From Bacillota bacterium (GTDB taxonomy: Bacteria > Bacillota > Clostridia > Acetivibrionales > JAMNXU01): a DNA stretch of 64,000 nucleotides. The notes beneath the pieces were generated by a model that was not told the origin of the DNA, made no database searches, and worked only from the letters and a program-made list of their open reading frames with translations. Of the stretch, positions 1 to 64,000 are shown in pieces. The position numbers and the translations under genes were made by a program. The stretch covers positions 124,001-188,000 of the forward strand of contig JAMNXU010000039.1 in assembly GCA_023623175.1 (NCBI GenBank), in the 5' to 3' direction. Each line of letters begins with the position of its first letter. Positions within the stretch are counted from its first letter, which is position 1.

Positions 1-494
1 GCAGCGACGCGTATCTCAGGGAAATAAGCGAATCGGTAAAAGTTCCCGTACTCAGGAAGGATTTCATTATCGATGAGTACATGATTTATGAAGCAAAATT
101 GATCGGCGCCGATGCGGTCTTGCTGATCTGCGCGCTGCTCGATACCGACACGCTCCGAAGGTATATTGGAATTTGCGATGAATTGGGGCTTTCCGCCCTC
201 GTGGAAGCCCACACGGAAGAGGAGGTCGCTTCCGCGGTTAATGCAGGAGCGAGGGTAATAGGTGTGAATAACCGGGACCTGAAAACCTTCAGGGTTGACA
301 TACGCAATTGCATCAGGTTAAGAAAGCTTGTCCCTGAAAATGTCGTTTATGTGGCCGAAAGCGGCATTCAAACGCGCGAGGACATCGCAATGCTTGAAAA
401 AGCGGGAGTAGACGCAGTATTGATCGGGGAGACGCTGATGAGAAGCGATGATAAAAAGGCCATGCTGGCATATTTAAGGGGAGAAGCGCGCTGA
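1..494 (+). CDS. trpC: Indole-3-glycerol phosphate synthase, 5' truncated by window edge
   Basis: Open frame continues upstream of the listed ATG (SDAYLREISESVKVPVLRKDFIIDEYMIYEAKLIGADAVLLI); followed by trpF, trpB, trpA. Confidence 0.95.
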   Translation, partial: SDAYLREISESVKVPVLRKDFIIDEYMIYEAKLIGADAVLLICALLDTDTLRRYIGICDELGLSALVEAHTEEEVASAVNAGARVIGVNNRDLKTFRVDIRNCIRLRKLVPENVVYVAESGIQTREDIAMLEKAGVDAVLIGETLMRSDDKKAMLAYLRGEAR

Positions 495-595
495 CCGTGA
501 ACTGAAATGGCCGGACCCGTATGCGGGAACTTGCATGCTGCGTCCGTAAGCTGTATGGCCCGGCCTGGAAACTTAAGCTGCGGAGGGAGGTTCAG

Positions 596-1255
596 ATGGC
601 GAAGATCAAAATATGCGGTTTGACGAGAATGCAGGATATTGAAGCGGTAAACGAGGCCCTCCCCGATTTTGTCGGTTTTGTTTTCGCCGGGAGCAGGAGA
701 AGGATCGATGAGAATAAGGCCAGGGAGCTGAAAGTTTGCCTGAATCCCTTAATTAAGGCAGTAGGGGTGTTCGTCAATGAAAAAATCGAAACAATCGTCA
801 GGCTGTGCAATTCCCGGGTCATTGATTTAATACAGCTTCACGGCGATGAAGATGAGACTTATATCCAAAGGCTCAGAAGTCATGTTTCCAATGAAATAAT
901 CAAGGCAGTCCGTGTAAGGGAGCCGGAAGATGTATTAAGAGCCATGGATTTGTCCTGCGACTACCTGCTGCTGGACGCTTATCACCGGGATCAATACGGC
1001 GGTACGGGTATGGTTTTCGACTGGTCGGTGATTCCCGACATCGACAAACCGTACTTTCTTGCCGGAGGCATTAATTCCGGGAATATAAGGCGGGCGATTG
1101 AACAGTGCAGGCCTTACTGCGTTGATGTAAGCAGCGGCGTGGAAACCGGCGGATATAAGGACCGGGCAAAGATAATGGAAATTGTAGCGGAAACAAGGCG
1201 CCTGAGTGTTAGTGCGCACAGGGAGCAGGACACGTCCGAACAACAGGAAACTTAG
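596..1255 (+). CDS. trpF: Phosphoribosylanthranilate isomerase
   Basis: MAKIKICGLTRMQDIEAVNEALPDFVGFVF; GGAGG upstream of ATG 596; trp operon context. Confidence 0.95.
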   Translation: MAKIKICGLTRMQDIEAVNEALPDFVGFVFAGSRRRIDENKARELKVCLNPLIKAVGVFVNEKIETIVRLCNSRVIDLIQLHGDEDETYIQRLRSHVSNEIIKAVRVREPEDVLRAMDLSCDYLLLDAYHRDQYGGTGMVFDWSVIPDIDKPYFLAGGINSGNIRRAIEQCRPYCVDVSSGVETGGYKDRAKIMEIVAETRRLSVSAHREQDTSEQQET

Positions 1256-1432
1256 GGAAAAAGACTTTGCGGATTGTATTAAAAATAAAGAGGTATATCT
1301 CAAGATGAACAGCAGCGTGAGACTAATGAGAAGAAACAAGGGACGATGCTTCGGACATACCGAAGCAGGAGAATATAGGGACGGGACTCCGGACGGACCG
1401 GAGCATCAGGAATTCCAGGAAAGGTGATGATC

Positions 1433-2617
1433 ATGTCGAAAGGGAGATTCGGAATCTACGGAGGGCAATATATCCCGGAGACTTTGATGAACGCGGTTAT
1501 TGAACTTGAAGAGGAGTACAACCGGCTCAAAAACGACGCCAGGTTCAACGGGGAACTGGAATATTTGCTTGAAAATTATGCCGGCCGGCCTTCGCTGCTG
1601 TATTATGCAGAAAAAATGACGAAGGATCTCGGCGGGGCAAAAATCTATTTAAAGCGCGAGGACCTGAACCATACCGGTTCCCATAAAATCAATAACGTGT
1701 TGGGCCAGGTGCTCCTTGCAAAACATATGGGCAAAACCCGGGTAATAGCTGAAACGGGAGCGGGGCAGCATGGCGTCGCAACGGCCACCGCCGCCGCGCT
1801 GATCGGATTGGAATGCGAAATTTTCATGGGCAGGGAGGACACGGAGCGCCAGGCGCTTAACGTATACCGGATGAAATTGCTCGGCGCCAAGGTCCATGTG
1901 GTTACAAGCGGCACCCAAACCCTGAAGGACGCGGTGAATGAAACGCTGAGGGAGTGGAGCAGGCGGGTCAGGGACACCCATTATGTGCTGGGTTCAGTAA
2001 TGGGGCCTCATCCATTCCCTACCATTGTCCGCGATTTTCAAAGCATTATCGGCCGTGAAGTGAGAAAACAGATACTGGAGAAGGAAGGCAGGCTGCCTGA
2101 TATGCTGGTGGCCTGTGTCGGAGGCGGCAGCAATGCAATGGGCCTTTTTTACGATTTCATTGAGGACAGGGATGTGCGCCTTGTGGGTTGTGAAGCGGCC
2201 GGGCACGGCATCCATACGGACAGGAACGCCGCAACGATGACCCTCGGTAAAGTGGGGATTTTCCACGGGATGAAGTCTTATTTCTGCCAGGATGAGTACG
2301 GGCAGATTACTCCCGTATATTCAATTTCCGCGGGGCTTGATTATCCCGGCGTAGGTCCCGAGCACGCATACCTGAAAGACACGGGAAGGGCAGAGTATGT
2401 GCCGATTACCGACGAGGAAGCGGTTGAAGCGTTTGAATACCTGTCGCGGACAGAAGGCATTATTCCCGCGATTGAAAGCGCCCACGCGGTTGCCTGTGCA
2501 ATAAAAGAGGCTCCAAAAATGAACCGTGATCAGATCATAGTGGTTGGCCTTTCGGGAAGAGGCGACAAGGATGTTGCCTCGATAGCACGCTACAGGGGGG
2601 TGGATATACATGAATAG
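1433..2617 (+). CDS. trpB: Tryptophan synthase beta chain
   Basis: [37 protein letters not shown]-lysine motif; start 1424 or 1433. Confidence 0.97.
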
Positions 2618-3386
2618 GCTCAGGCAGGTATTCGAAGGCAAAAAGGCCTTTATCCCGTTTATTACCGCGGGTGATCCTTCGATAGAAATTACGGAACAGC
2701 TGGTGATGCAAATGGCAGCGGCCGGCGCCGATTTGATCGAGCTCGGCATACCGTTTTCCGATCCCGTCGCCGAAGGGCTGGTGATTCAAAATGCCAGTGA
2801 ACGGGCCCTGGCCGGCGGCGTAACCGTTGACAGCATATTTGACATGCTCATGCGTGTACGAAAGGCATGCGATGTGCCTGTAGCTTTCATGACTTATGTC
2901 AATCCTGTATATGCCTATGGCGTGGAGCGATTCTTAAGGAATTGCCATGAAGTGCAGGTGGACGCGATGATTGTCCCCGACCTGCCTTTTGAAGAAAGGG
3001 ACGAGCTCATGCCTTACTGCAGGAAATACGGGATAACGCTGATTTCCATGATTGCGCCCACTTCCGGTAAACGCATTCAGAGGATTGCAAGGGAGGCCGA
3101 AGGATTTATTTATTGCGTATCGTCAATGGGGGTTACCGGTATGAGGGATAAAATCAGCGATGATGTGAAGGACATGGTGAGACTTGTTAAAGAAGTGAGC
3201 GACATACCCTGTGCCATAGGCTTTGGCATTTCGACACCCGGGCAGGCGGCAAGAATGGCAGAGTTTGCAGACGGTGTGATTGTGGGAAGCGCCATCGTGA
3301 AAATTATTGAAAAGTATGGCAGTGAATGTGTGCCCCATGTTGTGGAATACGTGCGTACCATGAAAAACGCTGTTAGTCGGGGATAG
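2610..3386 (+). CDS. trpA: Tryptophan synthase alpha chain
   Basis: [30 protein letters not shown]; overlaps trpB end. Confidence 0.97.
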
Positions 3387-3855
3387 ATACAGGTATGACA
3401 GATACAGGTATGGATATATGTGTGCTGCCAGGACAAGGATAAACTGGCTTTCGTTATTATGGATATACAGGTGGTGAAAAATATGTGAGAAACTATTTGA
3501 TAGCAAGTACAACAGGTTCAAGAGTTATAATGATATATGCATAACGAGCAAGAGTTAATAAACTTGTAAGAAAACCTGGAGATGACACAAATAAACGGTT
3601 CAATTGTGTTAAAAACGATTTTGATTCCCGCTGCTGTAAAACGTTGTTTATCTATGTTCCATGAGTATTTAAATAAAAATTGGATATTTTTTGGTTGGTG
3701 CCTGCCTGAATGGTGCTTTCCATAAGGTTTTTAACACGTTCTTTGATAATCATCAATATCTTTGATCTAATCCTTGATAAGCTAATCCAGGTGTTTACAC
3801 TCCAAGGTAGTAAGATATAATTAAATTTATAGAATCCGGAAAAAAGAGGAAGGTT

Positions 3856-4347
3856 ATGAAACATTACAAATCCTGGTCGGATCTTAAGAAGAAACTGACA
3901 GAACAGCTTTGCGGGCCTCTGAAAAACAGAATAACATATTTTCTTACAAGGTATCACGAGGTGCACAATTCATACGGAAGAGCTTCAATTCGGCTGGACG
4001 GAAGAGAATTGGTCAATTTTTCATGGGTGGAAATGCGCAGGCAGGAGAAGGACACCTATGAACTATGGAAAGAAACGGGCGCTTGGGATTGGGAAGCACC
4101 GGAGCTTAAGCAAAAATGGAACCGTGATGCAATCTTATCCGATTATGATTTTCTCGAAGCCGCGATGGAATTTCTGCAACTTCCCATTAAGGACGCACTG
4201 CAGAGTGACAATTATCTGATACGTGTTTTCGCGATTATGGATAAACGCGTTGGAAAACGCACGCTTGAAGCAATAAAGAAAGGTGGAGAATATAAATCGT
4301 ATCCTGAATGGGTGCGGCAGTTTTACGAGCTGCGTTTTAAGGTATAG
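3856..4347 (+). CDS. Conserved hypothetical protein (163 aa)
   Basis: Full ORF preceded by GAGGAAGG; family not confidently recognised. Confidence 0.7.
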   Translation: MKHYKSWSDLKKKLTEQLCGPLKNRITYFLTRYHEVHNSYGRASIRLDGRELVNFSWVEMRRQEKDTYELWKETGAWDWEAPELKQKWNRDAILSDYDFLEAAMEFLQLPIKDALQSDNYLIRVFAIMDKRVGKRTLEAIKKGGEYKSYPEWVRQFYELRFKV

Positions 4348-4637
4348 TGCAGGTGCAGAGAATGGTTCCATATCCAGTACGATACATGCACACTTTGCCA
4401 AAGCAAATTACCGATATTGAGCCCCAGCCCATACTGTCCAGGCATCAGCAGATATTTTTAACTGTTCAGCCTTGCCCTGCGTATGACATCAAACACAAAA
4501 GCATCCTGCAAAGTGGCGCAGAAAATAAACGTTACACACAAGCCAGGCCACGGTATAATACGGGACTTATACGGACATATAACCGAAATAAATGAATATC
4601 TATATACTGATATACCATTTGTTTCGGGAGAGTGGCC

Positions 4638-5411
4638 ATGAAGATTTATGTGTTGAATTTCCGCAGCGTACTGATTGCAGCCCTGGTATTTGTTTTCGCA
4701 GTTTGCATTGTCGTTGCGGCTGTTTCTTTAAAGACGGAAGTTATGGATGTTTTCAACAGTCAAAAAGAGCTTCCGATATATTCCGTGGAAGTTCCGGAGA
4801 AAAAACTGGCCATTACCTTTGACTGCGCCTGGGGCGCCGATGACATACCCGATATACTGAAAATCCTCAGGGAGGAAGGAGTACGGGCCACTTTCTTCCT
4901 CGTGGGCCAGTGGGCTCAAAAATATCCCGACTCGGTAAAGCAGATTGCTGCCGGTGGCCATGACGTGGCAAATCATTCATGGTCGCACCCCAAAATGGGT
5001 TCGCTCGGCAGCGACGCAATCAGGGAGGAACTGACCAGGTGCACCGATTTCCTGGAACAGCTTACGGGCAAAAGAACCAATCTTTTCAGGGCTCCCTATG
5101 GCGATTACAGTGACACTGTTATCAGAACTGCGCGCGAATTGGGGTATTACACGATACAGTGGGACGTGGACTCCCTTGACTGGAAACCCGAGATTACGCC
5201 CGAAACCATCAGGGAGCGGATAAGAAGCAAAGTGCAGAACGGTTCAATACTTCTTTTCCACAACGATACTGCTCACACCGCACACATTCTGCGGGATATC
5301 ATAAAGGAACTTCGAGCCATGGGCTACTCGTTCGCGCCGGTGTCAGAACTTATAATTAAGGAAGACTATATTATTGATTTCACGGGACGCCAGAAAAAGA
5401 AACAGAACTGA
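4638..5411 (+). CDS. Polysaccharide deacetylase, PdaB-like sporulation type
   Basis: KKLAITFDCAWGADDIPDILKIL, HDVANHSWSHPKM, LFRAPYGDYSD NodB motifs; N-terminal TM. Confidence 0.88.
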   Translation: MKIYVLNFRSVLIAALVFVFAVCIVVAAVSLKTEVMDVFNSQKELPIYSVEVPEKKLAITFDCAWGADDIPDILKILREEGVRATFFLVGQWAQKYPDSVKQIAAGGHDVANHSWSHPKMGSLGSDAIREELTRCTDFLEQLTGKRTNLFRAPYGDYSDTVIRTARELGYYTIQWDVDSLDWKPEITPETIRERIRSKVQNGSILLFHNDTAHTAHILRDIIKELRAMGYSFAPVSELIIKEDYIIDFTGRQKKKQN

Positions 5412-5478
5412 AATTTAAATTACATAAAATTGTGCTTTTGGAGCATTATAAACTTACAAAACAATTGAAGAAATTCAA

Positions 5479-6156
5479 TTGAAACGAGGTTTTACAATGC
5501 TCCTGGCAGGTATTGTTGAAAGCGGCGACAAGGCTTCAAATCTCATTTACAATATAATGAAATCATGCAACCGAAAAGTTGTGTTGCAGGATTTGAGCAG
5601 TTTTTGGGCTGAAACGCCCAGGGCCTGCGGGGAAAATGTTGCATACCTTTCAGATGCGGGCACCGACATGCTTCTGTTGCGCATTAATTCAGAAGAGTGC
5701 CACATTCCTCCGGGCGGACTCAAACTGGATTTTATTGTTTACGTCGACCGCGAGTGCAGGGACAGAACCGACGGAAACGATCCGTCGCCGGACATTGTCG
5801 CGCGGCTGCACGGACTTCTCGATGATAACGGTATCGTTATCGTGAGCGCGGATAATACTGAACTGATACGGCGCCTCAGGGGATTGAAGCTGTATACCAT
5901 TACTTACGGCTTCAATTCCAGGGCGAGCGTAACAACCTCGAGCACCGGCGAGGGCATATACAAGGACAGTTTTCTGTTTTGCCTGCAGAGGACCCTTCCC
6001 ACAAGGGGAGGCAGGAGCCTCGAACCCCAGGAGTATATAATCAAGCTGCCGGCAGGCGAATATGACGCTTATACCCTGCTGGCGGCAGCAACTTTCGCGG
6101 CTGTTAATGATATTGACCTTAACCGTCTTGCTATAAACGATTTTGCTAAATGCTGA
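5479..6156 (+). CDS. Mur-ligase-like protein lacking the N-terminal ATP-binding part
   Basis: KLYTITYGFNSRASVTTSS resembles the MurE/MurF central/C-terminal junction; only 225 aa; no GTKGKTT motif seen. Confidence 0.55.
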   Translation: MKRGFTMLLAGIVESGDKASNLIYNIMKSCNRKVVLQDLSSFWAETPRACGENVAYLSDAGTDMLLLRINSEECHIPPGGLKLDFIVYVDRECRDRTDGNDPSPDIVARLHGLLDDNGIVIVSADNTELIRRLRGLKLYTITYGFNSRASVTTSSTGEGIYKDSFLFCLQRTLPTRGGRSLEPQEYIIKLPAGEYDAYTLLAAATFAAVNDIDLNRLAINDFAKC

Positions 6157-6442
6157 AGAGACCTGTCCTCTGATTTCCATTTCAACAAATAAATATGTTC
6201 TTTTAGGGATTTTCAAGTCGAAAAATATGTAATATAATTATTTTCAGTTATATGGTATAATAATCCTGTAAATTTAGCAAAATTTAGTGAATTTCAGGCA
6301 CCATGCGAAATGGCAGTGCTTTTATTGTGTAATGCCTGGTTTCAGACCGTTTTTTACTTCTAAAGTAAGGCTCGGGGGAATAAAAATACAATAGATAAAG
6401 CATTTAATGCACAGGAGCAAAAGAGAGGAGAGTGGGGGGCGG

Positions 6443-7105
6443 ATGGTCGGCAACGTCATTGAAAACAATGTGGTGACCGTATCCGGCAGGATTATTTCCA
6501 ATGCAGAATTTAGTCATGAGGTCTACGGTGAGGGGTTTTACAGCTTCCTGCTTGAAGTCCCGAGACTGAGCAAAACTTTCGACAGAATACCCGTTACCAT
6601 TTCAGAGCGTCTTATTCAGAAAGAGGAGCTGGAAATCGGAAAGCATGTCAAAATCGACGGGCAGTTCAGGTCATACAACAGTTACAGCAATGAGGGGAAC
6701 CGCCTGATACTGACCGTTTTTGCAAGGGAGATCGAGTTCCTGGAAGAAGACACTGTCATCAAAAATCCCAACCAGATATTTCTTAACGGATTTATATGTA
6801 AAAAACCCATTTACAGGACCACCCCTTTCGGAAGAGAAATAACCGATATTTTGCTGGCTGTAAACCGGCCTTACAATAAATCCGATTACATACCCTGCAT
6901 TGCGTGGGGAAGAAACGCGAGGTACTCCGAAACCCTTGAAGTGGGTGACAACATCAAGATCTGGGGAAGGATACAGAGCAGGGAGTACCAGAAGAAATAC
7001 GAGAACGGCGAGGTTGTAACCAAAACTGCCTACGAGGTTTCAATATCCAAGATGGAACTTGTGGCGAAAAGGGAAGGCAGCGCCGTGTCCGGTGAAGAAA
7101 GGTAG
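6443..7105 (+). CDS. Single-stranded DNA-binding-like protein with two OB folds
   Basis: VVTVSGRIISNAEFSHEVYGEGFYSFLLEVPRLS... then NQIFLNGFICKKPIYRTTPFGREITDILLAVNR; two OB-like halves. Confidence 0.75.
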   Translation: MVGNVIENNVVTVSGRIISNAEFSHEVYGEGFYSFLLEVPRLSKTFDRIPVTISERLIQKEELEIGKHVKIDGQFRSYNSYSNEGNRLILTVFAREIEFLEEDTVIKNPNQIFLNGFICKKPIYRTTPFGREITDILLAVNRPYNKSDYIPCIAWGRNARYSETLEVGDNIKIWGRIQSREYQKKYENGEVVTKTAYEVSISKMELVAKREGSAVSGEER

Positions 7106-7157
7106 TAATAACTGGTTTAAGGATTGAAAAAAGAATGGTTATGAAAAAGAAATAAAC

Positions 7158-7183
7158 AAAGCTCCCGGATCCGGGAGCTTTTT
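7158..7183. terminator. Rho-independent terminator between convergent genes
   Basis: AGCTCCCGGATCCGGGAGCT followed by TTTT. Confidence 0.8.
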
Positions 7184-7204
7184 CATGCTTTTTTATTTAT
7201 GTGG

Positions 7205-8980
7205 TTATTTGAACAAAAACAGTTTAATCCGCCTTCTTCTGTTAAAGTATCTCCACTGTCTCATAAGATACGGCATAAGGTAATGGTCCACTCCGAAGGC
7301 TCTGCCGGCGCCTGCCAGCATGCATATCGCCGCGGGAATGTACCACCACTGCTCGGGATACAGGCCCGTTGAAAGTATGAAGTTCACATTGAGCGCTAAG
7401 GCGCCGAGACCGGCGATGAAAGTGAATGTACCGGTAATGAAGGCCAGGCCGAGCCCGATTTCGGCCAAAACGATCATTATCTGGAAGAACAGCGCGTTGG
7501 GAACTATTATATTGTCAACAATCCATTCGTACCATTGCGGAGTGTGGTCGTATACAAGCCTGAACACCGCTTCGCCCGATTCGGATACCGAAGCACTTGT
7601 CTGCGCGTCGGTGGCCCTGCCTGCCAGAATGGCCTTTGTAAGCCAGTTGTCCTGGACTTTCTTAATGCCTTCCATCAGCCACGAGTATCCAAGGAAAAGC
7701 CTGAGGGGCACGAGCCAGAATGTGGGCGTAAGCTCTGTAAGGTGTTTTTCCGGCAGGGTTCTTCTGTGCCTCTTGTGAAGCAGCTCATGCTTGATATACT
7801 TGATAACCAGTTCGAATCCGCCTATTCCGAAAAGGTAGTGTATATTCACGAAAAATTTCATCAGCACGGCAAGGGGCCTGATAAGCTGCATTCCCATGAT
7901 GTTCGTAACCGCGAACGTGCTTCCGACGGAAACCATGACGCCGTGAAGCTTGGGCGTGATTTTTCGCTTTTCCTGTCCACGAATTTCGGCGAGGATGTTC
8001 AATGCTGCACCATGTCCGGTTTGAAGCGCTGACTCAACCAGGGCGGGCAGTGTCCCGTGCTCGGTTTGGAAAGCGGAAATGTCTCCTGCGGCATACACGT
8101 TCGGATATTGGGTCTGCGCATATTCATTTACAACTATCCTGCAGTTGCCGTTTTTGTCAAGATTCATCCCGTTTGTGATACCGCATGCTTTTACGCCGGC
8201 GGTCCAGATGAGGGTTTTGGTGCTTATCTCCGTACCGTCCTTGAGCTCGACGCTGTCTGCAGTGACTTTGGTTACGGGACTGTTGGTACGGACTTCGACC
8301 TTGAGTTTTCTTGTCAGGTAATCAAGGGACTTTTGGATTCCGCGTTCCTTCAGATGGGTAAGAATCTTGTCCAGCGCTTCTACCAGTACAAGCCTGACCT
8401 CGTCCCTGGGAATGTCATACTCGCTGCACAGAACCCGCACCCACTGCGCCAGTTCGCCGATCATTTCAACTCCCGTAAATCCGCCGCCTCCAACGACAAA
8501 GGTGAGCAGGCTCCTGCGTTTTTCACTGTCATCGGTCTGGGAAGCTTTGACAAAGCATTCCTTTATATGCTCTCTTATCCTTATGGCGTCGTTGTAGGAC
8601 CACAAGGTAAATGCATGCTCCTTGAGGCCTTCTATATTGTAAAAATTAGGTTCGCTGCCGGCCGCAAGTATAAGGTAGTCATATTTGTACTGGGTGGTTT
8701 CGGAGGCAATTAAGTTGTTTTCGAAATCAAAGCTGTTGATTTCGTCCTTGACCAACTTGACGTCGGTATACCGGAAGATGTCTCTCAGAGGCACAATGAC
8801 GCCTTCTTCGTCAATCCTGTTTCCGGCAACTTCGTGAAGCTCCGTGAGCAGCGTATGGTACGAATTCTTGTCAATCAGGACGATTTCCAAATCATCGCTT
8901 TTGCGCTTTTTTCTTTGGAGCGTAAGCGCTGCTTCCACACCGGCATAACCGGCTCCGAGTATAATGATCTTTTTGGCCAT
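7205..8980 (-). CDS. Type II NADH dehydrogenase with C-terminal DoxX-like membrane domain (Ndh2-like)
   Basis: IIILGAGYAGVEAALTL FAD motif, FVVGGGGFTGVEMIGEL NAD motif, VYAAGDIS; C-terminus LVPLRLFLGYSWLMEGIKK... multiple TM. Confidence 0.9.
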   Translation of the reverse strand: MAKKIIILGAGYAGVEAALTLQRKKRKSDDLEIVLIDKNSYHTLLTELHEVAGNRIDEEGVIVPLRDIFRYTDVKLVKDEINSFDFENNLIASETTQYKYDYLILAAGSEPNFYNIEGLKEHAFTLWSYNDAIRIREHIKECFVKASQTDDSEKRRSLLTFVVGGGGFTGVEMIGELAQWVRVLCSEYDIPRDEVRLVLVEALDKILTHLKERGIQKSLDYLTRKLKVEVRTNSPVTKVTADSVELKDGTEISTKTLIWTAGVKACGITNGMNLDKNGNCRIVVNEYAQTQYPNVYAAGDISAFQTEHGTLPALVESALQTGHGAALNILAEIRGQEKRKITPKLHGVMVSVGSTFAVTNIMGMQLIRPLAVLMKFFVNIHYLFGIGGFELVIKYIKHELLHKRHRRTLPEKHLTELTPTFWLVPLRLFLGYSWLMEGIKKVQDNWLTKAILAGRATDAQTSASVSESGEAVFRLVYDHTPQWYEWIVDNIIVPNALFFQIMIVLAEIGLGLAFITGTFTFIAGLGALALNVNFILSTGLYPEQWWYIPAAICMLAGAGRAFGVDHYLMPYLMRQWRYFNRRRRIKLFLFK

Positions 8981-9347
8981 CGACTATATACCTCCATAAA
9001 TTTCAGTTTGATAAATATTTATCATTAGGGTTCATATAAAAATCTTTGTTAATATTCCGGCAATTAAAATCATTGTTAGTATTCCAACAATGTTTACCGG
9101 AGAAACATTTATTGCATATTTTTATCAAAAAAATATTCTGACTTTTTGATTCTATTATAAAAACAATCAGACCGCAATACTCCAAATTTACGTCATTACA
9201 CCTTATTTTACTCTTTTTACAATACAGGCGAAAAAAAAGTGAATTTGTCGGCAATCGAGTTTATGCGTCTGTTCTTGATATACTGTCGGTATAATATATA
9301 ATGTATTTGTAGCGCAATGAAAACAGTATAATCAGCAAGGTGAATTT

Positions 9348-10391
9348 ATGCGAACAAAATCAATTATTAAGATATTTTTTTTGCTGATCGTTCCCTTAAT
9401 TGTCACGTCCTGCAGCCGCGGGGAAGAACCGCATTACAGCATGCAGGAATTTCACATGGGTACAATAATAACGGAAAAGGTTTACGGGGAAAATGCCGAA
9501 AAAGCCGCACGCGAAGCCATGGACAAAATAGTTGGAATTGAGGGTTTGATGAGTCTTGACGCGGAGGGCAGCGAAATTAAAAAATTGAATGACAATTCGG
9601 GAAAAAGCTGGGTTGAGCTTAGTCCCGAGACTATATATGTGCTTGAAAAATCGAAAGAATTTTCAGACTTGAGCGGCGGCACATTTGATATTACCGTCGG
9701 GCCCCTGGTGAAGGCTTGGGGAATCTCCACGGACAATCAAAGAATACCCGGGGATGATGAGCTCAAAAATCTCGTATCGCTGACGGATTACAATGATTTG
9801 CTGATTGACAAATCGTCAAACAGGGCGATGCTCAAGAGGGAAGGCCAGATGGTGGATCTCGGCGGAATAGCGAAAGGCTATGCGGCCGACTGTGCCATTG
9901 AAATATACAAAAAACATGGGATTAAATCGGCGATCATCAACCTTGGCGGAAACGTAAAGGTGCTGGGATCAAAACCCGACGGCACGCCGTGGAAAATCGG
10001 GATCCAGAATCCGAGGGCGCCGATAGGGAAGATAGTAGGCATTGTGGAAGTAACAGACAAAACGGTGGTATCATCGGGAGACTACCAGAGATATTTTATC
10101 GAGGATTCGGTACGGTACCATCATATAATTGATCCCAGGACGGGACGGCCCGCCGATTCCGGCCTCATGGGCGTTACGGTCATCACCGACAGTTCCATTG
10201 ATGCCGACGCGCTTTCCACCGCGGCTTTTGTGCTGGGGCTGGAAAAGGGAATGGAGCTGGTGGAAAGCCTTGATGGAGTGGAGGCTGTATTTATTGACGT
10301 CGACAAAAAGATTTATGTTACAGACGGATTGAAGGGAAAATTCATTTTTGAAGATGAAAGCAAGGAATATGAGTATGTTGAGGAAAGGTGA
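9348..10391 (+). CDS. apbE: ApbE-like FAD:protein FMN transferase lipoprotein
   Basis: Lipobox VTSC; FHMGTIITEKVYGENAEKA; GGTFDITVGPLVKAWG; GGIAKGYAAD; HHIIDPRTGRPADSG. Confidence 0.95.
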   Translation: MRTKSIIKIFFLLIVPLIVTSCSRGEEPHYSMQEFHMGTIITEKVYGENAEKAAREAMDKIVGIEGLMSLDAEGSEIKKLNDNSGKSWVELSPETIYVLEKSKEFSDLSGGTFDITVGPLVKAWGISTDNQRIPGDDELKNLVSLTDYNDLLIDKSSNRAMLKREGQMVDLGGIAKGYAADCAIEIYKKHGIKSAIINLGGNVKVLGSKPDGTPWKIGIQNPRAPIGKIVGIVEVTDKTVVSSGDYQRYFIEDSVRYHHIIDPRTGRPADSGLMGVTVITDSSIDADALSTAAFVLGLEKGMELVESLDGVEAVFIDVDKKIYVTDGLKGKFIFEDESKEYEYVEER

Positions 10392-10749
10392 CATTGTACT
10401 TGTCGCGGTAATGATTCTTGTTGTTGCCGCCGGGTATTATATAATTAATTTGACGAGGAGCTCCGGGGACGGCGCCGTCGCGGTGATAAAGCTAAACAAT
10501 GAGGTAGTGAAAAAAATTGATTTGAACAGTGTTGCCGGGACCGAACTGGTCCGGCTTGAAGGTAAATACAGCAATGTCATTGCGGTGGAAAAGGGCCGCA
10601 TTCGGTTCCAGGACGCGGACTGCCCTGACAGGCTGTGCGTGAATACCGGATGGATTTCACTGCGCGGAGAAACGGCCGTGTGCCTGCCCAACAAGGCTAT
10701 GATTGTAATTGAAGGCGAAGACACTGCAACCGACGGAATTGCTTACTGA
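10369..10749 (+). CDS. NusG domain II-containing protein (EetA-like)
   Basis: Single TM then GDGAVAVIKLNNEVVKKIDL... FQDADCPDRLCVNTGWI...AVCLPNKAMIVIEG; overlaps apbE end. Confidence 0.85.
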   Translation: MSMLRKGDIVLVAVMILVVAAGYYIINLTRSSGDGAVAVIKLNNEVVKKIDLNSVAGTELVRLEGKYSNVIAVEKGRIRFQDADCPDRLCVNTGWISLRGETAVCLPNKAMIVIEGEDTATDGIAY

Positions 10750-11273
10750 TGTCAGGAGAAATGATGAGAAAAACCAGGCGTATTGTATTAATTTCCATAA
10801 TGATAGCACAGGCCCTTGTATTGTCCGTGGCAGAGTCCTGGTTCCCGATTCCGGTGCCGGTGCCCGGCGTAAAACTGGGGCTTGCGAATATTGTTACGAT
10901 AATGGCGATCGTTTATTTTACAACTGCCGAAACGTTTCTTATAGTTTTGCTTCGCACCGTCATGGCCTCATTTTTTACCGGAGGTCCTGTGATTTTGCTT
11001 TTCAGCGTAACGGGCGGGATACTGAGCACGCTTGTAATGGCGCTGCTTTACAGGAAGTTTTCGAAGGTATTCAGCCTGGTCGGCATAAGCATTGCAGGTT
11101 CGGTAACCCACAACATCGGCCAGTTGGCGGTGGCGAGCCTTGTAATGAAAAGCGTTTCGGTGTTCGGCTATTTGCCCGTGCTCATTATTTCCGGCATAAT
11201 TATGGGATTTTTTGTGGGATTGTGCAGCACCTTTCTGAAAAGGGCTCTTGATAAGGCCGGATTATCAATTTAA
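10749..11273 (+). CDS. Gx transporter family protein (heptaprenyl diphosphate synthase component I; EetB-like)
   Basis: Multi-TM; PGVKLGLANIVTIMAIVYF, SVTHNIGQLAVASLVM. Confidence 0.85.
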   Translation: MSGEMMRKTRRIVLISIMIAQALVLSVAESWFPIPVPVPGVKLGLANIVTIMAIVYFTTAETFLIVLLRTVMASFFTGGPVILLFSVTGGILSTLVMALLYRKFSKVFSLVGISIAGSVTHNIGQLAVASLVMKSVSVFGYLPVLIISGIIMGFFVGLCSTFLKRALDKAGLSI

Positions 11274-11289
11274 AGACTGGGAGAGAGAT

Positions 11290-12261
11290 ATGGATTTCTG
11301 GGACAGACATCCGGTAATTAAAAAGGAACTGCAGAAGGTTGAAAAACTGATTGAGGAGTCCGTGGTATCAAGAAACAGTCTTTTGTCCCGCGTCATTGCA
11401 GAGCAGTTCAGCGCCGGGGGCAAAAGAATCAGGCCGGCCCTCGTCCTTATTGCGTCCAAATTCGGAAAAAACAAGGGAAAAAGGGTTTTGTCGATGGCCG
11501 GAGCCGTTGAGATCCTCCACACGGCCACGCTTATACACGATGACGTCATCGACTGTGCGGGACTTCGCCGCGGCAGGGAAACCCTGTGCCGGCAACACGG
11601 AATAAATATGGCCGTTTATGCCGGGGATTACCTGTTTACAAGGGCAGTCCTGATGCTTTCGGGAGTACTGCCGGCGGAAAAGCTCGAACTCATCGCGAAG
11701 GCAATCAAGTCCATATGCGAAGGGGATGTTGACCAGTACAGGGACAGGGACAGCATTGACGTGAGCGTGTTAAGATATTTGAAAAGGGTCGGAAGAAAGA
11801 CCGCGGTGTTGTTCGGAGCGGCCTGCAGTCTCGGAGCCTACGCGGGCAAGTGTTCACCCGATGTAACGCGGAACCTTGTTGTTTACGGATATTCCTACGG
11901 TGTAGCATTCCAGATAAGGGATGACCTGATGGATTTCATATCCACTACTGCAACGGAAGGGAAACCCGTGGGCAAGGATTTGATTGAAGGCGTCGTAACG
12001 CTTCCTGCCATATATTCAATTCAAAACAATCCTCAGTTGAAAAATGAGTTCAGGGCTTTCTTTGAAGGAGAGCGAAACAGTGAGAATGCCGGGAGACTGA
12101 TCGAACTCGTGAGACAGTCGGGAGGTATTGAAAGAGCGGCGAGGCTGCTTGAAAAATATATTGAAAGAGGTTTGGCGGCGCTGGAACGGCTGCCCGACAA
12201 TTATTACAGGTCAGTCCTCGAAGAACTTATCCGCGGGCTCAGCCTGGAGGAGTTTCGATGA
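11290..12261 (+). CDS. Polyprenyl (heptaprenyl-type) diphosphate synthase
   Basis: GGKRIRPALVLIASK; LIHDDVIDCAGLRRG; FQIRDDLMDF (two Asp-rich motifs). Confidence 0.93.
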   Translation: MDFWDRHPVIKKELQKVEKLIEESVVSRNSLLSRVIAEQFSAGGKRIRPALVLIASKFGKNKGKRVLSMAGAVEILHTATLIHDDVIDCAGLRRGRETLCRQHGINMAVYAGDYLFTRAVLMLSGVLPAEKLELIAKAIKSICEGDVDQYRDRDSIDVSVLRYLKRVGRKTAVLFGAACSLGAYAGKCSPDVTRNLVVYGYSYGVAFQIRDDLMDFISTTATEGKPVGKDLIEGVVTLPAIYSIQNNPQLKNEFRAFFEGERNSENAGRLIELVRQSGGIERAARLLEKYIERGLAALERLPDNYYRSVLEELIRGLSLEEFR

Positions 12262-14702
12262 TAGCATCAGTATTTGTAAGTCCCTCGACAAGGGAATTTG
12301 ACAGGGAATATAGCTACATCGTCCCGGAAGAAGCAGAGAGCCTGATAAAACGGGGCATGAGAGTGATCGTGCCTTTCGGGAAATTCAACCGGGCTGTGGA
12401 AGGATATGTTTACAGGCTTTCGCAGGAATCCCCGGTTGAAGATTTGAAGTCAATAAGCAGGATACTCGATGAGGAACCGGTTCTGACACCGGAACTTCTT
12501 GAACTGGCTTTCTGGATGAAGGAAAGGTACGTATGCACTTTTGCGGACGCGGCCAAGACCATGCTGCCACCGGGCATAGGCATTAAAAGCATGAAGACCG
12601 TTGTATTAAAAAATGCTGCGCCTGAATTAAAGCTCGGAAAAAACCAGAAGCTGCTCGTGGACCTTGTGAAGGAAGCCGGCGGGGAGATGGAGCTCGATGA
12701 ACTCAAAGCAAAAGCCGGATTTAAGAGCTTCTCCAGGGTACTCAACTCCCTCGTGGAATCGGGGATTTTCACCATGGAAGAAGAATACGGGATGAAGGTC
12801 AGGGAAAAGACTGCGAAGGCGGCTTACCTGGCAAGACCCCGCGAAGAAATACTGGAAGAAATACAAAACAATAACCTGAAGAGGATCCAGCAGATAAGGG
12901 TGCTGGAGCTTCTGCTTGAAAACGACTGTTTGCCCGTTTCCGAAATATTGAGGTACGCCGATGTTTCGGCAGGGGTGCTTGACACGCTGAAAAGAAACGG
13001 ATACATAGATTTCAGGGATATTGAACTGGTCAGGAACCCGGCTGGCCTTCAAGGCATTGCCAGGACCGGGCCGCTGAAACCTACCGGGGAACAGCAAAAG
13101 GCCATTGATTATCTCGCGGGAAAAATGGACGAGGGCATTTTCAGCGAGGCGCTCCTTCATGGGGTTACTGGAAGCGGGAAAACGGAAGTATACCTGCAGC
13201 TGATACAGAAATGCCTGCAAAGCGGTAAACAGGCCATAGTGCTTGTGCCCGAAATATCGCTGACGCCCCAGATGGTCGAAAGGTTCAGGAGCAGGTTCGG
13301 CGAAAGCGTTGCGGTGCAGCACAGCAGGCTTTCGCTGGGCGAAAGGTACGACCAGTGGAGACTGATACGGCAGGGGAAAATAGATGTGGTGGTCGGGGCA
13401 AGGTCCGCCGTTTTCGCCCCGCTCGAAAGAATAGGTCTTATAATTATAGATGAAGAGCATGAAAACACTTATAAGTCCGAGATCACGCCGAAATACAACG
13501 CCAGGGAAATTGCCCGCCGCAGGTGCATTGCCAATAACGCACTGCTGCTGTACGGTTCAGCAACACCTTCCGTGGAGACCTATTACCGCGCCGTAAACGG
13601 GAAAATTGCGCTTCTTGAAATGAATACGAGACCCAACCGCCTGCTGCTGCCAGAGGTAACCATAGTTGACATGAGAAATGAGCTGGACAGAGGCAACCGC
13701 AGTATTTTCAGCAATCTCCTGGCCGGGGAAATACGCCGGAACCTCAGGGAGCGCCGGCAAACAATACTGTTTTTAAACCGGCGCGGTCATTCCACCTTTG
13801 TGCTGTGCAGAAAATGCGGGTATGTCATGAAATGCGTATATTGCAACATTAACCTGACATACCATGCCAGGGACGACAGGCTCATTTGCCACTACTGCGG
13901 ATATACGGTCAAAAATCCTGAAACCTGTCCCCAATGCGGCAGCAATTACATCAGGCATTTCGGCGTGGGCACTCAAAAGGTCGAGGAGGAGTTGAAAAGG
14001 CAATTCGGCTGTTCCGTAATCAGGATGGATATGGACACCACCACGGGAAAGAACTCCCACGAGGAAATATTGACCGCCTTCAGGGAGAAGAACATCGACG
14101 TGCTCGTTGGGACACAGATGATTGCGAAAGGGCACGATTTTCCCAACGTCACGCTCGTGGGGGTGCTTGCCGCCGACAGTTTGCTGAATACGGGTGAATA
14201 CAATTCTTCGGAGAGGACCTTCCAGCTGATTACCCAGGTGGCGGGACGCTGCGGCCGCGGTGACATGCCCGGCAGGGTAATTGTACAGGCGTACAATACC
14301 GAGGATTTCAGCATACAGGCAGCGAAAAACCATGATTACCACGCTTTTTACCGGCAGGAAATCAGTCTGCGCAAGGCCCTCGTTTATCCGCCATTTACAA
14401 ATATAGGCCTGGTTAAGCTCAGGGGGACTAATGACAGGACGGTTTCCGACGCATCGAGGGAAATTGCCGTGCGTCTCAGGGACTTTTTTGGGGAAAACAG
14501 CGCACAGGCAGAATTGTACGGTCCCGCAAGGTCGCCTTTCATCAGGCTCAGGGGCAACTACATATGGAGAATAATTATCAAGTGCGCGAGCAAAAAAATG
14601 CTCGTGGAAGCCTTTGCCCACATCTCTGACGAGTGGAACACTATTAAAGGCAGGCGCGCCGTTGACCTGTCGGTGGATATCAATCCTGCCGGTATGCTAT
14701 AA
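12258..14702 (+). CDS. priA: Primosomal protein N' (PriA helicase)
   Basis: LLHGVTGSGKTEVYLQLI, IIIDEEHENTYKSE, CRKCGYVMKCVYCNINLTYH zinc site, GTQMIAKGHDFPNVTLVGV. Confidence 0.97.
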   Translation: MIASVFVSPSTREFDREYSYIVPEEAESLIKRGMRVIVPFGKFNRAVEGYVYRLSQESPVEDLKSISRILDEEPVLTPELLELAFWMKERYVCTFADAAKTMLPPGIGIKSMKTVVLKNAAPELKLGKNQKLLVDLVKEAGGEMELDELKAKAGFKSFSRVLNSLVESGIFTMEEEYGMKVREKTAKAAYLARPREEILEEIQNNNLKRIQQIRVLELLLENDCLPVSEILRYADVSAGVLDTLKRNGYIDFRDIELVRNPAGLQGIARTGPLKPTGEQQKAIDYLAGKMDEGIFSEALLHGVTGSGKTEVYLQLIQKCLQSGKQAIVLVPEISLTPQMVERFRSRFGESVAVQHSRLSLGERYDQWRLIRQGKIDVVVGARSAVFAPLERIGLIIIDEEHENTYKSEITPKYNAREIARRRCIANNALLLYGSATPSVETYYRAVNGKIALLEMNTRPNRLLLPEVTIVDMRNELDRGNRSIFSNLLAGEIRRNLRERRQTILFLNRRGHSTFVLCRKCGYVMKCVYCNINLTYHARDDRLICHYCGYTVKNPETCPQCGSNYIRHFGVGTQKVEEELKRQFGCSVIRMDMDTTTGKNSHEEILTAFREKNIDVLVGTQMIAKGHDFPNVTLVGVLAADSLLNTGEYNSSERTFQLITQVAGRCGRGDMPGRVIVQAYNTEDFSIQAAKNHDYHAFYRQEISLRKALVYPPFTNIGLVKLRGTNDRTVSDASREIAVRLRDFFGENSAQAELYGPARSPFIRLRGNYIWRIIIKCASKKMLVEAFAHISDEWNTIKGRRAVDLSVDINPAGML

Positions 14703-14739
14703 TACTTATATAGGCGGTTATTTGCGCTGTTATTTTTTT

Positions 14740-14812
14740 GCGCCTCCCGCGCCCGCCAGGAGTGGTCCTTTCGCAGGCTTGGTCTACGAATCGTTTTCGA
14801 TGCTGCGGCACA
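14740..14812 (+). repeat. Dispersed intergenic repeat, copy 1
   Basis: GCGCCTCC...CCAGGAGTGGTCCTTTCGCAGGC...ACGAATCGTTTTCGATGCTGCGGC, closely matching 56839-56910. Confidence 0.85.
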
Positions 14813-14990
14813 GGCATGTAGCGGTGATGGTAAAATTGATTGCACCCAGGCCAAATTTGGTATATAAAATATGGGGCACGTGCTGTGCAGCGAATCCCTT
14901 GGCATTATGTCAAACACCAGGGCATATGCATATAAAGGAGTAATTTAGGCAACATGAAATGATAATATAGTACATTAATAAAACGAATCC

Positions 14991-15075
14991 GAAACAAAAT
15001 AGCCAGGGAAAGAAACAAAATAAACACGGAAAGAAACAAATAACCACGGAAAGAAAACAAAACAGCCAGGGAATC
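14991..15075 (+). repeat. Four degenerate ~21 bp tandem repeats
   Basis: GAAACAAAATAGCCAGGGAAA / GAAACAAAATAAACACGGAAA / GAAACAAATAACCACGGAAA / GAAAACAAAACAGCCAGGGAATC. Confidence 0.9.
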
Positions 15076-15174
15076 AAACAATCATGAAACGAAATAATAC
15101 GATGAGCTGAAACAGCGAAATTTTTAGATAAAAAAAGCAACACCCAAATGACAGATTGATGGAGTGATAGGTTA

Positions 15175-15633
15175 ATGGCAGTCAGAAACATAGTTTGCGA
15201 AGGCGACGAAGTTTTAAGAAAGAAAGCGCGTGAAGTCGATGTGGTGGATGACAGGATACGCACGTTGCTCAAGGATATGGCAGAAACGATGTACAAGGCT
15301 GACGGAATCGGCCTGGCCGCGCCCCAGGTCGGAGTGCTCCGCCGCGTGGTGGTGATTGATATCGGAGAAGGCCTGATTGAACTGATAAACCCCAGGATTT
15401 TGGAACAGTCAGGGGAGCAGATCAATGTTGAAGGATGCCTCAGCATTCCCGGCGTTTACGGCGAGGTTAAACGGCCGGAAAAAATAAAGGTGGAGTACCT
15501 CGACGCAAACGGCGTGAAAAGGACCATTGAGGGAACGGGGCTTTTGGCCGTCTGCCTGAGCCACGAACTTGACCATCTTGATGGAATCCTGTTCCGCGAC
15601 AAGGTAATCCGCTACGTGGAAAAAGATGAATAG
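15175..15633 (+). CDS. def: Peptide deformylase
   Basis: GIGLAAPQVGV, EGCLSIPGVYG, LSHELDHLDGILF. Confidence 0.97.
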   Translation: MAVRNIVCEGDEVLRKKAREVDVVDDRIRTLLKDMAETMYKADGIGLAAPQVGVLRRVVVIDIGEGLIELINPRILEQSGEQINVEGCLSIPGVYGEVKRPEKIKVEYLDANGVKRTIEGTGLLAVCLSHELDHLDGILFRDKVIRYVEKDE

Positions 15634-15663
15634 GCTAAAAAACAGGCTCGGAGTGAATTGCCA

Positions 15664-16599
15664 ATGAAGGTTGTATTCATGGGAACGCCGGAATTTGCCG
15701 TTCCCTCTCTCGATATGCTTGTAAAAGAAAATTACGAAGTGGTGGCAGTTGTCACACAGCCGGACAAACCGAAGGGCAGGGGAAAAAAGGTTACTCCTCC
15801 GCCTGTTGCCGAATATGCGACGGCAAGGGGCATCAGGCTGCTGCAGCCGGAAAAGGTGAAATGCGGAGATTTTATTGCACAGCTGAAGGAATTGAACCCT
15901 GACCTCATTGTAACAGCAGCCTACGGCAAAATATTGCCCAGGGAGGTCCTGGAACTGCCCCGTTTCGGGTGCATTAACGTCCATGCCTCGCTATTGCCTC
16001 ATTACAGGGGTGCTGCGCCGATTCAGTGGGCCATTATCAACGGGGAAACCAAAACGGGCATCACGACGATGCTCATGGACGAAGGGCTCGATACCGGCGA
16101 TATCCTGCTTCAGAAAGAGGTAGAGATAACCGAGGACATGACGGCGGGGGAGCTGCATGACATCCTGGCGGTGCTCGGCGCCGCCGTGCTCAGGGAAACC
16201 CTTGCCAGGTTAAATGCCGGCACTCTGACACGTACCAGGCAGGATGACGACAAGGCATCCTATGCAAAAATGCTCGACAAAAACATAGGATGCATTGACT
16301 GGTCCAGGAGCGCTAGGGAGATACACAACCTGGTCAGGGGGACAAATCCCTGGCCCGGAGCATATACTTTTTATAACGGTGAAAAAATGAAAGTGTGGCG
16401 CACCTCCGTCAAAGACGATACTGCCGGGAAGGCGCCCGGCACAATCCTGTCCGTTAACAGGGACGGTATTTCCGTAGCCTGCGGCCTGGGAACGGTTGTC
16501 ATCAGGGAACTGCAATTCAGCAATTGCAGAAGAATGGCCGTTTGTGAGTATATATGCGGACACGAGATTGTCCCGGGGCAAATACTGAGCTCATGTTGA
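15664..16599 (+). CDS. fmt: Methionyl-tRNA formyltransferase
   Basis: MKVVFMGTPEFAVPSLDML; INVHASLLPHYRGAAPIQWAI. Confidence 0.97.
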   Translation: MKVVFMGTPEFAVPSLDMLVKENYEVVAVVTQPDKPKGRGKKVTPPPVAEYATARGIRLLQPEKVKCGDFIAQLKELNPDLIVTAAYGKILPREVLELPRFGCINVHASLLPHYRGAAPIQWAIINGETKTGITTMLMDEGLDTGDILLQKEVEITEDMTAGELHDILAVLGAAVLRETLARLNAGTLTRTRQDDDKASYAKMLDKNIGCIDWSRSAREIHNLVRGTNPWPGAYTFYNGEKMKVWRTSVKDDTAGKAPGTILSVNRDGISVACGLGTVVIRELQFSNCRRMAVCEYICGHEIVPGQILSSC

Positions 16600-16625
16600 A
16601 ATTAAAATGCAAAGGAGGAGATAGC

Positions 16626-17324
16626 ATGGGTCTGTTTTACGGATTCGATCAATATTACCTGCTGCTTGTGGTGCCGGCCTTTTTGTTTGCGCTGTATGCC
16701 CAGTTCAAGGTAAAAGGCACCTTTAACAGGTACAGGACATATAAAACGCTGCGCGGCTATACGGGTGCTGACGTGGCGAGGATCATCCTCGACAGGAACG
16801 GTTTGTATGATGTGGCCGTCGAACCTATCCGCGGCGAGCTGACTGACCATTATGACCCGAGAACCAAGGTAGTAAGGCTTTCGGAACCGGTATATTCCCG
16901 GAGTTCAGTTGCGGCAATAGGAGTTGCGGCCCACGAAACGGGGCATGCGATACAGCACAAGGTCGGATATGCGCCGCTGGCTCTCAGGAGCACGCTCGTG
17001 CCCGTTGCAAATATCGGTTCGAGCCTGGGACCCTATCTTGCCATATTCGGACTGATATTCAATTCGGATTTCCTGCTTTACGGCGGAATTCTCCTGTTTA
17101 CCGCCGCAGTGGCTTTTCTGATTGTTACGCTGCCCGTGGAATTTGACGCGAGCAGGCGCGCAATAGCGGCGCTGGAATATGAAGGCGCCCTGACGAGGGA
17201 AGAGATTGGGCCGGCAAAAAAAGTGCTGCGAGCAGCTGCGCTGACCTACGTTGCTTCAGCCGCGGTCGCCGTGGCAAACCTGCTGAGGCTGATACTTCTT
17301 GCCGGGAACAGAAGAAGGGACTGA
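16626..17324 (+). CDS. Membrane zinc metallopeptidase (YugP-like)
   Basis: VAAHETGHAIQHKVGYAPLALRSTLVPVANIGS; HExxH and TM segments. Confidence 0.92.
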   Translation: MGLFYGFDQYYLLLVVPAFLFALYAQFKVKGTFNRYRTYKTLRGYTGADVARIILDRNGLYDVAVEPIRGELTDHYDPRTKVVRLSEPVYSRSSVAAIGVAAHETGHAIQHKVGYAPLALRSTLVPVANIGSSLGPYLAIFGLIFNSDFLLYGGILLFTAAVAFLIVTLPVEFDASRRAIAALEYEGALTREEIGPAKKVLRAAALTYVASAAVAVANLLRLILLAGNRRRD

Positions 17325-17341
17325 AATACTGAACAAGTGCC

Positions 17342-18694
17342 ATGAAAGTGGATAAACCCCGTGAAACCGCGCTTAAAATTTTATATGAAGTAAATGAAAA
17401 AGAGGCCTATGTAAATATCGCTTTAAGCAAACACCTGGATTCCCATGGGCTTAAGGATATTGACAGGGCCTTTATTACTGACCTTGTTTACGGTACGGTT
17501 TCCCATAAACTGACGATTGACTACCTCATTGAAAAATACTCGGATATCCCGATGAGGAAACTGTCACGATGGATATTGAACATACTGAGGCTGGGGATAT
17601 ACCAGCTGATGTACATGGACAGGGTGCCCGTTTCCGCGGCGTGCAACGAAAGCGTCAACCTGGCGAAGAAATACGGCCATAAAGCTTCAAGCGGATTTGT
17701 CAACGCTGTTCTCAGGAAAATTGCGGCAACGGGCGCCCAGGCCGAATACCCTGACAGGAGCGCTGATCCTGCCAGGCACCTGTCCGTGAGGTATTCCCAT
17801 CCCGAGTGGCTCGTCAGGAACTGGATTGAGCGTTTCGGAGAAGAGTTTACAGAAAGATTGCTTGAAGCCAACAATGCCAAACCGGAATTCACCATCAGGG
17901 CGAACAGGCTGAAAACTGACAGGGAAACGCTGGCGGGAATACTGCGGGAAAAGGGATATATTACGGAGAACGGCCGATACAACATTGAGGCGCTGATTGT
18001 CAAAAACCCCGGTTCAATTACGGCGTCGGCGGAATTCAGGGATGGATTGTTCCAGGTGCAGGATGAAAGCTCCATGCTTGTATCAAGGATTCTCGACCCA
18101 AAACCGGGCAGCCTGGTGCTCGATGTCTGCAGCGCTCCGGGAGGAAAAGCAACGCATATTGCGGAGCTTATGGAGAATAAGGGCACCGTGATAGCAAGGG
18201 ATATTCATCCGCACAAAATCAGGCTTGTGGAAGAAGCCGCAGGGAGGCTCGGAACGGGCATAATAAAAACGGAAATATTCGATGCGGCAATTACCGATGA
18301 AAACCTGAGGGATAAGGCGGATTACGTCCTTGTGGACGCTCCGTGCACCGGGTTTGGCATTATTCGGAGAAAGCCCGACATCAAGTGGAGCAGGAGCGAA
18401 AAGGACACGGAAGAAATAAGGATGCTGCAGATGAAGATTCTCAGGGCCGCGTCCGCCTGCGTGAAGCCGGGCGGGATACTGGTGTACAGCACTTGCACCG
18501 TGCAGAAGGAAGAAAACGAGGACGTGATGGCGGAGTTCCTCGGCGAAAACGACAATTTTGCAGCCGATGACATTTTCGGCCTGCTTCCTGAAGGGCTTTT
18601 AAAAGAAACCGCGGCAAGGGGGTTTGTACAGTTGTATCCCCATGTTGACGGTGTGGACGGTTTCTTCATTGCACGGCTCAGGAGAATAAAGTGA
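17342..18694 (+). CDS. rsmB: 16S rRNA (cytosine-967-C5)-methyltransferase
   Basis: NusB-like N-terminus; LDVCSAPGGKATHIAELM; VDAPCTGFGIIRRKPDIKW. Confidence 0.95.
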   Translation: MKVDKPRETALKILYEVNEKEAYVNIALSKHLDSHGLKDIDRAFITDLVYGTVSHKLTIDYLIEKYSDIPMRKLSRWILNILRLGIYQLMYMDRVPVSAACNESVNLAKKYGHKASSGFVNAVLRKIAATGAQAEYPDRSADPARHLSVRYSHPEWLVRNWIERFGEEFTERLLEANNAKPEFTIRANRLKTDRETLAGILREKGYITENGRYNIEALIVKNPGSITASAEFRDGLFQVQDESSMLVSRILDPKPGSLVLDVCSAPGGKATHIAELMENKGTVIARDIHPHKIRLVEEAAGRLGTGIIKTEIFDAAITDENLRDKADYVLVDAPCTGFGIIRRKPDIKWSRSEKDTEEIRMLQMKILRAASACVKPGGILVYSTCTVQKEENEDVMAEFLGENDNFAADDIFGLLPEGLLKETAARGFVQLYPHVDGVDGFFIARLRRIK

Positions 18695-18730
18695 ACGGGG
18701 CACAGATAAAGGTTTACTGGTGGTTGAACG

Positions 18731-19795
18731 ATGGAACGGAAAATAAACCTGATGGACCTTGATTTTGCAGAGCTGCAGGAATTCATAACGGGTCTCGGAT
18801 TTGAAAAATACCGCGCAAAACAGGTAATGCAGTGGATAAACTCGGGAGTCGAAAGCTTCGACGGGATGTCAAACATACCCAAAGTACTGCGTGAAATGCT
18901 TGGGGAAAAGGCAGTCACCGGCACGCTTGGGATAGTTCACAGGCTCGAGTCGAAAATCGACGGAACGGTCAAGTATGTTTTTCAACTCTGTGACGACAAT
19001 GTGATCGAAAGCGTGCTGATGAAATACAAGCACGGGCTTACGGCCTGCGTTTCCTCCCAGGCCGGATGCAGGATGGGCTGCAGTTTTTGCGCATCAACCG
19101 GAGCGGGATTTTCGAGAAACCTCACGGCGGGAGAAATACTGGGCCAGGTTGTGACAATGCAGAAAGACTGCGGCGAAAGAATCGGAAACATAGTCATTAT
19201 GGGAATAGGAGAGCCCTTTGACAATTACGACAATGTACTTAAATTTCTCAGGCTTGTAAACTCCCCCGAAGGACTGAACGTCGGGTACAGGCATATAACC
19301 ATATCGACGTGCGGGCTTGTTCCGGGCATTTTAAAACTGGCAGAAGAAAACATCCCGGTCAACCTTTCCGTGTCCCTCCATGCACCAGATGACGAGCTGA
19401 GAAGCAGGCTAATGCCAATTAATAGAATGTATTCTATTGACAAAATAATTGAAGCATGTAAGATATATGTTAAGGCGACTAACAGAAGAATAACATTCGA
19501 ATACGCTGTAATTGCAGGCTTGAACGATTCCGAGGAGCATGCTTATAAGCTTGCGGAATTGATTAAGGGCCTGCTTTGCCATGTCAATCTGATACCGGTG
19601 AACAGGGTTGAGGGTACGGGCTACAATCGCAGCTCGAGGCAGAATATTGAACGTTTCAGGAATAACCTCGAGAAATTCGGTATAAACGCAACCGTTCGCC
19701 GTGAAATGGGCGCGGACATAAATGCCGCCTGCGGGCAGTTGAGAAAAGGATTTATGGAAGCGCGGGAAAAGGAACGACCTGTTGGGAGTGATTGA
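18731..19795 (+). CDS. rlmN: 23S rRNA (adenine-2503-C2)-methyltransferase
   Basis: [31 protein letters not shown]; radical SAM CxxxCxxC. Confidence 0.97.
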
Positions 19796-20533
19796 ATGAA
19801 ATTCGGAGCTAAAACCGACATAGGACGATTAAGAGAAAAGAATGAAGATAGTTACAGCATAGTTTTCGGACATTCCGATATTCCCGTAGCTTTCATTATT
19901 GCCGACGGCATGGGCGGGCATAATTCCGGCGAAGTGGCGAGCAAAACGGCTGTTGATTTCATTGCCAATTATATAACAAACAATCCCGAAATTTTTGCCG
20001 ATGAAACCACCGTAACCGCTTCAATAAAGGAAGTTATAGAAAAGGCAAATCTTGAGGTTTACAACTCTGCAAACATAGACCGTTCCAATTTGGGCATGGG
20101 CACAACGCTGATACTGGCAGTGCCCTGCGGCAACAAGCTTTATATCGGACACATAGGCGACAGCAGAGTATATCTTGTCAGGAATAATGAAATAATCAGG
20201 ATAACCACCGACCACTCCTTCGTGGAGGAACTTGTGAAATCCGGCACATTATCCAGGGAAGAAGCAGAAAATCATCCGCAGAAGAATATAATAACAAGGG
20301 CATTGGGATGCGCGGAAGACATCAAGGTCGATATTATCAACTGCAATATTTATGAGAAAGATATTTTTGTGCTTTGTACCGACGGGCTTACCAACATGCT
20401 GTCCGACGAAGAAATCCTCGAAGTGACGCTGAATTCGAAACATCCTGAAGATGCCTGTGAAGAGCTTGTGAGAAGAGCCAATGAAAACGGTGGTATTGAC
20501 AACATAACGGTTATTGTGCTGGAGAACGACTAA
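19796..20533 (+). CDS. PP2C-type Ser/Thr phosphatase
   Basis: FGAKTDIGRLREKNEDSY; IADGMGGHNSGEVAS; HIGDSRVYLVR; immediately upstream of PASTA kinase. Confidence 0.95.
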   Translation: MKFGAKTDIGRLREKNEDSYSIVFGHSDIPVAFIIADGMGGHNSGEVASKTAVDFIANYITNNPEIFADETTVTASIKEVIEKANLEVYNSANIDRSNLGMGTTLILAVPCGNKLYIGHIGDSRVYLVRNNEIIRITTDHSFVEELVKSGTLSREEAENHPQKNIITRALGCAEDIKVDIINCNIYEKDIFVLCTDGLTNMLSDEEILEVTLNSKHPEDACEELVRRANENGGIDNITVIVLEND

Positions 20534-20598
20534 TCCATTATATTTCTGCGCGGCAAAGACTATAAGGCGCAGACAATATAATGAACCGAGGTGCGTGT

Positions 20599-22524
20599 AT
20601 GGAAGGTATTATACTTGGAAACAGATACGAGCTGATAGAGAAAATCGGCGGCGGCGGTATGGCCGTTGTATATAAGGCCAGATGCAGGCTGCTTAACAGA
20701 TATGTTGCAGTGAAAATCCTGAGACTGGAATTTACCAATGATGAAGAATTTATCAAAAGATTCCAGGTGGAAGCACAGTCGGCTGCAAGTTTGTCCCATC
20801 CGAACATAGTCTCCATTTATGATGTAGGTCAGCAGGAAAACATTCATTATATAGTGATGGAATTCATCGAGGGGATTACGCTCAAGGAATACATTGCGAA
20901 GAAAAAATGCCTGTCATGGAGGGAAACCGTAAATATAGCCGAACAGATATGTTCGGCCATTGAGCATGCCCATTCGAAAAATATTATCCACCGCGACATC
21001 AAGCCTCATAATATAATGCTGACCAGTGACGGGATTGCCAAGGTTACGGATTTCGGCATAGCCCGGGCTGTATCGTCGTCTACAATTACGATGGTGGGCA
21101 GCACCATCGGCTCAGTCCATTATTTTTCTCCCGAACAGGCAAGGGGAGGATACGTTGACGAGAAGTCCGACCTTTACTCGCTGGGGATTACCATGTATGA
21201 AATGGCTACGGGAAAACTCCCGTTCAACGGTGAAAGTCCCGTGGCAGTGGCGCTGATGCATCTCCAGGAAACCCCGGTGCAGCCCATGGAACTCAATCCC
21301 GATATTCCCAAGGGTCTGAATGATATAATTATGAAGGCAATTACAAAGGAACAGGACAAGAGGTACCAGACCGCGACCCAGATGCTTGAGGATCTGCAAA
21401 GGGTTCGAGAGGAACCCGACGGTTCCTTTGTGAAAATTGAAAGCCAGGAAGACGCGCCGACCAAGAGAATCAGCGCCATAAACGATGAGCAACTGGCGGG
21501 GAAGGATGATAATTTGAGTAAAAAAAGCAGCGCAAAGAACAAGCCTAAAAAGTCGAAATACAAGGAAAGAATTGCAATGGCGCTTGCGATATTTACCGGT
21601 TTCATAATTATCGCCGTGACCGGTGTGCTGACCTATTATTTCATGGTCGGAGAAATAAACGCCAAGCAGACGGCAAAAATGCCCGATTTTACCAACCGCA
21701 ATTATGAGAAAATAAAAGACCAGATAAAGAAGGATTTTGACGTTGTTGAAATCAGGACATATCGCGAGGACATTGCAAAGGATTTTATTTACCAGCAGGA
21801 CCCCAAACCCGGCACGCCCTATAAAGTCAACGGGTACACGCAGCTTAAGCTGTATATAAGCAACGGACCGGAGATGGTCAGAGTTCCGAACCTGACCAAC
21901 AAGACCATGCGCGAAGCGGAAGTTGAGTTTAAGAACCTTGGATTTGAAATGGAGGTTAAGGAAGAGTTCAGCGACAAGATTGAAAAAGGACGTGTGACCC
22001 GCACCGATCCCGAAGCAGGAACGATGGTGAAAGCCGGAAGCATAATTACTGTTTATCAGAGCAAGGGTCCTGAGATTAAAAAGACGATAGTTCCCGATCT
22101 TTCCGGAATGACTGAATCGGAAGCCAAGAATGCTCTCCAGGAAGCCAGGCTGAAACTGGGCAACATGTACCCCAAGGACAAGAGCAGCAGGGTGGACAGG
22201 GTGGAAAGCCAGAAGCCGGAGGCCGGAGAAGAAGTAGATGAAAATACGGCTGTGGATATTTGGTTCAGCGAGGCCGAGCAGGTCAAAAGGCATGAAATTG
22301 TTGAGACTATCTCTCTCAAGGATCCCCAGGATTACGGTAAATCCATTAAAGTAAGGGTCGACGTCAGGCCGTCGGATACAAATGAAACTGAAACCGTATA
22401 CGAAGAGATAGTAACCAAGCAGAGCTTCCCCTTGAGAGTAAGGATTCCCATACCCGAAGACGGAGGAACATTAGTCACGGTCTACTTCAACGATAAATTG
22501 GTAAATTCATTCTGGAGGGAGTAA
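20599..22524 (+). CDS. prkC: PASTA-domain Ser/Thr protein kinase
   Basis: Kinase motifs IIHRDIKPHNIMLT, DFGIA; TM; three PASTA repeats. Confidence 0.96.
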   Translation: MEGIILGNRYELIEKIGGGGMAVVYKARCRLLNRYVAVKILRLEFTNDEEFIKRFQVEAQSAASLSHPNIVSIYDVGQQENIHYIVMEFIEGITLKEYIAKKKCLSWRETVNIAEQICSAIEHAHSKNIIHRDIKPHNIMLTSDGIAKVTDFGIARAVSSSTITMVGSTIGSVHYFSPEQARGGYVDEKSDLYSLGITMYEMATGKLPFNGESPVAVALMHLQETPVQPMELNPDIPKGLNDIIMKAITKEQDKRYQTATQMLEDLQRVREEPDGSFVKIESQEDAPTKRISAINDEQLAGKDDNLSKKSSAKNKPKKSKYKERIAMALAIFTGFIIIAVTGVLTYYFMVGEINAKQTAKMPDFTNRNYEKIKDQIKKDFDVVEIRTYREDIAKDFIYQQDPKPGTPYKVNGYTQLKLYISNGPEMVRVPNLTNKTMREAEVEFKNLGFEMEVKEEFSDKIEKGRVTRTDPEAGTMVKAGSIITVYQSKGPEIKKTIVPDLSGMTESEAKNALQEARLKLGNMYPKDKSSRVDRVESQKPEAGEEVDENTAVDIWFSEAEQVKRHEIVETISLKDPQDYGKSIKVRVDVRPSDTNETETVYEEIVTKQSFPLRVRIPIPEDGGTLVTVYFNDKLVNSFWRE

Positions 22525-22540
22525 CAGGAGGTAGAACCGT

Positions 22541-23479
22541 TTGCTCGAGGGCAAGATATTAAAAGGTATAGGGGGTTTTTACTATGTCAAGTCAGGGGAT
22601 GAGATATATGAATGCAAGGCAAGGGGAATCTTCAGGAAAGAAGAAATAAAGCCCCTGCCCGGGGATAACGTTTGCATTGAAGTACTGGACGACAGGACAA
22701 AAACAGGAAATATAATAAAAATAAAAGAGAGAAGTACGGAACTTCAGAGACCCGCTGTTGCCAACGTGGATCAGCTGGCGGCAGTGATTGCGGTAAAATC
22801 ACCGGAGCCGGACTTACTGCTGTTGGACAAACTTCTTCTTATTGCGCAAATCAAGGGCATATCCGCTTTCATCTGCATCAACAAGATTGATCTTGGAAAT
22901 GAAGATGAATATGAGGCCATTAAAAACATTTATACAGGATCCGGATACAGGGTTATCCCGTTAAGCGCGGTTACGCAGCAGGGGTTTGACGAACTCAGGG
23001 AGGAACTGAAAAGCAGCGTGACCGTTTTTGCGGGACAGTCCGGAGTAGGTAAATCCACGATTCTGAACACGATAATGCAATCAAGGGTTATGGAAACCGG
23101 CGAGGTCAGTTCAAGGATACATAGGGGGAGACATACCACGAGGCATGCCGAACTCGTTGAACTTACCACGGGCGGTTTTATTGTGGATACGCCGGGATTC
23201 AGCTCGCTGGAGCTTGAGAACCTCGGAGATATTCTGTGCGAGATATCGCTCGACATGTATTACCCCGAATTCAGGGAATATATCGGCGGGTGCAGGTTCA
23301 AGGGCTGTTCCCACAGGACGGAGCCCGGTTGCCTGGTTATTGAGGCCGTGGAGGCAGGAAGGATCGACAGGGGAAGGTACGGGCGTTACTTGCACTTTTA
23401 TTCGGTAATAGAGGATTACAGGGAAAATATATACAAAAACAGGGCGAAATCGGGACGGAAAAGCCTGAAAGAAAGATAG
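22541..23479 (+). CDS. rsgA: Ribosome small subunit GTPase A (TTG start)
   Basis: VFAGQSGVGKSTILN; IVDTPGFSSLEL; Zn knuckle CRFKGCSHRTEPGCLV. Confidence 0.95.
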   Translation: MLEGKILKGIGGFYYVKSGDEIYECKARGIFRKEEIKPLPGDNVCIEVLDDRTKTGNIIKIKERSTELQRPAVANVDQLAAVIAVKSPEPDLLLLDKLLLIAQIKGISAFICINKIDLGNEDEYEAIKNIYTGSGYRVIPLSAVTQQGFDELREELKSSVTVFAGQSGVGKSTILNTIMQSRVMETGEVSSRIHRGRHTTRHAELVELTTGGFIVDTPGFSSLELENLGDILCEISLDMYYPEFREYIGGCRFKGCSHRTEPGCLVIEAVEAGRIDRGRYGRYLHFYSVIEDYRENIYKNRAKSGRKSLKER

Positions 23480-23719
23480 CAGGTTACCATGCAGGTTTGC
23501 TGCAGCTCACCATCAATAGCTCAGGCAAGCCTGCAATAATATTAATTATATTACCTTATAACAAATAAAAAAATATTGTATAACAAATTATGCAAATCTA
23601 TATTGTGCTAATATTTAAACTGGCAAATATTCAAAACGCGCCAGGATAGTATACGCAGAATACGAAAAGCTATGCGGCATGTTTTGAGACATTAGATGGC
23701 AAAACAAGGAGTTGACGAA

Positions 23720-24379
23720 ATGATTAAAATTGCTCCGTCTATACTGGCTTCAGATTTTTCGAGGCTCGGCGAGGAGATTTTAAAAGTTGAGAAGGCCGGG
23801 GCCGATATGATTCACATCGATGTAATGGACGGCCATTTTGTACCCAATATCACTATCGGGCCTCCTGTTGTGAAGAAACTCAGGGCGGTTACAAAACTGC
23901 CTTTTGACGTCCACCTCATGATTACGAATCCCGATGATTACATAGACGCTTTTGCCGAAGCGGGAGCGGACAACATCACGGTTCACGTGGAAGCCTGCAC
24001 GCACCTGAACCGCACCATACAGAAAATCCGCCAGCTGGGACGCAGGGCGTCCGTCGCGCTGAATCCGGCCACGCCACTGTGCACCCTTGACTGGATACTC
24101 CAGGATGTGGACATGGTGCTGCTCATGACGGTAAATCCGGGTTTCGGTGGGCAGGTATACATTGAGTCCATGACCAAAAAAATAGAAATGCTGAGGCAGA
24201 TTGTGGAGGAAGAAGGCCTAAAAACGGACATCGAAGTGGACGGCGGAATAGACACGGAAAACATTTATCGCGTGACAAAGGCAGGAGCAAATGTTATTGT
24301 GGCGGGTTCGACCGTTTACAATGCCCCCGACACCAGTGCGATAATAAGGGAGCTCAGGGACAGGGCATACCAGGGATAA
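23720..24379 (+). CDS. rpe: Ribulose-phosphate 3-epimerase
   Basis: [45 protein letters not shown]. Confidence 0.97.
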
Positions 24380-24547
24380 AGTATGTAAACAATGAAAAGG
24401 TACATAAAAAAGGTATATAAAAGGCAACGAAAGGAAAGACGCAACAAATGTAACTAGCCATCTAAAGGGCAAGTCGCATTAAACATGGCGTATTAAACAA
24501 GGCGTATAAAGAAGAAAGGCAATAAATAAGATGAATAAACCGGGGGA

Positions 24548-25207
24548 ATGGCTATAAAAGCGCTCATCATCTGCAACGGGAAAATAAGGGATTATGAATA
24601 TTATAAACAATATACAGAAAACGCCGAACTGGTGATTTGCGCAGACGGGGGAGCAAACCATGCCGCAAGGATGGGGATCATACCCGATGTGATTTTGGGG
24701 GATTTTGACTCTGTCTCACCGGAAATCCGTAAATGCTATTGCGACAGCGGATGTGATAAGGTAATAGAGTTTCGTGAATTTCCCTCAGAAAAGGACATGA
24801 CCGACTCGGAACTGGCACTGGATACGGCCGTGGAAAAGGGTGCCGACCGGATTGTATTCATTGGCTGCCTCGGAAACAGGATAGACCATACGATTGCCAA
24901 CATAAACCTGTTAAAGGCGGCACTTGACAGGGGAATTGACGCGGTGCTCGTTGACGAGTACAACGAAATAAGGCTTATAAAGAATTACATTGAAATTGAG
25001 AAGAGGGAGGGATGGAAGCTGTCACTGCTTCCGCTTACTCCCGTTGTCAGTGGCATAACCACGAGCGGGCTTTATTATCCCCTTAGCGATGCGACCATGG
25101 AAATCGGCCCGACGCGGGGAATAAGCAATGAATTTACGGAGAACAAGGCTTCAGTGCGGATCAGGGATGGGCTGTTGCTCGTGATATTATCGAGGGACGA
25201 GTCCTGA
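24548..25207 (+). CDS. thiN: Thiamine diphosphokinase
   Basis: VICADGGANHAARMGIIPDVILGDFDS; PSEKDMTDSELAL. Confidence 0.93.
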   Translation: MAIKALIICNGKIRDYEYYKQYTENAELVICADGGANHAARMGIIPDVILGDFDSVSPEIRKCYCDSGCDKVIEFREFPSEKDMTDSELALDTAVEKGADRIVFIGCLGNRIDHTIANINLLKAALDRGIDAVLVDEYNEIRLIKNYIEIEKREGWKLSLLPLTPVVSGITTSGLYYPLSDATMEIGPTRGISNEFTENKASVRIRDGLLLVILSRDES

Positions 25208-25285
25208 CCGAAAAAGTGCATTGTAAAAAAAATTAAGGTTCAAAAAAAGGCTGGAAATTCAAAAATATTTTAATTTTATACAGAA

Positions 25286-25316
25286 ACGGCGCTGGTCCCT
25301 GGAGGACCAACGCCGT
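25286..25316. terminator. Probable bidirectional terminator hairpin
   Basis: ACGGCGCTGGTCCCTGGAGGACCAACGCCGT between convergent thiN and aminotransferase; weak T-tract. Confidence 0.65.
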
Positions 25317-25353
25317 TTACTTATCGTTTACTTATCTTCAGGTTTTGCGGCCA

Positions 25354-26538
25354 TTACCCGATAAACTCCCGCGCAAGGGCTTCAAAGGCTGCAAAAGAGT
25401 TCTCAATGACTTTTACGTCCTTGCAGTAGGCTATCCTGAAATAACCGGGGCATCCGAACCCGCTGCCGGGCACGAGGATCAGGTTGTACTTCATCGCCGC
25501 GCGGACAAATTCCACGTCGTCCTCGAGCGGCGACCTGGGGAACAGGTAGAAGGCTCCGCTGGGCTTGATGCATGAAAAGCCGAGTTCTGTCAGCTTGTTA
25601 TAAAGCAGGTCCCTGCGTTCCTTGTAAATTGCCGGGTCCACGGAAAGGTAGGCTGTTTCGCCAATTACTCTCTGGAACAGCGAAGGAGCGTTGACAAATC
25701 CCAGAGTGCGGTTTGAAAAGATCAGGGCGTCTGCCAGGAGTGCGGCGTCCCTCGCCGACGGACTAACTGCTATGTACCCTATTCTTTCGCCGGGTAGCGA
25801 GAGCGATTTGCTGTAAGAATCCACCACGATGGAATTTTCAAATATCTTTAAAATGCTCGGCACTTTTACGCCGTCATAGACGAGTTTCCTGTAAGGTTCG
25901 TCGGAGACGACAAAAATGGTTGTCCCGTACTCTTTCTCCTTTTTCTTGATAACATCGGCCAGTTCCATCAGTACCTTTTCGCTGTAGACCACGCCGGTGG
26001 GATTGTTGGGGCTGTTGATCAATAACGCCTTGGTTGCGGGCGTGATCCTGCTTTCTATCAATTCCGGATCGGGTTCGAACGTATCCCTGTTTACGGGAAC
26101 GATGACGCTTTTTCCGCCGTGGTTGTCGATATAAAAAAGGTATTCGACGAAATAGGGAGATAGCACTATTACTTCCTCGCCGGGATTGAGTATTGACTTG
26201 AATACGACATTGAGAGCGCCGCCGGCGCCGGCTGTCATAATTACGTTTTCATAACCCAGTTTAACTCCGTGCTCAACGCTCAGAGCTTCGGCAACTTTCT
26301 GCCTGACATCTGCATACCCGGCATTTGGCATGTAACCGTGCAGTCCCGGCCTGTCTTCTTCAATGAGCCTGAGAAGCGCCTTCTTGACATCGACCGGCGG
26401 TTCGGGGTCGGGATTACCCAGGGAAAAATCAAAGACATTTTCGGGCCCGTATTTTTGCCTCAGTTTTTCCCCTTCTTCAAACATCGTTCTTATGAAAGAC
26501 GCTTTTTTCAGATTATTGACGACTTTTTCCGAAAGCAT
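25354..26538 (-). CDS. PLP-dependent class I/II aminotransferase
   Basis: VFDFSLGNPDPEPP; LINSPNNPTGVVYS; VVDSYSKSLSLPGERIGYIA. Confidence 0.93.
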   Translation of the reverse strand: MLSEKVVNNLKKASFIRTMFEEGEKLRQKYGPENVFDFSLGNPDPEPPVDVKKALLRLIEEDRPGLHGYMPNAGYADVRQKVAEALSVEHGVKLGYENVIMTAGAGGALNVVFKSILNPGEEVIVLSPYFVEYLFYIDNHGGKSVIVPVNRDTFEPDPELIESRITPATKALLINSPNNPTGVVYSEKVLMELADVIKKKEKEYGTTIFVVSDEPYRKLVYDGVKVPSILKIFENSIVVDSYSKSLSLPGERIGYIAVSPSARDAALLADALIFSNRTLGFVNAPSLFQRVIGETAYLSVDPAIYKERRDLLYNKLTELGFSCIKPSGAFYLFPRSPLEDDVEFVRAAMKYNLILVPGSGFGCPGYFRIAYCKDVKVIENSFAAFEALAREFIG

Positions 26539-26687
26539 GTACAGGACCTCCTTTACATTTTAACAATATCCAGTTGATACTATTTACAGCTGTTTAAATT
26601 TTTCAGTTGTTTGTATTTGTTCGGTTATTTGCATTTAATCAGTTTATTTTTAAACTGTTTAATCTATCGGCCGTTTGCCAATTGATA

Positions 26688-28466
26688 CTATGATAGATTG
26701 CTGGATTTACTCAACTTCTCCGCTATTTCCCGGTCCGGTGTTACAATTATTGTCCTGTAGTTGTCGTAAATTACCATTCCCGGCTTTGCTCCCGGAGGTT
26801 TTTTCACGTTTTTTACCGTTGTATAGTCCACCGGGACGTTGGAAGAGTTCCGCGCTTTACTGTGGAAGGCGGCAAGCATGGCAGCTTCTTCGAGCGCCCT
26901 GTCGGTCAGTTTTCTTCCCTTGAGGCGGATTATTGTGTGCGAACCGGGTATCTTTTGCGTATGCAGCCATATGTCGCCGGAAGCCGCGTACCTGAGCGTG
27001 AGTTCGTCATTCTGCCGGTTGTTCCTTCCGACCAGTATTTCAAAACCGTCGCTCGAATGGAATACCAGCGGATTGAATGATTTTTCCTGGTTTTTCTTTT
27101 TGGTGTCTTTTTTCTTTTTAGCTTTTATATAACCTTCTTCCTCGAGCTCGGAGGCTATTTCCTCCACGTCCTGAAGTGTAGTGCTGCTTTCCAGCAGGTG
27201 GAGCACGCTTTCAAGATAATCCAGTTCCTTCAGGTTTTCTTCAAGCTGTTCTTTGGCATTCAAATAGGTTCTCTTTGCCTTGGCATATTTCTTAAAATAT
27301 AGCTGCGCGTTCTCCTGGGGTGTCAGGTTTTCGTCCAGCGGTATGTTCACATATTCGCCGTTTTCGCTGTAATAATTCAGCAGTGTTACGCTTTTTGCTC
27401 CGGGAGGAATGGCGTATATATTGGCCGTAATCAGTTCGCCGTACAGTTTCAGCCTGTCCCTGTCGGCCGCTTCCCTGAGCGTGTCGAGGTGAATCGCGTG
27501 TTTTTTCCTGCAGCGGTCTATGTTGTTTTCCAGGACTTTAATTAAATCGGCCTTCTTCTGGCTGAGCCTGTATATTCTGACCTTATCGGTGTAGAAAGTA
27601 TCCAGCGCGTAATTCATCATTTCAAAATATTTGGCATGCGCAGCAATCCCGAGGCGTATACAGTGGAAATCCCGCGGCAGCGCTTCTTCTCCCGGACTGT
27701 CGTAGATTATGCATGGGGAAAAGCGATTCTGCCTGAGATCATCAACAAGCTCCGACAGGACGTTTTCCAGCCGCATCAAATCAGTGCCGGTCAGCCTGTT
27801 CCCGGCAGATTTTTCATTAATGCCGGCCCTGAAGCAAATTTCCCGGCAAAGCAGCGGGCTGAATCCCCGGATATTTTCCAACAGGAATTTTTCCATTGGC
27901 AGTTCTGATACTCTTGCCTTCTCAATAAACTCCTGCAGCGACAGCTCTTCAGGATTGGTTTTTTCCTGGGACGGGGGCAGGGTATAGGGTCGAGCGGGCA
28001 TTATTTCCCTTACACTGCTTACATCGCTGTCCACGTGTTTTACTGCATCAATGATTTTATCTTCGCTGTTGAGCAGGATAATGTTGCTGTGCCTTCCCAT
28101 AATTTCAATGAGAAGTTTTTTCCTGCTCACGTCACCCAGTTCATTGACCGAATCTATATGTACAGTGATAATGCGTTCGTAATCATGAAACTCAAATTCA
28201 ACTATTCTGCCGCCCGCAAGGTGTTTTCTCAGCAGCATGCAGAACATCGGAGGAGTAGTCGGATTTTCGCGCTCGGACTGCGTCAGGTGGATACGCGCAT
28301 AGCCGGGATTGCATGTAAGCAGGAGCCTGTAGCTTCTGCCGCCGGCCCTTATATGCAGCACAACCTCATCGGCCTCCGGCTGGAATATTTTCTCTATACG
28401 ACCGCCTGAAAGAAGCGCGTTCAGCTCATTAACCACACATTTTGCCACAACACCGTCGAAGGGCAT
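26688..28466 (-). CDS. rqcH: NFACT-family ribosome quality control protein (RqcH/FbpA-like)
   Basis: MPFDGVVAKCVVNELNALLSGGRIEKIFQPE; EILVGRNNRQNDELTLRYAASGDIWLHTQKIPGSHTIIR. Confidence 0.93.
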   Translation of the reverse strand: MPFDGVVAKCVVNELNALLSGGRIEKIFQPEADEVVLHIRAGGRSYRLLLTCNPGYARIHLTQSERENPTTPPMFCMLLRKHLAGGRIVEFEFHDYERIITVHIDSVNELGDVSRKKLLIEIMGRHSNIILLNSEDKIIDAVKHVDSDVSSVREIMPARPYTLPPSQEKTNPEELSLQEFIEKARVSELPMEKFLLENIRGFSPLLCREICFRAGINEKSAGNRLTGTDLMRLENVLSELVDDLRQNRFSPCIIYDSPGEEALPRDFHCIRLGIAAHAKYFEMMNYALDTFYTDKVRIYRLSQKKADLIKVLENNIDRCRKKHAIHLDTLREAADRDRLKLYGELITANIYAIPPGAKSVTLLNYYSENGEYVNIPLDENLTPQENAQLYFKKYAKAKRTYLNAKEQLEENLKELDYLESVLHLLESSTTLQDVEEIASELEEEGYIKAKKKKDTKKKNQEKSFNPLVFHSSDGFEILVGRNNRQNDELTLRYAASGDIWLHTQKIPGSHTIIRLKGRKLTDRALEEAAMLAAFHSKARNSSNVPVDYTTVKNVKKPPGAKPGMVIYDNYRTIIVTPDREIAEKLSKSSNLS

Positions 28467-28564
28467 CTTTATCCCTCCCTTTTTAGAAACCGCGTAATTG
28501 TTCATAGTATAACATTTAAATCATCATGATAAAAGGGGGATATTGGTATACGGGTACGGTTCCA

Positions 28565-28637
28565 CCTGGGACACGGGGACGGTTCCTCTGTCCCAGGTGG
28601 TGGTACAGGGACACGGGGACGGTTCTTCTGTCCCAGG
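28565..28637. repeat. Two direct REP-like palindromic units
   Basis: CCTGGGACACGGGGACGGTTCCTCTGTCCCAGG and CAGGGACACGGGGACGGTTCTTCTGTCCCAGG. Confidence 0.9.
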
Positions 28638-28762
28638 TCAAAAAAGTTATGGAGACAAAAGAATTGTATGATTGCAAAAAGGATACAAAAAAGGGGACAG
28701 TAATAGCTTAATTTTAGCCTAAATGGGGCAATCATATCTTTACCATTGTTAAGGCTTTTGCA

Positions 28763-28815
28763 TGGGACAAGAGAACCGTCCCCGTGTCCCGGTCCCCGTG
28801 TCCCGCCCCTGTCCC
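28763..28815. repeat. Inverted REP-like units
   Basis: TGGGACAAGAGAACCGTCCCCGTGTCCCGGTCCCCGTGTCCCGCCCCTGTCCC. Confidence 0.88.
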
Positions 28816-28900
28816 TATTATGTCTTGTTCGTGTAACAGTTGACCTGTATAATATTGGATAGGGTCAGCGCCCGATATATATGGCAAAGGATGGCATGCA

Positions 28901-29188
28901 ATGGTAATTGGCGTGTTGAAGATAAGCATGGAACTGCATGGTGTTTTTTCGCTAAAGGAGAAACGGCATATTGTTAAAAGCTTGCTTGAAAGAATCAGAT
29001 CCAGGTTCAATGTTTCCGCCGCGGAGACGGATCTCAATGAAAAGTGGGGGAACGCGGTTATCGGCATTGCCTGTGTAACCAATGAGTCCGCCCATGCCGA
29101 CAGCATAATGGCAAATATAGTGAATTTCATCGAGACAGACGGACGCGTGTTCATTTCAAATTACGTTACGGAGCTGATTAATGTATAA
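28901..29188 (+). CDS. DUF503 family protein
   Basis: MVIGVLKISMELHGVFSLKEKRHIVKSLLERIRSRFNVSAAE. Confidence 0.93.
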   Translation: MVIGVLKISMELHGVFSLKEKRHIVKSLLERIRSRFNVSAAETDLNEKWGNAVIGIACVTNESAHADSIMANIVNFIETDGRVFISNYVTELINV

Positions 29189-29225
29189 ACGGATTAAATA
29201 GGCCAAATCAGTACAAATTTTGGAC

Positions 29226-29254
29226 TTGACTACAATAGGTTTATTGAGTAGAAT
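29226..29254 (+). promoter_or_regulatory. Sigma-A-type promoter upstream of tRNA-Ala
   Basis: TTGACT-17 nt-TAGAAT. Confidence 0.6.
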
Positions 29255-29321
29255 ATTCTACGTAGCTTCCCTGAAGTGCTTTTTGTGGCTGCTAAATAAA
29301 TACAAATGTAAATAAATCCGT

Positions 29322-29396
29322 GGGGATATGGCGCAGCGGGAGCGCACTTGACTGGCAGTCAAGGGGTCGAGGGTTCAAGTCCCTCTATCTCCACCA
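29322..29396 (+). tRNA. tRNA-Ala(GGC)
   Basis: Full cloverleaf GGGGATA...TATCTCCACCA; anticodon loop CTGGCAG; GGTTCAAGT T-loop; encoded CCA. Confidence 0.97.
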
Positions 29397-29406
29397 CAAA
29401 AGATTG

Positions 29407-29450
29407 CAATCGTGTACGATGGAGTTTTCACCGTACACGATTGTTTTTTT
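29407..29450 (+). terminator. Rho-independent terminator after tRNA-Ala
   Basis: CAATCGTGTACG...CGTACACGATTG TTTTTTT. Confidence 0.92.
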
Positions 29451-30000
29451 AATTCTTTCCTGTGTAAAGTTATTTGAAATCCTCTGATGTTTTGGATCCA
29501 TTTTAGATCCATGCCAAAAACCGCTGTTTTGGTTTTTGGCCAGCTTAAAGAGCTGGGCCCGGTAGATTTCTGAATATTTCTCCAAAATTATATAATATTC
29601 TTGTACTAATCTTTTTATCTTCGTATTGTTTTGATAAAGCCCTGAACAAAATGTTTAAGTTTGGATGAAGTTACATTCTGTTTTTGCACAGGTCGGTTAA
29701 AAAGCAAGCTAAAACAGGACAAATAAAATCAATGGCGAAAAAGACTGAAAAGGCCTGAATTAAGGAGATAAAAGAAGTATATTCTGACGGTTTCTGAAAT
29801 AAAAGCAGACAAATTTTTAAAAAAGAGTTAGAATAGATACATGAGTGATTAAATGCCAGATTGCTGCCGGACGCCCTTCGGCGTATTTGCGGTTTGGCGT
29901 ATTTTGTTCCAGATAACCGGAAGCTTATATATTCTGCAATCATGGCAGAAACAGACGCAATCTAAGAGAAACAACAAATGCAAGAGGATGCGATTTTTAT

Positions 30001-31392
30001 ATGCTGTTTAAAAACCGTGACATGGATATGTGCAACGGTCCGCTGTTCGGGAAAATGTTGATTTTTGCCCTGCCGATCATGGCGATGAATATATTACAGC
30101 TTTTATTTAATGCAGCGGACATGGTGATTGTAGGACAGTTTTCAGGTAAGGAAGCTTTGGCCGCGGTAGGAGCGACGGGCGCGCTCATCAATCTCATCGT
30201 AAACCTGTTCATGGGACTCTCGGTGGGAACAAGCGTTATTGTTGCACAGGATTTGGGTTCAGGCGATTCGGCCGGTGTCAGCAAGTCAGTTCACACGTCA
30301 ATGATAGTCAGCCTTATCAGCGGGCTGTTCGTAATGATAATAGGCCTGGTTTTTTGCAAGCCGCTGCTTATTTTAATGGGAACTCCCGATGATATCCTGG
30401 GACTGTCGGTATTGTACATGAGAATTTACTTCCTTGGCATTCCCGCAAGCATGGTTTATAACTTTGCTGCGGCAATACTGCGCTCAGCCGGCGACAGTCG
30501 CCACCCCATGTATTACCTGGTAGTTTCCGGTGTAGTCAATGTTATTTTAAACCTGTTCTTTGTGGTAGTGCTGAAAATGAGTGTTGATGGCGTGGCGTGG
30601 GCTACGTTTATATCTCAATATTTATCGATGATTTTGATAGTAGCTTGCCTGTTGGGGAGCGAGGGTTCTATACGCCTTGTGCCGGACCGTACACGCATTG
30701 ATACTTACAAATTGAAAAGTATCATAAGAATCGGCTTGCCTGCAGGGCTGCAAAACTTGCTTTTTTCCATTTCAAACGTGCTCATTCAGTCTGCAGTCAA
30801 TTCTTTCGGTTCCGTGATGGTGGCCGCAAGTTCCGCTTCGGGCAATATTGAGAATTTTGTAGGCACGACAATGAACGCCTACTATAATGCTGCCGTGACA
30901 TTTACCGGTCAAAACATGGGAGCGAAGAAATACGACCGTATAGACACAATTGCAAAAATCTGTACTGTATTAATTTTTGCCACGTGGATTGTCCTCGGCG
31001 GCATATTGATGCTTTTCGGAGAGCAACTGCTCAGCATATATACGTCGGAGCCTGAGGTAATCAGGCTGGGTTACATGCGCATGAAAGTCATGATGATTCT
31101 GTACTTCACCTGTGGCACCATGAACGTATTTCCGGGTATAACCCGCGGAATGGGATATTCTGTGCTGCCAATGCTTTGTACGCTCATCGGAGCTTGCCTG
31201 ATGCGAATCGTATGGCTCGCGACGATTTTTACATGGTATCCGACAATTACCGTTCTTTTTGCCTGCTATCCCGTTACATGGGGCCTGGCGGGACTCGGCC
31301 AGGTGGCGAGTTTCTTTTACGCACGCCACCACATTAGAAAAAAGGCCATGGTTAATTCCGAGCAGGCGGGGAATTTGCTGTCAATTACTTAA
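30001..31392 (+). CDS. MATE family efflux transporter
   Basis: 12-TM-like; MDMCNGPLFGKMLIFALPIMAMNILQLLFNAADMVIVGQFSG. Confidence 0.94.
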   Translation: MLFKNRDMDMCNGPLFGKMLIFALPIMAMNILQLLFNAADMVIVGQFSGKEALAAVGATGALINLIVNLFMGLSVGTSVIVAQDLGSGDSAGVSKSVHTSMIVSLISGLFVMIIGLVFCKPLLILMGTPDDILGLSVLYMRIYFLGIPASMVYNFAAAILRSAGDSRHPMYYLVVSGVVNVILNLFFVVVLKMSVDGVAWATFISQYLSMILIVACLLGSEGSIRLVPDRTRIDTYKLKSIIRIGLPAGLQNLLFSISNVLIQSAVNSFGSVMVAASSASGNIENFVGTTMNAYYNAAVTFTGQNMGAKKYDRIDTIAKICTVLIFATWIVLGGILMLFGEQLLSIYTSEPEVIRLGYMRMKVMMILYFTCGTMNVFPGITRGMGYSVLPMLCTLIGACLMRIVWLATIFTWYPTITVLFACYPVTWGLAGLGQVASFFYARHHIRKKAMVNSEQAGNLLSIT

Positions 31393-31439
31393 TTGGCAGT
31401 TGTAGTTAACGCCGGCACGCTCAATTCGAAGCAAAGCAC

Positions 31440-31470
31440 GCCCGTATCAGGTACGGGCTTGTTTATTTTT
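31440..31470 (+). terminator. Rho-independent terminator after MATE gene
   Basis: GCCCGTA TCAGG TACGGGC then T-rich tract. Confidence 0.75.
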
Positions 31471-31566
31471 ATAATGGTATAATATTTCCAACCGTGGCTA
31501 AACTAACAAAAGATAAAACGACAGAAAAGACAACAATAAACCATGTGGAAAAGGAGTCAGGAGAAT

Positions 31567-33006
31567 ATGAAGAAACTGTCATTTGAATACGGCCACGGTG
31601 AAATGGAAGCATATCTTCCGGACAATACCGACGTTTTTATCCCCGGCGAGACAGTGCCGGATCCTCCGTTTCTTCAAAATCCTGAAGAGGAGACAAGAAA
31701 GGCAATTCAAAACCCCATCGGAATGCCTCCGCTGTCCCAGCTTGCCAAAAAAGGCATGAAAGTCACGATTGTATTCCCGGACCGGGTAAAAGGAGGATTT
31801 CAGGCAAATTCCCACAGAAAGGTCGCCATACCTATTATAATTGAAGAACTTTTGAAAGCAGGAGTGGAAAAGAAGGATATCAAGCTCATATGCAGCAACG
31901 GCCTGCACAGGAAGAATACGGACGCGGAAATACGGGCTCTGCTCGGTGACAAGGTTTTCAACGAGTTCTGGTATTCAGGCCAGATTGTCAACCATGACAG
32001 CGAGGACTGGGACAATCTCGTTGACCTTGGCTATGATGAGCTCGGGGACAGGGTAATAATGAACAAAGAGGTGTATGAATCGGATATCGCGGTTCTTGTG
32101 GGACATACCCTCGGCAATCCCTATGGAGGATATTCCGGTGGATACAAGCATTGTGCAACGGGCATAACCCACTGGAGGAGCATAGGTTCACACCACAATC
32201 CCCAGACGATGCATCGCGAAGACTTTACGCCCGTCAGCAATTACAGCCTGATGAGAAGACAGTTTGATGCCATTGGACAGCATATGGAAAAATGCATGGG
32301 CAAGAAATTTTTCACCGTTGATGCGGTGCTTGACACCTATTCAAGGCAAATTGCGGTATTTGCCGGCTATGCGAAGGATATTCAGCCTCTTTCCTGGGAG
32401 ATTGCCGATAAAAGGACCTATGTAAAATGGGCAGACAAGAAATATGATGTCCTTGTATTTGGAATGCCGCAGGCCTTCCATTACGGCAACGGAATGGGAA
32501 CCAATCCGATTCTCATGCTCCAGGCAATATCGGCTCAAATTATAAGGCATAAGAGAGTTTTGAAGGACAACTGCGTGGTAATCTGTTCTTCCATTTGCAA
32601 CGGTTATTTCCACGATGAAGAATTCCCATCCTACAGGGAAATATTTGATCTTTTCCAGAGAGATTACAACAATATCCTTCCCGACCTTGCAAAGTATGGA
32701 GAATATGTTAGCACAAAACAGGAGTATATTGACAAGTATCGCTTTAAATACGGATATCATCCGTTCCACGGATTTTCAATGATCTCCTGCGGCCATATCG
32801 CCGAAATGCACTGCAGCGCAATTTATATCGTAGGAGCACAGGAGCCGGGTTATGCAAGGGCAATGGGAATGAAAACAAGGGCAGCTTTTGAAGAAGCGCT
32901 AAAGGATGCTGAAAAGATAGTGGGCAAAAACCCCAATATCCTCGCGCTTCCGAAAACGTTCAAACTTGCCGCGGTACACCTGTGCATGAAAGACGACAAA
33001 ATATGA
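31567..33006 (+). CDS. LarA/DUF2088-like (lactate racemase domain) protein
   Basis: KLSFEYGHGEMEAYLPDNTDVFIPGE; VTIVFPDRVKGG; LICSNGLHRKNTDAEIRALLG; VGHTLGNPYGGYSGGYKHCATGI. Confidence 0.85.
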   Translation: MKKLSFEYGHGEMEAYLPDNTDVFIPGETVPDPPFLQNPEEETRKAIQNPIGMPPLSQLAKKGMKVTIVFPDRVKGGFQANSHRKVAIPIIIEELLKAGVEKKDIKLICSNGLHRKNTDAEIRALLGDKVFNEFWYSGQIVNHDSEDWDNLVDLGYDELGDRVIMNKEVYESDIAVLVGHTLGNPYGGYSGGYKHCATGITHWRSIGSHHNPQTMHREDFTPVSNYSLMRRQFDAIGQHMEKCMGKKFFTVDAVLDTYSRQIAVFAGYAKDIQPLSWEIADKRTYVKWADKKYDVLVFGMPQAFHYGNGMGTNPILMLQAISAQIIRHKRVLKDNCVVICSSICNGYFHDEEFPSYREIFDLFQRDYNNILPDLAKYGEYVSTKQEYIDKYRFKYGYHPFHGFSMISCGHIAEMHCSAIYIVGAQEPGYARAMGMKTRAAFEEALKDAEKIVGKNPNILALPKTFKLAAVHLCMKDDKI

Positions 33007-33056
33007 AACCGGGTTGTCAAAGCTGATATGAGGCGAAACCAAACAGAAATATTCAA

Positions 33057-33159
33057 AAGACCCTCCCTTGATGTGTACTCGTTGTTTTTGGTATCACGCA
33101 ATCGAACTACTGAGTATAATAATACCAATGAAAAGACAACAGGACCCAGGGAGGGTCTT
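33057..33159 (+). terminator. Long imperfect hairpin followed by T-tract, downstream of the LarA-like gene
   Basis: 12 bp AAGACCCTCCCT/AGGGAGGGTCTT plus internal GTTGT/ACAAC and TTGGTAT/ATACCAA; then ATATTTTT. Confidence 0.6.
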
Positions 33160-33545
33160 ATATTTTTATCCATGATTTCTTAACACAGCCACAAATATAC
33201 AAATTCGCATACATTACCAGCCATGTAATTTTTGTTAATTAAGTCACACAAGTATTATTTTTATGTGATTTTTGCACTATTTTATTTATGCAAAACTTTA
33301 TTAATTTAAATTATTAAGTTCACATAAAACCACATAATTACTCAATTTTAAGCCCCCTCGTTATGTTTTAATTAAGTTTCAAAATGCTTAAATTATCCTG
33401 TTAATTTGATTACATACAGTGCCTGTCACGATTTTAACAAAGGTTTACATAATAAGTTTACAAGAATTATACTTGTACTTGCAGGGCCGATTTAATTGCC
33501 CAGATGCTGCAGAATTGGCCGGTTACAATGATTTTAGCCTCTGAC

Positions 33546-33589
33546 ACTGACCCTGGTCCGTGAAGCTGACCCTTGGTCAGTGAATTTTT
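33546..33589 (+). promoter_or_regulatory. Leader hairpin(s) with T-tract upstream of the phosphatase-superfamily gene
   Basis: CTGACC CTT GGTCAG TGAATTTTT, preceded by a degenerate duplicate CTGACCCTGGTCCGTGAA. Confidence 0.5.
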
Positions 33590-33646
33590 ATCACCTGGCA
33601 TTGTACCCGCCGATTTCACAGTCATATAACCTAAGGAGGCAAAATA

Positions 33647-35611
33647 ATGAGAAAAATTAAAAAGGTGTTGTTTCTCGGACTTGACGCAGCCATGCCGGAC
33701 CTTGTTAAAAAGTTTGCATCCGAGGGCAATTTGCCTAACATGTCAAGGCTCATGGAGCAGGGAATTTTTTCAAGGCTTGAGACGGTATTTCCGCCTCTAA
33801 CCGCGGCTGCCTGGACTGCCATAGTCAGCGGAGCAGGTTCCGGAACTAACGGCGTGCCAAGCCTGATGGTCAAACATGCGGGAGAGGAACTGGATCACTG
33901 GCATACGTCCTTTGACAGGAATGAAGTGCTGTGTGAGACGCTCTGGGAAGTAGCGCACCGCAGCGGACTGAAAACTGCACTGATAAACTGGCCGGTTACA
34001 TTCCCGCTTGGCGGAATTAATGAAAATCAGGGTGTGCAGGTGGCAGGCTCCTTGAATCCGCCGTTCAGGTATTTTTACATGCCGCTTTGGGATGTGGCTT
34101 CAAGTGCGGTATTTTCCGACAGGTTGCTTAACTGCAACCAGGTACCCGGAAGAGCCGTTCAAATCCAGCCACGTCCGGCTGAAGGATGGGTTAATCTTCC
34201 ACACAGCAGGAAACCGGTACTGGAGTTTGAGATCACCGTTCCGCCGACCTACGTGGAAGGCTACAGGATGCACGTGGCCGTTTACGCCACTACTGAAAAA
34301 GGTTATGACAGGGTTTTGATTTCCGAATCAAAGGATGCTTCGAAAGCAGTTACAGATATAACTTTGGGAGATTACGGCCCATGGATTGTTAAAAACTTCA
34401 AGGCAAGGGACAGGCAAAGGGATGGATGTTTCAGGTTCCAGCTATTTGAGCTTTCCGACGATGGAAAACACATTAAACTGTACCAGTCAGCGATAAATAC
34501 CGCGGAAAATTTCTGTGTACCGGAAAGCCTGACGGAAGAGATTAAGAGCGTTGCCGGCAACTACATGGAGGTTGACGACCCGTGGGCGTTTATGGATGGC
34601 TGGATGCCCATGGAGAAATACATTGAACAGCTTGGACTTCATGCCGACTGGTGGGGCAATGCCACAAGGTATGTGCTCGCAAACAAGGAATGGGATATGG
34701 CCTTTTCATGGGTAGGCACCATTGATCATATCGAGCATGTGCTCTACTCGGGAATAGAGCCGCGCGCAAGGGTCTATGACCCTGACAAGGCGGACTGGTG
34801 CATGGAACAGATAAGAACTGCTTATATGCAGGTTGATGAAAACATAGGAAAAATCCTCGAGGTAGTGGACCTGGAAGAGACCCTGGTCATCCTGATTTCG
34901 GATCACGGTATGACCCACCTGGACTGGAACCCCTATGTCAAGGAGCATCTCGCAAGAAACGGCCTTCTTGACTATGTTCTAGATCTGACCACCGATGACC
35001 CGAGCAACCTGAGCATCAACTGGAAAAACACCAAGTGCCATCCGCTCGAGCCCTGCCACGCGCATATTTTTATCAATCTCAAGGGAAGAGATCCCCAGGG
35101 TATAGTTGTGCCGGAGGATTATCACAAGGTGCAGGAAGAGATTATCAGGGCCCTTTACAATATGAAGGATCCCGAGACAGGGGAGAGCATTGCAGTCCTG
35201 GCGCTGAGAAAAGAAGAAGCCGGAACTCTTGGAATATACGAGGGTCCGGGGTATGACCGCGTGGGAGATGTGGTGTATGCGTGGAAACCGGGATATATGT
35301 CCCATCCGTTCATATACAGGTCTGCGATCAAATACAGGGACGGCTCCGAAAGAATCATTGCGAACCCGGAACTCTATGAACCCGCCGTGCTTTGCGGAAA
35401 CTTTACGGGTGTCCATCTTGCTCTGCCGTCGCTGCATGATATGCATGCTGTAATGATTATGGCCGGAGCAGGCGCTACAAGGTATGAACGCAAATTTGCC
35501 GCGAAGATAATTGACGTGGCGCCGACGGTATCAAAACTGATGGGAATAGATGTTCCGAAGGACGCGGAAGGAGGAGTTCTCTATGACGTTATCGACAGAT
35601 TTGAAGATTAA
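33647..35611 (+). CDS. Alkaline-phosphatase-superfamily / type I phosphodiesterase-nucleotide pyrophosphatase-like protein
   Basis: KVLFLGLDAAMPDLVKKFASEGNLPNMSRLMEQG; FPPLTAAAWTAIVSG; LVILISDHGMTHLDW. Confidence 0.87.
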   Translation: MRKIKKVLFLGLDAAMPDLVKKFASEGNLPNMSRLMEQGIFSRLETVFPPLTAAAWTAIVSGAGSGTNGVPSLMVKHAGEELDHWHTSFDRNEVLCETLWEVAHRSGLKTALINWPVTFPLGGINENQGVQVAGSLNPPFRYFYMPLWDVASSAVFSDRLLNCNQVPGRAVQIQPRPAEGWVNLPHSRKPVLEFEITVPPTYVEGYRMHVAVYATTEKGYDRVLISESKDASKAVTDITLGDYGPWIVKNFKARDRQRDGCFRFQLFELSDDGKHIKLYQSAINTAENFCVPESLTEEIKSVAGNYMEVDDPWAFMDGWMPMEKYIEQLGLHADWWGNATRYVLANKEWDMAFSWVGTIDHIEHVLYSGIEPRARVYDPDKADWCMEQIRTAYMQVDENIGKILEVVDLEETLVILISDHGMTHLDWNPYVKEHLARNGLLDYVLDLTTDDPSNLSINWKNTKCHPLEPCHAHIFINLKGRDPQGIVVPEDYHKVQEEIIRALYNMKDPETGESIAVLALRKEEAGTLGIYEGPGYDRVGDVVYAWKPGYMSHPFIYRSAIKYRDGSERIIANPELYEPAVLCGNFTGVHLALPSLHDMHAVMIMAGAGATRYERKFAAKIIDVAPTVSKLMGIDVPKDAEGGVLYDVIDRFED

Positions 35612-36494
35612 AGGGGTAGGCCTGGCGGGAGCAGGGACAATGGGCAAATGCATGATTGACCGCCTTGTCGCCGAAGGTTACAGGGTGGCAGCCTATGACC
35701 CTTTCCCCGCAGCGCAGGAATATGCGAGGGAGAAAGGAGCAACGGTCGTTTCGAGCCCTGCCGGGCTTGCCAAGCAGGCCACGTTGATCCTGATGTCGCT
35801 GCCCGCGCCGAAACAGGTATTTGAAGTTATCGGCGGCGAAAACGGGCTGCTCGAAGCGCTGACAGAGGAACACGTGGTAGTTGACACAAGTACCGTCGAC
35901 CCCGAGACATCGAGAAAGGGAGCGGAGATGGTCGCCGTGAAGGGAGCACAGTATGTAGACGCCCCCATTCTCGGCAGACCAAGCGCGGTCGGAAACTGGC
36001 TGATGCCTGCCGGCGGATCCCAGGAAGCGATAGATTACGCGAAACCGGCCCTGCTGACTTTTGCGAAAAGCGTCGTAAGGGTTGGCGACAATGGCGCAGG
36101 TAATGCCGTCAAGCTTCTGAATCAGCTGATGTTTTCCGTTATTAACGGAGTCAGCGCCGAAGTGATGGCGCTGGCTGAAAAGGTTGGCGTTGACAGGAAA
36201 GTGTTCTATGAAGTTGTAGCCGGCAGCGGAGCTGCGACGGTTAGCGGCCTTTTCAGAGAAACCGGATCAAGAATAGCAGCGGGAAATTACGATAATCCGA
36301 CGTTTACGGTTGAACTTCTTTGCAAGGACGCTTCGCTTGGACTTGAAATGGCAAAAAAAGCCGGAGTGACCCCGCTTATTTCCGGGTTTGTCCAGATGAT
36401 AAACGAGAACGCGAAGGGCAAAGGTTTGGCAAAGAAAGATACCAGCGCCCTGGCGAGGGTTTTCGAGGAATTTTTCTCAAAGTTTGAGGAATAG
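35583..36494 (+). CDS. Beta-hydroxyacid dehydrogenase (3-hydroxyisobutyrate / tartronate semialdehyde reductase family)
   Basis: GVGLAGAGTMGKCMIDRLVAEGY; VVDTSTVDPETSRKGAEM; GDNGAGNAVKLLNQL. Confidence 0.9.
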   Translation: MTLSTDLKIKGVGLAGAGTMGKCMIDRLVAEGYRVAAYDPFPAAQEYAREKGATVVSSPAGLAKQATLILMSLPAPKQVFEVIGGENGLLEALTEEHVVVDTSTVDPETSRKGAEMVAVKGAQYVDAPILGRPSAVGNWLMPAGGSQEAIDYAKPALLTFAKSVVRVGDNGAGNAVKLLNQLMFSVINGVSAEVMALAEKVGVDRKVFYEVVAGSGAATVSGLFRETGSRIAAGNYDNPTFTVELLCKDASLGLEMAKKAGVTPLISGFVQMINENAKGKGLAKKDTSALARVFEEFFSKFEE

Positions 36495-36757
36495 GGTCTT
36501 TTTAACCGGACAGAAAATAATCCGGATACCCTGGTAAGGAGGTGGTGAAGGAATCCTCTGCGGCAGCAGCTATTTCAGAAGCAACCGGAGCGGTTTGCCC
36601 GGCAGCTAAGGACAATGCAGGGGAAACAGCATTATAATAAGCAGCATTGTTCACAAACAAATGATACGGAGAGAAAGTGAAAAACGAAGAAAGAAGAAAA
36701 AAGAAGTCCGGATTAAATGTACTGAATACCTATAAATTCAATGTTGGGAGGAATAAG

Positions 36758-37900
36758 ATGAAAAAGTTAATTGCTGTTATTCTGGTATTGGTTATGGCAA
36801 TGGCGGTTCTGGCCGGATGCAGCGGCAGGAAGGAGACTGGGAAAGGAGATTATACAAGGCTGACTGATGTTGAAACAACCTTCGGGCTCCAGCCCTTTGC
36901 CAAGAAGCAGACACTGCGCATAGGATTCTTCACGGGTTCGCCCCTGTCCTATCCGTTCCTGTTTGCTGACAAACTGGGTTATTTTGATGAGCTGAACATT
37001 GAAATTGAATACGTTCCCTTTACAAATGGCCCCGGAATGCTCGAAGCCAATGCCGAGTGGGATATCGGAAGCATGGGCCTCGGCGGTCTGGCTGCCGCTA
37101 TGAAGGGTTACGGATTCAAGATAATCGACATTACGGACTACGAAGAGAACCTTGCGCTGTTTGCACGCCCCGGCAGCGCTCTTGCAAAGGATCCTGCAAA
37201 TCCTGAAAACTGGAAGGGCACAACCTGGATTTATCCTGCAGGAACAACCGCGCAGGCCACATTGGTGACGGCTCTGAAGAAAGTCGGGCTTGACCTCAAG
37301 GATATCAAGTCCACAAACATGGACGTTGCCAATGCTCTTACAGGATTTAAGGGTGGCACCGGCGACGGTCTTGCCGTATGGAACGCGATTGCATTCAAGG
37401 CCGAGGACGAAGGCTTTGTAAGAATAGGCGATTCAGGATCCCTTGGTTTCAAGGCTCCGTGCGGAACGGTTGTATCTCCTGAAACCCTCGAAGAAAAGAG
37501 AGCACTGATTGAAACGGCTGTGGCAGTGTTCCACTTCACCGTTGACTGGGTGAAAGAAAACAGGGAACAGGCAGCAGAATGGTACCTCGAAGACTGCCTC
37601 AACGAAGGAATGAACATTGACGAAAGCATTGCAACCAGGGCTATTGACTGGTACAGGGGACCGACAATGGAAGAATACTTCGAGCTGTATACAAAGACGT
37701 CCCCCGACGATGCAGGACTTTACACCAAGAGGGAACTGCTGCAGGCTGAAAAGGACATTCTCGTAGGACTTGATTTCTTCATTTCACAGGGTAACTACAC
37801 CAACGAGCAGAGGGCCCAGTTCCTTGATGAAAAACTCATTGATCCCAGTGTCGCAATGGGTGTCAAGGAAATGCTCGATGAGCTGGAAATAGAATATTAA
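36758..37900 (+). CDS. ABC transporter substrate-binding lipoprotein (SsuA/NMT1-like)
   Basis: MKKLIAVILVLVMAMAVLAGCSG lipobox; LRIGFFTGSPLSYPFLFADKLGYFDELNIEIEYVPF; SD GGGAGG. Confidence 0.9.
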   Translation: MKKLIAVILVLVMAMAVLAGCSGRKETGKGDYTRLTDVETTFGLQPFAKKQTLRIGFFTGSPLSYPFLFADKLGYFDELNIEIEYVPFTNGPGMLEANAEWDIGSMGLGGLAAAMKGYGFKIIDITDYEENLALFARPGSALAKDPANPENWKGTTWIYPAGTTAQATLVTALKKVGLDLKDIKSTNMDVANALTGFKGGTGDGLAVWNAIAFKAEDEGFVRIGDSGSLGFKAPCGTVVSPETLEEKRALIETAVAVFHFTVDWVKENREQAAEWYLEDCLNEGMNIDESIATRAIDWYRGPTMEEYFELYTKTSPDDAGLYTKRELLQAEKDILVGLDFFISQGNYTNEQRAQFLDEKLIDPSVAMGVKEMLDELEIEY

Positions 37901-38000
37901 GTTTCTAAAAAGAAATTAGACTCTTCAAAGAAATGCATGAACTCATTCAGGAACTCATTCAGGGAAAAAAACCTGTTTAATAATGAGAGCCTGTTGATGT

Positions 38001-38037
38001 CTGGCTTCCTCCCGCCGTGTCGCGCGGGGGAAGCCAG
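38001..38037 (+). promoter_or_regulatory. Intercistronic stem-loop between SBP and permease genes
   Basis: CTGGCTTCC(T)CCCGC...GCGGGGGAAGCCAG, no T-tract. Confidence 0.75.
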
Positions 38038-38086
38038 GCCATAACTTTATAAACGTTTAATTTACTTTTGAAGGTGGGAGCAAAAG

Positions 38087-38929
38087 GTGGCACAGAATAC
38101 AAAAACCAGATCCAATCAAAACAATGAACGGATTGCTCTGATTCAAAAGCAGAGGAAGAGGACGCAGGTTCAAAACACTATGCTGGCGGCCTCCGGGATA
38201 CTGGGATTTATTCTCATATGGCAGATTGCGGCTGTAAGCGGCCTTGTCAACAGCAGGTACATTGCTAAGCCGCTGGAGATAGTCAATCTCTTTATTGTCA
38301 AGCTGACGGATCCCAATCCCGACGGTGCAGTTCTCGGAGTCAACGTAATGTCGAGCCTTGCGGTTTCTCTTTCCGGTTTTGGACTGGCAGTGCTTATCGG
38401 AGTGCCTCTCGGGCTGTTCATGGGATGGTACAGGGGTTTTGACAGTTTCATGAGACCCATATTTGAAATTATCAGACCTATACCTCCCGTATCATGGATA
38501 CCGCTGACGATAGTCTGGCTTGGGATAGGACTCAAAGCTAAGGCGATTATAGTTTTTTTCGCGGCATTCGTACCGTGCCTGATCAATTCCTACACGGGCA
38601 TAAAACAGACCAGCGAGGTTTTGATAAATGTGGCCAAAACCTGCGGAGCATCCAATTTTACAATTTTCAGAAAAGTAGGTATACCCTCGGCGATGACGCT
38701 CACTTTTGCAGGAATAAAGGTTGCAATAGGAAATGCCTGGGCTACGCTCGTCGCTGCGGAAATGCTCGCGGCCTCAAGCGGTCTCGGATACATGATCCTT
38801 ATGGGCAGGCAGTTCGGGCGTGTTGACCTTGTTATTCTCGGAATAGTTGTAATCGGCGCTATAGGCTTGGTTATATCGAAACTTATAGACATGCTTGAAA
38901 ATAAAGTATTGGGGTGGAAGAAACTATGA
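38087..38929 (+). CDS. ABC transporter permease (SsuC/TauC-like), subunit 1
   Basis: BPD_transp_1 motifs: AKTCGASNFTIFRKVGIPSAMTLTFAGIKVAIGNAWATLVAAEM; GTG start. Confidence 0.92.
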   Translation: MAQNTKTRSNQNNERIALIQKQRKRTQVQNTMLAASGILGFILIWQIAAVSGLVNSRYIAKPLEIVNLFIVKLTDPNPDGAVLGVNVMSSLAVSLSGFGLAVLIGVPLGLFMGWYRGFDSFMRPIFEIIRPIPPVSWIPLTIVWLGIGLKAKAIIVFFAAFVPCLINSYTGIKQTSEVLINVAKTCGASNFTIFRKVGIPSAMTLTFAGIKVAIGNAWATLVAAEMLAASSGLGYMILMGRQFGRVDLVILGIVVIGAIGLVISKLIDMLENKVLGWKKL

Positions 38930-39738
38930 GCAGAGTAAAAACAGCAGCCATGAGTTCGTCCGAGAGAAAAGCCTACTACCTGAACCGGCTCTATATGATA
39001 CTGCCCGTTATTTCGGTTCTGCTTCTTTTATTGCTTTGGACCACCGCGTCGCTCAACTCGGATTTTCCTTCGCCGGTGGAAACCTGGAACAGGCTGATTG
39101 AGTTGTTTGAAAGGCCGATCAAGAACAAGACCATTATCGGTCATACCCTGGCAAGTTTGACGAGAGTTTTCCTGGCCCTCGCGTTTAACTGGACCTTCGG
39201 TATTGCCTTTGGTATTCTTATCGGCTGGAACAAGAAATGCAGGGCATTGTTTACGCCGCTGTTCAACGCTTTCAGGGCTGTCCCGCCTCTTGCTTGGATT
39301 CCGCTGATTACGATGTGGTTTGGAATCGGCGAGTTCCCAAAAGCGTTGACCGTTATTATCGGATCAATAGCGGCGGTGGTTGTTAACACCCAGGCAGGCC
39401 TCAGCAATGTACAGCAGATTTACCTCGACGTCGGAACAATGTTTAACGCCAATGTAAGGCAGAAATTATTCCAGATAGCCATTCCGTCGGCTCTTGACGC
39501 AATTTTTGCCGGAGTCAGAACATCAACGAGTGCGGCATGGATGGTCGTGCTTGCCGCTGAAATGCTTGGCGCCAAGTCCGGCGTTGGATTCCTTATTACC
39601 AGAGGCATGGATTCGATGGATATGCCGCTTGTGCTCATGTCGATGGCAGTCATCGGTATAGTCGGCGCAATGCTCGCCGTGGTTACACAATTTGCAGAAA
39701 GGTTGATATGCCCATGGACAAGAAAAAGGTCAAATTGA
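38926..39738 (+). CDS. ABC transporter permease (SsuC/TauC-like), subunit 2
   Basis: [48 protein letters not shown]. Confidence 0.92.
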
Positions 39739-40475
39739 GACTTGAAAATATTTCCCAGAGCTATGTGGTGAATAACGAGGTTCGTGACGCTGTCTCAAAT
39801 GTTTCGATTGATGTCTATGACAACGAATTCCTGGTTATTCTCGGCCCGGGCCATTGTGGCAAAAGCGTGCTTCTGAACATTATCGGCGGTTTGGAAAAAC
39901 CCGTTGAAGGCAACAAGTACATTGACGGTGTGAAATTCACCGGGAGCGACAAGCGAATAGGCATGGTGTTCCAGAGACTTGCGCTCATGCCGTGGAAAAC
40001 CGTTATGGGCAACGTGGAGTTCGGACCAAGGCTTGCAGGTGTGGATAAAGCCACGAGGAGGAAAATTGCCCAGAAATATATTGATCTGGTTGGACTTAAG
40101 GGATTTGAGAAAGCATATCCGCACCAGCTCTCCGGGGGTATGAAGCAGAGGGTAGGAATAGCCAGGGCTTACGCCAACAGCCCTGAAATTTTGCTGATGG
40201 ACGAACCCTTCGGCCAGCTCGACGCCCAGACCCGCATAGTCATGGAGGAAGAAATTCAGCGAATCTGGCAGCAGGAGAAAAGAACCATTATATTTGTTAC
40301 TAACAATATTGAAGAAGCGGTTTATCTTGGTGACAGAATTATCCTTTTGAGCAAGTGTCCCGCAAGGGTTAAGCAAATATATGAAATAAACCTGCCAAGA
40401 CCCCGTAACACAATGGATCCTGAATTTTTGAGGATTCGCAGGGAAGTATCGGAAAACACCGACCTGGCGCTATAG
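39714..40475 (+). CDS. ABC transporter ATP-binding protein 1 (canonical LSGG, H-loop His replaced by Asn)
   Basis: Walker [41 protein letters not shown]. Confidence 0.93.
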
Positions 40476-40495
40476 TAAAGGGGGAGAAATGGAAA

Positions 40496-41248
40496 ATGAA
40501 TGCTGAAAAGCAGGATTACAAAGTTGTGGTCAAAAATCTGACCAAGTACTTTGGAGATTTGCACGTTTTGGACAATATATCCTTCAATATAAGGAAAGGC
40601 GAGTTTTTGTGCGTAGTCGGGCCTACCGGCTGCGGCAAAACAACGTTTCTCAATCTGCTGACAAGGATATACACGCCGACGAAAGGAGACCTTTATATCG
40701 ACGGCAAGCCTGCTGATCCCAAGAAGCACAACCTGGCATTTGTGTTCCAGGAGCCTTCAGCGATGCCGTGGCTTACCGTTGAGCAGAATCTCCGGTTCGG
40801 GCTTGAGATAAAAAAGCTTAGTAAAAAGGAAATCGACGAAAGGGTTAACGAGATAATTTCACTGCTGGGTCTCGAACCCTTCAGGAAAGCCTATCCCCAT
40901 CAGCTGTCCGTAAGTACGGCGCAGAGGATCATTATAGGAAGGGCATTTGCCATGAATCCTGACCTTTTGCTTATGGACGAGCCCTATGGTCAAATGGATA
41001 TTAAACTTCGATTTTATCTCGAGGATGAAGTCATTCGTCTATGGAAGAAGCTTGGCAGCACCGTTGTGTTTATCACTCACAATATAGAGGAAGCGGTTTA
41101 TCTGGCAGAAAGAATACTGATCCTCACAAACAAGCCGACAACCATCAAGGAGGAAGTAATCGTCGACCTGCCGAGGCCGAGGGATGTTACTTCGCCGGAA
41201 TTTGTAGAAATAAGAAAGCACGTAACGGAGCAGATAAAATGGTGGTAA
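40496..41248 (+). CDS. ABC transporter ATP-binding protein 2 (degenerate signature LSVST, intact H-loop)
   Basis: Walker A GPTGCGKT; LSVSTAQR; LLLMDEPYGQMD; VVFITHNIEEAV. Confidence 0.93.
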   Translation: MNAEKQDYKVVVKNLTKYFGDLHVLDNISFNIRKGEFLCVVGPTGCGKTTFLNLLTRIYTPTKGDLYIDGKPADPKKHNLAFVFQEPSAMPWLTVEQNLRFGLEIKKLSKKEIDERVNEIISLLGLEPFRKAYPHQLSVSTAQRIIIGRAFAMNPDLLLMDEPYGQMDIKLRFYLEDEVIRLWKKLGSTVVFITHNIEEAVYLAERILILTNKPTTIKEEVIVDLPRPRDVTSPEFVEIRKHVTEQIKWW

Positions 41249-41256
41249 CGGATGCT

Positions 41257-41291
41257 ACTTTCCCCTGGAGACAATAATGCCAGGGGAAAGT
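41257..41291. terminator. Stem-loop after ATPase 2 gene (no T-tract; possible processing/attenuation hairpin)
   Basis: ACTTTCCCCTGG AGACAATAATG CCAGGGGAAAGT. Confidence 0.5.
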
Positions 41292-41359
41292 GCTTATCTG
41301 ACGTTTGCAGATATAAGGAATAAATCGTTATCTGAAACAGAGCAGGATATGCTTTCAGT

Positions 41360-42121
41360 TTGTCTTCGGTTGAAGCATGTCCGGGTACAGGAGGAAGGCC
41401 GTTGACTATAATAACCGTTGCACTGATCAATTTTTTGTCTGCGTTCATCCAGGCGGCCAGTGGTCTTGGCTACGCCATATTTGCCATGTTTTTTATGCCG
41501 ATGGTACTGCCGTTTCAGCAATGCTCCCTCATAAGCGCGGCGGTAATTGTTGTAATTGGCATTCAAATGACTGTGTCATTAAGGTCTTACATAGATGTCA
41601 GGAAAGTAATACTGCCAATGTTTTTTTGCATACTGACGACGGGAGTGGGGATTTACATCATCCGTGTGACCAACGCCGGTGTGCTGAGAAAAACAATGGG
41701 CGTATTTCTGCTTGTGCTTTCCGTTTATTTCTATATTACCGAAAAGCACGGTATCAAGGTGAAGGAAAGTTTCCTGAGCGGTGCCGCAATAGACGCCATA
41801 ACCGGGCTTACAACCGGGATGTTCAATATTGTCGGTCCTTTTCTTACCCTGTACTACTACGGAAACAGCAAAAACAACCTCGAATTCAAGGCCAATCTCG
41901 AATTCAGTTTCCTGATTGCCGGAATTTACTCCCTTTGTCTTAATCTTTTTTATATAAAACCCGATGCTTTTTTGCTAAAAACCATCGGTCTATCGGCGAT
42001 CGCATCCGTTGCGGCTGGAATAACGGGCCTGCGGCTGTTCAGGAAACTGGACAGGAAGAAACTGAAATATGTGATTTTGTGCACGTTGCCGCTGATGGGT
42101 GTAATTCAGTTGGTCAGATAA
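41360..42121 (+). CDS. Sulfite exporter TauE/SafE-family membrane protein
   Basis: Multi-TM; SAFIQAASGLGYAIFAMFFMPMVLP; TGLTTGMFNIVGPFLTLYYY; exact start uncertain (TTG ~41402 possible). Confidence 0.85.
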   Translation: MSSVEACPGTGGRPLTIITVALINFLSAFIQAASGLGYAIFAMFFMPMVLPFQQCSLISAAVIVVIGIQMTVSLRSYIDVRKVILPMFFCILTTGVGIYIIRVTNAGVLRKTMGVFLLVLSVYFYITEKHGIKVKESFLSGAAIDAITGLTTGMFNIVGPFLTLYYYGNSKNNLEFKANLEFSFLIAGIYSLCLNLFYIKPDAFLLKTIGLSAIASVAAGITGLRLFRKLDRKKLKYVILCTLPLMGVIQLVR

Positions 42122-42130
42122 AATACAATT

Positions 42131-42171
42131 CATCCGGCCTTCGAATCGTTTTCGACGCTGCGGCTCGTCGG
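42131..42171 (+). repeat. Dispersed intergenic repeat, copy 2 (truncated)
   Basis: CATCCGGCCTTCGAATCGTTTTCGACGCTGCGGCTCGTCGG matches 56872-56912. Confidence 0.82.
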
Positions 42172-42268
42172 AGAATTGTTATAAAAATAACGAAAAAGTA
42201 CAAAATACTACAAGATTGTTAAAGAATTAACGCTTCCGTGGACAGTATAATTAACCCGGAGGTGTATA

Positions 42269-43309
42269 ATGATGAATTCGTTGGAACGCGTATCGTTGAT
42301 TTTGCAGCACAAGGAAGCGGACCGTGTTCCGGTTTACCCGCTGATTAACAGTATTTCAAGAAAATATACCGGTATCAGTTATGCTCAATGGGCAAGGGAC
42401 GCTGAAAAATGCGCCGAGTCTATTATCAAGGCAACGGACGACATTGACGTTGATTGCATATGCTCCCTCGTAGACCTTTCGGTTGAGGCAGCTGATTTCG
42501 GACAGGAGATAGAATATCCTGAGGATGCGGCGGCCAGGCCTTCTCACAGCAACTGGCTGATTAAAACCGCCGAAGAATATTCAAAAATCGAGCCTGTCAA
42601 TCCCCGTAAAACACCCAGGATGAGCGGGCATATAAAGCTATGCGACATACTTGTGAAAGCCAGGGGAAAGGAGAAACCCGTAGTGGCCTTTGTATTTGGC
42701 CCTCTTGGCGTTCTGAGCATGATGAGGGGACAGCAGGATCTTTTCATGGATTTGTATGACGAGCCGGACAGAGTGAAATCTGCACTGGAAGCGGTTAATG
42801 AAACCCTCCTGGAATATGTCAGGGCGCTTATTGAAACCGGCGTACATGCCGTAATGTTTGATACGCTTTTTGCCTCCCAGTCAATAATGAGCAAAAGCAT
42901 GTGGGACGAGTTTGAAGGCATTTACGTGGAAGAACTGGCGCAGTATGTCCATGGGCAGGGCCGGATGGTCATGATACACAACTGCGGAACGGGAATTTAC
43001 TTTGACGCGCAGATAAAACGCATGAAGCCCGAAGCAATTTCATTTTTGCACATTCCCGACGACTGCTCTTCCTTTGCGGAGGCCAAGGAAAAATACGGAA
43101 ACGTGACGACTCTCATAGGCCATATTCCTCCGGAATGGCTGATTACCGCTACTAAGGAAGAAATAGAGGAGGAATGCAGGAAGGAAATAGAGATGCATAA
43201 GAAAGGCGGCGGGTTCATACTGGCGACGGGATGCGAATTTCCTTCGGTCCTGGGACCGGAAAAGGCCAAATATATCGTTGAGGCCTGCAGAAAATACGGG
43301 AAATATTAA
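42269..43309 (+). CDS. Uroporphyrinogen decarboxylase-family protein (MtaA/CmuA-like methyltransferase candidate)
   Basis: KEADRVPVYPLINSISRKYTG; MVMIHNCGTGIYFD; GHIPPEWL; ILATGCEFP. Confidence 0.85.
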   Translation: MMNSLERVSLILQHKEADRVPVYPLINSISRKYTGISYAQWARDAEKCAESIIKATDDIDVDCICSLVDLSVEAADFGQEIEYPEDAAARPSHSNWLIKTAEEYSKIEPVNPRKTPRMSGHIKLCDILVKARGKEKPVVAFVFGPLGVLSMMRGQQDLFMDLYDEPDRVKSALEAVNETLLEYVRALIETGVHAVMFDTLFASQSIMSKSMWDEFEGIYVEELAQYVHGQGRMVMIHNCGTGIYFDAQIKRMKPEAISFLHIPDDCSSFAEAKEKYGNVTTLIGHIPPEWLITATKEEIEEECRKEIEMHKKGGGFILATGCEFPSVLGPEKAKYIVEACRKYGKY

Positions 43310-43404
43310 TTGAAGATTTGCTATTGATAAAACTGAAATTAAGTTTTATAATGTTTTTAAATTGTCTGAATAAATTATACTGTATTAACTAAATTGTATA
43401 AATT

Positions 43405-43439
43405 AAACTGTGCGGGCCGGTTTTCAGCCCGTACAGTTT
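43405..43439 (+). terminator. Stem-loop downstream of the UroD-family gene
   Basis: AAACTGTGCGGGC CGGTTTTCA GCCCGTACAGTTT. Confidence 0.55.
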
Positions 43440-43527
43440 GTGCAGTACGGTAGCAGATTATTAATTGCAGGCTGTTTAGACAATTAAATTTTAAATTTAA
43501 TAACGGTAGAACGGGAGGACGGTAGGT

Positions 43528-45162
43528 ATGCCTATCACTGAATTTTTGTCTCGCAACGCCGAGCTTTACGGCGATGAAAACTGTCTTACTGAAATCAATT
43601 TTGACGTCAGCGAGAGACAGAATGTCCCATGGAAACAGTATGAACTTATTGAAAGCAATCCGACCGGCAAATACCGGAAGGAGATGACGTGGCGCGCTTT
43701 CGAGGAAAAGGCGAACCGGTTTGCCAACCTGTTGATCAAAAGAGGTATAAAAAAGGGAGACAAGGTAGCAATTCTTTTGATGAACTGCCTGGAATGGCTA
43801 CCCATTTATTTCGGCGTATTGAAATCCGGCGCCATTGCTGTGCCGCTGAACTTCCGTTATACGGCGGAAGAAATCAGGTACTGCCTGGATCTTGCCGATT
43901 GCGTTGCCCTGATTTTCGGCCCGGAATTCATCAGCCGCATGGAGTGCATACTTGATCGCATACCAAAGGTAAGGTTGATTTTATCCACCGGTGAAAACCG
44001 CCCGGGTTTTGCGGAGAGCTATGAAGACCTTACGGCCGAATGCAGCACGGAAGCTCCGGATGTTAAAATTTGTGATGATGATGACGCAGCCATTTATTAT
44101 TCATCGGGCACAACGGGTTTCCCCAAAGCGATTTTACATACCCACGGAAATCTCGTTGCGGCCTGCATTACTGAACAGAAGCACCATGGACAAACGCGCG
44201 ACGACAATTTCCTTTGCATCCCGCCGCTGTACCATACCGGTGCGAAAATGCACTGGTTCGGCAGCCTGATTTCAGGAAGCAAAGCTGTCCTGCTGCGCGG
44301 AATAAAACCCGAATGGATTTTGAGGACTATTTCCGAAGAAAAAATAACAATAGTGTGGCTGCTGGTTCCCTGGGCCCAGGACATTCTCGACGCCCTGGAC
44401 AGGGGAGATGTAAGGCTTGAGGATTATGATCTGTCGCGGTGGAGACTGATGCATATCGGCGCGCAGCCTGTTCCGCCGAGCCTGATACGCCGCTGGAAGC
44501 AGTATTTCCCGCACCATGAATATGACACCAACTACGGCCTCAGCGAATCGACAGGTCCGGGATGCGTCCACCTTGGAATAGAAAACATTCACAAGGTAGG
44601 AGCCATTGGTTTGCCGGGCTACAACTGGCAGGCCGAGATTGTTGATTCCGGGGGCAGGCCCGTCAGGCAGGGCGAGGTCGGGGAGCTGATTGTAAAAGGT
44701 CCGGGCATAATGAAATGCTACTACAAGGATCCCGAAGCGACAGCGGCCGTCCTGAAGGACGGATGGCTGTATACCGGCGACATGGCGCGCAGGGACGAAG
44801 ACGGGTTCATTTACCTCGTGGACAGGAAGAAAGACGTGATCATCAGCGGCGGAGAAAACATTTATCCGGTCCAGATAGAAGATTTCCTGCGCGAACACGA
44901 AGCAATCAAGGATGTAGCGGTAATAGGGCTCCCCGACGAGCGGCTTGGCGAGATCGCGGCGTCCGTTATCGAGCTGAAACCCGGATATCAGTGCACGTGC
45001 GAGGAAATTGAAGAGTTCTGCAGGCAGTTGCCCCGTTACAAGCGTCCAAGGAAAATCATATTCGACACTGTTCCGCGCAACCCAACCGGTAAAATCGAGA
45101 AACCCCGTCTGAGGGAAAAATACGGCGCGGTGCAACTGGTGGCAATGCAGATGCAAAGGTAA
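43528..45162 (+). CDS. AMP-dependent acyl-CoA synthetase/ligase
   Basis: IYYSSGTTGFPKAILHTH; YGLSESTGPGC; DGWLYTGDMARRDEDGFIYLVDRKKDVIISGGENIYP; PRNPTGKIEK. Confidence 0.95.
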   Translation: MPITEFLSRNAELYGDENCLTEINFDVSERQNVPWKQYELIESNPTGKYRKEMTWRAFEEKANRFANLLIKRGIKKGDKVAILLMNCLEWLPIYFGVLKSGAIAVPLNFRYTAEEIRYCLDLADCVALIFGPEFISRMECILDRIPKVRLILSTGENRPGFAESYEDLTAECSTEAPDVKICDDDDAAIYYSSGTTGFPKAILHTHGNLVAACITEQKHHGQTRDDNFLCIPPLYHTGAKMHWFGSLISGSKAVLLRGIKPEWILRTISEEKITIVWLLVPWAQDILDALDRGDVRLEDYDLSRWRLMHIGAQPVPPSLIRRWKQYFPHHEYDTNYGLSESTGPGCVHLGIENIHKVGAIGLPGYNWQAEIVDSGGRPVRQGEVGELIVKGPGIMKCYYKDPEATAAVLKDGWLYTGDMARRDEDGFIYLVDRKKDVIISGGENIYPVQIEDFLREHEAIKDVAVIGLPDERLGEIAASVIELKPGYQCTCEEIEEFCRQLPRYKRPRKIIFDTVPRNPTGKIEKPRLREKYGAVQLVAMQMQR

Positions 45163-45292
45163 GGGATATAGGGGGAGTAATTATTTATCGAGGATACAGA
45201 TAAGAGGATAAAGATAACAGGTAACATACAGGTAACATACAGGTAATAAAAACAAGAAAATCAAGTTAAGATATCTATAATTGCTGGCTATT

Positions 45293-45328
45293 GATGATTG
45301 CTGAAATATAGATGATTGCTGAAATATA
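45293..45328 (+). repeat. Tandem duplication, 2 x 18 bp
   Basis: GATGATTGCTGAAATATA x2, preceded by ACAGGTAACAT-type repeats at ~45207-45245. Confidence 0.9.
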
Positions 45329-45356
45329 ATATTGTTGTCATAAAACCTGAAACAAT

Positions 45357-45414
45357 GCTTCCTGAAAGACAAACCAATGGCGTTGGCAGGATTGTCTTTC
45401 GGGAAGCTTTTTTG
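45357..45414 (+). terminator. Rho-independent terminator after acyl-CoA synthetase
   Basis: GCTTCCTGAAAGACAA...TTGTCTTTCGGGAAGC TTTTTT. Confidence 0.9.
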
Positions 45415-45548
45415 TTTATGGGGCCGTGTTTTTGCGGCGGTTGTAAAGGGTATAATACTGACGGTAGTTCCAAATTTGAGAAATAAGTGTATAATAGAAA
45501 TGCTTACAGCAAACTTATAGCAAACTCCCTTGCTTTTCGGAGGTACAA

Positions 45549-46490
45549 ATGAGGATCATCAGGCTGTTGGCGGCGGTTCTTGCCGTCGCATTAATATTTG
45601 GAGCATGCAGTCTGAAAAAGGACAGCAACCCGGATGGGGGCGCGGATAATAAAGATCCGAGGATCATTGTCACGTCTTTTTATCCGATGTATGTTTTTAC
45701 GCTGAATATTACGCAGGGTGTCGAAAATGTAAAGGTTGTTAACATGACCCAGCCGTCGACTGGCTGCCTGCATGATTATCAGCTTACTCCGGGCGATATG
45801 AAATTGCTGGAAAAAGCTGACGTACTTGTTATAAACGGGGCAGGGCTTGAGAACTTCATAGAGGATGTGCGGCCGCGCCTGGGGGATACAAAGATAATAG
45901 ACGCAAGCGAAGGATTGGAGCTCCTGGAAAACGGCGAAGAACTTGAACCCGGGGAAAGGGAGGACCATGGGCATTCCGTCAATCCCCATATCTGGGTCAG
46001 CGTTTCCGGCGCGATCGGCCAGGTGACGAACATAGGCAATGAACTGGCGGAAATTGACCCGGCCAATGCTGAAAAATACCTGTCCAATGCACGGGCGTTT
46101 GTCAATAAACTGGAACAGCTCAGGGACAAAATGCACAGGGAGCTGGAAGACCTGCGAAGCAGGGATATTGTAACCTTTCATGAAGCTTTTGAATATTTTG
46201 CCGAAGAGTTCGACCTGAACGTGGTTGCAGCAGTAAGGCAGGAACCTGATAATGAACCCGGTCCTCAGCAGTTGGCAAGAATAATTGAAATTATACGGGA
46301 CAAAGGGGTTAAGGCCGTTTTCACGGAACCCCAGTATCCGTCGAAAATTGCGGAAACAATCGCGAGGGAAACGGGTGTTGAAATTTACGAACTCGACCCT
46401 GTCGCAACCGGTCCCGAAAAACCGGGTCCCGACTATTATGTCCGAGTAATGGAATCAAATATTGAAGTGTTGAAGAAGGCGTTGGAGTAA
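45549..46490 (+). CDS. znuA: Zinc/metal ABC transporter substrate-binding lipoprotein
   Basis: Lipobox FGAC; VTSFYPMYVFTLNITQG; REDHGHSVNPHIWVS. Confidence 0.93.
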   Translation: MRIIRLLAAVLAVALIFGACSLKKDSNPDGGADNKDPRIIVTSFYPMYVFTLNITQGVENVKVVNMTQPSTGCLHDYQLTPGDMKLLEKADVLVINGAGLENFIEDVRPRLGDTKIIDASEGLELLENGEELEPGEREDHGHSVNPHIWVSVSGAIGQVTNIGNELAEIDPANAEKYLSNARAFVNKLEQLRDKMHRELEDLRSRDIVTFHEAFEYFAEEFDLNVVAAVRQEPDNEPGPQQLARIIEIIRDKGVKAVFTEPQYPSKIAETIARETGVEIYELDPVATGPEKPGPDYYVRVMESNIEVLKKALE

Positions 46491-46491
46491 T

Positions 46492-47265
46492 ATGGAATTA
46501 ACCGGTGGAAAGCACATACGCGGAACATGCAGCGGGATGTGTTGCCTGAAAATTGAAAACTTAGGCGTTAAATTCGGCAAAAAGGTCATCCTGAGCGATG
46601 TCAACCTCCATGTTCACTGCGGCGAACTGACAGCAGTGATAGGACCGAACGGTGCAGGAAAAAGCACTCTGCTCAAGGCTATTTTGGGGGAGGTAAAGCA
46701 TACTGGGAGCCTCCAGTTTGTCAACGCTTTCTCGGAAATGGCGCAGCGCCCGCTGATAGGCTATGTGCCTCAGCACCTGGAATTTGACGCCGGCGCTCCT
46801 GCAAGCGTTTTTGATTTGTTCATGTCCTGCACGAGCAGATTGCCCGTGTGGCTTATGAAACCTTCGGGAATAAGGAAAAACGTGTTGAATGCGCTGGAAA
46901 GGGTGGAGGCTGCCCATTTGATAGACCGCTCGCTGGGTTCGCTTTCCGGCGGGGAGCTTCAGAGGGTGTTGCTGGCGCTTGCCCTTGAACCTTTGCCCAA
47001 CCTGCTGCTGCTCGATGAACCGGTATCGGGCGTAGACCGTAAAGGGCTCGAGCTTTTCTATGATTTGGTTTCTGAAATGAGAAAAAGGCACGACCTTTCC
47101 ATAATACTGGTATCCCACGATCTTGAGCTTATTGCGCAGCATGCCGACAGGGTCCTGCTGCTGAACGGCACCGTTCTGTCTTCCGGAACTCCCGGTGAAG
47201 TATATGCAAGCAGCGCATTTTTCGAAATTTTTGGCGACAATGGCTTCAGAGGAGGAAGTAAGTAG
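46492..47265 (+). CDS. znuC: Zinc/metal ABC transporter ATP-binding protein
   Basis: IGPNGAGKSTLLKAI; LSGGELQRVLLALAL; LLLLDEPVSGVD. Confidence 0.93.
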   Translation: MELTGGKHIRGTCSGMCCLKIENLGVKFGKKVILSDVNLHVHCGELTAVIGPNGAGKSTLLKAILGEVKHTGSLQFVNAFSEMAQRPLIGYVPQHLEFDAGAPASVFDLFMSCTSRLPVWLMKPSGIRKNVLNALERVEAAHLIDRSLGSLSGGELQRVLLALALEPLPNLLLLDEPVSGVDRKGLELFYDLVSEMRKRHDLSIILVSHDLELIAQHADRVLLLNGTVLSSGTPGEVYASSAFFEIFGDNGFRGGSK

Positions 47266-47266
47266 C

Positions 47267-48106
47267 ATGATGGACGCATGGTACAGGCTTGTGGATCTTG
47301 TTCTGCCCTTTGAATGGACGAGCCATATTTTCATGAAAAACGCACTGCTTGCGGTTTTGCTTTTTTCTCCCCTGTTCGGCCTTTTGGGTACTATGATTGT
47401 TAGCAACAGGATGGCCTTTTTCTCTGACGCGCTGGGCCATGGAGCTTTTACCGGCATTGCAATCGGCGGTCTGATGGGACTAATGGATCCGGTTTGGACC
47501 GCAGCGCTTTTCTCCATCGCTTTTTCCGTAGTTATAACGCTGATAAAGCATTACAGCAAGGCCTCGACGGATACCGTCATAGGCGTGTTTTCATCAACCA
47601 CCATTGCCACGGGACTGGTTATCATGTCGCGCGGCAAGGGGATTCCCAATTCCCTGCTGGTTGGCGACATATTGAGCATCACTCCGGGTGAAATTGCGTT
47701 TTTTTTAGGCATTTTCGCAGTTGTCATCGTTTTGTGGATCCTGATTCTCAACAGGGTGTTTCTCATCAGCATAAACCGTTCATTGGCGCTGAGCCGGGGA
47801 ATAAACCCGCTCTGGACCGAAATGCTTTTTACCGCGATAATAGCGGTAGTCGTTACCGTTTCACTTCAGTGGGTGGGAATCCTGATTATCAACTCAATGC
47901 TGGTACTCCCGGCTGCGGCCGCCAGGAATATTGCCGGCAGCGTGCGCAGTTACCATGCGTTTTCCGTGGCATCGGCGCTTGTTTCTGGAACGGGCGGCCT
48001 TGTGCTTTCGTACTTCTGGAACACCGCCACGGGAGCGACGATGGTCCTGTTGGCGGCACTGATCTATTTTGCCACGCTGGCGGTAAAAATCCGTTTCAGG
48101 AAGTGA
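47267..48106 (+). CDS. znuB: Zinc/metal ABC transporter permease
   Basis: ABC-3 family; MAFFSDALGHGAFTGIAIG; VGILIINSMLVLPAAAARNIA; start by SD AGGAGG upstream of 47267. Confidence 0.93.
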   Translation: MMDAWYRLVDLVLPFEWTSHIFMKNALLAVLLFSPLFGLLGTMIVSNRMAFFSDALGHGAFTGIAIGGLMGLMDPVWTAALFSIAFSVVITLIKHYSKASTDTVIGVFSSTTIATGLVIMSRGKGIPNSLLVGDILSITPGEIAFFLGIFAVVIVLWILILNRVFLISINRSLALSRGINPLWTEMLFTAIIAVVVTVSLQWVGILIINSMLVLPAAAARNIAGSVRSYHAFSVASALVSGTGGLVLSYFWNTATGATMVLLAALIYFATLAVKIRFRK

Positions 48107-48113
48107 AAAAAGA

Positions 48114-48138
48114 AAGAGGCCGGTTGAGCCTCTTGATT
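48114..48138. terminator. Terminator hairpin between znuB and convergent small ORFs
   Basis: AAGAGGC CGGTTGA GCCTCTT. Confidence 0.65.
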
Positions 48139-48143
48139 TAAGT

Positions 48144-48236
48144 TTAATCCCAGTCAATAAGCAGTAATATGATTATGATGATTATAATTATCCAAATCCA
48201 CTGACCGCAAAAGCCAAAACCTCTGTTTTCCTCCAC
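48144..48236 (-). CDS. Candidate 30-aa membrane microprotein (GTG start)
   Basis: MEENRGFGFCGQWIWIIIIIIIILLLIDWD*; GGGAG upstream; shares (E)(D/N)RGF N-terminus with the adjacent ORF. Confidence 0.65.
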   Translation of the reverse strand: MEENRGFGFCGQWIWIIIIIIIILLLIDWD

Positions 48237-48314
48237 CGATAGATCACTCCCTTCCCCTGCCGGTTGAGACTGCTTGATTGTGCTGATTAAGCCTGAAGCC
48301 GCCGGATTAGTCAA

Positions 48315-48425
48315 TTAGTCACGGAATTTTCTGCTATTCCAGAAAAGCAGCAGGAAAAGGATTATGAACCATAAAATTTCGTCATCGTTGAAGAATTTGC
48401 CGAGAAAGCCTCTGTCTTCACTCAT
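48315..48425 (-). CDS. Candidate 36-aa membrane microprotein
   Basis: MSEDRGFLGKFFNDDEILWFIILFLLLFWNSRKFRD*; perfect AGGAGG 8 nt before ATG. Confidence 0.75.
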   Translation of the reverse strand: MSEDRGFLGKFFNDDEILWFIILFLLLFWNSRKFRD

Positions 48426-48647
48426 TTTGTATACCTCCTGATTATTATGTTGGTTGAATTTTCTGTTACATACTATTCCGCTCTGGGTAAATTTGTTACA
48501 AGGAATAACATAAAACCTTTAAATAAAGTCTAATGAAATATCGAACTGGTCGAGCAATTATCCCGGGTATAAAAATGTGAAAACTGAAATAGCCTAGATT
48601 TGTTACGATGCAGTTTGTGCATAAGAAAGGTATGGTGCCTGATGTGC

Positions 48648-48797
48648 ATGGAGGGCATTAATGTATTAAGAGAAAGGCTTGATAAGTTGCTTGCCGACAA
48701 AAACGCGACAAGCGAGGAAATACTTGAGTTAAGCAGGGAACTGGACAAGCTGATTGTTGAATTTATCCGACGCAATGAGGGAGAAAATCACAAATAA
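48648..48797 (+). CDS. Spo0E-like aspartyl-phosphate phosphatase family protein
   Basis: INVLRERLDKLLADKNATSEEILELSRELDKLIVEFIRR (SxxLD motif). Confidence 0.85.
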   Translation: MEGINVLRERLDKLLADKNATSEEILELSRELDKLIVEFIRRNEGENHK

Positions 48798-48924
48798 TAT
48801 TGTTAAAAATGCACTAAAGACCATGGAATATTTTATAAAACTATTTAATTACAGTCGGCGAATTGTATGGTAATATAGAGTTGAGGCTATTTATGCCAAT
48901 ACACTCTAAAAGGAGCAATAAACC

Positions 48925-50886
48925 ATGGTAAATGCCAGAGTGAAAAGGATTATCACTTGTATAGTATTGCTTTTTATTGCTTTCACGTTACCAACTGCAT
49001 CCTTTGCTTCAGACAATGTTGAAGCGGCCGGAACAGGGATTGCTCTCGATACATTCTACAGTATTTTTGCCGGAAGAACACAGGAAGCCAACTGTTTTAC
49101 AGTTGGGGACAGCACGGAGCGCGTAGTTCAGCTCATGGGCGAGCCGGATGCGGTCTTGAATATTCCCGGCCAGAAACACTGGAGATACAGAAATTCCTAT
49201 GTATATTTCAATGATTCCGACAAGGTCATAACGTGGACAAATACCGGCAATCTGCTCGTCAGTATCGGAAGAATCGATTATTCATACAAAGGTTTTACAT
49301 ATAAATCGGGTTATCTTGATGTTGTAAGGGCAATGGGAACTCCCGACACGGTTAAATATGATCCCAATTTGAACCAGGTTATTTTCGGCTACGGTAAAAA
49401 CACCGTTATATTCAATGCCGAAGGCCTGGTTATAGGATGGCTCGGCGATGGAAAGCTCAGGGTCTATATGGGCGAAAGGGAACCGGACGCTCCGCCCGTT
49501 ACAGTCGGTTCCACAAAGGAAGATGTCTTAAGAGCCATGGGAACGCCGACCTCTCTTTATGAAACCGATTCTGTATTATTCTGGGGCTATGGCATTTCCA
49601 ACATTTATTTCGATGAAGAGGGCAGGGTCGAAAATTGGTCCAACCTCGGAAGAAACCTCAAAGTAACCTTTGGCGACGATACAACCGTTGAAGGCATTTT
49701 CGGAATAGGTTCGACCAAGGACGAGGTGCTAAAGATAATGGGAACGCCGGATTACATGTTCGAATCCCTCAGCACATCCTACTGGCGCTATGGCAACTCA
49801 CGCGTGGAATTTGACAGGAACGGGAAGGTAAGAGCGTGGCACAATATTGATTTTAACCTTAAGGTGGATTTCAGCGTAAGAACGTTTGAAAACAAATACA
49901 TAACCTTTGATTCTACGAAAAATGACGTGGCAAGCATAATGGGCACACCGTGGTCCATCGTGCGCAGCGGCGAATCGGAAGTCTGGGGGTATGACCTGTC
50001 AACGATCCGGTTCGTGGGTGAAAGCATAGAATCAATTTACAACGTAAACAACAGGCTCAAGGTGGGACTGCCTTCTGAGGCCGATCCCTTCGCAGATCCG
50101 TTTACTCTGGGCTCAACCAAGCTTGAAGTTGCAAAAGTCATGGGCCCGCCTGATGTAGCCAATGATACAAGGGAAGGCTCAACCTGGACTTATGGCCAGT
50201 CCACCGTATATTTTGACGCGAATCAAAAAGTAAGCGGATGGTCCAACAATGGCAACAACCTTAAATTAAAACTCGGTCCCGATAATCCGGACGGCTATTT
50301 CACCATTGGTTCCGACGCTTCGGCAGTTATAAACTGCATGGGTACTCCAACGGTCATATACACCGGAGGAAATGAAACTTATTGGAAATATGGTATTTCC
50401 ACGATATATTTTGACAAAAACGACAGGGTTGTTTCCTACGCAAACTGGGGAAACAATCTCAAGGTTAACCTTGGGTCGGCGGACGAAACAGCGCCTCCCT
50501 TCACGCTGGGTTCCGGCAGGGAGGAAGTACTTCGCGCCATGGGCACGCCCCAGGTTATCAGCGTGGCCGGAGACAAGCAAACCTGGTACTATGGCAATTC
50601 AACGGTTTATTTTGACAGCAGGGGGAAAGTTACTTCCTGGAACAATTACGGAAACCTTAAGGTCAGCATGGGAAAATGGAGTGAGCCTCCGTCAACGTTC
50701 ACCGTTGGCTCTTCAATGGAAGACGTGATAAAGGCGATGGGAACGCCCGACAGCATTTATACGAACAATTTCTCAGTATACGCCACATGCTGGCGCTACG
50801 GCTGGTCGACGGTCTATTTTGACAAGAACGGCAAGGTTCTTTACTGGGACAACATGGGAGGCAATCTCAGGGTTGTTGAACTGTAA
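48925..50886 (+). CDS. Secreted repeat protein with nine ~65-70 aa BamE/SmpA-like repeats
   Basis: Signal peptide KRIITCIVLLFIAFTLPTASFASD; repeated FTxGSTxxxVxxxMGTPxxxxxxxxxxxWxYGxSxVYFDxxGKVxxWxNxGxNLKVxxG. Confidence 0.85.
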   Translation: MVNARVKRIITCIVLLFIAFTLPTASFASDNVEAAGTGIALDTFYSIFAGRTQEANCFTVGDSTERVVQLMGEPDAVLNIPGQKHWRYRNSYVYFNDSDKVITWTNTGNLLVSIGRIDYSYKGFTYKSGYLDVVRAMGTPDTVKYDPNLNQVIFGYGKNTVIFNAEGLVIGWLGDGKLRVYMGEREPDAPPVTVGSTKEDVLRAMGTPTSLYETDSVLFWGYGISNIYFDEEGRVENWSNLGRNLKVTFGDDTTVEGIFGIGSTKDEVLKIMGTPDYMFESLSTSYWRYGNSRVEFDRNGKVRAWHNIDFNLKVDFSVRTFENKYITFDSTKNDVASIMGTPWSIVRSGESEVWGYDLSTIRFVGESIESIYNVNNRLKVGLPSEADPFADPFTLGSTKLEVAKVMGPPDVANDTREGSTWTYGQSTVYFDANQKVSGWSNNGNNLKLKLGPDNPDGYFTIGSDASAVINCMGTPTVIYTGGNETYWKYGISTIYFDKNDRVVSYANWGNNLKVNLGSADETAPPFTLGSGREEVLRAMGTPQVISVAGDKQTWYYGNSTVYFDSRGKVTSWNNYGNLKVSMGKWSEPPSTFTVGSSMEDVIKAMGTPDSIYTNNFSVYATCWRYGWSTVYFDKNGKVLYWDNMGGNLRVVEL

Positions 50887-50916
50887 ACCCGATTTTCAAT
50901 GCCCCTTTATAATTAA

Positions 50917-50955
50917 AAGGACTTCCGCTGCGAGTTGCGGAAGTCCTTGGTTTTT
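50917..50955. terminator. Bidirectional terminator between repeat protein and prs
   Basis: AAGGACTTCCGC TGCGAGTT GCGGAAGTCCTT GGTTTTT. Confidence 0.88.
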
Positions 50956-50982
50956 GCCCGGAAGTCCTGATTTTTGTTTTGA

Positions 50983-52191
50983 CTATTGGGATGCTTCCTG
51001 TTGGGATGTTTCCTTGGTCGAAGCTCTTCCCGCAAGCAAACGGTTGATTTTTTCCGTCGGGTTCAAAAGCGGGCTCAGGGATTCGTCATGATTCAGTGTG
51101 TCTATTATAAGCGTAATGAATTTCGACATGTCCACATCCCTGTACCACGGAGCGCTGAGCAGTTCGGGGCGCCTGTAGGTGAGATTGGTGCCGTAAATTC
51201 TTGTGATTATTCCTTCCTCGTAGCACTTGTTGAATTCTTCAAGCCCTTCCGTGAAAAGGGCAAAGGTCACGTTTATGAAAATACGGCGGGCTTTTCTGCG
51301 CTTGAGTTCCCTTGCGATATCGAGAATCGACTCTCCGGAAGACAGTATGTCATCGGCTATGATAATATCCTTGCCTTCGACCGATGATCCCAGGTATTCA
51401 TGGCTTATGATGGGATTTCTTCCTTTTACGATCCTCGAATAGTCCCTGCGCTTGTAAAACAATCCGAGGTCAAGGCCGAGCATGCTTGAATAATAGATAC
51501 ACCTTTCAATGGCGCCTTCATCGGGGCTTATGACCATTGTATGGTTCTTGTCGAAAATGAGGTCCTTCTCTGTGTTAATCAGCGCCTTGATAAACTGGTA
51601 GGTGGGGTGCAGGTTTTCAAAACCTTTCAGCGGAATTGCGTTTTGCACCCTTGGATCGTGGGCGTCGAAGGTGATAATATTGTCAACGCCGAGGTGCGCC
51701 AGTTCCTGCAGCGCGAGGGCGCAGTCCAGCGATTCGCGCGTTACTCTCTTGTGCTGCCTGCCCTGGTAAAGCAGGGGCATGATAACGTTTATGCGGCGCG
51801 CTTTACCGCCTATGGCCGCAATAATTCTCTTAAGGTCCTGGTAGTGGTCATCGGGACTCATCGGGCAATCCATCCCGAACATCTTGTACTTTATGCTGTA
51901 GTTTCCTATATCCGTTATTATGAAAATATCATGGCCGCGCACGGTTTCATTTATTACGGCCTTTCCTTCTCCCGATGCAAACCTGTAACATGTGCATGAA
52001 ATAAGATATGAATCTTTTAAGAATCCGGGGAAAGTAACATGTTTCGGGTGAGTCTTGGTAAACTCAAGGCGGTTTTCACGCATCTGGCGGTCTACAAGGT
52101 TGCCGAGCTCCCTGCTTCCTTCCATTGATATAATGCCCAAAGGGCCGACCGGTACTTTTTGAAGCACCCTGGCCGTTTCTTTATATGCCAT
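50983..52191 (-). CDS. prs: Ribose-phosphate pyrophosphokinase (divergent, 402 aa)
   Basis: HDIFIITDIGN; ITFDAHDPRVQNAIP; IIADDILSSGESILDIARELKRRKA (PRPP loop). Confidence 0.9.
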   Translation of the reverse strand: MAYKETARVLQKVPVGPLGIISMEGSRELGNLVDRQMRENRLEFTKTHPKHVTFPGFLKDSYLISCTCYRFASGEGKAVINETVRGHDIFIITDIGNYSIKYKMFGMDCPMSPDDHYQDLKRIIAAIGGKARRINVIMPLLYQGRQHKRVTRESLDCALALQELAHLGVDNIITFDAHDPRVQNAIPLKGFENLHPTYQFIKALINTEKDLIFDKNHTMVISPDEGAIERCIYYSSMLGLDLGLFYKRRDYSRIVKGRNPIISHEYLGSSVEGKDIIIADDILSSGESILDIARELKRRKARRIFINVTFALFTEGLEEFNKCYEEGIITRIYGTNLTYRRPELLSAPWYRDVDMSKFITLIIDTLNHDESLSPLLNPTEKINRLLAGRASTKETSQQEASQ

Positions 52192-52338
52192 TTCAGTTCA
52201 CACTCCAAATTATTATCATCGGTTTTTGTTTAACCGGTTCAGTTTCCAACCGGTATACATTTAATGAAATAATTGGCTGACCTATAAATTATCTTCTGAT
52301 TATATAGTAACATTTATTCTAAATTTTACAAAGCCCGC

Positions 52339-52366
52339 AAAAAAGGTCGGCAACAAAACGCCGACC
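52339..52366 (-). terminator. Terminator of OadB/OadG-like operon
   Basis: Minus strand GGTCGGCGTTTTGTTGCCGACCTTTTTT. Confidence 0.85.
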
Positions 52367-52398
52367 GAATCCTTTGCAAAACTCACGGTCCACTGAAT

Positions 52399-52581
52399 TT
52401 AGTTTCTTTTTCCGAACAATCTCCTGAGCAGAGGTTCGCTTGTTTCATTGGGATAAAGATTTTGCAAAACCTTTATCAGGACAAAGAAAGCTATCAGTGA
52501 CAAAAACACTACGACAATACCTGCTATCATTACAAAAAGTCCTTGCGTAAAAGGAGCAGCCGACTTTAAGCTTTCAAACAT
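52399..52581 (-). CDS. OadG-like sodium pump decarboxylase gamma subunit
   Basis: Small single-TM protein, GLFVMIAGIVVVFLSLIAFFVLIKVLQNL, adjacent to beta subunit. Confidence 0.75.
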   Translation of the reverse strand: MFESLKSAAPFTQGLFVMIAGIVVVFLSLIAFFVLIKVLQNLYPNETSEPLLRRLFGKRN

Positions 52582-52628
52582 CGATATCACCTCGGTAAAA
52601 ATATTGATTTAACGCATCAGTCCGGATT

Positions 52629-53768
52629 TTAAGCTATAAGGTAACCAACAAGAGCGAGAATCAGTCCTCCGGCCATTATTGAACCCAACTGGCCTGCAAC
52701 GTTTGCGCTGACGGCCTGCATGAGCACGAAGTTGGTGGGGTCTTCAGCCTTTGCCATTCTCTGAATAACTCTTGAAGACATCGGGAATGCAGATATTCCG
52801 GCTGCACCTACCATCGGGTTGATCTTGTTCTTTACAAAGAGGTTGACCAGTTTTGCAAAAAGAACTCCGCCTGCCGTGTCAAATATGAATGCCACAAGGC
52901 CGAGAGCCAGTATGAACAGCGTGTCCCATCTCAGGAATTTGTCTGCAACCATGGTGGAACCAATGGTAATGCCGAGGAGAATTGTTACGATATTAGATAA
53001 TTCGTTCTGGGCTGCGTTGGAAAGTCTTTCGAGAACGCCGCTCTCCCTTATAAGGTTACCGAACATCAGGAGACCTACAAGCGGAACGCTTATCGGGGCA
53101 AGTATGCCTGCAATGATGGTTACGCCTATCGGGAAAGCGATTTTCACAGCCTTGGATACCGGAGCTTCAGTATATTTCATCCTTATCATGCGTTCTTTCC
53201 TGGTGGTAAGAAGCTTGATGACCGGCGGCTGAATAATGGGAACCAGCGACATGTAGGAATAGGCTGCGACCGTAATGGGTCCGAGGTAGTCCTTGGCGAA
53301 TTTGGTTGCAACAAATATGGACGTCGGTCCGTCTGCCGCGCCGATAATACCTATTGATGCAGCTTCAGCGAGCGAGAAGTTCAGTCCGAAAACGGGCCCC
53401 AAAAGAAGCGCTACAAGCATTGTTGCAAATATTCCGAACTGAGCGGCTGCACCGAAGAAAATCATTACGGGATTCTTGAAAAGTGGAGTAAAATCAATCA
53501 TTGCTCCGATTCCTATGAAAATCAGGCAGGGAAACAACTCTGTCGCTATACCCGCGTCAAACAATACCTGTAAGACACCGGGCATACCTTCATAGGAAAG
53601 AACCGACGAAAGCGGCAGATTTACAAGAATGGCTCCGAACCCTATGGGCAGCAGTAGCATTGGCTCGTAATCCTTTTTTATGGCGAGGTATATCAGAATG
53701 AAGCCGATGAAGAACATTACAATTGACCCTAAACTCAGGGAAGTAAATCCTGCTAGAAGTTGTTCCAT
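52629..53768 (-). CDS. Sodium ion-translocating decarboxylase beta subunit (OadB/GcdB family)
   Basis: MLLLPIGFGAILVNLPLS; SIGIIGAADGPTSIFVATK; multi-TM. Confidence 0.93.
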   Translation of the reverse strand: MEQLLAGFTSLSLGSIVMFFIGFILIYLAIKKDYEPMLLLPIGFGAILVNLPLSSVLSYEGMPGVLQVLFDAGIATELFPCLIFIGIGAMIDFTPLFKNPVMIFFGAAAQFGIFATMLVALLLGPVFGLNFSLAEAASIGIIGAADGPTSIFVATKFAKDYLGPITVAAYSYMSLVPIIQPPVIKLLTTRKERMIRMKYTEAPVSKAVKIAFPIGVTIIAGILAPISVPLVGLLMFGNLIRESGVLERLSNAAQNELSNIVTILLGITIGSTMVADKFLRWDTLFILALGLVAFIFDTAGGVLFAKLVNLFVKNKINPMVGAAGISAFPMSSRVIQRMAKAEDPTNFVLMQAVSANVAGQLGSIMAGGLILALVGYLIA

Positions 53769-53948
53769 GATTAATCCTCCATATCCCCAAAAATAAAAAT
53801 AAACAGACCGGGCCGAACAGGCCAATTTGTAGTATACAGGAATTTATTTTTAATATCAATATAAATGTCGAACAAAAAAAGATTTTACGCGTTGTATAGT
53901 TTTTTCGACAAATTCTGCCGCTTATAATCGTTTTTGCTTGGGATGATA

Positions 53949-53988
53949 AAAAGGAAGGCCGCTCAAAACAGGTGCGGACCTTCCTTTT
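53949..53988 (-). terminator. Terminator downstream of a 28-aa ORF / upstream of oadB-like gene
   Basis: Minus strand AAAAGGAAGGTCCGCACCTGTTTTGAGCGGCCTTCCTTTTTATC. Confidence 0.8.
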
Positions 53989-54018
53989 ACAAGGATGATC
54001 TTTTGGTATGTCAGTTAG

Positions 54019-54105
54019 CTAATAATTGTGGTAAATGTTACTATGTTTATGGTAATTATATTGCTGCTTCTTACGGCATGTTCTAAACCTGGATCGCTGT
54101 TGCAT
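54019..54105 (-). CDS. Candidate 28-aa basic His/Tyr/Asn-rich microprotein
   Basis: MQQRSRFRTCRKKQQYNYHKHSNIYHNY*; GGAG 5-6 nt upstream of ATG; upstream TTGAAA-17-TAAATA; own terminator. Confidence 0.55.
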   Translation of the reverse strand: MQQRSRFRTCRKKQQYNYHKHSNIYHNY

Positions 54106-54318
54106 TCGTTCTCCAACTGGAGTCAATAGTTATATACCCCCGTATTTAAATTTTTAAACGGATAATTTCAAATTTTTTTCAGGTAATTTTTGGGTGATGA
54201 TTTATACTTTTTTCCGGGAAACGGAGCTTCTAAAAAAGTTTTGCAGAAAGAGAAGTTTTGCAGAAAGGTCGGTCTTGAACTTATAATATAAATATAAACA
54301 GGTATTGGGGGAAATACA

Positions 54319-55092
54319 ATGATTTATATCGGAACGGCCGGTTATTCCTACCGCGACTGGGTTGGCAGTTTTTATCCTGATGACATAAAGCCGACTTCGA
54401 TGCTGAGGTTTTACTCGGAGCATTTCAGTTTTGTCGAGTTAAACTCGTCCTATTATCATATGCCGGGCTCCCGGCTTTTCAGCAGCATAAACGCAAATAC
54501 ACCGGATGATTTCAAAGTGGCTGTAAAGCTTTTTAAGGGATTTACGCACGAAAGAAACCTCGGAGAAGCTGAAGCCGCAAAGTTCATGTACTCTCTCCAA
54601 CCCATCGCTGAAAGCCGAAAGCTTGCATGTATCCTGGCACAGTTTCCCTACTCATTCCATTATAATCAGCAAAATGCCGATTATTTGAAAAGGCTCAGGG
54701 AATGGTTCATGGACGTGGAAATCAACGTGGAATTCAGAAACAACAACTGGATCCGCGGGGAGGTATTCGGCTTTTTGAAGAGAGAAAAGCTGGGATTTGT
54801 ATGTGTTGACGAACCTAGAATAAAAGGCCTGATCGGGGCGGTTGTGGCGGCGACCTCCGATGTGAGTTACATCAGGATGCACGGTCGCAATGCGGCCAAG
54901 TGGTATACAGGGGAGGACTCGGAGCGGTACGACTATCTTTACGACCGTTCGGAGCTTGAGGAATGGGTGCCGAGGATAAGGGAGCTTGAACGAAACGCCA
55001 CCGTAACCCTGATTTCTTTCAACAACCATCCTCGGGGAAAAGCGGTGCAAAATGCGAAAATGCTTTTGGCGCTGCTGGAGCAGGGAATATAA
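54319..55092 (+). CDS. DUF72 family protein
   Basis: IYIGTAGYSYRDWVGSFYP; LRFYSEHFSFVELNSSYY; ARFRNNNW-type core. Confidence 0.93.
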   Translation: MIYIGTAGYSYRDWVGSFYPDDIKPTSMLRFYSEHFSFVELNSSYYHMPGSRLFSSINANTPDDFKVAVKLFKGFTHERNLGEAEAAKFMYSLQPIAESRKLACILAQFPYSFHYNQQNADYLKRLREWFMDVEINVEFRNNNWIRGEVFGFLKREKLGFVCVDEPRIKGLIGAVVAATSDVSYIRMHGRNAAKWYTGEDSERYDYLYDRSELEEWVPRIRELERNATVTLISFNNHPRGKAVQNAKMLLALLEQGI

Positions 55093-55118
55093 GGGCCGGT
55101 CGACTGCCGGCCCTCTTT
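55093..55118 (+). terminator. Rho-independent terminator
   Basis: GGGCCGG TCGACTG CCGGCCC TCTTT. Confidence 0.85.
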
Positions 55119-55304
55119 AAATTCTGTTATTTAAAATATTGTCTTGTTATAACTTTTTTTATCTAGTTATAACTTTTTATCGATTTATCAAATTTTTCCA
55201 GCTTCCCAAATCTGTCGTGAAAATTTGTCAAGCACTTGTAAACAAATTTCTAAATACGTTTAATTTTCTTATTCAAATTTTTTCTTATCGTTATCTTTCC
55301 CGAA

Positions 55305-55520
55305 TTATTTCTTACCTGCCATCTGTTCTTCGGCCATGCGAATCATGTTCCTTACCATGTTGCCGCCGATCCTTCCTGCGTCGCGCGAAGAAAGATCCCC
55401 GTTATAGCCCTGCTTCAAATTTACTCCAACCTGGTTCGCGATTTCGAATTTCATTTTATCCAGGGCGCTTTTTGCGTTGGGCACCACTGTTTGATTGCGG
55501 CTTCCGCTGTTATTCGGCAT
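55305..55520 (-). CDS. Alpha/beta-type small acid-soluble spore protein
   Basis: ALDKMKFEIANQVGVNLKQGYNGDLSSRDAGRIGGNMVRNMIRMAEEQM. Confidence 0.97.
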   Translation of the reverse strand: MPNNSGSRNQTVVPNAKSALDKMKFEIANQVGVNLKQGYNGDLSSRDAGRIGGNMVRNMIRMAEEQMAGKK

Positions 55521-55604
55521 AAATTTTCACCTCCGTTTTTATTGTGTTCTTTTATTGCGAAATCCAAGCAAGTATTTCATGGCAAAACTGCTTTTTAAGC
55601 CAAT

Positions 55605-55634
55605 TTGACAAATTAAACGCAATAAGGATATAAT
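55605..55634 (+). promoter_or_regulatory. Sigma-A-type promoter
   Basis: TTGACA-18 nt-TATAAT just upstream of the riboswitch. Confidence 0.8.
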
Positions 55635-55655
55635 TGTTGTGTCGGACAAAATATA

Positions 55656-55768
55656 GAGGCTGAATCCTTCTGAAAAAGAAGGTACGGAGGAACCGGAACA
55701 AGGGGTTAATCCATTTTCATGGTAGGGTACTCCTATTACCCGAACCCGTCAGCTAACTTCGGAAGCCT
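55656..55768 (+). ncRNA. c-di-AMP riboswitch (ydaO-yuaA)
   Basis: GAGGCTGAATCC...CGGAGGAACCGGAACAAGGGGTTAATCC...GGTAGGGTACTCCTATTACCCGAACCCGTCAGCTAACTTCGGAAGCCT; position upstream of NlpC/P60. Confidence 0.93.
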
Positions 55769-55783
55769 GAATAGGAGGTCAAA

Positions 55784-56701
55784 ATGACAAAACTGAAGAA
55801 AGCCCTTACCAGTTGTGCTGTCATAGGCATTCTTGTTGCTTTTGCGTGTGTGGCAGCCTATGCAGCCCAGGAACAGACGGGCAAGGTTACCTGTAACGTA
55901 CTGAATGTCAGGGCCGGCGCCGGTACCGGAACAGCGGTAATAGACCAGATAAATAAGGGCACGGTCGTGACGATTATCAGCAGTTCCAACGGCTGGTACC
56001 ACGTGCGTTACGGCAACGGAAAAACCGGTTGGGTGTGCGCGGACTACATAGAAATTGGATTTGCCGGCTACGGCGTCATAACTGGAAGTGTTGTGAATGT
56101 TCGCTCCGGACCGGGGACCTCATACGGTATACTGACGACGATGAAAAAGGGCCAGAAGGCAGGAATCATCGGCAGGTACAACGGATGGTACAATATCCGG
56201 ACACCGGACGGTATCACTGGATGGGTAACCGGGGAATACTTCAGCGTCACCGAAACCGTATCAAGAGGCGGAACATCGGACATACCCGTCATCGAGCCTT
56301 CGGTGCAGACCGCTGTCAACCTTTCCAGGCAGGAGAGCATAGTTGCCCTCGCCAAATCTTACCTGGGGTACAGGTATGTCTACGGAGGTTCGACACCCGA
56401 AGGAGGTTTTGACTGCTCAGGATTTACAAAGTACATTTTCGGCCGCTTTTCCATTAATCTCTACAGAACGGCTGCTGAGCAGGCAAAGATGGGAACGCCC
56501 GTATCCAAGTCCGAACTGAGGATAGGGGACCTGGTATTCTTCAATACCTACGGAAGCAGCTATATAAATCATGTTGGGATTTATATAGGCGACGGCAAAT
56601 TCATCCACGCGTCCAACCCCAAATACGGGGTCACCATTACCGATTTGACAACCGGTTTTTACGCCAACTGTTTTACAACAGCAAGGAGAATTATTCAGTA
56701 A
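55784..56701 (+). CDS. SH3-domain NlpC/P60 cell wall hydrolase
   Basis: Signal peptide; two SH3b repeats (VLNVRAGAGTGTAVIDQI, VVNVRSGPGTSYGILTTM); GGFDCSGFTKYIF, HVGIYIGDGKFIHAS. Confidence 0.96.
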   Translation: MTKLKKALTSCAVIGILVAFACVAAYAAQEQTGKVTCNVLNVRAGAGTGTAVIDQINKGTVVTIISSSNGWYHVRYGNGKTGWVCADYIEIGFAGYGVITGSVVNVRSGPGTSYGILTTMKKGQKAGIIGRYNGWYNIRTPDGITGWVTGEYFSVTETVSRGGTSDIPVIEPSVQTAVNLSRQESIVALAKSYLGYRYVYGGSTPEGGFDCSGFTKYIFGRFSINLYRTAAEQAKMGTPVSKSELRIGDLVFFNTYGSSYINHVGIYIGDGKFIHASNPKYGVTITDLTTGFYANCFTTARRIIQ

Positions 56702-56725
56702 AACTCCTGGAGAGAGTGCATGAAG

Positions 56726-56748
56726 GCTGCCATAAGGCAGCTTTTTTT
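56726..56748 (+). terminator. Rho-independent terminator
   Basis: GCTGCC ATAA GGCAGC TTTTTTT. Confidence 0.9.
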
Positions 56749-56763
56749 GTCCGATTTTCCCCC

Positions 56764-56952
56764 AAAAACGAGATTTGCAAAGATGTCGTTGAAATCAGCA
56801 ACATCTCGCCTTGTGTCTCAAACGAACGGACCACATACGCGCCTCCTGCGCCAGGAGTGGTCCTTTCGCAGGCATCCGGCCTGCGAATCGTTTTCGATGC
56901 TGCGGCTCGACGGCTGATTTTAACAACTCATGTTTAAAGCAAATCTCGTTTT
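56764..56952. repeat. ~190 bp structured inverted-repeat element containing dispersed-repeat copy 3 (core 56839-56910)
   Basis: Outer arms AAAACGAGATTTGC/GCAAATCTCGTTTT; inner GTTGAAATCAGC/GCTGATTTTAAC; hairpins CTCCTG-CGC-CAGGAG, TCGCAGGC-ATCCG-GCCTGCGA, ATCG-TTTT-CGAT. Confidence 0.85.
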
Positions 56953-57027
56953 GCGGGAAATCGCATAACGTATTGAAGAATATGTAATATTTTGGTATAA
57001 TACACACAAAAAGGAAACGATGCCTGT

Positions 57028-59367
57028 ATGAAAAGACCCCTGGTGTATTGTACCATATGCTATATCACAGGAATTCTCGCGGCAAGGCAATATTACAATA
57101 TTGTGCTGCCGGTAGGCTTTATCCTTTGCGGGCTGTTTTCCTGCCGTATCCTTGCCGTGGGATGTGGCGGGCGTCGTTTTCATGCGCTGCCAATGGCGGC
57201 CCTGTTCTTTGCTGCGGGATACTTTTTATTTCACGTACATAATCACGTGCTTGAAAACAAGTATGCATGTTTTGAAGGCAACGAGATCACGGTGACCGGC
57301 TCTGTTTCCGATGTCAGGGAAGGGGAGTACGGGCCGGTTTATACGGTGAAAACTTCAAAAGTGTATTTTAATGAGCATAATTACAATATAAAAGGGTTGA
57401 TACAGGTATATGCGAAGGCCGGCAGCGGAAACGTCCTGCGCTGCGGGTCCAGGGTAAGCGCGCGCGGCATGCTGAATCTGCCCAGGGGGAAAAGGAATCC
57501 CGGGGGTTTTGACCACAGGCTTTACCTGAAAGGGCGGAAAATCAGCGCGCTGATGAATGCCGGTGCCATAGAAGAAACAGGCCCGCCGCCGCGATTTTCA
57601 GTGAAACTTGCGGCATTGAATGTCCGAAGCAGGATTGTAAATGTCATAAACAAGTGCCTGCCAAGAGAAGAAGCCGGGTTACTGAGCGGTATGCTCATCG
57701 GCTACAGGGAAGACCTGACGGAGGATATGGAGGATGCCTTCAGGGACGCGGGACTGACCCATATAATGGCCGTGTCCGGTGCCAATGTGCTCTTCATTGC
57801 GCTGCCCTTTGCCTTCATTTTCAAAAAGGCGGGCATCCCAAGGCGCATTTCAAACCTTATTATTTCAGGCATCCTGTTTTTTTTCGTATTCATTACCGGT
57901 TTTTCGGCTTCCGTTGTCAGGGCGGTAATAATGGCCGTTACGGCACTGTTTGCGCAAATACTTTACCGTGAAACCGACGTGTTAACAAGCATCGCGTTTT
58001 CTGCATTTGTTTTGCTGGTCTACAACCCGTTCCTGCTCTACGACATCGGGTTTCAGCTGTCTTATGCAGCGACCCTGTCCCTTGTTTTCCTTTATAATCC
58101 GTTCAGGGAAAAACTGAAACTACGTTTTATCCCCAAGGTCATGGCAGACATTCTCGCTGCGACCATGGCGGCGCAGGCAGGAGTCCTGCCCATATCGACT
58201 TGGCATTTTAACCGGATATCCCTCGTCTCGCCGGTTTCGAACCTGCTGGCTCTGCCTGTTGTACAGGTTGTGACCATCCTGGGAACGGTTACCGCGGCGC
58301 TGAGCCAGGTGAGTATACCCGTTGCAAGGCTGCCGGCGTTTATAAACTATTTTCCGCTGAAGTTCATAATCAGCGTAACCTCCTTTTGCGCGCGAATTCC
58401 CCATGCGGCGATAAATGTTCCGACGCCGGAATTGCACGTAGTTTTTCTATACTACTTCTTATTGGTTTTTGTTTTCATAATTGCTCCCAAAATAAAACTC
58501 AGGCTGAAGATAAAGCATTTAATTGCTTTTGCCGTATGCATTGCCCTGATTGCTTTCGTGAAATCAATGATTCCTCGTAAGCTTGAAGTGGTATTCATAG
58601 ATGTCGGACAGGGCGATGCAATCCTTGTTTCAACGCCTGCCGGGAAAAGTGTACTGATTGACGGCGGAGGAAGCTTTTCCGGCGAGGGGAGCGCGGACAC
58701 GGGGAATAAAATCGTGCTGCCGCTGCTTATGGATTACGGAATACGGAAGCTTGACGCTGTTGTAGCGACCCATCCCCACAGCGATCATTTGCAGGGGCTG
58801 TTTGCCGTGGTTGAAAAAATGCCTGTAAAAAGTATTATTTTACCTGACAACCCTCTTGTGCTGGACGATTTCCGGGATTTTCTCAGTCTTGCCGAAAGCA
58901 GGGACGTGCCCGTCAGTTTCTGCAGCAGGGGAAGCTTTATAAGCCTGGACCGCGGTGTAAGGCTCGTGGCGCTGCATCCCGACAAGAACAGGCCCCTGGC
59001 TGAATCGCCGGCAAACAACGCGTCCCTGGTGTTGAAATTGGAGTATGGAAATACTAAAATACTTTTAACGGGGGACATTGAAAAAGCTGCCGAGGAAATG
59101 CTTGTCGAAGTTAAAAATGATTTGTCCTCGCTTTTTTTGAAAGTGCCCCACCACGGTTCCTCCACGTCCACGGGACCAGCGCTGCTCGAGGCGGTAAATC
59201 CAGCCGTGGCTGTTATAAGTGTTGGCAGCAACAACTTCGGACATCCGTCGCAGGCGGTGATTGAACGATTGGAGAAAGCGGGCTGTAAAATATACAGGAC
59301 GGACCGTTGCGGAGCCGTCAGGCTTGTAAGCGACGGGCGCACCGTGAAAGTATATACAATGGCTTAG
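57028..59367 (+). CDS. comEC: DNA internalization-related competence protein ComEC/Rec2
   Basis: Competence TM domain plus metallo-beta-lactamase FIDVGQGDAILVSTPAGKSVLIDGGG, VATHPHSDHLQGL. Confidence 0.96.
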   Translation: MKRPLVYCTICYITGILAARQYYNIVLPVGFILCGLFSCRILAVGCGGRRFHALPMAALFFAAGYFLFHVHNHVLENKYACFEGNEITVTGSVSDVREGEYGPVYTVKTSKVYFNEHNYNIKGLIQVYAKAGSGNVLRCGSRVSARGMLNLPRGKRNPGGFDHRLYLKGRKISALMNAGAIEETGPPPRFSVKLAALNVRSRIVNVINKCLPREEAGLLSGMLIGYREDLTEDMEDAFRDAGLTHIMAVSGANVLFIALPFAFIFKKAGIPRRISNLIISGILFFFVFITGFSASVVRAVIMAVTALFAQILYRETDVLTSIAFSAFVLLVYNPFLLYDIGFQLSYAATLSLVFLYNPFREKLKLRFIPKVMADILAATMAAQAGVLPISTWHFNRISLVSPVSNLLALPVVQVVTILGTVTAALSQVSIPVARLPAFINYFPLKFIISVTSFCARIPHAAINVPTPELHVVFLYYFLLVFVFIIAPKIKLRLKIKHLIAFAVCIALIAFVKSMIPRKLEVVFIDVGQGDAILVSTPAGKSVLIDGGGSFSGEGSADTGNKIVLPLLMDYGIRKLDAVVATHPHSDHLQGLFAVVEKMPVKSIILPDNPLVLDDFRDFLSLAESRDVPVSFCSRGSFISLDRGVRLVALHPDKNRPLAESPANNASLVLKLEYGNTKILLTGDIEKAAEEMLVEVKNDLSSLFLKVPHHGSSTSTGPALLEAVNPAVAVISVGSNNFGHPSQAVIERLEKAGCKIYRTDRCGAVRLVSDGRTVKVYTMA

Positions 59368-59440
59368 TCCGGTGTTTAATGTCCGCCTCCTTATTTGCAT
59401 AAGCGGCCTGCGACACAAAAGACCGAAAGGAGAAAGGTTT

Positions 59441-60481
59441 GTGAGTCTTTCCATACTGAAAAACCAGATAAAAAGCGGCAAGCTTTCCAATTTGTATCTC
59501 TTTTACGGCCCCGAGGAATTCCTTAAGAAATATTATCTCGACTGCATGGAAAAGATCCTTGTAAGAAGCGGGACAGAGGACCTCAATAAAACTGTGGTCG
59601 AGGGCAAGGTTGACGAGAAAAAACTGTCCGAATACTGCGAGGCGTTGCCCGTGTTTTCGGATTACCGTCTCGTGGTTGTTAAAAATTCCGGCCTGTTTAA
59701 ATCGGCGAAGAAAGATGATGAATCCGGCGAAAAAAAAGATGAAAAGAAAAGCAGGTCGCGAGACGATTCAATTGCAGATTATCTTGAAAAATTGCCGCCA
59801 TATACCTGCCTGGTTTTTTACGAGGACGAAATTGACAAAAGGCTCAGGATAACCGGCCTGGTCGCGAAAAAAGGCCTGGTCGTGGAATTCCCGTACCAGG
59901 AAGCTGCCGACCTTATCAAGTGGATTAAAAAAGGATTTCGGTCAAACGGTCTTGAAATCGGCGACGCAGCGGCGTCAATGCTCGTTGAATACTGTGAGCC
60001 GGGCATGACTGACATACTCAATGAAATTAACAAGCTTGTGCTGTATAAATCAAAAGGCGGAGAAGTTACAGAAGAAGATATTGCAGCCGTATGTACCAAA
60101 TCGATTAAGAGCAGGATTTTTGATCTCACCGATGCCATTGCAGAAAAGAACGGCGAAAAGGCTCTGGCACTGCTCGAAGAAATGATTGCTTTAAAAGAAC
60201 CCATACCGAGAATTTTTTACATGATTACGCGCCAACTTAGGCTTGTTCTGAAAATGAAGCTCATCACTGCGGAAGGAATTTCAACTTCTGAAGCCGCATC
60301 CAGGCTTTCGCTGACTCCCTATGCCGCGAGAAAAATAGCGGCCCAGGGCAGGGGATTCACTGAAGAAAAGCTTGCCCAGGCGCTTAAAAGCTGCCTGTAT
60401 CTTGACGCGGCCGTCAAAACCGGCAGGCTGAAGGACCGGATTGCTGCCGAGCTCTTGATAGCGGAACTGGCAGCCCAATAA
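59441..60481 (+). CDS. holA: DNA polymerase III delta subunit (GTG start)
   Basis: LYLFYGPEEFLKKYYLDCM; TRQLRLVLKMKLI; context comEC-holA-rpsT. Confidence 0.93.
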   Translation: MSLSILKNQIKSGKLSNLYLFYGPEEFLKKYYLDCMEKILVRSGTEDLNKTVVEGKVDEKKLSEYCEALPVFSDYRLVVVKNSGLFKSAKKDDESGEKKDEKKSRSRDDSIADYLEKLPPYTCLVFYEDEIDKRLRITGLVAKKGLVVEFPYQEAADLIKWIKKGFRSNGLEIGDAAASMLVEYCEPGMTDILNEINKLVLYKSKGGEVTEEDIAAVCTKSIKSRIFDLTDAIAEKNGEKALALLEEMIALKEPIPRIFYMITRQLRLVLKMKLITAEGISTSEAASRLSLTPYAARKIAAQGRGFTEEKLAQALKSCLYLDAAVKTGRLKDRIAAELLIAELAAQ

Positions 60482-60564
60482 GTGAAGGTAATAAAGCGGC
60501 CTGTACAAGGGGATGCTGCACCAGGGTTGATAGAACAGGTATCGATAAAATAAGGATAAGAAGA

Positions 60565-60646
60565 ATACAAGGTTTGAAGCAAAGGTATTGAGAAGGATAT
60601 AAGGTTTGAAACAAGGGCACAAGGTTAATACAAGGTTTAAAACAAG
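60565..60646 (+). repeat. Three degenerate ~31-32 bp tandem repeats
   Basis: ATACAAGGTTTGAAGCAAAG / ATATAAGGTTTGAAACAAGG / ATACAAGGTTTAAAACAAG at 60565, 60597, 60628. Confidence 0.8.
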
Positions 60647-60745
60647 AGTTAAGGCCGAAAGGAAAGTGTAAGGTTAAAGAAAGGTATAAGGGTTGGAAGA
60701 AAACGGGATTGAAAATAATATCGGGAGAAAAATGGGAAAAATAAA

Positions 60746-60772
60746 AAAACGTACGCTCAGGTACGTTTTTTA
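60746..60772 (-). terminator. Bidirectional terminator (rpsT / holA)
   Basis: AAAACGTACGCTCAGGTACGTTTT flanked by A- and T-tracts. Confidence 0.85.
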
Positions 60773-60853
60773 TCCTCTTTTTTACACATATTGCCTGACT
60801 GTCCGGTTGTCCGAATGTCAATAAATATCAATTAGAATGTCAATAAGTATCAA

Positions 60854-61150
60854 TTAGTTGTTTGCGCTTGCGGCCAATTTGTTCAAAGCCTTGGCAAGTC
60901 TTGATTTCTTTCTCGCAGCGGTGTTTTTGTGGATAACATTCTTTGCTGCAGCCCTGTCGATTACCTTCATGGTTTCCTCAAGGACCTTTTTGGCGTTGGG
61001 ATCATTGCTGTTTATAGCTTCTCTGCACTTTCTTATGGCAGTTCTGAGCGAGGACTTGATCATTCTGTTCCTTAAGGTTTTGGCCCTGGTAACCTTTACC
61101 CTTTTAATTGACGACTTAATATTCGGCAAACTGTTCACCTCCTGCGACAA
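60854..61150 (-). CDS. rpsT: 30S ribosomal protein S20
   Basis: LPNIKSSIKRVKVTRAKTLRNRMIKSSLRTAIRKC; KNVIHKNTAARKKSRLAK. Confidence 0.97.
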   Translation of the reverse strand: MSQEVNSLPNIKSSIKRVKVTRAKTLRNRMIKSSLRTAIRKCREAINSNDPNAKKVLEETMKVIDRAAAKNVIHKNTAARKKSRLAKALNKLAASANN

Positions 61151-61401
61151 AGTATGTATTAAAACGGCAATTTAAAGCCACCATTTACGGTGGCGCAAGC
61201 ATTGCGACGATTAACACGAAACATTTTACCATGAACAAATTCAATTTGCAAGAGTTAATAAAGGCATTTTGCGATTGTCGAAAAATCCTTTTTGGATGTA
61301 ACGATTGCCAGTTTGATTAATAAATAATAGCAAAATAATTGTGTGCAAAAAAGCAAAAATAATAATATGATTAAAAGCTGCCATTTGAAAGGAATGAAAA
61401 C

Positions 61402-62406
61402 ATGGACAGGAACAGAAGCGTAAGGACAGACCTGGTTCTGGAGGCACACGAGCTTTTCAAGCAGCAGAAAATGGACAGGGTTGTGCAGGAACAGGGGCCG
61501 CCTCCGGGAGTGGAAATTGAGGAGGACGGGAATGAAGATATAAAGATATCAAGAGTGCGCGTAGTCTCTCCTGTAGGTGAACGCGCCATCGGGAAACCCA
61601 TGGGCAATTACATTACGCTGGAGATTCCGCGGCTGAAGGAAAATGACCGGGATCTTTATGAAGAAACATGCAGGGCTTTGGCAAAAGAACTGGAAAAAAT
61701 ACTGAATCTTCCTCCGAAAGCCACGGTCCTGGTTGTGGGTCTCGGCAACTGGAATGTTACTCCGGACGCCCTGGGTCCCAGGGTTGTGGCAAATCTGATG
61801 GTCACAAGGCATCTTCTTGAATATGTGCCCGACCAGGTGGACGAAGGAGTCAGGCCTGTTTGCGCGGTCGCTCCAGGTGTATTGGGCATTACCGGCATAG
61901 AAACCGGAGAAATAATAAAAGGGATTATTGACAGGGTAAAGCCCGATGCGGTTATAGCCATTGACGCACTCGCGTCGCGCAAAATGGACAGAATCAGCAC
62001 TACCGTGCAAATTGCCGATACTGGCATTGTTCCGGGATCGGGTGTCGGCAACAAGCGCATGGAACTGTCAAGGGACACGCTGGGTATACCCGTGATTGCC
62101 ATCGGCGTTCCCACCGTGGTCGATGCGGCTACGATGGCTAACGACACTATAGACCTGGTGCTTGACAGCATGATAAAGCAGGCTCCAACGGGCACCGAAT
62201 TTTACAGGATGCTTGAAAGTATTGATAAAAATGAAAAATTCGAGCTTATAAGAGAGGTTCTCAGTCCGTATGTGGGCAACCTCATAGTAACACCAAAGGA
62301 GATTGACGAAATAATCGAAAAGATCGCAAAGGTAATTGCCAACGGTTTGAACATCGCGCTGCACCAGGGCATTACGCTCGACGACGTAGACAGGTATCTC
62401 AGCTGA
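61402..62406 (+). CDS. gpr: Spore germination protease GPR
   Basis: VRTDLVLEAHELF; VLVVGLGNWNVTPDALGPRVV; convergent context with rpsT. Confidence 0.97.
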   Translation: MDRNRSVRTDLVLEAHELFKQQKMDRVVQEQGPPPGVEIEEDGNEDIKISRVRVVSPVGERAIGKPMGNYITLEIPRLKENDRDLYEETCRALAKELEKILNLPPKATVLVVGLGNWNVTPDALGPRVVANLMVTRHLLEYVPDQVDEGVRPVCAVAPGVLGITGIETGEIIKGIIDRVKPDAVIAIDALASRKMDRISTTVQIADTGIVPGSGVGNKRMELSRDTLGIPVIAIGVPTVVDAATMANDTIDLVLDSMIKQAPTGTEFYRMLESIDKNEKFELIREVLSPYVGNLIVTPKEIDEIIEKIAKVIANGLNIALHQGITLDDVDRYLS

Positions 62407-62570
62407 ATTTTCGCGGCCCGCCAGGCCTCACAATATTTTATAAAAAATATTTTATAAAAACAATAACGAAAGTCTGCGTGCAATTGGTAATTTCCACTGG
62501 TATAATTAAATGTATAAATTTTAATTAAGTCGTTTAAGTCGTTATAACTGAGCCGTTAAATTAATTAAAG

Positions 62571-63356
62571 ATGGGTGAACGGATGGGCAAACAGTATCTG
62601 GCAGCGGTTTTGATGGTGGCGGTACTTGTTTTTTCCGGCGCCGTCCTGAACAGAAATATGAAAAATATTGGCGACAGGAAAACGGACCGGTTAAATGACG
62701 CTGAAGAAAACCCTCAAAATAACGAACAACCTGTCTTTGAGGATATAAACGCTTTAATAGCCATAGATCCGGGTCACGGGGGAATTGACGACGGCAGCAG
62801 CTTTGACGGCGTTGTGGAAAAAGAGGTAAACCTTGATATTGCCCTGAGACTTGAGAGATTGCTTAACGAAGCTGGTGTTGACACCGTAATGACGCGCCGC
62901 GACGACAGCCTGATTGAACTGAGGGAAAGGGCGAAAATAGCCAATGTAGCCGGTGCCCATCTGTTTATCAGTATTCACGCCAACTCTCTGCCCGGTTATC
63001 CCCGATTTGGGGGTACCGAGACTCTCTATGCTGCTCCTGACAATCCCATTCCATCGAAAATAGACAGCAAAAGGCTTGCCGAACTCGTACAGCAGGAAGT
63101 GACGAGACATCTCGGCACCGATGATCTGGGCCTGAAATACCGGCCGGAACTGGCTGTACTGCACAGGACGAATATGCCGTCGGTAATCGTTGAAATTGCG
63201 TTTTTATCAAACATCAAGGAGAGAGAACTGCTTTCAAAGGCTGAATACAGGGAAAAGGCGGCCAGCGCCCTCAGGGATGCCGTACTGAAGGCACTGGAAG
63301 AGGATGGCGCATTCAAAAACAAAGGGGGACAATGGATATACAGGAAACAGCGGTGA
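62571..63356 (+). CDS. N-acetylmuramoyl-L-alanine amidase, CwlD-like
   Basis: ALIAIDPGHGGIDDG, LFISIHANSLP, PSVIVEIAFLSNIKE; N-terminal TM. Confidence 0.93.
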   Translation: MGERMGKQYLAAVLMVAVLVFSGAVLNRNMKNIGDRKTDRLNDAEENPQNNEQPVFEDINALIAIDPGHGGIDDGSSFDGVVEKEVNLDIALRLERLLNEAGVDTVMTRRDDSLIELRERAKIANVAGAHLFISIHANSLPGYPRFGGTETLYAAPDNPIPSKIDSKRLAELVQQEVTRHLGTDDLGLKYRPELAVLHRTNMPSVIVEIAFLSNIKERELLSKAEYREKAASALRDAVLKALEEDGAFKNKGGQWIYRKQR

Positions 63357-63357
63357 G

Positions 63358-63405
63358 GGACACGGGGACGGTTCCTTGGGACACGGGGACGGTTCTCTTG
63401 TCCCA
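63358..63405. repeat. Two direct REP-like units
   Basis: GGGACACGGGGACGGTTCCTT GGGACACGGGGACGGTTCTCTTGTCCCA. Confidence 0.9.
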
Positions 63406-63429
63406 ACTGGGTTGAAAAAAGTGACAGCG

Positions 63430-63457
63430 GGACAGAAGAACCGTCCCCGTGTCCCAC
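63430..63457. repeat. Inverted REP-like unit
   Basis: GGGACAGAAGAACCGTCCCCGTGTCCCA. Confidence 0.9.
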
Positions 63458-63506
63458 CCGTGTCCCAGTTCCCTGTCCTGCACATTATTAAACAGGTGGT
63501 GGCGTT

Positions 63507-64000
63507 ATGATTAATGTAAAGGACAATAATATTTACATTGAAACGAAAACACTGACGGCTGAAATTTCCAATGGCGTCCTGACATCGATCCGGTCGAGGG
63601 AAACCGGCGAGGAGTTTCTTGAAGATGTTGACGCTGCGAAGAGCACAGCAATACAGCTGGTATACCTGCATGAACAGGCTGTATCGCTGGACAAAGGCAC
63701 TTTGTGCAATATTTCGGTACATAAGATGAATGACCGCTATGCCGAGGTGAGGTTTGAGTCCTGGTACGGAAACGGAATAATTGCCTTTTCCGAGGATACT
63801 GAAAACGGCGACCTGGTTGTCGAACCGTCGGCATGGTCTACAAGGCCCGGTGTACTGGCGGTACGCTGGAATTTGCACGGAATCAGGAAAGACCTTGAGC
63901 TCGTGGCGCCGCTTTTCCAGGGAATAAAACTTAAGCTCGACGACCTTCTTATCAGAAACAAACACTGGAGATGGCCCGATGTCTGGGAAGCCGGTTTTGC
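63507..64000 (+). CDS. Partial protein, possibly carbohydrate-active; 3' end beyond window
   Basis: Open frame from ATG 63507 to window end: MINVKDNNIYIETKTLTAEISNGVLTSIRSRETGEEFLEDVD...; family uncertain. Confidence 0.7.
   Translation, partial: MINVKDNNIYIETKTLTAEISNGVLTSIRSRETGEEFLEDVDAAKSTAIQLVYLHEQAVSLDKGTLCNISVHKMNDRYAEVRFESWYGNGIIAFSEDTENGDLVVEPSAWSTRPGVLAVRWNLHGIRKDLELVAPLFQGIKLKLDDLLIRNKHWRWPDVWEAGF

Follow-up and report, generated by a model that had tools for sequence, protein, structure and literature searches.

The operon at positions 36677 to 41248 of the window, which is the whole stretch of 64,000 nucleotides analyzed here, raises the question of how an ABC importer may use ATP when both of its ATPases carry altered nucleotide-binding motifs. 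Each ATP of an ABC dimer is located at the subunit interface, with the Walker motifs plus the H-loop contributed by one subunit and the signature by its partner (PMC7756269). Evaluation of the locus needs to consider which motif is altered in which of the two ATPases and if this distribution is kept in other genomes.

All genes of the operon are located on the forward strand in the order SBP-P1-P2-NBD1-NBD2, with all reading frames intact. The part from 38087 to 41248 encodes a pair of BPD_transp_1 permeases followed by a pair of ABC ATPases. The preceding gene for an SsuA/NMT1-like substrate-binding lipoprotein (SBP; 36677 to 37900; Pfam PF09084, 2.5e-06, above the cutoff; NCBIfam SsuA_fam, 2.1e-18, below the curated cutoff) was not included in the first-pass annotation, and neither was the altered Walker A motif of the first ATPase. 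The true start of SBP is probably the ATG at 36758 (MKKLIAVILVLVMAMAVLAGC, lipobox LAGC), and its gene remains next to the importer genes in orthologous loci. Permease 1 (38087 to 38929; PF00528, 5.4e-25) overlaps permease 2 (38914 to 39738; PF00528, 6.9e-25) by 16 nt, permease 2 overlaps the NBD1 gene (39708 to 40475) by 31 nt, and a gap of 20 nt separates NBD1 from NBD2 (40496 to 41248), which suggests coupled translation. A strong hairpin on the same strand at 37999 to 38042 is in the gap between SBP and permease 1 (fold of 37985 to 38065: MFE −34.6 kcal/mol, z −4.88 compared to shuffled sequences). No U-run follows this hairpin, which is possibly a processing or attenuation element and may set the expression of SBP to a higher level than that of the permeases.

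Motif reading and comparison with orthologues assigned the alterations to different positions in the two ATPases. As already annotated, NBD1 contains a canonical signature, LSGGMKQR (40128 to 40151), together with an Asn in place of the H-loop His (codon AAC, 40302 to 40304). Additionally, its Walker A motif GPGHCGKS (39843 to 39866) deviates from GxxGxGK[ST] by an exchange of the fourth Gly for His. NBD2 was likewise correctly described as possessing the H-loop His (codon CAC, 41078 to 41080) and a degenerate signature, LSVSTAQR (40904 to 40927); its Walker A motif GPTGCGKT (40619 to 40642) and its Walker B motif are canonical. The Walker B Glu, the Q-loop Gln, and the D-loop Asp are kept in both ATPases, and NBD1 also keeps the Walker A Lys.

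Genomes of the same order, publicly available genome contigs, and a sample spanning the phylum served as sources of relatives, and larger regions were subsequently fetched. Among the initially collected orthologues (86 NBD1, 87 NBD2), the H-loop Asn and LSGG were each found in 86/86 NBD1 proteins, the Walker A Gly was absent from every readable NBD1, and the His, the Walker A Gly, and LSxS were each present in 87/87 NBD2 proteins. This was extended to 93 loci with both ATPase genes; since two of these had been sampled a second time, 91 of the pairs are distinct. All 93 loci possess the same partition of motifs, with one Ser instead of Asn and one unreadable Walker A motif as the only exceptions. 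The fourth Gly of Walker A was absent from NBD1 in 92/92 readable orthologues (R/H/Q/L/Y/N instead), and Asn occupied the H-loop position in 92/93, the sole Ser being that of the L151 NBD1 (7664 to 8446). The complementary motifs, LSGG of NBD1 and the Walker A Gly and His of NBD2, were canonical in 93/93. The NBD2 signature was [LI]SxS in 93/93, with the second Gly always replaced by Ser and the first Gly mostly by Val but also by A, T, M, S, or I. The first-pass annotation had proposed to examine if orthologous loci with two ATPases jointly conserve the H-loop Asn and a “VST” signature: the H-loop and signature changes indeed occurred jointly rather than singly, the Asn with the one exception given, while the literal “VST” had to be rejected as the conserved form in favor of [LI]SxS.

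The nearest canonical ATPases of the same order or phylum show none of these changes and have TH, LSGGM, and a Walker A that reads GPSGCGK or nearly so, so that a chance or isolated substitution was rejected as an explanation for the identical partition. When 399 genomes of the phylum were searched at the DNA level with an F[VIM]TNNI[ED]EA-type pattern, which fixes TNNI and covers His-to-Asn changes in that context only, seven sites were obtained, all of them in NBD1 of this family. The two ATPases were also inherited together. Each locus with NBD2 contained NBD1 as well, except for L109, the contig of which starts just 5' of NBD2. Five loci of a Bacillota subclade (L145, L147, L148, L149, and L151) show the different order NBD2-SBP-P1-P2-NBD1, nevertheless with both ATPases, an unchanged partition, and ISSS or ISAS as NBD2 signatures. 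At least 83 of the 93 loci are from Bacillota; judged by record title, the others include 3 from Spirochaetota and 1 each from Thermodesulfobacteriota, Chloroflexota, Actinomycetota, Planctomycetota, and Synergistota; several of the non-Bacillota records are contigs of metagenome-assembled genomes, some of them very short, and single phylum assignments may be wrong.

In a tree of 124 rows, the NBD1 proteins formed one clade (100/98) and the NBD2 proteins another (100/100), and both were joined at 92/94, so the two clades are probably sisters. The NBD2 stem is long, with 1.64 changes per column, and the sub-branches of NBD1 and NBD2 largely match. A single duplication, after which both copies changed early and in a complementary manner, would agree with this topology. 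The distances of NBD1 and NBD2 correlate with an r of 0.89, but other pairs of operon members gave equally high values, which indicates co-inheritance and not contact. Values for pS between 0.68 and 0.93 are close to saturation, compared to a pN of 0.06 to 0.14 for the NBD genes; even for the nearest relative, synonymous sites were already nearly saturated at an NBD pN of about 0.06. Most dN/dS ratios were not computable due to this saturation. As judged from the substitution pattern, the NBD genes are under strong purifying selection. Its presence in 91 distinct loci marks the motif pattern as ancient and maintained instead of being a product of decay.

With respect to the family, the NMT1/SsuA-like SBP, the BPD_transp_1 permeases with an EAA loop, and an ATPase of the SsuB/TauB/NrtD branch agree with an importer of the nitrate/sulfonate/taurine type; two canonical ATP sites, which are typical of the described members but not strictly defining, are not found here. 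AF2 predicted each ATPase alone as a complete nucleotide-binding domain (mean pLDDT of 90.4 for NBD1 and 89.3 for NBD2), and such confident single-chain models are uninformative concerning a homo- or heterodimer. The cyanobacterial nitrate and bicarbonate importers NrtBCD and CmpBCD provided subunits among the top fold matches of both ATPases, with NrtD/CmpD at or near the top. Considering sequence and fold, these are the nearest solved relatives of NBD1 and among the nearest of NBD2. The best PDB matches of NBD2 by sequence are sugar-type ATPases, and its placement in the branch is less certain than that of NBD1. In NCBIfam, NBD1 matched SaoA, TauB, ProV, and NrtCD best, and SaoA was the top match of NBD2; none of these matches reached its cutoff.

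Taken together, the locus quite probably encodes an SBP-dependent importer with two permeases and an obligate NBD1:NBD2 heterodimer, of which one ATP site is canonical and the other degenerate. Constant pairing of both genes even in rearranged operons, as co-inheritance, supports the heterodimer; assembly of this dimer and ATP turnover at a single site are deduced from the split of the motifs and the gene pairing. In the standard head-to-tail arrangement of ABC dimers, site A would bring together LSGGM from NBD1 with the His and both Walker motifs from NBD2, would be fully canonical, and should hydrolyze ATP. Site B would combine GPG[RHQ]CGK, the catalytic Glu, and the Asn of NBD1 with [LI]SxS of NBD2. 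This degenerate site probably binds ATP but should hydrolyze it slowly or not at all, and it may serve as a latch that is retained; in this case, each cycle would cost one ATP and the two halves would move unequally. The earlier proposal of one canonical and one doubly degenerate site stands with respect to this split in 93/93 loci, but the degeneracy is larger than proposed, with three elements altered. The divergence of permease 2 around its EAA loop, also pointed out earlier, was borne out by the orthologues: the EAA-loop Gly was present in 88/88 permease 1 proteins but in only 41/88 permease 2 proteins (Asn in 33, His in 10), and asymmetry may thus reach into the docking of the ATPases.

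The altered motifs are distributed in such a way that exactly one composite site stays intact. This complementary split alone is weak evidence, because two of eight random allocations of three changes give the same result. Both sites of the heterodimer may instead hydrolyze ATP, with the H-loop Asn, the changed Walker A motif, and LSxS as tolerated variants and with mere differences in rate in an otherwise NrtCD-like importer. NBD1 keeps the catalytic Glu, the Walker A Lys, and the Q-loop Gln; retention of the Walker B Glu, unlike in most degenerate exporter sites, argues against one-site turnover. Asn alone may be tolerated because ABCC1 with Asn or Gln at the H-loop of its consensus site transports at a nearly normal level (PMC7756269). 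Moreover, DppD and DppF of Escherichia coli both hydrolyze ATP, with only DppF seen binding an ATP analogue when the SBP is absent (PMC12136057). However, three elements of one composite site are altered jointly and kept in 93 loci while the checked elements of the other site are invariant, which makes turnover at both sites rather unlikely. Alternatively, site B could be more than a passive latch, namely a site specialized for a regulatory nucleotide or metabolite that gates transport while the other site does all hydrolysis. The exchange of the Walker A Gly for Arg, His, or Gln, the kept catalytic Glu, and the H-loop Asn could indicate this, but this version is considered unlikely.

Separate homodimers of NBD1 and NBD2, serving different permease pairs or states, would agree with the known SsuB/TauB-type importers, which have one ATPase gene, and with the prediction of each ATPase as a complete domain by itself. 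However, both ATP sites of either homodimer would be defective, leaving none canonical, and both genes are always found together, rearranged operons included, so that this arrangement is very unlikely. Decay of the genes, which the first-pass annotation had listed as a result that would speak against its proposal, or a sequencing or annotation artifact has a negligible probability: the unusual motifs themselves were the sole reason to consider it, nothing was found in its favor, and the intact frames, the high synonymous but low nonsynonymous divergence, and conservation over many genera and several phyla led to its rejection. A heterodimer in which a single site remains canonical is therefore the preferred reading.

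Known SsuABC and TauABC systems contain a single canonical ATPase gene and hence ATPase homodimers. The operon shares the SBP, permease, and ATPase families with them and gave NCBIfam matches to the TauB, TauC, and SsuA families. It differs by its two ATPase genes, and all its NCBIfam matches are below the curated cutoffs; with no component reaching the curated cutoff of an Ssu or Tau profile, it is, by this measure, not an SsuABC or TauABC system proper. The statement in the first-pass annotation that ATPase homodimers are normal in this importer family needs correction, since structures of the NrtC/NrtD and CmpC/CmpD heterodimers have been solved. NrtBCD and CmpBCD belong to the same importer family and also use two different ATPases, C and D, but NrtC and CmpC are long chains of about 665 to 690 residues, whereas here two short and complementarily degenerate ATPases are encoded, along with two distinct permeases, unlike in NrtBCD/CmpBCD. 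The readable segments of NrtC, NrtD, and CmpD, which do not include the CmpC residues, are canonical (GHSGCGKS, SGGMKQR, and TH), in contrast to the degenerate motifs here. Judged from these sequences, the unusual feature compared to NrtCD and CmpCD is the degeneracy and not the ATPase heterodimer.

No degenerate-site importer of the nitrate/sulfonate/taurine family was found in a literature search confined to open-access papers. To this extent, the earlier assumption of no well-described case in the family persisted, but importers with one degenerate ATP site are known outside of it: RbsA and NupO of Bacillus subtilis (PMC11466899), for sugars and nucleosides, respectively. These ATPases belong to a different type of importer and carry both nucleotide-binding domains on a single fused chain, with no Lys in the second Walker A. 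The exporters ABCC1, TAP, ABCG5/G8, Pdr5, TM287/288, and BmrCD also combine one consensus with one degenerate composite site; as here, the signature is changed in one of their domains, and the Walker motifs or the H-loop are changed in its partner (PMC7756269). Most degenerate-site exporters lose the Walker B Glu, which NBD1 keeps. Work on degenerate ATP sites has dealt mostly with exporters, whereas this putative case concerns an SBP-dependent importer family with an ancient, widespread, and exactly complementary degeneracy. Two separate and independently mutable ATPase genes, plus NrtBCD and CmpBCD as solved, canonical-looking heterodimeric relatives for comparison, should make the role of a non-hydrolyzing site directly testable in importers.

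The neighboring genes may give insight into the substrate. Directly 3' of NBD2 is a gene for a TauE/SafE-family exporter (41360 to 42121, forward strand; PF01925, 6.3e-18), homologues of which recur next to the importer elsewhere. Upstream, the region from 31543 to 36494 encodes, on the forward strand, a homologue of LarA-like nickel-pincer hydroxyacid isomerases (31543 to 33006; PF09861, 1.3e-39; LarAH14/15/16, 1.2e-68, far below the cutoff; cluster in 16 loci) and a beta-hydroxyacid dehydrogenase similar to HIBADH and sulfolactaldehyde reductase by profile matches (35550 to 36494; cluster in 8 loci). An alkaline-phosphatase-superfamily hydrolase is also encoded in this region. Members of this gene set recur beside the importer in L036, L037, L041, L048, and L157. 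Across about 94 loci, TauE-type exporters occurred in three clusters of 14, 10, and 3 loci, and sulfatases with an anaerobic sulfatase maturase, class II aldolases, polyol-type dehydrogenases, a split transketolase, RpiB, and LarA-like isomerases were also recurrent. Sulfoacetaldehyde acetyltransferase, Xsc, was found in four loci (representative with 840.6 bits at an equivalog cutoff of 676.4); L145, L148, and L149, with the order NBD2-SBP-P1-P2-NBD1, have Xsc nearby.

The TauE, Xsc, sulfatase-maturase, and transketolase neighbors suggest organosulfur substrates. The neighborhood gives about even odds for a small, anionic organosulfur substrate or, alternatively, for a hydroxy acid or sugar related to it. 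The binding proteins are the most divergent component, with a mean identity of 31%, so the substrates probably differ among members. The locus would thus mark a recurrent and probably organosulfur-related uptake system of anaerobes. A sulfoquinovose importer of Faecalicatena was considered as a characterized member, but this was unsupported, the importer being described by similarity to Agrobacterium/Rhizobium systems (PMC11659671).

A cluster of proteins of about 441 amino acids is encoded beside the importer and the transketolase halves in L043, L071, L080, L082, and L113; its representative (L080:6760-8082) had no NCBIfam match at 1e-10. Further downstream in the window, a URO-D family protein is encoded at 42269 to 43309, with the MtaA/CmuA methyltransferases as the closest NCBIfam models, below the cutoffs, and the genes for ZnuA, an ABC ATPase, and an ABC-3 permease at 45549 to 48106 form an ordinary importer operon of the zinc/manganese type.
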